Under the pieces are notes generated by a model. It did no database searches. It was not told where the DNA came from and was given only the letters and a program-made list of their open reading frames with translations. A DNA stretch of 42,208 nucleotides from IMG/VR virus record IMGVR_UViG_3300017917_001443, positions 1-42,208 of that record. The stretch is one strand, 5' to 3'. Origin of the DNA: a virus. The translations under genes were made by a program, and so were the position numbers. This document shows positions 1-42,208 of this stretch, in pieces (positions within the stretch are counted from its first letter, which is position 1; each line of letters opens with the position of its first letter).

Positions 1-1
1 C

Positions 2-151
2 GCTCCATATGTTCCGTTGATTATGACTCCATTAGTTTATGACCCAACTAACTTCACTCCAAGAAGAGGTGTTATGACTAGATACGCTAAGAAAATCGTT
101 AGACCAGAATTCTACGGTAAGATTATCGTTGATGGTTTAAACACTTTATAA
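2..151 (+). CDS. 23: Major capsid protein, C-terminal fragment (T4 gp23-like)
   Basis: This is the last 49 codons of a gene that begins outside the window. The reading frame opens at base 2 and ends in TAA. The residues APYVPLIMTPLVYDP, then FTPRRGVMTRYAKK, follow the conserved end of T4 gp23 (APYVPLTPL...DPKNFQPVMGFKTRYG), and FYGKIIVDGL matches the position of the final gp23 beta-strand. In T4 this protein forms the hexameric lattice of the prohead and is trimmed at its N-terminus by the prohead protease. The codons use more C-ending forms (ttc, aac, tac) than the fibre genes do, as is common for abundant proteins. A strong terminator follows. Only the C-terminus is visible, so a minor vertex paralogue (gp24-like) cannot be fully excluded. 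Confidence 0.85.
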   Translation, partial: APYVPLIMTPLVYDPTNFTPRRGVMTRYAKKIVRPEFYGKIIVDGLNTL

Positions 152-193
152 TCTTTGAGTAGATTAGATAAGTAATAAACTTACAATAAAAAG

Positions 194-226
194 AAAAGGG
201 AGAGTAGAAATACTTTCCCTTTTTTT
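194..226 (+). terminator. Intrinsic terminator after the major capsid gene
   Basis: A 13-bp stem (194-206 pairs with 211-223, one G-U pair) closes a GAAA tetraloop at 207-210 and runs into a T-rich tract at 220-226. This is the best-formed terminator in the window. It separates the capsid gene from the fibre/neck genes. Confidence 0.9.
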
Positions 227-247
227 ATTTAATATGACAAATTCTCC

Positions 248-256
248 ATATATATA
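248..256 (+). promoter_or_regulatory. Weak variant of the phage late-promoter motif
   Basis: ATATATATA lies 9 bases before the ATG at 266, just after the capsid terminator. It resembles the recurrent ATATTTATA element but is degenerate. It is supported mainly by the need for a new promoter after the terminator. Confidence 0.3.
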
Positions 257-265
257 GTTAGTATT

Positions 266-1315
266 ATGGACGCAAGAATTATATTTAAAGCATACGACTT
301 ATATGAACATTCTATTGATGAATCAAATCGTAGAACAAATTCATATATGATGGCAAAACAACCGGATGGTGAGTTTGGTTATTTTAATGTAAATCAACTT
401 GCTCTAACTTCTTCAAATACATTTGTTGGAAATCAAACTATAAACGGAAATCTTACTATAAATGGTGATATAAATGCAAACCAATTTTTAGTAACAACAT
501 CATCCGTAACACATTATACGGCATCTACCGAATTTGGATTGGATAGTGGTGATACACATAGATTCACAGGTTCGGTTAGAATTACAGGTTCATTAAATAC
601 TATCGGAAATTCAACTATTACTGGTTCATTTTTAGTGAGTGGTTCAACTACTCAAATTGGAAACAATAGTTTATTAGGTAATACATTTTTAAGTGGTAAT
701 ATTGATGTAAGTGGTTCAACTAACTTCCACAATCACACAATTACAATGACTGGTTCAATGTACACAAGTGGTTCTCAATCAATCACCGGTTCATTGGATG
801 TAAAAGGAAATATAAATGTAGCAAGTGGTTCTGAATTTTATTTAGCAGGAAATAAATTGTTTAATTACGGACAATTTAGTGATACAACAACACAAAGTGG
901 TTCTGCAAATACGGCATATGCAAAAAAATTAAACACAACTGATTTTGCACATAATGTTTCAATCGTAAGTGGAAGTAGAATAACGGTTGCAAACACCGGA
1001 ATATACAATTTACAATTCTCAACTCAATTGGCAAATACGGCAAACACAAACATTACATTTGATATATGGTTAGCATATACGGGTAGTAATGTTGCAAATA
1101 CAAACACTCAAATAGATTGTAATAAATCAGCAGGACAATTAGGTAGACAAGTTGCAGCTTGGAACTTTATGTTACCAATCCATGCAAATGATTATGTTGA
1201 AATAATGTGGAGTTGTAATGCATCTACTGGTGAATTAGCAGCATTTGGAACACAAACAAATCCAAATAGACCAGCTGTTCCATCGGTAATTGCAACATTA
1301 ACTCAAATTGGGTAA
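266..1315 (+). CDS. Virion fibre/fibritin-like protein with C-terminal jelly-roll-like domain
   Basis: A 349-residue structural protein. Roughly residues 45-200 are short beta-repeats rich in TGS/SGS and 'NxTITGS' units, the pattern seen in phage fibre shafts and in many virion proteins of T4-like cyanophages. The last ~130 residues have a different character: GIYNLQFSTQL, FDIWLAYTGSNV, AAWNFMLPI and DYVEIMWS suggest a compact C1q/TNF-like beta-sandwich, a common receptor-binding or trimerising cap. The TASTEFGLDSGDTHRFTGS motif recurs in the protein at 14185-14922 (STKFGDTIDDTHEFTGS), so the two share a module. It sits directly after the capsid gene and before the neck genes, so a head or neck whisker role is possible. 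The exact location on the virion is inferred. Confidence 0.6.
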   Translation: MDARIIFKAYDLYEHSIDESNRRTNSYMMAKQPDGEFGYFNVNQLALTSSNTFVGNQTINGNLTINGDINANQFLVTTSSVTHYTASTEFGLDSGDTHRFTGSVRITGSLNTIGNSTITGSFLVSGSTTQIGNNSLLGNTFLSGNIDVSGSTNFHNHTITMTGSMYTSGSQSITGSLDVKGNINVASGSEFYLAGNKLFNYGQFSDTTTQSGSANTAYAKKLNTTDFAHNVSIVSGSRITVANTGIYNLQFSTQLANTANTNITFDIWLAYTGSNVANTNTQIDCNKSAGQLGRQVAAWNFMLPIHANDYVEIMWSCNASTGELAAFGTQTNPNRPAVPSVIATLTQIG

Positions 1316-1333
1316 CATTCTTTTTTTATTCTT

Positions 1334-1342
1334 ATATTTATA
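1334..1342 (+). promoter_or_regulatory. Candidate late promoter element ATATTTATA
   Basis: An exact copy of the recurrent element, 25 bases before the ATG at 1368, in the only gap between the first fibre gene and the neck genes. Confidence 0.5.
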
Positions 1343-1367
1343 GTAGTAAAACTATAAATTTTAAGTA

Positions 1368-2576
1368 ATGTCTGTAAACACATACTGGTCTGGTTCAACT
1401 TATAACGCATTTTTATCCGCATCTGCATCTTTAGAAGCAACTCCATTTGGAATATATGATAATGATACTGATTTTAAAACGGATGCACCTAAAACAGCCG
1501 TTTGGGTAGCAAAAAGATTGGGATACCCTATTGTTAATATTGAATTGGATAATCAACAAATTTGGGCATGTTTTGAAGAAGCAACTTCCGAATATTCTGC
1601 ACAAGTAAATCAATTCAACTTAAGAAATAACTTAGATATTTTAAGAGGTCAACCAAAGGGTAAAGTTACAAACTACTCACAAACACTTGTTGATGGTTCG
1701 TTTTTACCAACAACAGTTCGTATGGCACAACAATATGGAACACTTGCTGGAGTTGGAGGTTCAACTGCAATTAAAAAGGCATATGTAAATTTAACATCAT
1801 CTGTTCAGACATATAACTTAATGTCGGGTGCATTTGATGTTGAAAGTGGTAGAAATTTTTCTGAAATATTTAGTGGTAGTTCAACTGTCGATGTAGTTAA
1901 AGTTTATCATGAAGCAATTCCTGCAATTACAAGATTCTTTGACCCGTATTCGGTAGGTGCACAAGGAACTTTAAATTTGATAAGTGAGTTGGGATTTGGT
2001 AACTATTCTCCAGCAGCACAATTCTTAATGATGCCTTTATATGAAGATGTATTGAGAATGCAACAAATTGAATTCAATGACCATATTAGAAAATCTGCAC
2101 ATACTTTCAATATTGTAGATAATAAATTGGAAATATTCCCAATACCAACGGGAACAGGAATGACAAAAGTGTACTTTGATTATATGAGTAGAGATGAATT
2201 TGAACACGACTCACAAACTGTTCAGGCAGATTCACTTTCCGATTATTCCGATATTCCGTATAACTTTATTCAGTATGGTAATATAAATGAAGTTGGTAAA
2301 CAATGGATTAGAAAATACACACTTGCACTTACAAAAGAATTATTAGGTGCAATCAGAGAAAAATATAATTCAATTCCAATTCCAGATGGTGAAGTATCAT
2401 TGGATGGTGCAGCATTGAGAGCAGAAGCACAAGTTGAAAAGGATACACTTATTACACAATTAAGAGAGAATTTAGAAGAAATGAGTAGAATTAAAGTGAT
2501 GGAAAATAAAGCACATGAATCAACTCACCAACAAGAAATGTTAAGAAAAGTTCCACTTAAAATATATGTAGGATAA
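1368..2576 (+). CDS. Putative neck / head-completion protein (gp13-like)
   Basis: A 402-residue protein. Residues ~42-85 contain KTAVWVAKRLGYPIVNIEL followed by QQIWACFEEATSEYSAQVN. This pattern (LG-P-I-x-I-E-x-x-x-x-Q-I-x-x-C/R-x-x-E-A) resembles the N-terminus of T4-like gp13 neck proteins and of head-tail adaptors in general, where an alpha-helical bundle binds the portal or connector. The C-terminal ~80 residues are charged and helical. It is followed after one base by a gp14-like candidate and then a gp15-like candidate, the T4 order 13-14-15. The N-terminal 30 residues are Ser/Ala-rich and may be flexible. At 402 residues it is longer than T4 gp13 (309). The assignment rests on motif resemblance and gene order only. 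Confidence 0.5.
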   Translation: MSVNTYWSGSTYNAFLSASASLEATPFGIYDNDTDFKTDAPKTAVWVAKRLGYPIVNIELDNQQIWACFEEATSEYSAQVNQFNLRNNLDILRGQPKGKVTNYSQTLVDGSFLPTTVRMAQQYGTLAGVGGSTAIKKAYVNLTSSVQTYNLMSGAFDVESGRNFSEIFSGSSTVDVVKVYHEAIPAITRFFDPYSVGAQGTLNLISELGFGNYSPAAQFLMMPLYEDVLRMQQIEFNDHIRKSAHTFNIVDNKLEIFPIPTGTGMTKVYFDYMSRDEFEHDSQTVQADSLSDYSDIPYNFIQYGNINEVGKQWIRKYTLALTKELLGAIREKYNSIPIPDGEVSLDGAALRAEAQVEKDTLITQLRENLEEMSRIKVMENKAHESTHQQEMLRKVPLKIYVG

Positions 2577-2577
2577 T

Positions 2578-3033
2578 ATGCCAAAGTTTATATTAGGAAG
2601 AGATGTAGAATTGTTTAAAAGTATAGCAAGAGAACTTGTAAGTGATGTTATACAAACTCCAATTGTTTTGTTTAAAATTAATTTAAACGAAACAAAGGTA
2701 AATTTGTATGGTGAAGCTATGAATAAAACTTGGTATCCTGGAGTTGAATTATTTGCATTAGTAGACAAAGAACCTGAATCGGCTCGTTATGAAGGATTTG
2801 GTTTGGATACTGACCAAAATGTTACATTCAAAATAGATAGATGGATGTTAGAAGAAAAATCAACATATCCAGAGGTTGGTGATGTTATAAAATGGAATGA
2901 AGGATATTTTGAAATTGACAACACAAACGAAATTCAAATGGCAGGTGGACAAACTTATAATAATTTTAGTGTTGTATGTTCTGCATTTATGGTAACTAAA
3001 TCTAATCTTAATATAGAAGAAAGAATAAAATAA
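2578..3033 (+). CDS. Putative neck protein (gp14-like)
   Basis: A 151-residue protein starting one base after the previous stop. The central part (about residues 75-115) reads FGLDTDQNVTFKIDRWMLEE, then PEVGDVIKWNEGYFEIDNTNE. This is the 'oxidised/filled value, then EGD-x-I-x-x-x-x-x-x-x-F-E-I' pattern of gp14 neck proteins and other head-tail closure proteins. T4 gp14 is 256 residues, so this would be a short version. It has no signal peptide or membrane segment. In T4, gp13 and gp14 close the packaged head before tail attachment; the context between a gp13-like and a gp15-like gene supports the same here. Confidence is moderate because the motif is short. Confidence 0.45.
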   Translation: MPKFILGRDVELFKSIARELVSDVIQTPIVLFKINLNETKVNLYGEAMNKTWYPGVELFALVDKEPESARYEGFGLDTDQNVTFKIDRWMLEEKSTYPEVGDVIKWNEGYFEIDNTNEIQMAGGQTYNNFSVVCSAFMVTKSNLNIEERIK

Positions 3034-3035
3034 TT

Positions 3036-4157
3036 ATGTCAATAAATCCAATAAAACCAAATTTAAATAGAGCATCCGAAATAAAGGCAACAACGGGAGA
3101 TGTTAAACAAAGTATAAAATTGTTTGACATTGACTATGCTATGATGACTTATTTAGAAGATACGGTATTACCTGTATTGGAAGATGGAAATGGTAAATCA
3201 GTAAAAATACCAGTTATATATGGTAATTCGGAAAGATGGGTTGGTGCAAGAAGGCAGGGTGTTTATAGAGATACACATGGTAAGGTACAATTACCATTGA
3301 TGATGATTAGAAGAACATCAATTGCAAAAGATGATACAATGCCTATGTTAAATAGACATGTATCTTATACCGGTATTACAAAGTATTCACAAGATAATAG
3401 ATACGATAGATTTTCAGCATTTGGAAGTGTTATAAATCCTAAAAAAGAAATTTATAAAATTACAATGCCTGAATATGTTGAATTGAATTATGAATGTATG
3501 TGTTGGACTTCATATACTGAACAATTGAACCATGTAATGGAACAATTACAATATACTGGAACATACTGGGGAGATAAAGATAAATTCAAATTCAGAACAT
3601 CAATGGGTGAGTTTAATGTTATAAATGAAGTTGGGGAAGGAACGGAAAGAATTAATAGAGTTGAATTTTCTCTATCAGTTAAGGCATATTTACTTCCTGA
3701 AACATTTGATGGTGAATCACCTATTAAAAAATATATTTCAACCAAAAGAGTTGTTGTTTCAACCGAAACGGATGTTACAAGTGGAACTGGTAGATTGGAA
3801 GGTTTATTGACAACACCATCACCATATTATGATAATAAAGATTTAATAGATTTTTTATCTTTAAATAATAGTAAGATTCAAAATCCGGCAGTAGACAATA
3901 CAATAACTTTTACAGGAGTAAAGTTAATAAAAACACCTGCTAGTTTAACTTCGGTAGTATCATCTGGCATAACGGTTGGGGATGAATCATATGATGTTAA
4001 AGTTTATATAAATGGTGTTAGATATTATCCAGCAACACACTTTACAATATCAATGACATTAAATACTTTAACTATAAATTTCAATTCGGCAAATATAGGA
4101 TTTACTGTAGATAGTGGTGATGAAGTTTCTATAACCGGCAAATTTATAGATGTGTAA
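3036..4157 (+). CDS. Putative tail terminator / sheath stabiliser (gp15-like)
   Basis: A 373-residue protein. The N-terminal half fits gp15-type tail terminators: an early YLEDTVLPVLED segment, then VKIPVIYGNSERWVGARRQG, LPLMMIRRTSIAKDD, and a long beta-strand region ending PEYVELNYECMCWTSYTEQL. In that family this fold forms the hexameric ring capping the finished tail tube and sheath. About residues 245-373 form an extra Ser/Thr-rich beta domain (VKVYINGVRYYP, DEVSITGKFIDV) absent from T4 gp15 (272 residues), possibly an Ig-like decoration. The next gene begins inside its stop codon (TAATG), implying coupled translation. The family call is by eye from pattern and neighbourhood. Confidence 0.5.
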   Translation: MSINPIKPNLNRASEIKATTGDVKQSIKLFDIDYAMMTYLEDTVLPVLEDGNGKSVKIPVIYGNSERWVGARRQGVYRDTHGKVQLPLMMIRRTSIAKDDTMPMLNRHVSYTGITKYSQDNRYDRFSAFGSVINPKKEIYKITMPEYVELNYECMCWTSYTEQLNHVMEQLQYTGTYWGDKDKFKFRTSMGEFNVINEVGEGTERINRVEFSLSVKAYLLPETFDGESPIKKYISTKRVVVSTETDVTSGTGRLEGLLTTPSPYYDNKDLIDFLSLNNSKIQNPAVDNTITFTGVKLIKTPASLTSVVSSGITVGDESYDVKVYINGVRYYPATHFTISMTLNTLTINFNSANIGFTVDSGDEVSITGKFIDV

Positions 4158-4486
4158 TGAAACGAACATTGTTAGACATAACACAAAAAATTAGTAGAAA
4201 AGTTAATAAAACAATATTAATACCAATAAATTTAACAGATTCTACTTATTCAATTTGGGAAGCAACTAATTGGAGATTTGTGGATATTTTAAGAGAAGTA
4301 GAAGTTAGAGAAACACAAGATAGAGTTTCCATTTATATAAACACACAGTCAATAAGTGCAAGAGATTATGTGGTTGAATCAACATCAACTGGTTTACATA
4401 TTAAATTTATAAAATCTAATTTTGAATTTGAATTGGATGAAACTGATTATATAGAAATAAAAGGTGATATAGAACAATATGCTTAG
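4157..4486 (+). CDS. Unknown small beta-rich structural protein
   Basis: A 109-residue protein I do not recognise. It starts in the TAATG overlap with the gp15-like gene. The sequence alternates short hydrophobic strands with charged residues (TILIPINLTDSTYSIWEA, DRVSIYINTQSISARDYVVES, LDETDYIEIKGDIEQYA), suggesting an all-beta fold. The C-terminal 'DYIEIKGDI' resembles the 'DEVSITGKFI' end of the preceding protein, so both may carry the same small domain. There is no membrane segment and no cysteine pair. Its position between the tail terminator and the fibre array suggests a small tail or neck accessory. Confidence 0.6.
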   Translation: MKRTLLDITQKISRKVNKTILIPINLTDSTYSIWEATNWRFVDILREVEVRETQDRVSIYINTQSISARDYVVESTSTGLHIKFIKSNFEFELDETDYIEIKGDIEQYA

Positions 4487-5030
4487 AAAATTTTCATCAA
4501 ATACTAAAAAATTAAATAGGATTATTCCAAAAATAAATCCTAATAATTTAAATGATGATTTATACATCACAGGCAGTTTATTAAATATAAAATTACCAAC
4601 AACATCTTCGTATCAATCACATACCAAAACCAATCCAAATCCTATTAAGTTAGTAAATAATAAAAATAAGATATCCGATTTTCATAATGAAATATTACAA
4701 TTTGGTGCAAGACAAAATGGTAGAACAATTGATGCATTTGATAATCTAAACAATACATTAACTATTTATAATGCTTATACCGATTACGGAACGGAAGGTG
4801 CATCACCTGAAAATTTTGAAGTTTTGGTATTTGGTTTACATATTCCTGGAGATTATACAATAAAAAACATTGAAAATAATGTAGTTATAACATTAAATGA
4901 TTCGTATATTGATTTTGATAATGTAACAATAAATGATATTTATGTTATAGGTAAATTGGTAGACATACCGATTGCTTCAGAAAACAACATAGTTTTATCA
5001 ACTGAAAACGATTTAGATTTAATTATATAA
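4479..5030 (+). CDS. Unknown virion-associated protein
   Basis: A 183-residue protein of unknown function whose ATG overlaps the previous stop by 8 bases. The first ~60 residues are basic and Asn/Lys-rich. From about residue 65 a folded part begins (GARQNGRTIDAFDNLNNTL), and residues ~110-183 are beta-rich: FEVLVFGLHIPGDYTIK, VVITLNDSYIDFDNVTINDIYVIGKLVDI. The last part again looks like the 'strand-loop-IxIxGK' ending of the two upstream proteins. It is probably translated with its neighbours as part of the neck/fibre operon. A role as a fibre base or connector is only a guess from position. Confidence 0.55.
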   Translation: MLRKFSSNTKKLNRIIPKINPNNLNDDLYITGSLLNIKLPTTSSYQSHTKTNPNPIKLVNNKNKISDFHNEILQFGARQNGRTIDAFDNLNNTLTIYNAYTDYGTEGASPENFEVLVFGLHIPGDYTIKNIENNVVITLNDSYIDFDNVTINDIYVIGKLVDIPIASENNIVLSTENDLDLII

Positions 5031-5031
5031 G

Positions 5032-8000
5032 ATGGCAACAGCAAGAAAAAGAATATCGGAATTAACAGCATTAACATCGGCATCATTAGATACGGTGATA
5101 GTTGGTGTAGATAATGGAACAACCTATAAAATAGAATTGGATGTTCTAGCAGACGCAGTTACTTCCAGAGTAAACATATTGGATAGAGATAGATTATCAT
5201 CTTTAGAGTCGGTAACATCTTCTTTTGAAACTAAAGGTAGAAGTTTAATAAGTTCATCTGCACAAATAACTGCATTAGGATTTACATCATCGTCTGCAAA
5301 TTTAACATCACTTAATTCATTTACATCTTCACAATCTGCAATAAATACGGCATTAACAAATGGTATCAATGCAAGATTAACAACATCTTCATTTGAGTCA
5401 TTTAGTTCATCGGTTCATTCGGAAATACTTGCAGCAACTAACGAACAAGATTTGACTCCATATGTTACTAATTTGGTATATGGTGTATTGAGTCAAAGTG
5501 TTGATAGTAGAATAGATAATTTGGAATTAAATAGTGGTTCTTATTTAACATCTTTAAGTGGTGCAATAAGTTCTTCATCACAATTGACAAGTTCATATGA
5601 TGAAAGATATGTTTTAAGTGGAAGTATTACTCAAACAACTTGGGATAATATTAGTGGAAAACCTTCTGGGTTAGTTTCACAATCTACGGATTTAACATCT
5701 TTGAATTCAAAAACAGGAAGTTATGCAACAACAGGTTCTAATACATTTATTGGTAACCAAAGAATAACCGGTTCAGTATCTATATTAATTCCAGGTGGAA
5801 CTGCATATGCATTAAACGAAAATCCATCTTCAAATAATGAGTTTTGGGCTTATGTTGTTGATTATCCAAATGCACAGAATGTTGCAGTTGGTTGGACAGC
5901 TGCAATTGTAGGTGGTGGAACTTATACCGTAACTGCAGTAAATTACCAACACCCATTCAATAAAATTACATTAAGTGATGGTTCATTGACAATGGGGTAT
6001 AGAATTGGTATAAACTTTTCAAAATCTTCAAAATTATGGGAGTTTAATTCTAATGGAACATTGACGGGTTTACCAGATGGTTTGATTAGTGGCTCATCAC
6101 AATTGACAAGTTCATTTGATGGAAGATATTTAGTAACCGGTTCTATAGCATCATCTATAAATCAATTAAACACATTTACTGCAAGTGTTTCAACTGCAAG
6201 TTTAGTAAATAGATTAAACGCAATTGAAAGTGTAAGTGGTAGTTGGATTACTGAAAATGAAACTGGTTCATTTTTGACAAGTTTGAGTGGTGCAATAAGT
6301 TCATCGAATCAATTAACTGCATCATTTGATACAAGATACACATTAAGTGGGTCAGTTCAACCTTTACCAAATAATTTAATAAGTTCATCTGCACAAATAA
6401 CTTCATTGGGATTTATTAGTTCTTCGGATAGTACAACTGAATTAAATTCATATACATCATCTTTAAAAAATGCAATTGAACTAACAGGTTCGACTGTTTC
6501 ATTTTTAGGAAATATTGTTGTATATGGTACACAATCTGTAATTAGTTCAACAAATGTAGAACTTTCCGATAATATTCTTTATCTATCACCAACTGCATCT
6601 ACCGATAATGATTTGGGTATTGTTGGACATTATAACGATGGAACTTATAGACATGCCGGTATCTTTATGGATGCAAGTGATGGACATAGTTGGAAAGTAT
6701 TTAATGGATTACAAACCGAAACCACTGCAACTGTTGATACATCTGGTACTGGATTTACATTAGCAGATTTCAAAGCAGGAGTAGTTACAGGTACTTCATT
6801 CAATGGTGTAATAAATGCAACAAATGGTGTAATTAGTGGAAGTTCACAATTAACTTCTTCATTTGATACGAGATATGCAATATCGGCAAGTTATTTAACA
6901 AGCCTGAATGGTGCAATTAGTTCATCATCCCAATTGACGGGTTCGTTTGATACACGATATGCTTTGAGTGGAAGTGGTGGTTCTTTACCATCAGGTTTAA
7001 TTAGTGGTTCTTCACAATTAACTTCTTCATTTGCTACAACAGGTTCAAACTCATTTAGTGGTTCTCAAACTATTACTGGTTCATTAATAGTAAGTTCAGT
7101 AGCAGTTGTAAATGGTGGAATAACAATACCAACTGGTTCAACTATATCTTTGACAAGTGGTAGTAATCTTTTTGTAGATGCAAGTGGTGGAATTACGGGT
7201 TCATTAAGTGGTTCGGTTTTTGGAATTGGTGATGTAGTTGCATTTAGTTCTTCTGTTAATAATAGAATAATTAGTGGAAGTGCACCTGTTGGAACTGTAA
7301 GTGGTTCTTCACAATTAACTGCATCATTGGATACAAGATATTTAACAATTGATGGTGATGGTGTTATTAGTGGTTCTACACAATTAACATCTTCGTTTGA
7401 GGTTAGAGGTAGTGGAATATATTCATCATCTGCACAACTTCCTTCTGGATTAGTAAGTGGTTCATCACAACTTACTTCATCATTAGACACAATATATTTA
7501 ACAATTGGCGGTGATAATGTAATAAGTGGTTCATCACAATTAACGGCATCGTTGGATACAAGATATGCTGCAAGTGGAAGTGGTGGTTCATTACCATCGG
7601 GAGTAATTAGTGGTTCATCACAATTGACAAGTTCATTTGATGGAAGATATTTAGTAACCGGTTCAGTAACTTCATCAATATTACAATTAAATGCATTTAC
7701 CGCATCTAATGCAAATACTTCATTAAATTTATTTACATCTTCATTAAATGTTTGGAGTAGTTCATTGGCAACAACTGGTTCAAATACATTTAACGGAAAC
7801 CAAACAATTACAGGTTCGTTGAATTTAACGAATGGAAATATTGTTGCATCACAAATTACTGCAAACACTTCATCACTTTATTTGACAAGTGGAAGTAATA
7901 TGTATGTTCAAAATAATGGAGTAGTAGAAATTACTGGTTCAGTAGTTGTAAGTGGTTCAGTAAATATCATAACAACATCTCCATTACAAATCGGAACTGG

Positions 8001-8538
8001 TAGTGGTGATGAAGGTGGTGAAATTTTGTTAGCAAAATCAGCAACAAATTCAACTTTAACTGGAAGTGGTATCACAATAGATTCATATAGAGATAGATTA
8101 CGAATTTTTGAACAAGGTGGTGATGCAAGAGGTGTTTATATTGATTTAGCTAAAACTCCAACCGGTGTTTCGGGTGAATTGATATGGAAATCATCTGGAA
8201 TGGTAAACGCGGGAACATTCGTAACATTAGATAATATAAAAGTAACCATCACATCAAGTGGTAGTAGAGGATTGAGTGTAGCAACTGTGAGTGGGACGGT
8301 TTCGGGTTATATATCAGGTCATTATGAACTTATAAGTGGTTCACCATATGGTATGTCAAGCACCACAAGTTTATCAACAACTGCAACTTCTTCATTGTTT
8401 GGTTGGAATTTTGTTAATGAAGGTGATATGGCTACCTACATTTTAAGAGATAATACGAATAATAGAGTATATAGAATTATTATGATAATTGGTGGTGCAT
8501 ACAATAACAATTTTATTTCAATAGAAAGATTATATTAA
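5032..8538 (+). CDS. Large tail-fibre protein with SGSSQLTSSFDTRY repeats
   Basis: A 1168-residue fibre-like protein. About a dozen copies of a unit close to [IV]SGSSQLT[SA]S[FL]D[TG]RY recur from residue ~185 to ~880, separated by 'LPSGLISGS', 'TTGSNTFxGNQxITGS' and coiled-coil-like 'LNSFTSS' stretches. Such repeats normally build a trimeric beta-helical or coiled shaft. About residues 500-560 hold a different, more complex module (QSVISSTNVELSDNILYLSP, then HAGIFMDASDGHSW) that is also present in the other large fibres. The C-terminal ~130 residues (LLAKSATNST onward, ending YNNNFISIERLY) look globular and may be the receptor-facing tip. It has no S74 chaperone domain. It begins one base after the previous stop, and the next gene starts in its TAATG stop. 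Confidence 0.75.
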   Translation: MATARKRISELTALTSASLDTVIVGVDNGTTYKIELDVLADAVTSRVNILDRDRLSSLESVTSSFETKGRSLISSSAQITALGFTSSSANLTSLNSFTSSQSAINTALTNGINARLTTSSFESFSSSVHSEILAATNEQDLTPYVTNLVYGVLSQSVDSRIDNLELNSGSYLTSLSGAISSSSQLTSSYDERYVLSGSITQTTWDNISGKPSGLVSQSTDLTSLNSKTGSYATTGSNTFIGNQRITGSVSILIPGGTAYALNENPSSNNEFWAYVVDYPNAQNVAVGWTAAIVGGGTYTVTAVNYQHPFNKITLSDGSLTMGYRIGINFSKSSKLWEFNSNGTLTGLPDGLISGSSQLTSSFDGRYLVTGSIASSINQLNTFTASVSTASLVNRLNAIESVSGSWITENETGSFLTSLSGAISSSNQLTASFDTRYTLSGSVQPLPNNLISSSAQITSLGFISSSDSTTELNSYTSSLKNAIELTGSTVSFLGNIVVYGTQSVISSTNVELSDNILYLSPTASTDNDLGIVGHYNDGTYRHAGIFMDASDGHSWKVFNGLQTETTATVDTSGTGFTLADFKAGVVTGTSFNGVINATNGVISGSSQLTSSFDTRYAISASYLTSLNGAISSSSQLTGSFDTRYALSGSGGSLPSGLISGSSQLTSSFATTGSNSFSGSQTITGSLIVSSVAVVNGGITIPTGSTISLTSGSNLFVDASGGITGSLSGSVFGIGDVVAFSSSVNNRIISGSAPVGTVSGSSQLTASLDTRYLTIDGDGVISGSTQLTSSFEVRGSGIYSSSAQLPSGLVSGSSQLTSSLDTIYLTIGGDNVISGSSQLTASLDTRYAASGSGGSLPSGVISGSSQLTSSFDGRYLVTGSVTSSILQLNAFTASNANTSLNLFTSSLNVWSSSLATTGSNTFNGNQTITGSLNLTNGNIVASQITANTSSLYLTSGSNMYVQNNGVVEITGSVVVSGSVNIITTSPLQIGTGSGDEGGEILLAKSATNSTLTGSGITIDSYRDRLRIFEQGGDARGVYIDLAKTPTGVSGELIWKSSGMVNAGTFVTLDNIKVTITSSGSRGLSVATVSGTVSGYISGHYELISGSPYGMSSTTSLSTTATSSLFGWNFVNEGDMATYILRDNTNNRVYRIIMIIGGAYNNNFISIERLY
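6094..6143 (+). repeat. 50-bp direct repeat, copy 1
   Basis: This 50-base segment is identical to 7615-7664 in the same fibre gene. It encodes the shaft unit SSQLTSSFDGRYLVTGS. Identity at third codon positions as well points to recent duplication or gene conversion. Confidence 0.9.
7615..7664 (+). repeat. 50-bp direct repeat, copy 2
   Basis: Identical to 6094-6143. Recombination between the copies would remove about 1.5 kb in frame (1521 bases, 507 codons) and shorten the shaft. Confidence 0.9.
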
Positions 8539-9266
8539 TGAGTATAACATTTTCAAAGGGATTTAGTATATTACCAATACCTACATTTGTAAGTAGTGGA
8601 TTGGTATTACATTACGACCCATCTAATGTTGCATCATATCCGGGAAGTGGAACAACTATTACGGATTTAAGTGGAAATGGTAGAAATGGAACAATGTCAA
8701 ATTTATCCTTTACATCTCCATACTTTACATACAATGGTTCTTCTTCACAAATTTCGGTTGCAGATAATACATTGTTAGAACCAGGAAGTGGTGATTGGAC
8801 AATGGAAGTTTGGGTTAATCAATCGGTAGCTGGAAATGATGTAGTACTTGGTAAATTTAATGCAGGTGGTTTGGCATCAAATGTAAGTTATAGTATTAGA
8901 ACTACATCTTCAACATATTATGCACAATTTGGTTCAGGTGCAGGTTCTGGTGCAACATTATATCAAAATAGTTCAAATCATGTTGGAACACTTAATACTT
9001 GGTATCAAATAGTTTATGTATTTACTAATATTGCAACTAACACACTTGAAACATTTGTGAATGGTAGTAGTATAGGTAGTGTAGGACATAGTTTGGCTAG
9101 TTTATTAAATACAACTACAAATTTATACATTGGTTCATACAATGGTGGTGAATACAATCAATGGTTTGATGGAAAAATTGGTATAACAAGATTATATAAT
9201 AAAGCATTAACTGCATCGGAAGTTTTGAATAACTACAATGTAGATAAATCTAAATACGGAATATAA
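8538..9266 (+). CDS. LamG/concanavalin-like adhesin
   Basis: A 242-residue protein that is almost entirely one LamG-like (concanavalin-A-like jelly-roll) domain. The diagnostic run is present: SSGLVLHYDPSN near the start, then TDLSGNGRNGTMSN, FTYNGSSSQISV, WTMEVWVNQS, NTWYQIVYVFT, TLETFVNGSSIGS, NLYIGSYNGG and the closing KIGITRLYNKALTASEVLNNY. This fold typically binds carbohydrate, and in phages it often decorates fibres or capsids. Its start ATG lies in the stop of the large fibre gene (TAATG), so the two are probably made together. It may be a separate tip or a decoration of that fibre. A paralogous LamG domain forms the C-terminal part of the protein at 21807-23525. Confidence 0.8.
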   Translation: MSITFSKGFSILPIPTFVSSGLVLHYDPSNVASYPGSGTTITDLSGNGRNGTMSNLSFTSPYFTYNGSSSQISVADNTLLEPGSGDWTMEVWVNQSVAGNDVVLGKFNAGGLASNVSYSIRTTSSTYYAQFGSGAGSGATLYQNSSNHVGTLNTWYQIVYVFTNIATNTLETFVNGSSIGSVGHSLASLLNTTTNLYIGSYNGGEYNQWFDGKIGITRLYNKALTASEVLNNYNVDKSKYGI

Positions 9267-9267
9267 T

Positions 9268-10368
9268 ATGGCAATAGAATTTAGAGGAGGTACTTTAACA
9301 ATTGGTTCAACAGCTTTGTATCCGTTTACATCATTTACATTTACAACGGCTGGAGCTAGTGGTTCATTGGGCCCATCTGGTTCTGCAATATTAGCAGCAT
9401 ATACCGGTTCTTCATCTGGAAGTTATTTTTCAAATAGAACATTCTTTACAACTGGTTCATTTCAAGGTTATCAAATATGGACTGTACCGGAAACTGCAAC
9501 TTACGAAATTGAAATAGCTGGTGCAGCAAGTGGTGTTAGTTCGTATCCAAGAATATATTCTGGTTCTATGGGTGCAATTGTTAAAGCAAGAGTTCCCCTA
9601 ACACAAGGACAAAAATTTACAATGGTTGTTGGTCAGAGAAGTTTGAATACTGCAACATCTGGTTTAACATATGTTGGTGTCGGTGGAGGTGGGGGTTCAT
9701 TTTTTGTTTTATCGGGTTCAAATACACCTTATTTAGTAGCAGGTGGTGCAGGAGGAGTGGGTGCATATAGTGGTGACCCATTGGGAGGTGGTATTTTACG
9801 AAGTGGTTCATTATCTGGAAATGGTTCAACATCAACAACTGGTTCTAACTCATTCAGAGGTGCAGTTGGTGGTACGGGTAGTTTGGGTGGTAAATCTCAT
9901 ATATCTGGTTCAACCACATCTTTAAATGGATATGATGCTGGAGGAGGTGGTGGTTTTACTGGAAATGGTTTTCAGGGAGTAAACGCAACAGCAGCAATAT
10001 CTCCAACACCAGGTGCAGCAACAGGTGGAGGTGGTATGTCATTTATTAGTGGTTCGATAGGTGGTGGAGCATCTACATCTTATACACCTAACAATGCAAC
10101 TGCAGGTGGTTTCGGTGGAGGTGGAGGTGGTACTCCTATTGCCGGTGGTGGGGGTGGTGGATATGCCGGTGGTGCTGGTTCATATGCAACTACTAGTCCT
10201 GTTGCAGATGGTGGAGGAGGAGGTAGTTCGTATATTATATCAAACGCAACTACAATATCAACATCTGACGGAAACTATGGTGGATTAAATACATTTAGTG
10301 GAAGTACAATTACAAATCTTAACTCATATAATAGTGGAAGTGGATATATACGAATAACTAAATTATAA
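9268..10368 (+). CDS. Polyglycine-rich adhesin-like protein
   Basis: A 366-residue protein starting one base after the LamG gene. Residues ~60-125 form a beta domain (YQIWTVPETATYEIEIAG, GAIVKARVPLTQGQKFTMVVGQ). This is followed by many polyglycine runs of 3-7 residues (VGVGGGGGSFF, GYDAGGGGGFTG, FGGGGGGTPIAGGGGGGYAGG) and a closing strand GSGYIRITKL. The arrangement matches the glycine-rich domain found in ALK-type receptors and many phage proteins. It also recalls the polyglycine-II sandwich of gp38-type fibre-tip adhesins of T-even phages such as S16, where the loops between glycine helices bind the receptor. The homology to gp38 is not established; the similarity is architectural. Expected role: fibre-tip receptor recognition. 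Confidence 0.7.
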   Translation: MAIEFRGGTLTIGSTALYPFTSFTFTTAGASGSLGPSGSAILAAYTGSSSGSYFSNRTFFTTGSFQGYQIWTVPETATYEIEIAGAASGVSSYPRIYSGSMGAIVKARVPLTQGQKFTMVVGQRSLNTATSGLTYVGVGGGGGSFFVLSGSNTPYLVAGGAGGVGAYSGDPLGGGILRSGSLSGNGSTSTTGSNSFRGAVGGTGSLGGKSHISGSTTSLNGYDAGGGGGFTGNGFQGVNATAAISPTPGAATGGGGMSFISGSIGGGASTSYTPNNATAGGFGGGGGGTPIAGGGGGGYAGGAGSYATTSPVADGGGGGSSYIISNATTISTSDGNYGGLNTFSGSTITNLNSYNSGSGYIRITKL

Positions 10369-10369
10369 G

Positions 10370-10378
10370 ATATTTATA
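10370..10378 (+). promoter_or_regulatory. Candidate late promoter element ATATTTATA
   Basis: An exact copy ending only 4 bases before the ATG at 10383. If active, the mRNA would be leaderless or would start inside the gene, so either the element also serves the genes further on or the true start is downstream. Confidence 0.35.
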
Positions 10379-10382
10379 GGAT

Positions 10383-10802
10383 ATGGCAAGTTTAATTAGA
10401 TTAAAACAAATAGAAAGTGGTTCGGCATTAACAACTGCAGCAGCAACAGGTACAGATTTTTCACAATCAGTAATTGATATTGTGGCTGCAGAAGTAGTTG
10501 GTATTTTACCCGATGGTGTAGTTAGTTCATCTGCACAAATTGTATTACAAGAAACTAGTGGATTATTATCCGGTTCGAAAGTAATTGGAGATATTGCTGC
10601 AACTTCTGTAAACTATGGTGATATCATTGGATTGCCAACATTAGTATCGGGTTCTTCACAAATTGTTTCAATATTAGAACCATTAAATCAATTCAGTTCT
10701 TCTATTAATCAATTCAGTTCATCATTGGATAGTGGATTTGCAACGGATGCTGAATTGGCTGTTACAACTTCTAATTTGAATGTTGATATGGGTGAATGGT
10801 AA
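10383..10802 (+). CDS. Short fibre-like protein
   Basis: A 139-residue Ser/Ala-rich protein. It opens with MASLIRLKQIESGS, the kind of N-terminus found on phage fibre subunits, and then carries two of the shaft-type units used in the large fibres (VVSSSAQI, LVSGSSQIV). It closes with a short coiled-coil-like stretch (LNQFSSSINQFSSSLDSGF). The unit FATDAEL near the end recurs in the protein at 14953-18801 (FATDSELTS). It may be a miniature fibre, a connector, or the remnant of a longer fibre gene whose C-terminal part was lost. The ATG is preceded by AGGAT, a weak ribosome-binding candidate and an exception in this genome. Confidence 0.6.
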   Translation: MASLIRLKQIESGSALTTAAATGTDFSQSVIDIVAAEVVGILPDGVVSSSAQIVLQETSGLLSGSKVIGDIAATSVNYGDIIGLPTLVSGSSQIVSILEPLNQFSSSINQFSSSLDSGFATDAELAVTTSNLNVDMGEW

Positions 10803-10813
10803 TATATAAAAAT

Positions 10814-10835
10814 TAAATATATTAAAATATATTTA
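10814..10835 (+). other. AT-only inverted repeat in a 113-base gap
   Basis: A 9-bp perfect inverted repeat (10814-10822 with 10827-10835) around a TAAA loop, made only of A and T. It has no T-tract of the usual kind, so a terminator role is doubtful. It lies in the gap between two fibre genes, upstream of the promoter motif at 10865. Confidence 0.35.
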
Positions 10836-10864
10836 CACTTATTTATTGGTTAGATAAAAAAACT

Positions 10865-10873
10865 ATATTTATA
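10865..10873 (+). promoter_or_regulatory. Candidate late promoter element ATATTTATA
   Basis: An exact copy preceded by CT and followed by GG, 42 bases before the ATG at 10916. The spacing allows an untranslated leader of about 35 bases. Confidence 0.55.
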
Positions 10874-10915
10874 GGAAGTAAACGAGAAAATTTCTTAAAA
10901 AGAGAATAACAAAAT

Positions 10916-13351
10916 ATGGCACAAATCATTAAACACAGACGTGGTTCGTTGGAAGCCCTTTCGGCAGTAACCTCATCATTAGTAAAAGGTGAAATCGTAA
11001 TTGCATCGGGTTCATCAAATTTAACAGTAACCAATGGTAGTTCTTTGGTGTTCACTGTTCCTGCTGACGGACAAGTTCAAGCAGTAAATAGATTCCTTAT
11101 TGGAGATAATGCACCAAACACATTTGCAGGTTCTACATATAATGGAATGGTTAAAGGTGTTCCTTACTACGCAAGTGGTAGTTCAACTTTATATTTGTTA
11201 GGAACGGACAGCAACGATGCTATAAACTTAGTTGGTAACATCCAACCATTTAGTTCTTCAGTTGCAGCTTCAATCAATGCATTAAGTGCTTCGATTGGTA
11301 GTGGAACAATCGGTAACTCTGTAACCGCATTGAATTCATTTACAGCTTCACAAGAAACTAAAAATTCTACATTAGCTACTTACACTGCAAGTGTTGATTC
11401 TAAATTTAGTACATTATCTACATTCACCGCATCACAAGAAACTAAAGATTCAACTTTAGCTACTTACACTGCAAGTGTTGATACTAAGTTTACTACATTA
11501 GGAACATACACTTCATCTTTAGAAACTAAAAATTCTACATTAGCAACATATACATCGAGTGTTAGTGGTAGATTGACAAATTTAGAATCCACATCTGCAA
11601 GTGTTAATGTTAGTATCACAAATATAAATTCATACACTGCATCTAATGATACAACAAATACTGCACAAAATGCAAGATTAACTTCGTTAGAGGGTGTAAC
11701 TGGTTCATACGCAAAAACAACAGAAGGTAACACATTCAACGGAAACCAAGTTATATCTGGTTCGGTTTATGTTACTGGTTCATTGATTGTTTATGGTTCA
11801 TCTTCATTACAAAATGTAACCGCTTCACAAGTTGAATTAGGAACAAATACAATATTATTAAATACGGCAAACCCATCAGTTAGATTTGCAGGTATTAAAG
11901 TTGTAGATTCTGGTTCATCTGCAGCTACTGGTTCATTACTTTGGGATTCTCAAAATAATGTTTGGTTATACCAAAATCCATCCGGAGCAGCTTATACTTC
12001 AGCTAGATTAATATCTGGTCCTCAAAATTCTGGAGCATTAGGTAGTGAAGTAGGTTTGACAACTGGTAGAATGGTAGTTGCAAGTGGTGACGACCATATC
12101 AGTAGTTCAATTGCATATCAATCGGGTACAAAAATAACAATTGAAGGTGATTTAGATGTAACTGGAAATATTAGTGGTTCAATAGTTGGTATAGGTAATG
12201 TAACTGCATTCTCTCAATCGGTAGATAGTAGATTGGATTCAGTAGAAGCTTCTTTAGGTGGTGGTGGTTCAATAGGAACTAGAGTAGCAGGATTGGAAAC
12301 ATTCACTGGTTCACAAGAAACTAAAAATTCTACATTAGCTACTTACACTGCAAGTGTTGATTCTAAATTTACAACTTTAGAAACTTACACTGCAAGTGTT
12401 GATAATAGATTGGGTCAATTAGAAACAAATAGTGGTTCTCAAGCATCACAGCTTTCTAATTTACAATCATTCACGGGTTCACAAGAAACTAAAAATTCTA
12501 CATTAGCTACATATACTGCAAGTGTTGATTCACATATAACAAATGTAAACTCATATACTGCATCTAATGATACAACTAATACTGCACAAAATAACAGATT
12601 AACAAAATTAGAAGCATTTACTGGTTCACAGGAAACTAAAGATTCAACTTTAGCTACTTACACTGCAAGTGTTGATAGTAGATTATCTCAATTGACGACT
12701 GATAGTGGTTCTCAAGCGGCTAGATTAACTTCTTTGGAAACATTTAGTGGTTCACAAAATACAAAAAATTCAACATTAGCAACTTATACAGCAAGTATAG
12801 ATGTTAATATAGCAAACATACACACATTTACTTCTTCTTTCGGAACTACATTTAGTTCTTCGGTAGATAGTAGATTGGATACATTAGAAGGTACTGGAAC
12901 AATACAAGGTGTTGGTACTGGAAATAATGTAACATTTGCAAAAGTAACAACTTCTGGTGATGTGGTTGTGGGTGGTGATTTGGTAGTACAAGGTAATACT
13001 GTATCATTAAATACTTCAACATTATTAGTAGAAGATAAATTAATTACATTAGCAAGTGGTTCTACAAACGCAGCAACAGCAAATGGTTCAGGAATCGAAG
13101 TTGCAGGTGCAAACGCAACATTCACTTACGATTCTACACCAAATGCATGGACTGCAAATATTCCAATTTCAGCATCAGCATTTACAGGTTCGTTTAACTT
13201 ACCTACTGGTGGTTCTTCTAAGAGAATTGCATTTAGAACGGCAGCTGGTAACTTAGATTTAGTAACAGCACCTACAACAAATGGTGATGTTTTACAATGG
13301 AATGGTACTGATTTTGTAATGAGTAACACAATAGATGGTGGTTCATTCTAA
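10916..13351 (+). CDS. Tail-fibre protein with coiled-coil repeats
   Basis: An 811-residue fibre-like protein. The N-terminus (HRRGSLEALSAVTSSLVKGEIVIASGSS) has the 'RRG...L..GE..' signature shared with four other fibre-like genes here and probably forms the attachment end. Residues ~110-240 and ~460-640 consist of heptad-like repeats of 'SFTGSQETKNSTLATYTASVDS', a likely trimeric coiled-coil shaft. Between them is a conserved module (VYVTGSLIVYGSSSLQNVTAS, then RFAGIKVVDSGSS, SLLWDSQNN, GDDHISSS). A second conserved module lies near residues 690-760 (VVQGNTVSLNTSTLLVEDKLITL, NGSGIEVAGANATFTY). Both modules recur in the two S74 fibres. It has no S74 domain, so folding probably does not require self-cleavage. 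Confidence 0.75.
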   Translation: MAQIIKHRRGSLEALSAVTSSLVKGEIVIASGSSNLTVTNGSSLVFTVPADGQVQAVNRFLIGDNAPNTFAGSTYNGMVKGVPYYASGSSTLYLLGTDSNDAINLVGNIQPFSSSVAASINALSASIGSGTIGNSVTALNSFTASQETKNSTLATYTASVDSKFSTLSTFTASQETKDSTLATYTASVDTKFTTLGTYTSSLETKNSTLATYTSSVSGRLTNLESTSASVNVSITNINSYTASNDTTNTAQNARLTSLEGVTGSYAKTTEGNTFNGNQVISGSVYVTGSLIVYGSSSLQNVTASQVELGTNTILLNTANPSVRFAGIKVVDSGSSAATGSLLWDSQNNVWLYQNPSGAAYTSARLISGPQNSGALGSEVGLTTGRMVVASGDDHISSSIAYQSGTKITIEGDLDVTGNISGSIVGIGNVTAFSQSVDSRLDSVEASLGGGGSIGTRVAGLETFTGSQETKNSTLATYTASVDSKFTTLETYTASVDNRLGQLETNSGSQASQLSNLQSFTGSQETKNSTLATYTASVDSHITNVNSYTASNDTTNTAQNNRLTKLEAFTGSQETKDSTLATYTASVDSRLSQLTTDSGSQAARLTSLETFSGSQNTKNSTLATYTASIDVNIANIHTFTSSFGTTFSSSVDSRLDTLEGTGTIQGVGTGNNVTFAKVTTSGDVVVGGDLVVQGNTVSLNTSTLLVEDKLITLASGSTNAATANGSGIEVAGANATFTYDSTPNAWTANIPISASAFTGSFNLPTGGSSKRIAFRTAAGNLDLVTAPTTNGDVLQWNGTDFVMSNTIDGGSF
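11347..11408 (+). repeat. 62-bp direct repeat, copy 1
   Basis: 62 bases identical to 12310-12371, coding for the coiled-coil unit SQETKNSTLATYTASVDSKF. Several shorter, diverged copies of the unit lie between and after the two. Confidence 0.9.
12310..12371 (+). repeat. 62-bp direct repeat, copy 2
   Basis: Identical to 11347-11408. The offset is 963 bases (321 codons), so recombination between copies would keep the frame. Confidence 0.9.
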
Positions 13352-13361
13352 GAAATAAATT

Positions 13362-13386
13362 ATCCCCTCTGAAATATGGGGGGGAT
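13362..13386 (+). terminator. Hairpin after the 811-residue fibre gene
   Basis: ATCCCCTC at 13362-13369 pairs with GGGGGGAT at 13379-13386 (one T-G pair), with an 8-base loop. The following sequence is A-rich and reaches a T run only at about 13396, so termination may be weak. Confidence 0.5.
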
Positions 13387-13426
13387 TAAAAAATCTTTTT
13401 AATGAATTACTAAAATAAATAAAATA

Positions 13427-14056
13427 ATGGCTCAAAATATATTACAAAGACGCTCGGCGATACAAGGTAAAGTTCCAGATACCTCATCCTTACAGGTTGG
13501 AGAAATTGCAATAAATACCTATGATGGTAAAGCCTTTATACATAAATCAGGTTCTACTGAGTCTATTGAGTCTTTTGTTATTACCAATTCTACAACAACG
13601 GGTTCAATCATAATAACCGGTACGGGTTCATTTGGTGAAGCAAGTATCACATATGATGCAAACATTGGACAGGATTTATATGTTACAAGAGATATAGTTG
13701 GTAATGGTGATATAGATATAGCAGGAGCTGTATCCGCATCAATAGTATCAGCATCGGTATTCATAGGTAGTGGTGCTCAATTAACCGGAGTTACCGCTTC
13801 AATGAGACCTGATGATTTTGACTTCAATTCAGACCCATTTGCCGGTTCAACTGGATATATTCAAGCAAGTGGTTCTCTTTATAAAGTTGCAACTACTCCT
13901 ACCGCAGTTGAATTTAGATATAATGATACAGCATTTGCAACCTTTCAAACTGGAAGTACAAGTTTATATGGAATAGGTGATGTTTTAGCATTCAGTTCTT
14001 CGGTATCAAGTAGATTGGTTGCATTGGAAGCTGGACCAGATGGTGGACAATTCTAA
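13427..14056 (+). CDS. Fibre-like protein with Mtd-like N-terminal domain, short form 1
   Basis: A 209-residue protein. The first 45 residues (QRRSAIQGKVPDTSSLQVGEIAINTYDGKAFI as a pattern: RR-S-x5-P-x5-L-x2-GE-x-A-x-N-x3-G-x2-FI) are a widespread phage tail N-terminal motif, comparable to the N-terminal domain of the Bordetella phage major tropism determinant and to many virion proteins of T4-like phages. It probably anchors the protein to the tail. Then come short TGS beta-repeats. The C-terminal part is FGEASITYDANIGQDLYVTRDI, and later VEFRYNDTAFATFQTGS and a short coiled coil ending SSVSSRLVALEAGPDGGQF. It is closely related to the next gene (VPDT, GEIAINTYDGK, ITYDANIGQDLYVTRDI against ITQDANVQRDLFVIRDI). 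No promoter motif is visible upstream. Confidence 0.65.
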   Translation: MAQNILQRRSAIQGKVPDTSSLQVGEIAINTYDGKAFIHKSGSTESIESFVITNSTTTGSIIITGTGSFGEASITYDANIGQDLYVTRDIVGNGDIDIAGAVSASIVSASVFIGSGAQLTGVTASMRPDDFDFNSDPFAGSTGYIQASGSLYKVATTPTAVEFRYNDTAFATFQTGSTSLYGIGDVLAFSSSVSSRLVALEAGPDGGQF

Positions 14057-14082
14057 AATAAATTAAACAAAATTATAATAAG

Positions 14083-14115
14083 ACCCCTACGAAAAAAGTG
14101 GGGGTTTTTGTTTTT
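14083..14115 (+). terminator. Intrinsic terminator
   Basis: An 8-bp GC-rich stem (14083-14090 with 14098-14105, one T-G pair) around a GAAAAAA loop, followed at once by a T-rich tract to 14115. It ends transcription after the 209-residue fibre-like gene. Confidence 0.85.
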
Positions 14116-14120
14116 ATAAT

Positions 14121-14129
14121 ATATTTATG
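14121..14129 (+). promoter_or_regulatory. Candidate late promoter element (ATATTTATG variant)
   Basis: A one-base variant of the recurrent element, placed directly after a terminator and 55 bases before the ATG at 14185. The position after a terminator strengthens it. Confidence 0.4.
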
Positions 14130-14132
14130 TTC

Positions 14133-14162
14133 GTAGTATATACTACACTTTCGTTATATAAC
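14133..14162 (+). promoter_or_regulatory. Two tandem palindromes, possible operator
   Basis: GTAGTATATACTAC (14133-14146) and GTTATATAAC (14153-14162) are perfect palindromes lying between the promoter-like element and the ATG at 14185. They could bind a dimeric regulator or fold as small hairpins in the leader. No regulator gene is visible in the window. Confidence 0.35.
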
Positions 14163-14184
14163 ATTTAAAATATAGTCCATAGAT

Positions 14185-14922
14185 ATGGCCCAAAGCATTA
14201 TACTCAAGCGTTCTTCGCTTCCGGGTAAGGTACCTGATACAGGTTCTCTAAACGCCGGTGAATTAGCAATCAATACATATGATGGTAAAATCTTTATAAA
14301 AAGGTCGGGCAATTTAGACTCTATTCAAAGTGTTTTAACAACGGATTCAATTACAACTGGTTCAATCACACTTACACAAACGGGTTCTTTTGGTGAATTA
14401 ACGATAACACAAGATGCAAATGTTCAAAGAGATTTATTTGTAATTAGAGATATTATAACCAATAGAGATATTGATGCTGGTGGAGATATTAGTGGTAGTG
14501 GACTACAAGTTAATGACACATTAAATATTGTACATGGTAATTTCAGTTTATCGGCTAGTACCGCAATAACTGGTGCAGTTGGTATAGATGGTGATTTGAC
14601 TATTTTGGGTGCAGTTAATGCAAGACAATTCAATATTAATGTAATTTCATCTTCGGTAATATATCAAAGTGGTTCAACTAAATTTGGTGATACAATAGAT
14701 GATACACACGAATTTACTGGGTCAATTGACATAAGTGGTAGTGTAACGGCAACATCATTTATAGGTGATGGTAGTGGTTTAACAAATATAACAACAACAT
14801 TTAATGGACAGACAACTTTAATAAATGAAGTTGATGGAAATGTTTTATTAAATAATTCAATAACTGATTTGTTTTTACAATTAGGAACTAATAATTATTT
14901 GGATTTTGATTTTAATAATTAA
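14185..14922 (+). CDS. Fibre-like protein with Mtd-like N-terminal domain, short form 2
   Basis: A 245-residue paralogue of the preceding gene: the N-terminal pattern LKRSSLPGKVPDTGSLNAGELAI and the QTGSFGELTITQDANVQRDL segment align with it closely. The middle is a TGS-type beta shaft (LNIVHGNFSLSASTAITGAVGI). Then comes the module SSSVIYQSGSTKFGDTIDDTHEFTGSIDISGS, which is also present in the first fibre gene (266-1315). The C-terminus FIGDGSGLTNITTTF and the Asn-rich tail LQLGTNNYLDFDFNN look like a small head domain. It ends without an S74 chaperone. The likely role is a short tail-attached fibre or a connector in a longer fibre built from several gene products. Confidence 0.65.
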   Translation: MAQSIILKRSSLPGKVPDTGSLNAGELAINTYDGKIFIKRSGNLDSIQSVLTTDSITTGSITLTQTGSFGELTITQDANVQRDLFVIRDIITNRDIDAGGDISGSGLQVNDTLNIVHGNFSLSASTAITGAVGIDGDLTILGAVNARQFNINVISSSVIYQSGSTKFGDTIDDTHEFTGSIDISGSVTATSFIGDGSGLTNITTTFNGQTTLINEVDGNVLLNNSITDLFLQLGTNNYLDFDFNN

Positions 14923-14924
14923 CC

Positions 14925-14933
14925 ATATTTATA
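14925..14933 (+). promoter_or_regulatory. Candidate late promoter element ATATTTATA
   Basis: An exact copy beginning two bases after the preceding stop and 20 bases before the ATG at 14953. Confidence 0.5.
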
Positions 14934-14952
14934 AGAAACATAAAATAACTAG

Positions 14953-17900
14953 ATGGCAGCTATATTTCAACTAAGAAGAGGAACATCAAATGTAACACTT
15001 GCAGATGGTGAATTGTATTTACACAAAGGAAGTGGTTCAATTCAATTTGGTAGTGGTTCGAGTAATGTAATTACATTGTTACCATTGGATGTACCTGCAT
15101 ATGGTAATGTTAATTTAATTGGTAACATTTCTGCTTCTGGTGATGTGAGAATTGGTGGAAACATTTATTTAGGTAATGCCTCAGCTGACAATATACAAGC
15201 TTTAGGTCAATTTACTACAAATCTTATTCCAAATGGTACTATTGATATTGGTACCACATCGGCTCCTTGGACAAATGTATATGCAAATAGAATATCTGCA
15301 TCGGTTATTACGGGTTCTTTTAGTGGTAGTATTAATGGTGTTGAGTTTACAACATTCTCAACTTCAGTAGATGTTAGATTAGACCAATTAGAAACCGATT
15401 CTGGTTCACAAAATACAAGAATAACTGGTTTAGAATCTAAAGCTACTACATTACAAACTTATACTGCAAGTGTTAATACAAGAATTGACCAACTTGCAAT
15501 ATTTACAGGTTCATATGCAACAACTGGTTCAAATGTATTTGTAGGAAATCAAAATATTACTGGTTCATTTATTGTTAGTGGTTCAAATATAGAACTTAAA
15601 AGAGATTGGCCTGCAGTAGGAACTGAATCTCATTTTTTAAGACTTGCACCATTTACATCATCAACTGGTAGATATTATGATGGATTGAGTGTTGGTGTTG
15701 AACATTGGAATGATGGTGAGGGAACATATGAACATTCATTATTAATTCACTCTTTTGATGATGATACTGTTCAAAATTATGGTGCTGAACTTAATGTAGG
15801 GCCGTATAGAACTCATATGAGAGTTTATCCATCTGGTTCAAATGGTAGTTTGACAAATGTGTCAGTACAAGAATTATCAAACGGAAAAACTCAAGCATTA
15901 GTATATGGTGATTATGTACAAATTGGTGCACTTGTTGGACAAGATATTTTAATAGGTAATACTGGTTCATTAATTACTGTTAGTGGAAGTAATATGTTAC
16001 TTCACACACCATTAACATCTTCATATGCAATTGTTTCAACATTATTTAGTGGTTCAATTAGTGGTATTGGAAATGTAACGGAATTTAGTTCATCAATATC
16101 TAATAAATTTGAAACAATATCAAATGTTACAACTTCATTTGATAATAGATTGGATAGATTAGAAGAAAGCACACAATCTTTAAATGACTATTCACAATCA
16201 TTAAAAGATGCAATTGATGTAACTGGAGGTGATACAAGAATAAAAGGAAACTTAATAGTTGATGGTACACAAACTTCTTTAAATACAACAAATACCTATG
16301 TTGAAGATAAGTCAATAACATTGGCAAGTGGTTCAACCAATTCAAGTATTGCAGATGGTGCTGGTTTTAACATTGCGGGTGCAAATGTTTCAATGAGTTG
16401 GGAAGATGGAAACCAAAGATTATATTTTAATACAAATTTAGGTATACAAGGTTCAATAAGTTCATCTACAATAATTGGTTTAAATGGAGTAAGTGTAAAT
16501 GTATACTCTACATCGGTTGATAGTAGATTATCAAATTTACAATCAAAATCTGCAAGTGTGGATGGTCATATTGTAGATATTAACACATATACTGGTTCAA
16601 ATGATATTTTAAATGCATTACAAACTACAAGAATTGACCAATTAGCTGCATCAACTGCATCGGTTAATTCATTTAGTTCATCAGCAACGGCAAGTATTGT
16701 TGAATTATTTGGTAGTTCTTCAAATCACGAAAATAGAATCGATGGTTTAGAAACTAAATCAAATACAATTGAAATATATACGGCAAGTGTTGATGTTTCT
16801 ATTTCTAATTTAAATAATTTTACATCATCACAAAATGAAAAAGATGTAGTTATTTCAAATATAACATCTTCATACAATTCATTTACAGGTTCAGCAACAG
16901 CAAGTATCGTTGAATTATTTGGTAGTTCTTCAAATCACGAAAGTAGAATAGATAGTTTAGAAAATAAATCAGTAACATTAGAAACTTATACTGCTAGTGT
17001 TGAAAATAGATTTACAACAATATCGGAAGTAACCACTTCATTAAATTTACATACTGCTTCATTAAATTTATTTACATCATCTACTTACTCTAATTTTAGT
17101 CAGTCAGTAGATAATAGATTAGATAACTTAGAATATACAACCTCAATCTTAACTCCAGAAGGACAGGCTGAAGCATTTAATGCAATAAATACCTTTACAG
17201 GTTCTGCAAATAATAGATTAAATAATTTAGAATTAACTTCCGCATCATTAAATTTGTGGAGTTCGTCTTTAAATACAACATTTGCAACCGATAGTGAATT
17301 AACATCGGTTTCAACATCAATATCAACATCTATTCAAAGTTTAAGTCAATCTTTGGATGGTAGATTAGACCAATTAGAAAGTGATTCTGGTTCTCAAAAT
17401 ACAAGAATTAATACTTTAGAAACAAAATCAAATACACTTCAAGCGTATACTACAAGTTTGGATGAACATGTTTTTGATATAAACACTAAAACTGGTTCAT
17501 TTGAAACTAAATTCTCTACATTAGCAAATTATACAAGTTCAAATGATACATTAAATTCGTTACAAACTACGAGAATAGACCAACTTGCTGCTGGAACAGC
17601 ATCGGTTAATTCTTTCACTGCATCTGCAGATAATAGATTGGATGTTATTGAAACAACATATGCAACAACGGGTTCTAATACATTTAACGGAAACCAAATC
17701 ATATCTGCATCGGTTTATGTAACTGGTGATATGATTGTATATGGTTCATCTTCATTACAAAATGTAACTGCATCTGCAGTATCAATTGGTACTAATACGG
17801 TAATTCTTAATACGGATACACCGGCCGTTAGATTTGGTGGTGTTTCGGTGGCAGATAGTGGAAGTGGTGCAGGTGTTAGTGGTTCATTGTTCTGGGATTC

Positions 17901-18801
17901 ATTAAATAACAACTGGATTTACCAACATCCAACCGGTGGTCCTGAAGGTGGAATGAGTGCAATATTAATTTCTGGCCCTAAAAACTCTGGTTCTTTAGGT
18001 GACGAAGCTCATATAACATCGGAAAGATTGATGGTGGCGTTGGGTGATGACCATATTGGTAATTCAAACATTTATCACAATGGAACAATTACTGCATTTG
18101 CTGGTAATTTGGAAGTAACTGGTTCAACAACTTTAGGAACGGTAAACATTACTACTTTAAATGCATCAAATGGTGTAGTATCTGGTTCATCACAAGTATT
18201 AGATATTTTATCATCATTAAATACATATACCGGTTCAAATGATACATTAAATTCATTACAAACTGCAAGAATTGACCAATTAGCTGCATCAACTGCATCG
18301 GTTAATTCATTTACATCATCTATTGATACTACAATAAAAACTAAATTGAATGTAGAAGGTGTAGTATCTGGTTCGTCTCAAATTACATTATCTTCAACAA
18401 CTGGTGGTGGAACAACTGCAAATGTTCAATTTGGTTCATTAGGAATTGGAACTACTGCAAGTGGTGTTAGTGGTGAGATTAGAGCAACTGGTGATATCGT
18501 AGCATTCTATTCATCTGACGAAAGATTAAAAGAAAATATCCAACCGATTCAAAACGCATTATCAAAAGTTGAATCAATTAGTGGTAACACATACGATTGG
18601 AAAGAAGGATTTGAAACAATACATTCACATACTGGACATGATTTGGGAGTAATAGCACAAGAAGTTCAATCAGTATTACCAGAAGTAGTAACTGAAAGAG
18701 AAACTGGATATTTGGCAGTTGATTATGTGAAGTTAGTTCCTGTCTTAATTGAAGCGATAAAAGAATTATCTGCAAAAGTTAAGGAATTGGAAAATAAATA
18801 G
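14953..18801 (+). CDS. Long tail fibre with C-terminal S74 self-cleaving chaperone
   Basis: A 1282-residue fibre, the longest in the window. The N-terminus FQLRRGTSNVTLADGELYLH has the shared attachment signature. The body mixes TGS beta-repeats, a complex module near residues 215-330 (RDWPAVGTESHFLRLAPF, GLSVGVEHWNDGEGTYEHS), and long coiled-coil runs with repeated 'ATASIVELFGSSSNHE' and 'RIDQLAASTASVNSF'. The two modules shared with the 811- and 649-residue fibres also occur. The last 95 residues are an intramolecular chaperone of the Peptidase_S74 family: SDERLKENI at 1188-1196, GNTYDWKEG, DLGVIAQEVQSVLPEVV, ending in a coiled coil. Ser1188 and Lys1193 have the spacing of the catalytic Ser-Lys dyad, so cleavage just before Ser1188 is expected after trimer folding. 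Confidence 0.88.
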   Translation: MAAIFQLRRGTSNVTLADGELYLHKGSGSIQFGSGSSNVITLLPLDVPAYGNVNLIGNISASGDVRIGGNIYLGNASADNIQALGQFTTNLIPNGTIDIGTTSAPWTNVYANRISASVITGSFSGSINGVEFTTFSTSVDVRLDQLETDSGSQNTRITGLESKATTLQTYTASVNTRIDQLAIFTGSYATTGSNVFVGNQNITGSFIVSGSNIELKRDWPAVGTESHFLRLAPFTSSTGRYYDGLSVGVEHWNDGEGTYEHSLLIHSFDDDTVQNYGAELNVGPYRTHMRVYPSGSNGSLTNVSVQELSNGKTQALVYGDYVQIGALVGQDILIGNTGSLITVSGSNMLLHTPLTSSYAIVSTLFSGSISGIGNVTEFSSSISNKFETISNVTTSFDNRLDRLEESTQSLNDYSQSLKDAIDVTGGDTRIKGNLIVDGTQTSLNTTNTYVEDKSITLASGSTNSSIADGAGFNIAGANVSMSWEDGNQRLYFNTNLGIQGSISSSTIIGLNGVSVNVYSTSVDSRLSNLQSKSASVDGHIVDINTYTGSNDILNALQTTRIDQLAASTASVNSFSSSATASIVELFGSSSNHENRIDGLETKSNTIEIYTASVDVSISNLNNFTSSQNEKDVVISNITSSYNSFTGSATASIVELFGSSSNHESRIDSLENKSVTLETYTASVENRFTTISEVTTSLNLHTASLNLFTSSTYSNFSQSVDNRLDNLEYTTSILTPEGQAEAFNAINTFTGSANNRLNNLELTSASLNLWSSSLNTTFATDSELTSVSTSISTSIQSLSQSLDGRLDQLESDSGSQNTRINTLETKSNTLQAYTTSLDEHVFDINTKTGSFETKFSTLANYTSSNDTLNSLQTTRIDQLAAGTASVNSFTASADNRLDVIETTYATTGSNTFNGNQIISASVYVTGDMIVYGSSSLQNVTASAVSIGTNTVILNTDTPAVRFGGVSVADSGSGAGVSGSLFWDSLNNNWIYQHPTGGPEGGMSAILISGPKNSGSLGDEAHITSERLMVALGDDHIGNSNIYHNGTITAFAGNLEVTGSTTLGTVNITTLNASNGVVSGSSQVLDILSSLNTYTGSNDTLNSLQTARIDQLAASTASVNSFTSSIDTTIKTKLNVEGVVSGSSQITLSSTTGGGTTANVQFGSLGIGTTASGVSGEIRATGDIVAFYSSDERLKENIQPIQNALSKVESISGNTYDWKEGFETIHSHTGHDLGVIAQEVQSVLPEVVTERETGYLAVDYVKLVPVLIEAIKELSAKVKELENK

Positions 18802-18810
18802 ATATTTATA
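18802..18810 (+). promoter_or_regulatory. Candidate late promoter element ATATTTATA
   Basis: An exact copy starting one base after the stop of the long fibre gene and 34 bases before the ATG at 18845. Confidence 0.5.
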
Positions 18811-18844
18811 TATTATTAACCGTACTAAAAAGAAGGTAAACTAA

Positions 18845-20794
18845 ATGGCACTTAAATTTAGACGTGGGACAACCGCACAGAAATCAGGTTCGTTAGCATT
18901 CGGAGAACCATATGTGAATACCACATTGGGAACATTACAAATCGGACTTGAAAGTGGGGATGTAACTCTTTCATCAACAGGTACGGGTAGTAATTTAGTA
19001 GTTGGTGGAATCTCAGGTTCTTCATTAAACATTACTGGAAACGCAAAAGTAGATGGTAATTTATCATTAGGTGGACAACTTACAATTGGTGACAATACAT
19101 CTGATACGGTAAATGTAGTTGCATCTTTAAGTTCATCTCTTATTCCATCCGAAACAAATGCATTCGACTTAGGTTCTTCAACAAAAATTTGGAGAGACTT
19201 ATATCTTTCAACAGCTTCAATCAAATTAGTTGATGGAAGTGGTGTGGTTGTGAATACCATTACAAATACAAATATCGTAACAACTGATAGTATTGCAAGT
19301 GGTAGTATCACATTAACAAATTCATTACCAACTGGAGTAGTTTCTGGTTCATCACAAGTGGTTGGTATATTGAATTCTGTAAATTCATATACATCCTCAT
19401 TAAAAAGTGCATTATCAGTTAGTGGTGCAGATTTGACGGTGTTAGGTAATTTGACTGTACAAGGTGATACAACTACAATTAATACCGCAAACTTACTAGT
19501 AGAAGACCACATAGTTGAAATTGCAATTGGTGCAAACACATCTTTAGAAGCTAATGGTGCTGGTCTTCGTATCCCTGGTGCAGATGCAATTATTAGATGG
19601 AGTCATACTGGTTCAGCATGGTCTTCTAATAAATCATTTGATGTCGTAGGAGATATAACAGTTAGTGGTACAGTTGATGGTGTTGATGTTGCATCATTAA
19701 ATTCAAATATAAACACATTTACTGCATCACAAGAAACTAAAGATTCGACTTTAGCAACTTATACGGGTTCAAATGATACAAAATGGTCTACATTAGATTC
19801 ATTGAGTGGTTCGTTTGCAAGAACAAATTCGACAAATATATTTAATGGTAACCAAACTATTACAGGTTCGTTATATGTAACACAAGATTTAGTAGTTGCC
19901 GGTTCATCATCTATTCAAAATATTAGTTCTTCAAATTTAGTAATTGGAACAGCATATGTAACTTTAAATACAAATAGTCCATCATCTAGATATGCTGGGT
20001 TGTTAATTACAGACAGTGGTTCAGCGGGTTCTTCTGGTTCATTCTTATATGATTCGGTACAAGATGAGTTCATATTTGTTCACAAAGGAAACGGAACAAA
20101 TGTAACATCTTCACATTTCGTATTAGGTCCTGAAACATATGATAATTTAGGAAACGAAACTTATCTTACAAGTAATAGAGTACCAAAAGGAACTGGTAAA
20201 GAACATTTAAATGATTCAAATATTACTGACAATGGTACAACGATTACTTTGGGTTCTAATACTGTTGTAACTGGTACAATAGTTGCAAGTGGAACCACTT
20301 TAATTTCTGGTTCATCACAAGTTTCAATACAATCTACAACTGGATTTGGAACATACTTAAATCAGGGAGTATTAAGTACATCGGATGTAAGACACAATTC
20401 ATTGGGTATTGGTATGGCTGCATCAACAACTACTGGTAGAATTGATGCAAGTGGAGATATCGTTGCATACTCAACTTCAGATAGAAACTTCAAAGAAAAC
20501 ATTACTCCAATTCCAAACGCATTAGAAAAGATTTCTAAAATTAGTGGTAACACTTACGATTGGAAAGAAGATATGAAAGATTTCCACGGATTTGAAGGAA
20601 ACGATGTCGGTGTAATTGCACAAGAAATCGAAGAAGTATTACCACAATTGGTAACTACAAGAGAAACGGGATATAAGGCAGTTAAATACGACAAATTGGT
20701 TGCATTATTAATTGAAGGTATTAAAGAACAACAAACACAAATACACAATTTAACTTTAGAAGTTGAAAATCTAAAGAAACAAAAAGGGTTATAG
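18845..20794 (+). CDS. Second tail fibre with C-terminal S74 self-cleaving chaperone
   Basis: A 649-residue fibre. The N-terminus LKFRRGTTAQKSGSLAFGEPYVN carries the common attachment signature. It then has a TGS-rich shaft; the module VQGDTTTINTANLLVEDHIVEI with NGAGLRIPGADAIIRW; a short ASQETKDSTLATYTGS coiled coil; and the module LYVTQDLVVAGSSSIQNISS with SRYAGLLITDSGS. The C-terminal ~105 residues are an S74 chaperone: SDRNFKENI at 545-553, SGNTYDWKEDM, GVIAQEIEEVLPQLV, TGYKAVKYDKLVALLIEGI, and a final coiled coil. Ser545 and Lys550 fit the catalytic dyad. It is the third fibre with the same two central modules but half the length of the 1282-residue one. The glycosyltransferase gene begins 3 bases after its stop. 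Confidence 0.88.
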   Translation: MALKFRRGTTAQKSGSLAFGEPYVNTTLGTLQIGLESGDVTLSSTGTGSNLVVGGISGSSLNITGNAKVDGNLSLGGQLTIGDNTSDTVNVVASLSSSLIPSETNAFDLGSSTKIWRDLYLSTASIKLVDGSGVVVNTITNTNIVTTDSIASGSITLTNSLPTGVVSGSSQVVGILNSVNSYTSSLKSALSVSGADLTVLGNLTVQGDTTTINTANLLVEDHIVEIAIGANTSLEANGAGLRIPGADAIIRWSHTGSAWSSNKSFDVVGDITVSGTVDGVDVASLNSNINTFTASQETKDSTLATYTGSNDTKWSTLDSLSGSFARTNSTNIFNGNQTITGSLYVTQDLVVAGSSSIQNISSSNLVIGTAYVTLNTNSPSSRYAGLLITDSGSAGSSGSFLYDSVQDEFIFVHKGNGTNVTSSHFVLGPETYDNLGNETYLTSNRVPKGTGKEHLNDSNITDNGTTITLGSNTVVTGTIVASGTTLISGSSQVSIQSTTGFGTYLNQGVLSTSDVRHNSLGIGMAASTTTGRIDASGDIVAYSTSDRNFKENITPIPNALEKISKISGNTYDWKEDMKDFHGFEGNDVGVIAQEIEEVLPQLVTTRETGYKAVKYDKLVALLIEGIKEQQTQIHNLTLEVENLKKQKGL

Positions 20795-20797
20795 TTA

Positions 20798-21802
20798 ATG
20801 TATGACATTTATTACACCACCGCTGGAGGACCTTGGTTTAACAGTGGTGCTGATATATGGGTAACTAATTGGATAAAGGAAGTGGCACCTAATTTAGAAG
20901 TTAAGCCACTTCTTTTATTTCATAGAAAGAGGCCAAACAATTACGAAGAATTTCCAATTGATATAGACCACGTTTGGGAAACGGATGAATTAAAAATAGA
21001 TGAGTTATTAAAGGGTGCAAGAAAAATTCACATATTACATGGTCATTACACACCAACAACTGCAATATACAATAATATAGATAAAATTGATTCAATCGTA
21101 TTTCACAATTTGACTAAAGTATCGTTAGTAGGTCAAATGAATAAAGATGAATATTTGCATTGGTATGGGAATTGGGAATGGGAAAGTGAATTAATAAATA
21201 AAGTTAAAAATAAAATTTGGATAGGATTATATAATTTTCCATATCAAACGGATAAATTACATATTATTCCAAATTATTACGAATTTATAGAAGAAAAAGA
21301 ATTGTCTAAATCTACCAAAGTAGGATTTGCAGCAAGAGTTGAAGGTAGAAAAAATGTGGAATATATAGATAATATCGATTCGGTATTGTTTACAAATTCA
21401 GAAACATTAGACAAATATTATATAAAAAAATATGGATACAAATTTCAAAAAAGTAGAATTTATAAATTTAAACACAAATATAAAGAAAACTTTTACAAAC
21501 TTGATTGGGGAATATCTCACTCTTGCTTTGAATATGAACCATTTGGATATGGAATATTTGAAGCAGTCGATTGGGGTAAATTACCAATATTACATGAAAA
21601 CTGGCATGTTCCACTTGATTACAAATACAAGGCAAAAAGTAAAGAAACATTTGATAAAACCTATCAAACCATTTGTGAAGACAGTTGGGAAACGAAGTAT
21701 AATGAATTTGAAAAACTTAAAAGTTGGATGAAACAACATTTTTCAGACAAAGAAAGTTGGAAACAAAAACTTTTAGATATTTATAACGAGAATAATATAT
21801 AA
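20798..21802 (+). CDS. GT-B glycosyltransferase (GT4-like)
   Basis: A 334-residue enzyme-like protein among the fibre genes. The N-terminus has GGPWFNSGADIW, a substrate-loop pattern resembling that of GT-B enzymes. The C-terminal half carries the GT4 features: KVGFAARVEGRKN at 174-186 (the 'GR...KG/KN' strand after the domain linker) and EPFGYGIFE at 247-255, an E-x7-E motif that in the family contacts the nucleotide-sugar and the acceptor, followed by AVDWGKLPIL. A retaining transferase using a nucleotide-sugar is expected; the sugar cannot be told. It follows the S74 fibre by 3 bases and precedes the Hint/LamG gene, so its acceptor could be Ser/Thr residues of the fibres, though modification of host surface or of DNA is also possible. 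It has no membrane segment. Confidence 0.75.
   Translation: MYDIYYTTAGGPWFNSGADIWVTNWIKEVAPNLEVKPLLLFHRKRPNNYEEFPIDIDHVWETDELKIDELLKGARKIHILHGHYTPTTAIYNNIDKIDSIVFHNLTKVSLVGQMNKDEYLHWYGNWEWESELINKVKNKIWIGLYNFPYQTDKLHIIPNYYEFIEEKELSKSTKVGFAARVEGRKNVEYIDNIDSVLFTNSETLDKYYIKKYGYKFQKSRIYKFKHKYKENFYKLDWGISHSCFEYEPFGYGIFEAVDWGKLPILHENWHVPLDYKYKAKSKETFDKTYQTICEDSWETKYNEFEKLKSWMKQHFSDKESWKQKLLDIYNENNI
21777..21785 (+). promoter_or_regulatory. Candidate late promoter element ATATTTATA
   Basis: An exact copy inside the last codons of the glycosyltransferase gene, 21 bases before the ATG at 21807. It would allow separate expression of the Hint/LamG gene. Confidence 0.45.
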
Positions 21803-21806
21803 AAAA

Positions 21807-23525
21807 ATGGCAAGAACTGATTTATCTTTAGGAAATTTATATAGAGCCGTAAGTGGTTCTGCAAGACCAGGTGCAGTTTCAATGGGTGCATTGAGTGGAA
21901 ATAGTAGTAATAGTTCATTTATTGGTTTTGCAACCGATGGAGTTACTGTTACACCACCTACTTTTACATATATTGTAGAAAGTACAACCGAAAATGCACA
22001 ATTTTCATTTAACTCAACTGGTTCTTTGTTTTATTCAAAAGTTCAACAACAATTAAATAACTATACTTGTTCTTTTAATAACTCAAACTTTACAACTGGT
22101 TCAAAAACATTTGGAACAGGTCCTTCGGTTTTTCCAATCACTCCTGCAGCAATTAACGCATCTAACTATTCTGAAGCTTCTGCAGTTTTGACAATGAAAT
22201 ATGAAGATGGATATAATATAAATGCAACAAACTACGGAACAGTTTCTACAAAAACATTATATGCAGTTGATGTTTATAACACAATCAACGAACCAGATTT
22301 TTGTTTATTATTCGGAACTAAAATTCAATTAGCAAACGGAAGTGAAATAAATGTAGAAGATTTACAGGTTGGTGATGTAATTAAATCTTGGGTTCCTGCA
22401 GGTTTACCTGATGAAAACCAAGACTCAGAAAGTGACCAAGTTGAATGGAGATTTCATTATTCCGATGATTTAGAAGGTAATTCACAAAATGTAACCGTAA
22501 AGGATATTACTTTTAATTTTGCAGAAGGATATTTTTCTTTAAATAATGGTTTAATAAATGCAACCGAAACTCACCCATTATATGTTTGGGACAATGAAAT
22601 TTCTAAATACAAGTTTAAAAATGTAGGTGATATATTACCTGGAGATAGACTTATCATGCAAGACCAAACTGAAGTTGAAGTTACTAATATTGAAATTATA
22701 ACATCTGATGTCGAAATTGTAACTATAAATGTGGAAAATGCCGATGTGTATATTTCAAATGGTTTAATTTCACACAATAAAGGAACAACAACACAACCAT
22801 ACATTCCATCTTCTGGATTAAGAATGTACTTAGACCCATCTAAAGCATCTTCTACAAATGGAACGGATACAACCGATTGGTTAGACCTTTCTGGTTATAA
22901 TACAGGTGTAAGACCGGCCGGTGTATCAAACGCAGCAGGTATTAGTGGTGGAAACCCTGGATATAACGCAGGAGCAACTAGAAAAGATAAATATTTTACA
23001 GGTAACGGAACAAACCAATTCTGGTATAAGGATACTACTTCAAATATCAATGGTGGATTAACACAATTCAATACTAACACAGGTACAATTCATATGTGGA
23101 TTAGACCTACAACATTGGGAACTACTACAAGACATTTATTTGATTATGCTGGATATTATGGCATGGCATTGGAATCATCTAATAGTTCTGCATTGGATAG
23201 ATTAAAATTTTATGGAAGTGGATTGGGAAATAGTGCACAAATTACTGTAACAATACCATCTGCAAATGTTTGGAGTATGATTTCAGTAGCATTCCAACCA
23301 TCCGGAACTTGTACATTCTACATTGACGGAAGTTCAGTTGGAACATTTACATCATCTGCATTTACGGCACCATCATCAACTAACTATTTGACAATTGGAA
23401 CCAATAGTGCAAGAACAACTTTCTATAATGGACAGATAGGGCCAGTATTGTTCTATAATACATTACAAGATTCAACAACAGTTGCACAGGTTTATAATTA
23501 TTTCTCTCCAACATATAAGGTATAA
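21807..23525 (+). CDS. LamG adhesin with internal Hint (intein-like) domain
   Basis: A 572-residue protein with three parts. Residues 1-165 are a Ser/Gly/Asn-rich structural domain. Residues 166-324 are a Hint domain. It opens with Cys166 in CLLFGTKIQLANG, then INVEDLQVGDVI (block A). Block B holds NATETHPLYVW with the T-x-x-H motif (Thr253, His256), followed by VGDILPGDRLIM. Block F is EIVTINVENADVYISNG, and the domain ends GLISHN with His323-Asn324. The +1 residue is Lys325, not Cys/Ser/Thr. Residues ~330-572 form a LamG-like domain (SSGLRMYLDPSKAS, LDLSGY, IHMWIRPTT, CTFYIDGSSVG, GQIGPVLFYN), paralogous to 8538-9266. There is no homing endonuclease insert. A cleaving rather than splicing, BIL-type domain is inferred, which would separate or re-join the adhesin and its N-terminal anchor. 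Confidence 0.8.
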   Translation: MARTDLSLGNLYRAVSGSARPGAVSMGALSGNSSNSSFIGFATDGVTVTPPTFTYIVESTTENAQFSFNSTGSLFYSKVQQQLNNYTCSFNNSNFTTGSKTFGTGPSVFPITPAAINASNYSEASAVLTMKYEDGYNINATNYGTVSTKTLYAVDVYNTINEPDFCLLFGTKIQLANGSEINVEDLQVGDVIKSWVPAGLPDENQDSESDQVEWRFHYSDDLEGNSQNVTVKDITFNFAEGYFSLNNGLINATETHPLYVWDNEISKYKFKNVGDILPGDRLIMQDQTEVEVTNIEIITSDVEIVTINVENADVYISNGLISHNKGTTTQPYIPSSGLRMYLDPSKASSTNGTDTTDWLDLSGYNTGVRPAGVSNAAGISGGNPGYNAGATRKDKYFTGNGTNQFWYKDTTSNINGGLTQFNTNTGTIHMWIRPTTLGTTTRHLFDYAGYYGMALESSNSSALDRLKFYGSGLGNSAQITVTIPSANVWSMISVAFQPSGTCTFYIDGSSVGTFTSSAFTAPSSTNYLTIGTNSARTTFYNGQIGPVLFYNTLQDSTTVAQVYNYFSPTYKV

Positions 23526-23549
23526 TTTATTGTTTTGAGTTGAAATATT

Positions 23550-23558
23550 ATATTTATA
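23550..23558 (+). promoter_or_regulatory. Candidate late promoter element ATATTTATA before the sheath gene
   Basis: An exact copy 35 bases before the ATG at 23594. The 68-base gap holds no other signal. Confidence 0.55.
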
Positions 23559-23593
23559 TTGAGAATTACTAAATTTAAATTAAAGCATATAAA

Positions 23594-25825
23594 ATGGCAG
23601 AAAAAATTGTATCACCAGGCGTATTCACCAAAGAAAACGACCTTTCATTTTTACAACAAGGTGTAGCTGAAATAGGTGCAGCATTCATTGGCCCTTTCAA
23701 AGAAGGCCCATTAGTTCCAACAATCGTTAATTCACAAACCGAGTTTGAAACTTTGTTTGGAGCAGTAGATGGAACTTATTATACTGAATTAGCAGTACAA
23801 AATTATTTAAGAGAAGCAGGAACAGCAACTATTTGTAGAGTAGCTGGAGTTGATGGATATACCGAAACAGCTCCTTTATTATTAACAGTAGCATCAGCAT
23901 CAGTAACTGCATCAGTTGGTATCTTATTTAATACTACATCTGGTTCAAACGCAGGTTTTGCAGGAACAACTGTAGCACCAAACGGAAATGGTGATTTCTT
24001 ATTATCAGGTTCAAATGCTGGTTTATTATCTGCATCTTTGGATTCTTCTGATACAAATGATATCGAAGCGGTATTTGGAACATCTCCTTATGGTTCTAAA
24101 AAACCTTATGTATATGGTTTCTTCAAAAATCATAGTGTAGTATTTGATTCAAATGCAACTGCATCTGTAACTGTTTTGGGTAACCAATCATTCACAATGG
24201 ACGCACAAGAAGCTTTGACTCCAATGATTCAATCACAATTGATTAGTGGTGAAAGATTTAACTTATTCCAATTTGAAACTTTAGGAGCTGGAAATAAAGC
24301 AAACACTAAAATTAAAGTTGGTATCACAAATATTAAAGCTGCAGGTTCTATAAACGGAACGGATTACGGAACATTTACAGTTGTAGTTAGAGCATATGAC
24401 GATACTAATAAGAAAAAGAATGTATTAGAAACATGGGCAAATGTAAATTTAGACCCTAATTCTCCAAACTATATTTCAAGAGTAATCGGTGATAGAAAAT
24501 TAACAATTGATTCAACTGGTAAAATAACTGAATCTGGTGATTGGGTAAACAATTCAAAATATGTTAGAATTGTAAACTTAAACGAAAACTCTCCAGTTCA
24601 AGCAGTACCATTTGGTCACGCAGCTTATCAATTACCAATATCTGCATCAACTGCAGTATCTGCTTTAGTACCTGCAGTAACTTATGTAAGTTCTTCAGCA
24701 ACAGTATATGGTGGTATTGATTTAGATGGTAACACAGACAACTCAATCTATTTGAAACCAATTCCAGTAGGTGCAACAACAGGTGCAAACGCTGTATTTG
24801 GATTGGACGCATCAAATGGTGGTTCATTATCGGTAGGTTCTTCAGTAGCACAATTCGTTGTAGCATTCCAAGAAGGTTTTGATGGTATGAATCCAGCAAC
24901 TCCAATTTATAAAGGAGCTGACATAACTTCAGGAAACTCACAAGGTTTTAATTTATCATCTTCAACAGCAAGTGGTTCAGTAGCATACGCTAAACATATT
25001 AACGCTTTATCTAACGCAGATGAGTGGGATATCAATATGGTAGTAACTCCTGGTGTTGTAAGAAGATTACACTCTTCAGTAGTAACTGATGTTTTGGATA
25101 TGGTTGAAGAAAGAAATGATTGTTTCTATATTATGGATTCAACATCGGTAAGTGATTCAATTTCACAAGCAACAACTCAATCTGACGCTGTTGATTCTAA
25201 TATGGTAGCAACTTACTATCCTTGGGTTAAAACAATTGATGTTAACACAAACAAATTAATATCAGTTCCACCTTCAGTATTATTACCAGGTGTATTCGCA
25301 AGTAACGATAGAGTAGCAGCTGAATGGTTCGCACCAGCGGGTTTGAATAGAGGTGGTTTGACAGGAGCAGTTAGTGTATTGAATAGATTAACTCAATCTG
25401 AAAAAGATACATTATACGAAGCAAAAGTTAACCCAATCGTTCAATTCCCAGGTCAAGGTATCGTAGTATTCGGACAAAAAACATTACAAGATAAACCATC
25501 TGCATTAGACAGAATCAATGTAAGAAGATTGTTATTAACTGTAAGAAAGTACATTGCATCTACTTCAAGATATTTAGTATTTGAACAAAATACTTCTGAA
25601 ACAAGAAATAGATTCTTAAACATTGTTAACCCTTACTTAGAGGCAATCCAACAAAGACAAGGTTTATACGCTTTCAGAGTTGTAATGGATGAAACTACTA
25701 ACACACCAGATGTAGTTGATAGAAACATTATGAAAGGAGCTATTTACTTACAACCAACTAAGACAGCTGAATTCATTCAAATTGATTTCAACATCTTACC
25801 AACTGGAGCAGCTTTTAACGGATAA
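23594..25825 (+). CDS. 18: Tail sheath protein (gp18-like)
   Basis: A 743-residue contractile tail sheath protein. The N-terminus MAEKIVSPGVFTKENDLSF, followed by GAAFIGPFKEGP and LFGAVDGTYYTELAVQNYLREAG, is the classical sheath start that provides the strand exchanged between neighbouring subunits. The C-terminus has QGIVVFGQKTL, ALDRINVRRLLLTVRKYI, FEQNTSETRNRFLN, QGLYAFRVVMDETTNTP and the closing GAIYLQPTKTAEFIQIDFNI, all typical of the conserved inner domain. It is somewhat longer than T4 gp18 (659), with the extra length in the exposed middle domains (about residues 100-400). Codons are richer in C-ending forms than in the fibre genes, fitting high expression. It has its own promoter motif and is followed by the tube gene. 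Confidence 0.95.
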   Translation: MAEKIVSPGVFTKENDLSFLQQGVAEIGAAFIGPFKEGPLVPTIVNSQTEFETLFGAVDGTYYTELAVQNYLREAGTATICRVAGVDGYTETAPLLLTVASASVTASVGILFNTTSGSNAGFAGTTVAPNGNGDFLLSGSNAGLLSASLDSSDTNDIEAVFGTSPYGSKKPYVYGFFKNHSVVFDSNATASVTVLGNQSFTMDAQEALTPMIQSQLISGERFNLFQFETLGAGNKANTKIKVGITNIKAAGSINGTDYGTFTVVVRAYDDTNKKKNVLETWANVNLDPNSPNYISRVIGDRKLTIDSTGKITESGDWVNNSKYVRIVNLNENSPVQAVPFGHAAYQLPISASTAVSALVPAVTYVSSSATVYGGIDLDGNTDNSIYLKPIPVGATTGANAVFGLDASNGGSLSVGSSVAQFVVAFQEGFDGMNPATPIYKGADITSGNSQGFNLSSSTASGSVAYAKHINALSNADEWDINMVVTPGVVRRLHSSVVTDVLDMVEERNDCFYIMDSTSVSDSISQATTQSDAVDSNMVATYYPWVKTIDVNTNKLISVPPSVLLPGVFASNDRVAAEWFAPAGLNRGGLTGAVSVLNRLTQSEKDTLYEAKVNPIVQFPGQGIVVFGQKTLQDKPSALDRINVRRLLLTVRKYIASTSRYLVFEQNTSETRNRFLNIVNPYLEAIQQRQGLYAFRVVMDETTNTPDVVDRNIMKGAIYLQPTKTAEFIQIDFNILPTGAAFNG

Positions 25826-25837
25826 TTTGAAAAACAG

Positions 25838-25846
25838 ATATTTATA
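25838..25846 (+). promoter_or_regulatory. Candidate late promoter element ATATTTATA before the tube gene
   Basis: An exact copy 27 bases before the ATG at 25873, in the 47-base gap between sheath and tube genes. Confidence 0.55.
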
Positions 25847-25872
25847 ATAGAATAACATAAAAATAAAAGAAA

Positions 25873-26361
25873 ATGCCAGAAATATTAGAGTTTGATAAAA
25901 TGTTTTATAAGAATTTTGAACCAAAACTTGGTAACAGATTCATTATGGAAATCAACGGTATTGAGTCATACATTATCAAAACAGCAAATAGACCAACTTA
26001 TAGTTCAGAGCCTGTTGTTTTAGACCACATAAATGTACAAAGAAAGATTAAAGGTAAATCTACATGGGATGATGTAAACATTACTCTTTATGACCCAATT
26101 GTACCATCAGGAGCACAAATGGTAATGGAGTGGATTAGACAATCACATGAGTCGTTAACAGGTAGAGATGGATACGCTGCTTTCTATAAGAAAGACATCA
26201 CTTTCTACTTATTAGGACCAGTTGGTGATAAAGTAGAACAATGGACTTTAAAAGGTGCATTTATCTCTCAAGCTAACTTTGGTGAATTGGATTGGAGTAC
26301 AAATGACCCAGTTTCAATTGAATTACAAATATCTTACGATTACGCTATTTTAGAATACTAA
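25873..26361 (+). CDS. 19: Tail tube protein (gp19-like)
   Basis: A 162-residue tube protein, essentially the length of T4 gp19 (163). It begins with a short FDKMFYKNFEPKLGNRFIMEINGIESYIIKTA pattern (LGNRF-x-M-x-I-x-G-I), followed by RPTYSSEPVVLDHINVQRKIKG and VNITLYDPIVPSGAQMVMEWI. It ends with a strand pair GAFISQANFGELDWST and PVSIELQISYDYAIL. This is the beta-barrel fold that stacks into hexameric rings around the tape measure and shares ancestry with T6SS Hcp. It has its own promoter motif and a strong terminator, consistent with a high-copy virion protein; codon choice is also biased to C-ending forms. Confidence 0.93.
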   Translation: MPEILEFDKMFYKNFEPKLGNRFIMEINGIESYIIKTANRPTYSSEPVVLDHINVQRKIKGKSTWDDVNITLYDPIVPSGAQMVMEWIRQSHESLTGRDGYAAFYKKDITFYLLGPVGDKVEQWTLKGAFISQANFGELDWSTNDPVSIELQISYDYAILEY

Positions 26362-26383
26362 TTGTAATAAAAAATACAAAAAT

Positions 26384-26415
26384 AAAGGGGAAACAGTAAT
26401 GTTATCCCCTTTTTT
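26384..26415 (+). terminator. Intrinsic terminator after the tube gene
   Basis: AAAGGGGA (26384-26391) pairs with TCCCCTTT (26405-26412). An inner AAC/GTT pairing at 26392-26394/26401-26403 extends the stem past a bulge. A T-tract runs to 26415. Confidence 0.88.
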
Positions 26416-26431
26416 ATTTTTTAAAAACTTA

Positions 26432-26440
26432 ATATATATA
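26432..26440 (+). promoter_or_regulatory. Weak variant of the late promoter motif
   Basis: ATATATATA, 20 bases before the ATG at 26461 and just after the tube terminator, the same arrangement as at 248-256 after the capsid terminator. The two share the same variant base. Confidence 0.35.
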
Positions 26441-26460
26441 ATAAACACATTAGTTATATT

Positions 26461-27279
26461 ATGGAACAAAACATAGAGCAACAAGTTGCAAGAGGATTAG
26501 GTGGACAACCACAACAACACATTAGAAGAGATTATCCATTCCCAACCGAAATTATTAGTTTACCATCAAAAGGATTAACATATCCTGAAGGTAGTCCATT
26601 ATCAAAGGGAGAGATTACAATCAAATTAATGACTGCAAAAGAAGAAGATATTCTTACTTCTACAAATCTATTAAGAAAAGGTATTGTATTGGACAAATTA
26701 TTAGAATCAATCGTAGTTGAACCAGGTGTTAACATTGGTGATTTATTGATTGGTGATAAAAATGCAATATTGATTTCAAGTAGAATTTTAGCTTATGGTC
26801 CTGAATATAATGTTACCGTTACTGACCCTACTGAAAACGAACCAGTTGATGTTAAAGTTGATATGACACAATTAAAGATTAAAGAAATTGACGAATCTTT
26901 ATTGAATAGAAATAACGAATACCAATTAAACCTTCCAAAATCAGGAACAAAGATTAAATTTAAATTATTAACACATGCAGATGAACTTGCAATTACAAAA
27001 GACATCGAAGCTAGTGAAAAAACTTTAAAACAATCAAACGAAATAACGACAAGATTAAGACGTGTTATAACTGAAGTTGAAGGTAATAGAGATTTAGGAC
27101 ATATAAGTAATTATGTTATCAATCAATTACAGGCAGCCGATTCAAGAGCTCTTAGAAAACATATTCAATCATTAACACCTGATATTGATTTATCATTTGA
27201 GTATACTTCACCATTTACTGGAGAGAAGGAGGCTCTTAAAGTCCCAATAGGACTTGACTTTTTTTACCCTACCGACTAA
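26461..27279 (+). CDS. gp26-like baseplate / tail-assembly chaperone candidate
   Basis: A 272-residue protein. The region PTEIISLPSKGLTYPEGSPLSKGEITIKLMTAKEEDILTS (pattern: LPSKG-x-x-Y ... L..GE-I-x-I-x-x-M-T-x-x-E-E-D-I-L) at about residues 29-68 is characteristic of the T4 gp26 family of baseplate proteins. It is followed by GIVLDKLLESIVVEPGVNIGDLLIGDKNAILISSRILAYG. The C-terminus DIDLSFEYTSPFTGEKEALKVPI resembles a zinc-ribbon remnant lacking cysteines. It lies between tube and tape measure, exactly where other long-tailed phages keep tail-assembly chaperones, and its end overlaps an out-of-frame extension ORF across a run of seven Ts. In T4, gp26 helps assemble the baseplate hub. An AAGGAGG sequence lies inside the gene at 27226-27232. 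Confidence 0.7.
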   Translation: MEQNIEQQVARGLGGQPQQHIRRDYPFPTEIISLPSKGLTYPEGSPLSKGEITIKLMTAKEEDILTSTNLLRKGIVLDKLLESIVVEPGVNIGDLLIGDKNAILISSRILAYGPEYNVTVTDPTENEPVDVKVDMTQLKIKEIDESLLNRNNEYQLNLPKSGTKIKFKLLTHADELAITKDIEASEKTLKQSNEITTRLRRVITEVEGNRDLGHISNYVINQLQAADSRALRKHIQSLTPDIDLSFEYTSPFTGEKEALKVPIGLDFFYPTD

Positions 27280-27490
27280 CTATTCCGTTTTATTACACCA
27301 ACAAATATTTAGTTTAATTTACAATTCCAACGGAGGTTTTAATTGGAATGATGTGTACTTTATGCCTATTAAGTTAAGAGAATTTTATTGGAAAGAACTT
27401 ATAAAGGCAAAAGATGCAGAAGCTGCCGTTTATGATAAGGCAACAAAAAAGAATGCAAATACTTCCAGTACAATATCCAAAAGAAGATAA
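27251..27490 (+). CDS. Overlapping extension ORF (possible frameshift product of the gp26-like gene)
   Basis: The open frame runs from 27251 (after a TAG at 27248) to 27490 and is +1 relative to the gp26-like gene, overlapping its last 29 bases. It has no ATG before the 37th codon of the TTG-started version; the only possible early start is TTG at 27254. The product (about 78 residues: TLPTNYSVLLHQQIFSLIYNSNGGF, WNDVYFMPIKLREFYWKELIKAKDAEAA) looks like a real protein: the FxWxDVYxMPIxLRxFYxxxL pattern is one I associate with small proteins next to gp26 in T4-like phages. The overlap contains TTTTTTT at 27259-27265, a slippery run where a +1 or -2 shift would fuse it to the gp26-like protein. 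Translation by shift or by TTG initiation cannot be decided from sequence. Confidence 0.6.
   Translation, partial: DLTFFTLPTNYSVLLHQQIFSLIYNSNGGFNWNDVYFMPIKLREFYWKELIKAKDAEAAVYDKATKKNANTSSTISKRR
27259..27265 (+). promoter_or_regulatory. Candidate slippery site (T7)
   Basis: Seven Ts read as TTT-TTT-T in the gp26-like frame, located inside the only 29-base window where both frames are open. Phe-tRNA could re-pair in the +1 or -2 frame without mismatch. An AAGGAGG 26 bases upstream is further than the usual stimulator spacing. Confidence 0.4.
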
Positions 27491-27503
27491 ACTTATATAG
27501 TTT

Positions 27504-27512
27504 ATATTTATT
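27504..27512 (+). promoter_or_regulatory. Candidate late promoter element (ATATTTATT variant) before the tape measure
   Basis: A one-base variant 19 bases before the ATG at 27532. It adjoins a 7-bp inverted repeat (27487-27493 with 27499-27505) around TATAT, which may be structural or fortuitous. Confidence 0.42.
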
Positions 27513-27531
27513 GTAAGAATAACCTTATTGA

Positions 27532-30351
27532 ATGGCAAAAAGAACATTTAAATACAAACCTGTAAGTACCAATACCGATGATACTGGTATGGAAAGAAGT
27601 ATAACATACTTTAATAAAAATGTTACAAACTTTTCATCTTCTACGGAAAGACTTATTAAAAGTATAGATACATTTACTAAATCAGTTGATGCATTTAAGA
27701 AAACCGTTGAAGAAGATAAAAAGACAAGGGAAAAAGACAAAAAGGATAGAGATAAGGAAAAAAAATCGGATAGTAAAGGTGATGGTGGGGATAGTGCAAA
27801 TAAAGCTTGGGCTAGAAAAACTGAAAAAGGCCTTACAAAATTCCAACAACAAGGTGCCAAATTAGGATTAAATAGATTACAACAATTTACGAGTGATGTA
27901 TTTGGAAAAAAAGCCGCTAGAAATATGACTAGAGGTATGGCCAAATTTGCAGGTTCAATTGGTGGTAAAACTGGAGGTGGATTTGGTGCAGGTATGATGG
28001 GTAAAGCTATGGGTGGGTTGGGTAGTTTAGCCGGTACTGCTTTAAGATTTGCCGGGCCGATTGGTGCAATTGCCGGTGTTGCAAAAATGGCATTTGATTT
28101 TTGGGATAGTGGTGGATGGGCTAAAATGAAGATTGGTGCAAAAATGTTAACTGGTAACAAAATGGATAAAGCATCTGATTTAACAGATGTTAAAAATTCA
28201 TTAGAAGGAACCGAACAAATGCGTAAACTAAATGCTGATTACAACTATATGGTACCTTTGCAGTTAAGACAACAGGCTGCAGATGACATGTTACAATACA
28301 ATAAAGGTATTGAACAAGACCAATTAAATTATAGTCAGGGATTGGTTAAAGATAAGTTGGAATATGAAATGGGATTGAGAAAGGATGCAATACAATTCGA
28401 ATTCCAACAGGCAATGGAAACATTGGATGCTGAAATGAATAAAAGAAAAGATATTCAGGCATCTGGTATGTCTTTTATAAGTCAATATTCTAAAATATCG
28501 GAAAGAGCTTTAAAGGCAATAGGTTCATCTACAAAACAAATCATAGAAGGTATTGCAAAATTCCAATCGGTTTTTGGATTGAGTGTAAAAGATAGTTTTT
28601 CATTATCAGAAAATGCACAAGGTTTGGCATATCATTTCGGAGTGGGTGCAGAAGATGTTCAAAATATGACAAATCTTTTCCGTTTAATGGGAAAAACATC
28701 TGCAAAAACGGCACAAAATTTAATAGGTGGTATTACAGAATTTGCAAAAATAAATAAATTAGCACCACAAGCAATATTTGCACAAATTAAAGATGCAGGA
28801 GAAGATATATACAAATTTAGTAGTGGAACTGCAGAAAATTTTGTAAAACAAGCCGGATTACTTACAAAGATGAGTGTATCAATGTCACAAATGATGAAGG
28901 CATCCGATACAATGGTTTTAAATTACAAAGATAGTATTAAAGCAGAAATGTCTTTATCTGCTATGCTTGGTAAAAATGTAAATTTATCTGAAGTTAGAGC
29001 TAGATTGATGAGTGGTGACCAAACTGGTGCTGCATCTGCATTAAAAACTGCATTGGGTGGAGTAGATATTGGTTCAATGAATGCATTCCAAAAACAAGCT
29101 TTGACACAGGCAACCGGAATGGATATATCGGCTTTGATGGGTTTACAACAAGGTAAAGAAGGAAGTTTAACCGGTGGATTGAGTGAAAATGCAAAGGCGG
29201 GTAAACAATTTGCAGATGGTGCATTACAACAAGATATTGCAAATGCTGGAGCAAAACTTAAATTGGAACAAGAACAAAGAAAAAAAATGTTAGAGTTTGA
29301 ACAAAGACAGCGTTTAATTATGTTGACATTGGAACAAGCTCAAAGAATGGATGGTATTGCATTAGAACAAAAATATAGGGCTTTAATAGCTGCAAAAGGT
29401 TATGAAGATGCAAAGGACACAATGGCAATGGAAATGATAAAAGACCAAGCATCAAAATTTAGTTCAAATTTGGCTTCAGGAACTGCAAGTACATTGAATA
29501 AAACGAATTTAGATGTAAATGCAAAATCTGATTTTACAAAAGCAATAAATGGTGTAGATGCTGGACTTAGTCAATTAATCAGTAGTGGTGCAATCAAAGG
29601 TACAGATACCAGATTGGCGGATTATTTAAGTGCAAAAGATGAAATTTTACAAAGTGTTGGAAAAAAAGGTAAAGATGGAAAAACACCCACTTCTACGGAA
29701 ATTGCAACAAAACTTGCAGATGCAATGACAAAATCATTTGGTGGAGAAATAAAACAATATAACGACGCGGTAACCAAAAAGACAAATGAAACCAATGCAC
29801 AAATTGCAGCATTTCAAAAAATAGTCGATGGTCAAAATCAAATAGATTCTGTTAAGGGTGGTCGTGGTAGTGCAAGTTCAGAAATGGTAGATTCATATAA
29901 TAAAGCGATTGACAATGCTAAAAAACAATATCCTGAATTATTTACACAATTTGAAAAATCATTAGGAGGAAATGTTCAAAACTGGTCAGCTGGAAAAAAT
30001 ACAGAATTTATAAATGGTTTAAAACAAACAATTCCAAAACCATTGGATGCTAAAGGTGCAGCTGCAGCAACTGCAGATGGAAATAAAGCAGTAGTAAATG
30101 TTGGAAATGCACAAGTAACGGCTACAGGTGTTGCAGTAGAACAACAAAAAACTATGTTAAGTAATGACGAATACGGATTTGCACTTCAAGCAGAAATGGT
30201 TGCTTTATTGGGTCTATCTACACAAGTATTGACACAAATAATGCATTTAACACAAAATGAAGATTATGTTGTAAAACTTGATGGATATACATTGACTGAT
30301 AGTCTAAGACAACTAGCTCGTAGAAATTACGCCGTAGCTAGATTTGTATAA
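27532..30351 (+). CDS. Tape measure protein
   Basis: A 939-residue protein with tape-measure architecture. Residues ~25-90 are a charged helical segment (KKTVEEDKKTREKDKKDRDKE). Residues ~125-200 are a Gly/Ala-rich hydrophobic region (KFAGSIGGKTGGGFGAGMM, LAGTALRFAGPIGAIAGVAKMAFDFW) able to span a membrane. Residues ~215-310 are a long coiled coil (QLRQQAADDMLQYNKGIEQ and following). A helical middle section with KISERALKAIGSSTKQIIEGI and another coiled coil with EQEQRKKMLEFEQRQRLI (about residues 575-640) follow. Its length should set tail length, and the hydrophobic part may enter the host membrane at infection. It lies after the gp26-like pair and before the baseplate genes. It is longer than T4 gp29 (590), predicting a longer tail. 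Confidence 0.8.
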   Translation: MAKRTFKYKPVSTNTDDTGMERSITYFNKNVTNFSSSTERLIKSIDTFTKSVDAFKKTVEEDKKTREKDKKDRDKEKKSDSKGDGGDSANKAWARKTEKGLTKFQQQGAKLGLNRLQQFTSDVFGKKAARNMTRGMAKFAGSIGGKTGGGFGAGMMGKAMGGLGSLAGTALRFAGPIGAIAGVAKMAFDFWDSGGWAKMKIGAKMLTGNKMDKASDLTDVKNSLEGTEQMRKLNADYNYMVPLQLRQQAADDMLQYNKGIEQDQLNYSQGLVKDKLEYEMGLRKDAIQFEFQQAMETLDAEMNKRKDIQASGMSFISQYSKISERALKAIGSSTKQIIEGIAKFQSVFGLSVKDSFSLSENAQGLAYHFGVGAEDVQNMTNLFRLMGKTSAKTAQNLIGGITEFAKINKLAPQAIFAQIKDAGEDIYKFSSGTAENFVKQAGLLTKMSVSMSQMMKASDTMVLNYKDSIKAEMSLSAMLGKNVNLSEVRARLMSGDQTGAASALKTALGGVDIGSMNAFQKQALTQATGMDISALMGLQQGKEGSLTGGLSENAKAGKQFADGALQQDIANAGAKLKLEQEQRKKMLEFEQRQRLIMLTLEQAQRMDGIALEQKYRALIAAKGYEDAKDTMAMEMIKDQASKFSSNLASGTASTLNKTNLDVNAKSDFTKAINGVDAGLSQLISSGAIKGTDTRLADYLSAKDEILQSVGKKGKDGKTPTSTEIATKLADAMTKSFGGEIKQYNDAVTKKTNETNAQIAAFQKIVDGQNQIDSVKGGRGSASSEMVDSYNKAIDNAKKQYPELFTQFEKSLGGNVQNWSAGKNTEFINGLKQTIPKPLDAKGAAAATADGNKAVVNVGNAQVTATGVAVEQQKTMLSNDEYGFALQAEMVALLGLSTQVLTQIMHLTQNEDYVVKLDGYTLTDSLRQLARRNYAVARFV

Positions 30352-30365
30352 TATTTGGAATAAAG

Positions 30366-30374
30366 ATATTTATA
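30366..30374 (+). promoter_or_regulatory. Candidate late promoter element ATATTTATA
   Basis: An exact copy 22 bases before the ATG at 30396. A T4-type TATAAATA (30371-30378) overlaps it, the only place among the structural genes where I noticed both. Confidence 0.5.
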
Positions 30375-30395
30375 AATAAATACTATTATTTAGAA

Positions 30396-31745
30396 ATGCC
30401 AACAATACAGGATTTATTTAAGTCAAAACAAAAAGAAATATACGGAAATGATAACATCCGAATAGAAAGTAGGGGATTAATAAATCCACCAAGAGGTGCA
30501 GCATTACTTACATCATCTCCAAATGCTATTGCAGATTTAATTGGTAACCAAATTGGTGGTGCATTGGGTGGTTCCGCAAATAGACCATCTGATACTATAT
30601 TTAGAGATTCACTTCCTTTTAGAAAACCAATATCTTTGGGTAAAACCGAACAAGGTTTGAAATATGCTGTGGTTTCTGGTAGAGATTATTATGTAAAAAA
30701 ATCACCATCTCCGGCATCAATTTTAGCAACATTAAATCAGGGTGCATCAAATCCGGCCGGTATGGCAACCAGTTTGGCAATTAAAGGTGTTACAAAAGGA
30801 GGACTTAAGGAATTAAAAGATAAGTTAAAAAATAAAACAAGTAATGATTATACTAATTTTGTAAAATCTTCCGATAATAAAACATCTCACAACTTAGATT
30901 TAGAAGGTAAAAAAAGAACAGGAATATTTGCTGGCAAAAATATACAGCTTAGAACTATAACCGAAAAAGGTGGTTGGTCTGCAGGGGCTGATTATATACA
31001 AAAAAAGGAATCATTTTCTTCTAAAATAGAATTGGATGAAGCAATAAAAAAATATAGAGACGCAAACCAAGTATGGGTTACATTTAAAAAATACGGAAAC
31101 CAAACCATTGTTCCATTTATAGGAACCGTTACTTCAATAAATGAAGATATTAATCCAGAATGGAGTGGTTTTAGATTTATTGGTTCACCCTTCAAAGTAA
31201 ATAGATATCAAGGAGTTGAAAGAAGTTTGAAATTTAATTTAAAATTATATTACACAACACCTGCAGAAAAAAATACAATGATTAAAAAAATAAATTATTT
31301 AAAATCATTGACTTTTCCATATGAAGAAATTTCTCAAATTACATATGGTGGTGGTAATGCAACTTCTCAATATGCATTTTCACCTAATTTACTTTATGTT
31401 AGTATTGGTGACATGTATAAAAATGTTTTTGGTTTTATGGAATCTTTGTCTTTTAGTGTTGAAGAAAGTGTACCTTGGCCAAATAATGATGCAAACTTAA
31501 ACAATGATGGTAGACCTGGTCTTATGAAAATGTTTGGAATTAAATACGATAATCATTTATACCCATCAGTTGTGGATGTTAATATTGGTATTAAAATAAT
31601 TGAAAACCACAAACCGGAAACACAAATGGGTGGTATAACTAAATATAAATACGATTTTGATGGTATAACATATGATACAACATATGATGATAAAATAGGA
31701 CTTGATACTCCATTTAACATAAGAGAAATAAAAGAACCTAAATAA
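30396..31745 (+). CDS. Baseplate tube-initiator-like protein (gp48/gp54-like)
   Basis: A 449-residue protein. The N-terminal ~180 residues are low-complexity and basic (MPTIQDLFKSKQKEIYGN, then KPISLGKTEQGLKY). The C-terminal half resembles the tube-like domain of baseplate proteins that start the tail tube: VPFIGTVTSINEDINPEWSG, FIGSPFKVNRYQGVERSLKF, TMIKKINYLKSLTFP, PNLLYVSIGDMYKNVFGFMESLSFSVEES, and LYPSVVDVNIGIKIIEN. In T4, gp48 and gp54 sit between the hub and the first gp19 ring; the position just after the tape measure fits that role. T4 gp48 and gp54 are 364 and 320 residues. It could also be a general baseplate tube protein without a one-to-one T4 match. Confidence 0.5.
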   Translation: MPTIQDLFKSKQKEIYGNDNIRIESRGLINPPRGAALLTSSPNAIADLIGNQIGGALGGSANRPSDTIFRDSLPFRKPISLGKTEQGLKYAVVSGRDYYVKKSPSPASILATLNQGASNPAGMATSLAIKGVTKGGLKELKDKLKNKTSNDYTNFVKSSDNKTSHNLDLEGKKRTGIFAGKNIQLRTITEKGGWSAGADYIQKKESFSSKIELDEAIKKYRDANQVWVTFKKYGNQTIVPFIGTVTSINEDINPEWSGFRFIGSPFKVNRYQGVERSLKFNLKLYYTTPAEKNTMIKKINYLKSLTFPYEEISQITYGGGNATSQYAFSPNLLYVSIGDMYKNVFGFMESLSFSVEESVPWPNNDANLNNDGRPGLMKMFGIKYDNHLYPSVVDVNIGIKIIENHKPETQMGGITKYKYDFDGITYDTTYDDKIGLDTPFNIREIKEPK

Positions 31746-31760
31746 TCAAATTAGTGAATT

Positions 31761-32063
31761 ATGACAAATAGATATCAGTATTCAAAAACATTGACTTTAA
31801 AAAATACTAAAAAAAAGTATTTAGGTAGTGTTATTTATCCAAAAATAAAGCCATCAAATGATGATTTGTATATCATATCCGAAGGTGGTGATAGATTGGA
31901 TATTCTTGCTTCAAAATATTATGGTGATAAAACATTATGGTGGATTATTGCAACCGCTAATAATTTAAATGATGCATCTTTATCTATCACACCTGGTACA
32001 CAAATGAGAATACCATCAAATTTATCGGAGATATTGAATGATTTAGAAAAAATAAATAAATAA
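31761..32063 (+). CDS. LysM-like baseplate protein (gp53/XkdP-type)
   Basis: A 100-residue protein. Residues ~40-92 form a LysM-like domain: LYIISEGGDRLDILASKYYGDKTLWWIIATANNL, then SITPGTQMRIPSN. The pattern 'GDRLD-x-LA-x-x-Y-Y-G-D-x-x-L-W-W-I-I-A-x-A-N' is typical of baseplate LysM proteins in contractile tails (the domain also found in T4 gp53 and in XkdP-type proteins). There it works as a structural module that holds baseplate parts together, not as a peptidoglycan hydrolase. It precedes the hub-like gene with a 3-base gap. It has no signal peptide, which agrees with a cytoplasmic assembly role. Confidence 0.75.
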   Translation: MTNRYQYSKTLTLKNTKKKYLGSVIYPKIKPSNDDLYIISEGGDRLDILASKYYGDKTLWWIIATANNLNDASLSITPGTQMRIPSNLSEILNDLEKINK

Positions 32064-32066
32064 GTT

Positions 32067-34292
32067 ATGCCATTTCCTTTTATAGCTCCACTAAAACCAT
32101 GGATAGTTAAAAAATTAGAAAAAAGAGAGTCTGACCCACAGGCGTCATCGACACTATCTCCTTTTGCAATGTTAACAAGTGGTGCAGTGGTAGTAAGTGG
32201 TGGAAAAGTTGAAGAACTATTTAAAACAAGAGCATATGGAGATGCATATCATGGATGTGTTATAACCAATACAACCGACACATCAAAATTATATCAAACA
32301 GGAAATACAATAGTTGGATATGATTTGAATGGAAAAGAGATTGCCGTTTTGGGTGAAAAAAATAGAAGAGTATCAACTCCAATAATAGAAAGTATAGAAA
32401 TTAATTCAAATGGTGGAAATAATACTTTAAAAGTTGCAGAAGTTAAAGTTAGAGTATTTACATTAAAACAATTGGAAATGTTTGAATTGTTTTTTTTAAG
32501 ACCATCTATGAATGTTGTTTTGGAATACGGATGGAATGTTGATATAAGAAATACTGGAGTTTTAGGCCCTAATATTAAAAATGTTACAATACAAAAACAT
32601 TTATTTGCAAAGAAAAATTGGACAAAATATAAATCGGACTATATTGATTATTTTACAGATACTAAAAAAGTAGTTGATTATATAAAAGTTTTAGAAGATA
32701 CCGATGGTAATTATGATTTTATGCTTGGTAGAGTAACTAATTTTAATTATTCACCAACTCAAGATGGTTCATATGAAGTAAATATAGAAATATCGGCTGG
32801 TAATGAATTACAATTATGGCCTGCATACAAATCCGCTAGAAATTCATCAAATACTAAGAAAAAAGATAAAAAGGCAGTTACCAATTATAAATCATTCATT
32901 GAAAAAGTATCTTCGGATTTAAATATACCTGAATTAAATACAATTTTTAAAGATGAAAAAAAATGGAAAGATGAATTTTTTAATTATGGTATTACAAACG
33001 AAAAACAAAAAAATACCGTTGTTTCAAAAACACCATTTCTTTCATTTAAAGCAATTATTCATATAATAAATAATTTAAAAACTATTAAAAATCCAGCAGA
33101 AGGAATTCAATGGGAAACATATTCATATAAAGATGAACCAATAATACCTGTTAATTCCAATCCATATATAATATCGACAAATCCATACATATTGATTCCC
33201 GGAGAACTTCCAGGAATAATAGTTACAAAGGAGAATAAAGATAATAGGATTGTTGTATCAACAAATGATAAAGATAGACAAAAATGTTTGATAAATAAAA
33301 AATCTTTTAATTTAAATAACACAAAAATATTTGATTTTGATAATTTTAAACCAATAGAAAAATTGTCTCCAATTGAAATAAAATCAAATGTTACAAACGA
33401 AACAATAAAGGTGGTTCCAAATACAGGAAATTTATTGAATATATTTTTTAGTTATGAAAGATTTTTAGAAATCGTAGATGTTGCAACTTCATTGTCGGAA
33501 ATTATAACACCTATCTTACAGGCAATTGATGATACTATGATGGGTCTAACTAATTTGGAAATTCAAAAAATTGATGATGGCCCAAGTATTGGTAAGTTGG
33601 AAATAGTAGATAGAAAAAAACAACACCCACCACCACCTCCACCATCAAATGGTACAAACCCAATTTATAAATTTAAAATGGGGCCTAAATCATCTATCAT
33701 TAGGAATTTCAGTTTTGATATGCAATTAAGTACTTTAATGCAAGCTCAAGCTTTATACTCAACCCAACTTGCAATTGCAAAGGCAAAAAATAAAACCAAT
33801 ACGGCAGCATCTAAAGAAATTGGTAATTACATATCTGCAGATTTATCTTATGCACCAAATGCGGATGGATATTTTTCAATAAATGATATGGAAATATCTT
33901 TAGTAGATAAAATGCCAATACCGACTATTGAAAAAACAGCAGAAGAAGAAAAAGAAGAAGTAGAAAATTTAAAAGAAGTAATTCAAGGAAAATATACCAA
34001 ATTTTTAATAAATGGTGAAATCAAAAATATGGTATACCAAGACTCAGGATTAATACAATTGTATTTATTACCTAAAGCTAATGCAAATACATTAGCATTA
34101 ACATTTTTAGAAATAACATTGGGTATAGATGGGTTGGCTGGTTTTAGTTGTGGAGAATATTTTAATATAGAAGGTATTCCCGAAATATACAATAAAAATG
34201 GTTTTTTCCAAATTTTAAATATAAAACAAGGCCTTGATGAAAATGGTTGGAAAACAACATTAGAAGCCGGGTTTTTATTAAAAAATGAATAG
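32067..34292 (+). CDS. Large baseplate hub-like protein
   Basis: A 741-residue protein. Residues ~100-170 hold a beta domain with RRVSTPIIESIEINSNGG, LKVAEVKVRVFTLKQLEMFELFFL and PSMNVVLEYGWNVD, the 'rim' layout of hub proteins that ring the tail spike. The C-terminal ~80 residues (EITLGIDGLAGFSCGEYFNIEGIPEIY, GFFQILNIKQGLDENGWKTTLEAGFLL) match the pattern with which gp27/gpD-type hub proteins end (an F-x-I-x-x-I ... W-x-T-x-L-E-A strand pair). There is a Pro-rich run (QHPPPPPPSNGTN) near residue 520. No lysozyme domain is present, so the cell-wall-cutting part must be elsewhere. The next gene overlaps its last 8 bases. The assignment is by pattern and neighbourhood. Confidence 0.5.
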   Translation: MPFPFIAPLKPWIVKKLEKRESDPQASSTLSPFAMLTSGAVVVSGGKVEELFKTRAYGDAYHGCVITNTTDTSKLYQTGNTIVGYDLNGKEIAVLGEKNRRVSTPIIESIEINSNGGNNTLKVAEVKVRVFTLKQLEMFELFFLRPSMNVVLEYGWNVDIRNTGVLGPNIKNVTIQKHLFAKKNWTKYKSDYIDYFTDTKKVVDYIKVLEDTDGNYDFMLGRVTNFNYSPTQDGSYEVNIEISAGNELQLWPAYKSARNSSNTKKKDKKAVTNYKSFIEKVSSDLNIPELNTIFKDEKKWKDEFFNYGITNEKQKNTVVSKTPFLSFKAIIHIINNLKTIKNPAEGIQWETYSYKDEPIIPVNSNPYIISTNPYILIPGELPGIIVTKENKDNRIVVSTNDKDRQKCLINKKSFNLNNTKIFDFDNFKPIEKLSPIEIKSNVTNETIKVVPNTGNLLNIFFSYERFLEIVDVATSLSEIITPILQAIDDTMMGLTNLEIQKIDDGPSIGKLEIVDRKKQHPPPPPPSNGTNPIYKFKMGPKSSIIRNFSFDMQLSTLMQAQALYSTQLAIAKAKNKTNTAASKEIGNYISADLSYAPNADGYFSINDMEISLVDKMPIPTIEKTAEEEKEEVENLKEVIQGKYTKFLINGEIKNMVYQDSGLIQLYLLPKANANTLALTFLEITLGIDGLAGFSCGEYFNIEGIPEIYNKNGFFQILNIKQGLDENGWKTTLEAGFLLKNE

Positions 34293-34671
34293 TATGTATA
34301 GTAAATTAGTAAGTGGAAACCAATCATATTCATTAGATTTTCCAAAAACAATTGTACCATCACCAACCGAATTAGATTATGAAAATGGATTCATAGAGAG
34401 ATATTTTGCACAAAAAGTAAATGATGGAAATGGATTTGTTTTTGAAATAGACTCACAGGAGTATTTAAAATTATTAGAAAACCCATATTGGATAGTTGAA
34501 AAAATGATATGGAGAATATCTGGCCCAATTAATGCCATATACAATGATTTATATATGTTAACGGATAAAGGTGTTATTGCATCTAACAATTCATCTATTT
34601 CTATAATTTCAAATAAAATAAAAAATATAAATCTATATTTACCAAATCTATTACAATATCATAAACGATAA
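34285..34671 (+). CDS. Unknown baseplate-region protein
   Basis: A 128-residue protein that I cannot assign. It starts in an 8-base overlap with the hub-like gene; a second in-frame ATG at 34294 would remove three residues and the overlap. The sequence FPKTIVPSPTELDYENGFIERYFAQKVND, followed by GFVFEIDSQEYLKLLENPYWIVEKMIWRISGP, is compact and looks well folded, with mixed helix and strand. In other T4-like phages a small conserved protein with such a 'GFI-x-R-Y-F' pattern occurs next to baseplate genes, as far as I recall. It is the last gene of the structural block; the next gene has its own host-like promoter. Confidence 0.6.
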   Translation: MNSMYSKLVSGNQSYSLDFPKTIVPSPTELDYENGFIERYFAQKVNDGNGFVFEIDSQEYLKLLENPYWIVEKMIWRISGPINAIYNDLYMLTDKGVIASNNSSISIISNKIKNINLYLPNLLQYHKR

Positions 34672-34672
34672 A

Positions 34673-34704
34673 TTTGGTATTATAAATAATTTTTAGTATA
34701 TTTA
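34673..34704 (+). promoter_or_regulatory. Bacteroidota-type promoter for the dioxygenase gene
   Basis: TTTG (34673-34676) and TATATTTA (34697-34704) are separated by 20 bases, the -33/-7 layout of the Bacteroidota primary sigma factor. The ATG at 34726 follows after a leader of roughly 15 bases. A T4-late-like TATAAATA (34681-34688) lies between the two elements. Confidence 0.6.
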
Positions 34705-34725
34705 ATTATAAACAAAAATAAAGTT

Positions 34726-35502
34726 ATGTCAAAATTTAAACATCTTACTAGTGAAGAAATCCAACAAATGACATTTGATTGGAGATATAGAGGTTGGACT
34801 GTATTAGAATTACTTACCGAATCAGAAGTTGATGAAGTTAATGAAGAATTAAACAGATTGCGTTTAGAAAGAAATGCAGCTGAACCTGAAAAATGGCAGG
34901 AGTTTGAACCATTTATGTATCCTCACAAATTATCAGATAAATTAGAAGCATTGTTTGCTCACCCTAAGTTGATTGAAGCAATGGAATTTTTAATGGAAGG
35001 TGATATTGTTGGAATGCAAACTTGGGCATATTTTAAACCAAAAGGTGAATTAGGTAGAGACCAACACCAAAATGCATTCTACACAGGATGTGGACACAAT
35101 GAAATTGTAAATACTGCATTAGCATTAGATAATCACGACCCTGAAAATGGAGCAGTATGGAACTATGAGGGTTCACATAGATTACCTGTTTTACCAGTTG
35201 AAGATAACGAAGAAAGAAAAGCAACAAATACATCAAACTGGAGAAGTGAGAGAGGTATCAGTTGTGTAATGCCTGAAGGACATGATTTCCGTAAGGTAGA
35301 AGGTTATTTGAAAAAAGGACAAGTAGCATTATTACACTCACATGTTGTACATGGTTCTGACCCTAATAAAGACACCACAAGAATGAGAAGAAACTTCTTA
35401 GGTGGATATTTAAAGAAGGGTGCATATTTCAAACCTGGTAATCAAATGAAAAGAGAACCAATTAATATTTACGAATTAAGAGAAAAACATTGGGGAGAAT
35501 AG
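34726..35502 (+). CDS. Fe(II)/2-oxoglutarate dioxygenase-like protein (PhyH family)
   Basis: A 258-residue PhyH-type protein. It opens with a helical region ending RGWTVLELLTESEVDEVNEELNRL, as in phytanoyl-CoA dioxygenase relatives. The metal-site strand is DQHQNAFYTG with His114; the family consensus is H-x-D, but here residue 116 is Asn. Then come ALALDNHDPENGAVWNYEGSHR (the family's 'ALDD...NG-L-x-x-x-GSH'), LHSHVVHGSDPN with distal His209, and Arg219, which would bind 2-oxoglutarate. The usual reaction is oxygenation of a substrate coupled to 2-oxoglutarate decarboxylation. The Asn could alter or weaken iron binding. Such enzymes occur in T4-like marine phages, mostly with unknown substrates. 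It is expressed from its own host-like promoter, so probably early or middle. Confidence 0.75.
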   Translation: MSKFKHLTSEEIQQMTFDWRYRGWTVLELLTESEVDEVNEELNRLRLERNAAEPEKWQEFEPFMYPHKLSDKLEALFAHPKLIEAMEFLMEGDIVGMQTWAYFKPKGELGRDQHQNAFYTGCGHNEIVNTALALDNHDPENGAVWNYEGSHRLPVLPVEDNEERKATNTSNWRSERGISCVMPEGHDFRKVEGYLKKGQVALLHSHVVHGSDPNKDTTRMRRNFLGGYLKKGAYFKPGNQMKREPINIYELREKHWGE

Positions 35503-35504
35503 AT

Positions 35505-35535
35505 TTTGTAATCTCAAATTTTTTTAGTATATTAG
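35505..35535 (+). promoter_or_regulatory. Bacteroidota-type promoter for the DNA polymerase gene
   Basis: TTTG (35505-35508), 19 bases, then TATATTAG (35528-35535). The ATG at 35542 is only 6 bases further on, so the message would have almost no leader. The TTTG lies just after the stop of the dioxygenase gene. Confidence 0.5.
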
Positions 35536-35541
35536 TAGGGT

Positions 35542-36816
35542 ATGATGAATCTAATTGAAGATAAGTCTACCCTACTTTCTTTTTTGGGTGGAAATGTAAA
35601 TATTGACCTTATAGTTCCTGTATGGAGTTCTCATAGAGCACATCCATTAGGAACCCGTTTGTCTTTTATATATTTTAGACAATCGAATGGTGATGATGGT
35701 ATTATTAATTTCAATCATATAGATGCAAAGAAGTTAGAAAAGTTTGATATATCTAAGTTAGTCCATGCAAATACCTTAGTTTTAGACAATCGTTATTTAA
35801 ACACAAAAGGATTGGATTATGAGTGGGTTTATTTTGAAGAGTATGGGAAACCATTTATATTTAATGAGGTCGTAGAATCGGTTTATAGGGGGTATAGAAA
35901 CGACTTTAAAGAGTTGAATGATTGTGTTCCTTTAATGAAGTGGTATGAAGTCCTAAAGGAAATCCCAACAATTTCAGAAACAAAAGAATGGTATAGAAAA
36001 TATACATCAGCAATCCAAACATTGGGAAGGCTGGAAGGGGCTGGGGTAAAAGTCGTTAGAGAAAAATTTATTGATAGTTTTAACTTCAACGAGCAATACA
36101 TCAAAAAAGGTGATATCGTTTACACACAATATAATCCATATACAATAACGGGCAGACCTTCCAATAGACACTTAGGAGTAAATTGGTCTGCATTAAATAA
36201 GTCGGATGGTACAAGGTCAATGATTATTAGTCGTCACCCAAAAGGAACTCTGCTACAATTTGACTTTGAATCATATCATATCCGTTTGATTGGCAAGATG
36301 GTGGGATATGAGTTTCCAAAGGGTATGACGGCCCACCAACACCTTGCTCAAATGTATGGAACGGATATAGAAACTGCAAAGAAAATAACCTTTACTTATT
36401 TGTATGGGGGATTAGACGACAATGCTCGTAACATTGAATTTTTTCAAAAGGTAGATGAATACATTAAGGGGTTATACCAAAGGTTCGTCATTTCGGGAAA
36501 ACTAACGACACTCTTATACAAAAGAGAAATACCTTTCCAACGAATAGAAGGTGTTACCGAACAAAAGGTATTCAACTATTTACTACAATCTTTGGAAACT
36601 GAAATCAATTATATGAAGATTGGTGAGGTATTGGAGTTTTTGATGGGGAAAATGTCAAAAATGGTTTTATATACCTATGATGCCTTTCTTATAGACACTC
36701 ACCCGGTAGAAAGAGATGAGATTATAAAATCCGTAACCGACATAATGGAGAGAGGTGGTTTTCCGGTGAAAATTGAGGAAGGGGAGAATTATGACAATTT
36801 AGAGGTTATTAGTTAA
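35542..36816 (+). CDS. Compact family-A DNA polymerase (PolA-like, no exonuclease domain)
   Basis: A 424-residue protein carrying the PolA polymerase core. Recognisable parts are TGRPSNR at 203-209 (the 'TGRLSS' motif) and motif A LLQFDFESYHIRLI with catalytic Asp241, where the Glu that acts as steric gate in E. coli Pol I aligns with His246. Motif B is AKKITFTYLYG with Lys280, Phe284 and Tyr288. Motif C is LYTYDAFLID with Asp380, in a YDA context instead of HDE. The ~140 N-terminal residues are too short for a 3'-5' exonuclease, and I see no DxE motif. A separately encoded exonuclease would be needed for proofreading. T4 itself uses a family-B polymerase. This gene uses more CGT, GGG and C-ending codons than its neighbours, suggesting a different origin or strong expression. 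Confidence 0.8.
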   Translation: MMNLIEDKSTLLSFLGGNVNIDLIVPVWSSHRAHPLGTRLSFIYFRQSNGDDGIINFNHIDAKKLEKFDISKLVHANTLVLDNRYLNTKGLDYEWVYFEEYGKPFIFNEVVESVYRGYRNDFKELNDCVPLMKWYEVLKEIPTISETKEWYRKYTSAIQTLGRLEGAGVKVVREKFIDSFNFNEQYIKKGDIVYTQYNPYTITGRPSNRHLGVNWSALNKSDGTRSMIISRHPKGTLLQFDFESYHIRLIGKMVGYEFPKGMTAHQHLAQMYGTDIETAKKITFTYLYGGLDDNARNIEFFQKVDEYIKGLYQRFVISGKLTTLLYKREIPFQRIEGVTEQKVFNYLLQSLETEINYMKIGEVLEFLMGKMSKMVLYTYDAFLIDTHPVERDEIIKSVTDIMERGGFPVKIEEGENYDNLEVIS

Positions 36817-36831
36817 AAAATTATATTTATA
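36798..36831 (+). promoter_or_regulatory. Mixed promoter: TTTA-N20-TATATTTATA
   Basis: TATATTTA (36822-36829) is preceded at the correct 20-base spacing by TTTA (36798-36801), one base off the host -33 element. The same region contains an exact late-type ATATTTATA (36823-36831). The ATG of the next gene is at 36850. Confidence 0.5.
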
Positions 36832-36849
36832 TCATATAATTATGTTAGT

Positions 36850-37152
36850 ATGAGATTAGTGAACCTTATTCCTTTGAAAGAATATTATAACCCAGCTGAA
36901 GCTTTTAATAAGAAAGTAAGTAGAATGACGAATAATAATGACCATTCTTCAGCAGCTGTTGAATTGGCAATCTATTTAGATGATAGAGATGCTGTTAGTA
37001 AGTTACAAAAAATAAAAAGACAACACGATAAGGATGGTAGTATATCTCCAGAAGATGCAAAGAAGAGAGATAAGATGGTAGATGATTTGTTGAAAAAAGC
37101 TAAAAAAGATTTAACTAATAAAGATTATACATTAATAAGTAATTCATTTTAA
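36850..37152 (+). CDS. Unknown small charged protein
   Basis: A 100-residue protein I do not recognise. It begins MRLVNLIPLKEYYNPAEAF, then becomes strongly charged and helical (DDRDAVSKLQKIKRQHDKDG, PEDAKKRDKMVDDLLKKAKKDL). The N-terminal 'hydrophobic-PLKE' segment is similar in shape to the short targeting peptides at the N-termini of T4 internal head proteins, and L-K-E fits the loose L-x-E consensus of the T4 prohead protease. This is only suggestive. It lies 12 bases before the 824-residue gene and they are probably co-transcribed from the promoter at 36798-36831, whose late-type element would fit a virion protein. Confidence 0.6.
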   Translation: MRLVNLIPLKEYYNPAEAFNKKVSRMTNNNDHSSAAVELAIYLDDRDAVSKLQKIKRQHDKDGSISPEDAKKRDKMVDDLLKKAKKDLTNKDYTLISNSF

Positions 37153-37164
37153 AATAGATTATAA

Positions 37165-39639
37165 ATGTCAATAAATTTTCAAGAAATCCTTAAAGAATTA
37201 GAATATCGTGTAGAGAAAGGTATTATAGATTTAACAAAAGAGGAACAAGTTACAAAATTAACACAAATCTTAAAAGAGAATGGTGTAAGTGGTGCAAATG
37301 AAATTGCACAAAAAGCAAGAGTATATTTTTCTTATATCAACGAAGCTCCAAAGAAAAAAGGTGATGCTGGATTAGAAGCAGCCGCTGAATTTTTTAAAGA
37401 TAAGAGATATAAAAATAGTAAAGGAAATGATGTTGCGTTTACAACAGCTATAAATTATAATGACCCATCGGATTCTGCACATAGTGCGGCTATGGCCGAT
37501 TTTGAGGCATTTTTAAATGCAAACAAAGGTAAGTATGGTAGTATAGAAAAGGCAAAACAACCTGAACCAGAAATACCTGGTACAAGTGTTTTTGGTAAAG
37601 ATAAAGGTGGTAAAGTATTTGAACCAAAACCTGAGCCTACTCCAGAACCTACAAAATCAAAAGAAAAAGAAGAACCTACAAATAAACCTGCAGGTGAAGA
37701 AGATGAAGATGCAAATGAATCACCTAAATATGATAGTAATAACCAATATCAAAGAGCGATTGCAGAAGCTAAATCTTCACAAGAATTACAAAAAGCATTG
37801 ACTAACTTACATGCAATTGAAGAACAAAAAATGTTCAGAGATAAAAAAGCAGGTGCGGGTGGTATGGTTGCATCTACGGGTGAAAGTATGTATGTAGGAA
37901 TATCATCGGATTTGATACATGGTACAGATGATGTTAAAAAATCGTCAATATATCAAAAAAACTTACAACTTAGACAAAAGAATACACAAAAAATATTAGA
38001 TAGTCAAAAAGGTAGAGAATTTAAACAATTGGCAACGGAATTGGAAGCAATTACAATTTCTCAAAAATTAGATTTAAAAAATTCGAATGATTTAAAATCT
38101 GCAGTTCAAATTTACAACGAAAGAGAAGCATATGTAACTGCATATGATTCCGAATTTAAAAAGACAAATGTAGGAAGGGATAGTAAATTTAAAAAAGAAG
38201 AAGCTAGAACAAGTTGGATTAGTGCAGCTTATATGGGTTCATTATCGTTAATTAAAAATGGCCCTGCAAATTGGAATAGAGAGAAAGGAAACGGAACTGT
38301 AATGAAAGCAAATGGTGTGACCGATGGTGCAACCGAAGAATTATTAAATAATAGATTAAAGGCTGCAAAGACTCCAGAAGAAAAGGCACATTATGAGAGA
38401 GAACTTAAAATGTGGAATAAATTTAAAGGATATCACGACACATATTTGGTTTATACAAATGATAAAGGATATGTTGAGGTATTCAATGTTTCTAACAAAA
38501 AAAGTAGAGATTTAAATGACCCACAAAATAATACAACTCCAGCTAAAAGATTGAAAAATTATATGGAGGAAGCTAAAAAACGCGGTGTTGATAAGGATGT
38601 GGTAGTGAAATTAGCAAAAGCAGAACAAAAGGCACAAAAAGGTGCAGAAGATATGAACGCAATTGCATTGGCTGGATTTGATGAAATAAACAAAAATGAT
38701 ATAAAATCAATTGCATATATAGGACAAAGATTATCAGGAAGAGGTAATATTAAAAGTGAAGATGATTCAACGGATGAATACTTAACAGCATTGGGTAATG
38801 ACAAATTGATTAAGAATAAAATCAAAGAAGCAATCTTAAAAAAGAATCCAAAGGCAACGAAAGAACAAATTCAGGCAGCTCAAAATAATATTACACCAGA
38901 ACAAACCGTTCAATATGCATTGGAAATTTGGAATGACCCAAATGTTGATAAATCGACTCTATCTGGAAATTATAGTAAATTTATATTGAAGATTGGAACT
39001 TTATCACAGAGTATATATGATAAGTCTAAATCAATGACACCAAAAGAAATATCACAATCAATGGGTGGTGTATATACTCCAAAAGATATTGAAAATATAT
39101 TAAATCCAAAAACTACATTAGGAAAAACAATGGCTGCATTGAAAGATGTAAAAGAAAGACATGCTGCTGGTTTAAATGGTGTACACGTTGGATTTATGAA
39201 TGATTTACACAAAGCAGACGGAACAAAACCAGGACACACAGGTCCTAATGGCCCTGCAGTTCAAACATATGTTGCAGGAACTCTATCATCTTTACACATA
39301 GATACCTATGTTGAAAACTATGATGATAAAGTTTTAGTTGAAATGGGTGGAGTTGGTGTAACACCACGTGATATGAGAGAGTGTATGGCAAAATTATCAG
39401 GATATACCGGTAAGTATAATACTCCGGAAGAAAGAAAAGCATTAAAAGAACATTTAATAAAAAGTGTTAAAGTAGATGCAACAACCGGTGCAGTATATTT
39501 AGTTGGAAATGATGGGAATAATGTTAGAATAGCTAGTGATACCTGGAGACAAGCGGGTGCAAATACTAAAAAAGTTGCAACAGCATATGGTCCTGAATTA
39601 CAAACGTGTTTAAAAGGAAGTGTAAAAAATAGAAAATAA
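37165..39639 (+). CDS. Large protein of unknown function (possible internal virion protein)
   Basis: An 824-residue protein with no family that I recognise. Residues 1-60 are helical and charged. VYFSYINEAPKKKG follows, with I-N-E60 then Ala61 matching the T4 prohead-protease pattern (I/L-x-E before a small residue). Residues ~130-190 are a Pro/Glu/Lys-rich linker (PKPEPTPEPTKSKEKEEP). The remainder is mixed: a folded-looking part near 340-470 (ARTSWISAAYMGSLSLIKNGP, KFKGYHDTYLVYTNDKGYVEVF), a helical part near 480-640, and a C-terminal domain with HAAGLNGVHVGFMNDLHKADG and DTYVENYDDKVLVEMGGVGVTPRDMRECM. There is no membrane segment and no known enzyme motif. It could be a virion or injected protein, or a non-structural protein; there is no firm evidence either way. 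Confidence 0.65.
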   Translation: MSINFQEILKELEYRVEKGIIDLTKEEQVTKLTQILKENGVSGANEIAQKARVYFSYINEAPKKKGDAGLEAAAEFFKDKRYKNSKGNDVAFTTAINYNDPSDSAHSAAMADFEAFLNANKGKYGSIEKAKQPEPEIPGTSVFGKDKGGKVFEPKPEPTPEPTKSKEKEEPTNKPAGEEDEDANESPKYDSNNQYQRAIAEAKSSQELQKALTNLHAIEEQKMFRDKKAGAGGMVASTGESMYVGISSDLIHGTDDVKKSSIYQKNLQLRQKNTQKILDSQKGREFKQLATELEAITISQKLDLKNSNDLKSAVQIYNEREAYVTAYDSEFKKTNVGRDSKFKKEEARTSWISAAYMGSLSLIKNGPANWNREKGNGTVMKANGVTDGATEELLNNRLKAAKTPEEKAHYERELKMWNKFKGYHDTYLVYTNDKGYVEVFNVSNKKSRDLNDPQNNTTPAKRLKNYMEEAKKRGVDKDVVVKLAKAEQKAQKGAEDMNAIALAGFDEINKNDIKSIAYIGQRLSGRGNIKSEDDSTDEYLTALGNDKLIKNKIKEAILKKNPKATKEQIQAAQNNITPEQTVQYALEIWNDPNVDKSTLSGNYSKFILKIGTLSQSIYDKSKSMTPKEISQSMGGVYTPKDIENILNPKTTLGKTMAALKDVKERHAAGLNGVHVGFMNDLHKADGTKPGHTGPNGPAVQTYVAGTLSSLHIDTYVENYDDKVLVEMGGVGVTPRDMRECMAKLSGYTGKYNTPEERKALKEHLIKSVKVDATTGAVYLVGNDGNNVRIASDTWRQAGANTKKVATAYGPELQTCLKGSVKNRK

Positions 39640-40046
39640 TGAACACACAACTACTTTGCCTTTTTACAACAAAGGAAGAATTAGATAAATCGGTTAATTT
39701 TATATTAACAAACTATACTCTAACCAATCCAAATGTTTTCATCTTAGAAAGTAAAATAAGACCTGAAGAGGCTTTTATTACTTTTAATGTCGAAAAAGGT
39801 TCTAATGCAATTCCTTCGGAATGGAAAACAATATTGGTACATAGAAAGAAACAATCAAATTCAATATATACAATCAACGCTTTAAATGAAGTAGTTAAGT
39901 CAAAAACAGGAGGTATGTTGGATAATTCTTATATGATTGATTGGGAAGAATTTAGAAATTGTATCTTAACCACATCCAATACAGGATACAAAATGATACC
40001 TACAAAAGTATTCAAAAGTTTCAATACTCAAAATTTGGAGAATTAA
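39639..40046 (+). CDS. Unknown small protein
   Basis: A 135-residue protein starting in the TAATG stop of the preceding gene, so translation is probably coupled. The sequence (LLCLFTTKEELDKSVNFILTNY, NVFILESKIRPEEAFITFNVEKG, WKTILVHRKKQSNSIYTINALNEVV, YMIDWEEFRNCILTT) looks like a small alpha/beta domain with a regular strand-helix alternation. Similar short proteins occur in T4-like phages close to replication genes, as I recall, but I cannot name a function. It has no cysteine clusters and no membrane segment. Its coupling to the 824-residue gene is the only functional hint. Confidence 0.6.
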   Translation: MNTQLLCLFTTKEELDKSVNFILTNYTLTNPNVFILESKIRPEEAFITFNVEKGSNAIPSEWKTILVHRKKQSNSIYTINALNEVVKSKTGGMLDNSYMIDWEEFRNCILTTSNTGYKMIPTKVFKSFNTQNLEN

Positions 40047-40065
40047 ATTATTTTTCTTATATTTG
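40034..40065 (+). promoter_or_regulatory. Consensus Bacteroidota promoter
   Basis: TTTG (40034-40037), 20 bases, TATATTTG (40058-40065): a full match to the host -33/-7 consensus. The ATG at 40070 follows 4 bases after the -7 element, so transcripts would be leaderless or start at the second codon. Confidence 0.65.
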
Positions 40066-40069
40066 ATTT

Positions 40070-40384
40070 ATGTCAATAAGAAAAAGATATAAACCAATCG
40101 AAATAACGGCTGACGAACCTTCTGATATTTTTGAAATAAATAAAATTGAACTTGCAAAGGCAATCGTTGATGGTATTGAACATGGTTTAAGAACTAAAAA
40201 GAAGAGAGTTGACTTTGCAAAGGTATTAATTAAAGAAGTTATTGTTATTACATTATCTATTGATAGTAGAGAATTTCCAGAACTTTTAGAAGAACAATTG
40301 CAAGTCCTTATTGATTATGAGGAATATGAATCATGTGCATTAATTGTAAAATTACAAAATAAATTAAATAAACAAAAAGTATAA
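40070..40384 (+). CDS. Unknown small protein
   Basis: A 104-residue, mainly helical protein of unknown function: SIRKRYKPIEITADEPSD, EINKIELAKAIVDGIEHGLRTKKKRVDF, then AKVLIKEVIVITLSIDSREFPELLEEQLQVLIDYEEYES. The second half looks like a small helical hairpin with acidic surface, perhaps a protein-protein adaptor. The consensus promoter upstream suggests early expression, when small host-takeover proteins are typically made. The ATG is the only good start; a leaderless message would begin close to it. No motif tells the partner. Confidence 0.6.
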   Translation: MSIRKRYKPIEITADEPSDIFEINKIELAKAIVDGIEHGLRTKKKRVDFAKVLIKEVIVITLSIDSREFPELLEEQLQVLIDYEEYESCALIVKLQNKLNKQKV

Positions 40385-40388
40385 TTTT

Positions 40389-40688
40389 ATGGGAAATCAA
40401 CATGTACCTTTAACAATTAACGAAGATGGATTGGTTACATCCGTAGGAAAAAATAGTGAACTTTATGAAACCTGTATTATGTGTGGTAAAGAAACTACTA
40501 CATTAAAAACTACTCATGTCGATTTTAGATATGGATATGTTGAGGGAGCGGGTCAAATGTGTAGAGAATGTTATTTGGGTGAAAATAGAAACTTAATAAC
40601 AATCGAAGGAAGAACAATTTTAGACACTCCAAACGATAATGAATTGGGTGCAAAAGTTAGACAAATGTATTGGGATAGTAAAAAATAA
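40389..40688 (+). CDS. Small zinc-ribbon protein
   Basis: A 99-residue protein with one treble-clef or zinc-ribbon site: CIMCGK at about residues 30-35 and CRECYLG at about 59-65, giving C-x2-C-x26-C-x2-C. Between the pairs is TTLKTTHVDFRYGYVEGAGQM, a beta-hairpin-like span. The rest (LITIEGRTILDTPNDNELGAKVRQMYWD) is a short tail. Such proteins usually bind nucleic acid or a protein partner through the zinc knuckles. It follows the preceding gene by 4 bases. The function is unknown; a regulatory or host-modulating role is possible given its place in the early-type cluster. Confidence 0.7.
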   Translation: MGNQHVPLTINEDGLVTSVGKNSELYETCIMCGKETTTLKTTHVDFRYGYVEGAGQMCRECYLGENRNLITIEGRTILDTPNDNELGAKVRQMYWDSKK

Positions 40689-40691
40689 GTT

Positions 40692-40994
40692 ATGGTAGAT
40701 AACAAAAAAGAAAAAGCAGAATTTCACATTGGAGATGGTAAACATTTGACTGTGAAAAGTTCAACAACTGCATTGATGCACGACCAATTAAAATTGATGA
40801 CGGGCAATACAAAAAGTATTACATTAGATGTAGAAATTAAAGCAGACTTTGATAAAATTCCATCGGAGTATCATCATTTATTTATACAAATGATGCAAGT
40901 CAGATATGGTAGTATTATAAACTTATGGGATAATACCCAACCATTTGCAAAACCGGAAGTTAAGAAAAAAAGGTGGTATCAAATTTGGAAATAA
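40692..40994 (+). CDS. Unknown small protein
   Basis: A 100-residue protein of unknown function, 3 bases after the zinc-ribbon gene. The sequence has EFHIGDGKHLTVKSSTTALMHDQLKLMTGN, ITLDVEIKADFDKIPSEYHHLFIQMM, and a basic aromatic end VKKKRWYQIWK. The pattern suggests a small beta sheet followed by a helix and a positively charged tail that might touch nucleic acid or membrane. The following gene's preferred start lies one base after its stop. Confidence 0.6.
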   Translation: MVDNKKEKAEFHIGDGKHLTVKSSTTALMHDQLKLMTGNTKSITLDVEIKADFDKIPSEYHHLFIQMMQVRYGSIINLWDNTQPFAKPEVKKKRWYQIWK

Positions 40995-40995
40995 T

Positions 40996-41232
40996 ATGAA
41001 TAAATTAGTTGAAATTGCAAAAGCATGGTGGATTGCAGCAAATCCAACACCAGAACAATCCGAACTTGCAAAGAAAAGATTGGAAATATGTTCAACGTGT
41101 TCTTCAATGGAAGACTCTGTTGTATTTGGTAAAAAATGTGGAGAATGTGGCTGTCCTTTAGGTAAAAAAATATTCACACCTATGATGGGAAGCTGTGATT
41201 TAAAAAAATGGAATAAAGTAGAAAATATATAA
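40996..41232 (+). CDS. Small cysteine-rich zinc-ribbon protein (start corrected)
   Basis: A 78-residue protein from the ATG at 40996; the frame is open further upstream to an ATG at 40945, but that would overlap the preceding gene by 50 bases and add a basic, unconserved-looking stretch. The protein begins MNKLVEIAKAWWIAANPTPEQ. It has a four-cysteine zinc ribbon: CSTCSS, then CGECGCPLGKK, and a closing GSCDLKKW. This 'R..C..C...C..CGC-x-x-x-x-K....C....W' pattern is common in small phage proteins with a rubredoxin-like zinc site. The function is unknown; a structural or nucleic-acid-binding role is usual. Confidence 0.7.
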   Translation: MNKLVEIAKAWWIAANPTPEQSELAKKRLEICSTCSSMEDSVVFGKKCGECGCPLGKKIFTPMMGSCDLKKWNKVENI

Positions 41233-41237
41233 ATTAT

Positions 41238-41555
41238 ATGGAAATAAAAAAAGTTATGAAAAAATTAGAAAATAAAAAAGAATTTTTTCCCAAATCCAAT
41301 CAAAGAGCAAGAGATATTATAGAAAATTCTAATATGAAAGAAATGGTAAACGGCCCTCAACATTATGGGGGTGTAGACAATCCATATGAAGTAATTAAAG
41401 TATGTGAAGCATGGGGATTAGACAAAGATGCATACTTATTTAATGTGGTTAAATATGTTGCCAGAGCGGGTAAAAAAGACCCTCAAAAGGAACTGGAAGA
41501 CCTAAAAAAAGCGATATTTTACCTCGAAAGAAAGGTAAAAAACCTTCAAAAATAG
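41238..41555 (+). CDS. DUF3310 family protein
   Basis: A 105-residue protein whose second half is a DUF3310 (SaV-like) domain: GPQHYGGVDNPYEVIKVCEAWGLDKDAYLFNVVKYVARAG (pattern H-Y ... P-x-E-V-I ... N-x-x-K-Y-x-x-R-x-G-x-K), then KELEDLKKAIFYLERKV. The family is widespread in phages and often lies next to nucleotide-metabolism or replication genes. It is sometimes labelled a nucleotide kinase, but no P-loop is visible here, so I do not claim an enzyme. The first ~32 residues are a basic extension; an alternative start at the internal MKEMVNGPQHY (codon 33) would give the bare domain. Upstream is an A/T-rich leader without a ribosome-binding site. Confidence 0.75.
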   Translation: MEIKKVMKKLENKKEFFPKSNQRARDIIENSNMKEMVNGPQHYGGVDNPYEVIKVCEAWGLDKDAYLFNVVKYVARAGKKDPQKELEDLKKAIFYLERKVKNLQK

Positions 41556-41556
41556 A

Positions 41557-41588
41557 TTTGGTAAATTGGAAAATTTTCCGTATATTTA
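41557..41588 (+). promoter_or_regulatory. Bacteroidota-type promoter for the ssDNA-binding protein gene
   Basis: TTTG (41557-41560), 20 bases, TATATTTA (41581-41588). The spacer contains a perfect 12-base palindrome, GGAAAATTTTCC (41568-41579), that could be an operator. The leader to the ATG at 41688 would be about 95 bases. Confidence 0.6.
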
Positions 41589-41605
41589 CTATGTAAAAGT
41601 TCAAA

Positions 41606-41687
41606 AAGGTTATATTTATCTATATAGGATATAGCTATAAAACCTTAAACTTAAAACAAATTTTTAAACTCTAAAACAACAAAAACA
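41606..41687 (+). promoter_or_regulatory. Structured leader of the ssDNA-binding protein gene
   Basis: AAGGTT (41606-41611) can pair with AACCTT (41641-41646). Inside is a hairpin CTATAT/ATATAG (41620-41625 with 41629-41634). From 41647 to the ATG the leader is A-rich and unstructured. In T4 the gp32 message has a folded element followed by a weakly structured A/U-rich stretch at which gp32 represses its own translation. A similar control is inferred here. A late-type ATATTTATC (41612-41620) overlaps this region and could be a second promoter. Confidence 0.35.
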
Positions 41688-42208
41688 ATGGACATTTCAT
41701 TGGCACTAAAGAGATTTAGCTCTTTACAAAACAACACTAAAAAGTCGGACGCAATCTTTAAACCGGCAAACGGAAAATCTCAAGTGAGAATCGTTCCTTA
41801 CAAGTTCAACAAAGACATTCCTTTCATTGAACTTTACTTTCACTACAACATTAACAACAAGACTTATTTGAGTCCAATGTCATTTGGTAGACCTGACCCT
41901 ATCGTTGAGTTTGCAGAAAAACTTAAGAGAACAGGTGATACTGATGATTGGAAAGCGGGTAAGAAAATGGAACCAAAGTTAAGAACTTTTGTACCAGTTA
42001 TCGTAAGAGGTAAAGAATCCGAAGGAGTAAAATTCTGGGGATTTGGTAAGACAGTTTACCAAGATATTTTAGGATATATTGCTGACCCTGATTACGGTGA
42101 TATTACAGACCCAAACACAGGTAGAGATATCGTATTGGAAGTAATGTCAGCAGAAGAGTCTAACGCATCGTATCCAACAACTACAATCAGAGTTAAACCT
42201 GCAACATC
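41688..42208 (+). CDS. 32: Single-stranded DNA-binding protein (gp32-like), N-terminal part
   Basis: The first 173 codons of a gene running off the right edge; T4 gp32 has 301 residues. The protein begins MDISLALKRFSSLQNNTKKS, a basic N-terminal arm for cooperative binding (compare the LAST motif region of gp32). Then comes the OB-fold core: VRIVPYKFNKDIPFIELYFHYNI, RTFVPVIVRGKESEGVKFWGFGKTVYQDILGYI, DPNTGRDIVLEV. These align with T4 segments such as DDIPFIKLYNHG and GKVFKYRFGKKIWDKI. T4 gp32 has a zinc site (H-x12-C-x8-C-x2-C) in this part; here SPMSFGRPDPIVEF replaces it and no Cys is present. The protein coats ssDNA in replication and recombination. C-ending codons are frequent, as in other abundant proteins here. 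Confidence 0.85.
   Translation, partial: MDISLALKRFSSLQNNTKKSDAIFKPANGKSQVRIVPYKFNKDIPFIELYFHYNINNKTYLSPMSFGRPDPIVEFAEKLKRTGDTDDWKAGKKMEPKLRTFVPVIVRGKESEGVKFWGFGKTVYQDILGYIADPDYGDITDPNTGRDIVLEVMSAEESNASYPTTTIRVKPAT

Follow-up and report, generated by a model that had tools for sequence, protein, structure and literature searches.

Type A bacterial intein-like (BIL) domains, known from variable bacterial proteins, lack a nucleophile at the +1 position that follows their terminal Asn. They mostly cleave, and they can ligate through attack of the released alpha-amine on the thioester at the N-terminal end (PMC4031507; PMC7664689). BIL2 of the Tetrahymena protein BUBL1 has been reported to join its N-terminal flank to a lysine side chain through an isopeptide bond (PMC8616854). 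Both belong to the Hint superfamily, as do inteins and the hedgehog Hog domain. Searches of open-access papers turned up no account of BIL or Hint domains in phage tail proteins; subscription journals could differ.

The window, that is, the whole stretch of DNA analyzed, is a 42,208-bp virus record. On its plus strand, at 21807-23525, lies a gene for a Hint-containing, tail adhesin-like protein of 572 amino acids, with about 130 distinct homologues that all share the order N-domain, Hint, LamG. The N-terminal structural domain (residues 1-165; 21807-22301), delimited by the alignment and modeled with high pLDDT to about residue 156, ends across the family in ...LYAVDVYNTIN(E/Q)PDF, after which comes Cys166. 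The Hint or BIL-like domain (residues 166-324; 22302-22778) opens with this Cys166 (22302-22304), the putative thioester-forming residue. Its block B is Thr253-x-Thr255-His256 (TETH; 22563-22574), and block G supplies His323-Asn324 (22773-22778), the putative site of Asn cyclization. Lys325 and Gly326 (22779-22784) occupy the +1 and +2 positions and begin the C-terminal domain (residues 325-572; 22779-23522), which has a LamG/concanavalin-like lectin fold and matches PF13385 over residues 419-553 (E 2.2e-15) in the Pfam search. An earlier note on this DNA had given the reading frame, each of these catalytic residues, and piece lengths of 165, 159, and 248 residues, all of which proved exact; the layout it proposed, with the Hint domain between a structural N-terminus and a LamG domain, agrees with the three-domain structure model and the PF13385 match.

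Is the central segment a Hint domain? The profile search that the note had proposed gave a divided answer. In Pfam, the reading frame matched Hint_2 at E 0.016 and Intein_splicing at E 0.047, and the search of PHROGs matched PHROG 38766, a family of "virion structural protein" with a C-terminal Hint, at E 1.2e-7, but both Pfam scores are under their cut-offs, and generic Hint and intein profiles in general score below the curated Pfam/NCBIfam thresholds. BIL2 was matched weakly by profile search (E 0.045), sequence identity to it is about 22%, and phmmer run directly against the PDB returned chance matches only. By themselves, the sequence profiles are marginal support for a Hint domain. An AXH match in Pfam (E 2e-4), also sub-cut-off, overlies the Hint and was treated as cross-similarity.

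It is the predicted structure that settles the Hint fold. A full-length model, built with an alignment of 75 relatives, has a mean pLDDT of 85 and three domains, and its low-confidence linkers (residues 157-163 and 326-328) coincide with both Hint junctions. The Hint modeled alone is of moderate confidence (pLDDT 72). Foldseek with this model against the PDB gave 53 matches at E<=0.001, the best 50 of which all belong to the Hint superfamily and span inteins, BILs, and hedgehog. The top match is BUBL1 BIL2 (6y75; E 1.5e-9) and the next is the Clostridium thermocellum BIL (2lwy). A search with the full-length model returned lectin-like and BIL matches, the latter with a TMt of 0.84, and no ubiquitin match. 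The Hint/BIL assignment of the earlier note is upheld in that, although the profile matches are sub-cut-off, the predicted fold best matches BILs.

In the features of sequence and fold that were compared, the domain is BIL-A-like. With type A BILs, such as that of C. thermocellum (2lwy), it shares the Hint fold, a similar size, Cys1, TxxH, the C-terminal His-Asn, and the absence of Cys, Ser, or Thr at +1; it differs in being part of a phage tail protein, in its invariant Lys-Gly at +1/+2, and in forming a fixed family with conserved synteny. BUBL1 BIL2 (6y75, 6tmm), the best structural match, likewise lies between two independently folded domains, though these are ubiquitin-like, whereas here they are the N-domain and LamG, and isopeptide chemistry has been demonstrated for BIL2. 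The PHROG 38766 proteins of Erwinia, Dickeya, and Yersinia jumbo phages are tail-region structural proteins whose Hint also carries Cys1, TxxH, and HN, but they have a collagen-like N-terminal part, and their Hint stands at the extreme C terminus, with Thr or Val at +1 and 10 to 12 residues after the HN. In polymorphic toxins, Pretoxin HINT (PF07591) likewise precedes an exchanged C-terminal module; here that module is a lectin (LamG) or fibronectin-III (FN3)-like binding domain, and a toxin domain was not found in it. The hedgehog Hog domain is without a C-terminal Asn and is followed by a sterol-recognition region, in contrast to the HN and LamG of the present protein, which sets the two apart.

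How firmly are these features held within the family? Scans of IMG/VR gathered several hundred loci, and in all 113 distinct proteins compared (family identity, 55-90%) C166, T253, T255, H256, H323, N324, K325, and G326 are invariant. Synonymous codon changes occur at every one of these residues except Cys166, which is TGT throughout: His323 is CAT or CAC, Asn324 is AAC in 69 and AAT in 44, Lys325 is AAA in 107 and AAG in 6, and Gly326 is GGA, GGT, or GGG. Because the residues are invariant despite the synonymous changes, constraint on the catalytic set and on Lys325-Gly326 is placed at the protein level, and on this sequence comparison chance is ruled out as the source of the Hint motif set. 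The Hint has a median dN/dS of 0.25, its flanks 0.31 and 0.33; as dS is partly saturated, only purifying selection is claimed from these values. The intact catalytic set described in the earlier note is thus a property of the family: loss of Cys166, His256, or Asn324, which would have spoken against a Hint domain, was seen in none of the 113, and the question it had raised in advance, whether homologues keep a non-nucleophilic +1 residue, is answered by Lys325 in every one.

The architecture is just as regular. An intact relative with no Hint was not found among several hundred ORFs within reach of the scans, and every ORF reads N-Hint-LamG apart from truncated contigs, L140 (a frameshift), L133 (a frame break), and the single contig that carries L200 and L339. 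In the last, an in-frame TGA at residue 317 (L200 5955-5957) lies seven residues ahead of the HN; the adjoining genes are open, and sequencing error and mutation are both possible. Beyond these viral loci, a scan of bacterial genomes with the Hint alignment gave 11 pattern matches and zero relatives, a plasmid search gave zero matches, and tblastn of the whole protein against 50,697 phages found nothing beyond distant Hint-only matches.

The family is mosaic, with breakpoints that fall at the Hint borders. Pairwise identities correlate at 0.64, 0.72, and 0.76 within domains and at 0.06-0.35 between them, with minima at the Hint borders (N/Hint, 0.15; Hint/C, 0.18). The C-domain is fast evolving and exchanged, whereas the protein as a whole is a conserved family. 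Diverged orthologues with the same synteny (L445, L478, L503, and L504, with L460 cut at its start) are 32% identical to the present protein over residues 2-326, beyond which they carry a different, fibronectin-III-like C-domain, so that the C-terminal module is swapped just past His-Asn-Lys-Gly. Their glycosyltransferase upstream is 44-45% identical and their sheath downstream 50-59%, and they retain Cys1, TSEH, and HN. These orthologues were found by a DNA pattern that required HNKG, and the conservation of K-G (and HN) in them was rejected as independent evidence since the search had selected it. Recombination at the Hint borders was also considered as proof of function and is weakened by the fact that the sheath gene recombines internally as well, with low linkage both within it and around it: the thirds of the sheath gene at 23594-25825 show low mutual linkage among relatives (0.08-0.38), amounting to strong internal mosaicism. 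Phage genes may in general be mosaic at the edges of domains, and the breakpoints flanking the Hint could be an instance of this.

Lysine at +1 is recurrent, not universal, among phage Hints that end in HN. A separate phage protein family (~625-925 amino acids), found without selecting for Lys, has a single Hint or several in tandem, and its C terminus reads ...VHN-K or ...VHN-KV; its inner Hints read HN-KFC, HN-RA/RF, HN-FK, or HN-C. It is co-encoded on two large contigs that carry the present adhesin family. Its members include L226 (minus strand, 607-2913), L227, L364-L380, and L387; in L226 the first Hint is without Cys1, and in the last, HN-K or HN-KV directly precedes the stop codon. The HNKG-requiring pattern brought in further unrelated proteins. 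Phage proteins unrelated to the adhesin thus share the HN-Lys ending, some with one lysine as the entire C-extein, and Lys at +1 may therefore be a functional amine. The peptide that recovered the multi-Hint family (VEDNHNFY) also brought in inteins, all of them with Cys at +1. In the phage LR756508, inteins of a portal-like protein have Ser and Thr at +1 and the tail Hint has Lys; the portal-like protein (L212; LR756508 145130-148399) apparently holds several inteins, with HN-S and HN-T ends plus one more Cys start, and the ORF preceding it shows another intein end, HN-C. Elsewhere in large phages, the +1 residue of C-terminal Hints is Thr, Val, Met, or Ala. In Erwinia, Yersinia, and Alcaligenes phages, collagen-like tail proteins (L205 3104-4543, L361 2107-3549, L362 2107-3540, and L360 2041-3471; about 55 phage records) have a C-terminal Hint followed by 10 to 12 residues. 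Phage NCTB encodes three neighboring C-terminal or stand-alone Hint proteins (L206 569-4483; L211, minus strand), and a homologue of its 1304-amino-acid protein in an Erwinia phage is without a Hint. In Erwinia and Alcaligenes phages, the homologues of the NCTB protein named "Large intein domain protein" were set aside, as the Hint is absent where they were fully read.

What might such a domain do in a tail protein? The reading we favor, with moderate confidence and from sequence and modeled fold, is a fixed, type A BIL-like self-processing domain that matures the tail adhesin: the chain would be cut at Asn324, a thioester would form at Cys166, and ligation, hydrolysis, or both would follow. 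Autoprocessing, whether by ligation or by cleavage, is favored because all residues needed by the BIL reactions are present and constrained. Cys166 would attack the carbonyl of Phe165, with the N-S acyl shift to a thioester aided by Thr253 and His256. Asn324, aided by His323, would cyclize and release the C-domain, which would now begin with Lys-Gly. The thioester could then be resolved by the new amine of Lys325, giving a ligated N+LamG adhesin of 413 amino acids, or by water, giving two separate parts. A mixture of products would be expected, as in type A BILs, and ligation and cleavage have about the same chance of predominating. The statement in the earlier note that standard splicing cannot finish stands for the branched pathway but goes too far otherwise, since type A BILs can still ligate their flanks (PMC4031507). 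On sequence grounds, these phages probably cut or re-join the putative adhesin during particle building, and the domain would serve as a joint for self-maturation, with a conserved N-domain that docks to the tail on one side and a receptor-binding domain open to exchange on the other.

Several other readings compete with such a joint. One is that the domain only cuts, at one or both ends, leaving the parts non-covalently associated or releasing the LamG lectin with no ligation. Cleavage products predominate in characterized type A BILs (PMC4031507; PMC7664689), and ligation would be nearly pointless in the several phages whose Hint stands at the extreme C terminus with 1 to 12 residues behind it. 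The conserved 248-residue C-domain and the invariant K-G suggest, however, that the C-terminal product matters, and pure cleavage is possible but the less probable outcome. Another is amine transfer in the manner of BUBL1 BIL2, in which the Cys166 thioester would be attacked by Lys325 or by a lysine of a tail partner to yield an isopeptide-fixed adhesin. BIL2 is the nearest structure and has published lysine isopeptide formation (PMC8616854), Lys is invariant at +1 in the 113 proteins, and the multi-Hint family, recovered with no requirement for Lys, closes with HN-K or HN-KV just before the stop and has HN-KFC at inner Hints. Yet identity to BIL2 is about 22%, the lysine of BIL2 sits in a flanking ubiquitin-like domain and not necessarily at +1, and the present Lys might do no more than leave readily or play a structural part, so that cross-linking is rather doubtful. 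The class of Hints with Lys at +1 could be an ATP-free virion protein ligase that passes an N-domain thioester to a lysine amine, of Lys325 or of a partner tail protein, and so covalently mounts or swaps receptor-binding modules; this too we consider unlikely.

Two further readings were weighed. Folds are recruited as spacers in phages and the profile scores are weak, which could fit a catalytically idle structural spacer with a Hint fold; the catalytic residues nonetheless never vary in a family of 55-90% identity, although their codons do, Cys and TxxH are retained even at 32% identity, and an idle spacer is improbable. An ordinary selfish intein degenerated at +1 would account for the Hint fold and the block A, B, and G motifs, all shared with class 1 phage inteins. 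In contrast to these, the present domain has no +1 nucleophile and no homing endonuclease, an empty allele was not found within the scans, and the host protein is neither a replication nor a packaging enzyme. The non-nucleophilic Lys is moreover invariant, whereas inteins brought in by the VEDNHNFY peptide have Cys at +1, and this origin is very improbable.

If the type A BIL-like domain is active, intein-type chemistry would serve virion assembly, not parasitism, in these aquatic tailed phages, and the domain would be a natural junction for the exchange of receptor-binding modules. It may also yield new ligation tools with no Cys/Ser scar. The recurrent Lys at +1, unpredicted by the textbook mechanism, raises the question of whether this lysine is the acceptor amine. 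What is new here is a BIL-like Hint with an invariant Lys-Gly in a phage tail protein; Hint/BIL chemistry itself was already known.

The adhesin gene sits in a stable, plus-strand neighborhood. Two tail fibers with C-terminal S74 self-cleaving chaperone domains lie upstream (14953-18801 and 18845-20794; PF13884 and PHROG tail-fiber matches); in role, these chaperones are comparable to the proposed Hint joint. Next comes a GT4-like glycosyltransferase (20798-21802), which has zero Pfam matches and is recognized by the motifs E-P-F-G-x2-I-F and G-x-A-x-R-x-E-x-R-K, conserved in 95 sequences. Downstream are the tail sheath (23594-25825; PF04984, phrog_23) and tail tube (25873-26361; phrog_4542). 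The glycosyltransferase is directly upstream of the adhesin gene in 86 of 86 testable loci, comprising 30 scored as adjacent and 56 scored as "elsewhere" owing solely to a few-base overlap of stop-to-stop ORFs, and the sheath adjoins the adhesin gene downstream in 120 of 127. Among the 50,697 phage records, the glycosyltransferase has a single relative, which comes from LR756508, an uncultured phage of 484 kb, and stands directly downstream of a 432-amino-acid protein with a Hint at its C terminus (...FHN-KH-stop). That Hint has lost its block B His, a point against the self-processing reading, and a search for close relatives of the protein found none. The glycosyltransferase and fiber genes pointed out in the earlier note are confirmed by these profile and motif matches, and its idea of an adhesin-maturation unit gains from the adjacency in all 86 loci, from the diverged orthologues, and from LR756508. 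The glycosyltransferase at 20798-21802 may glycosylate the Hint-bearing adhesin.
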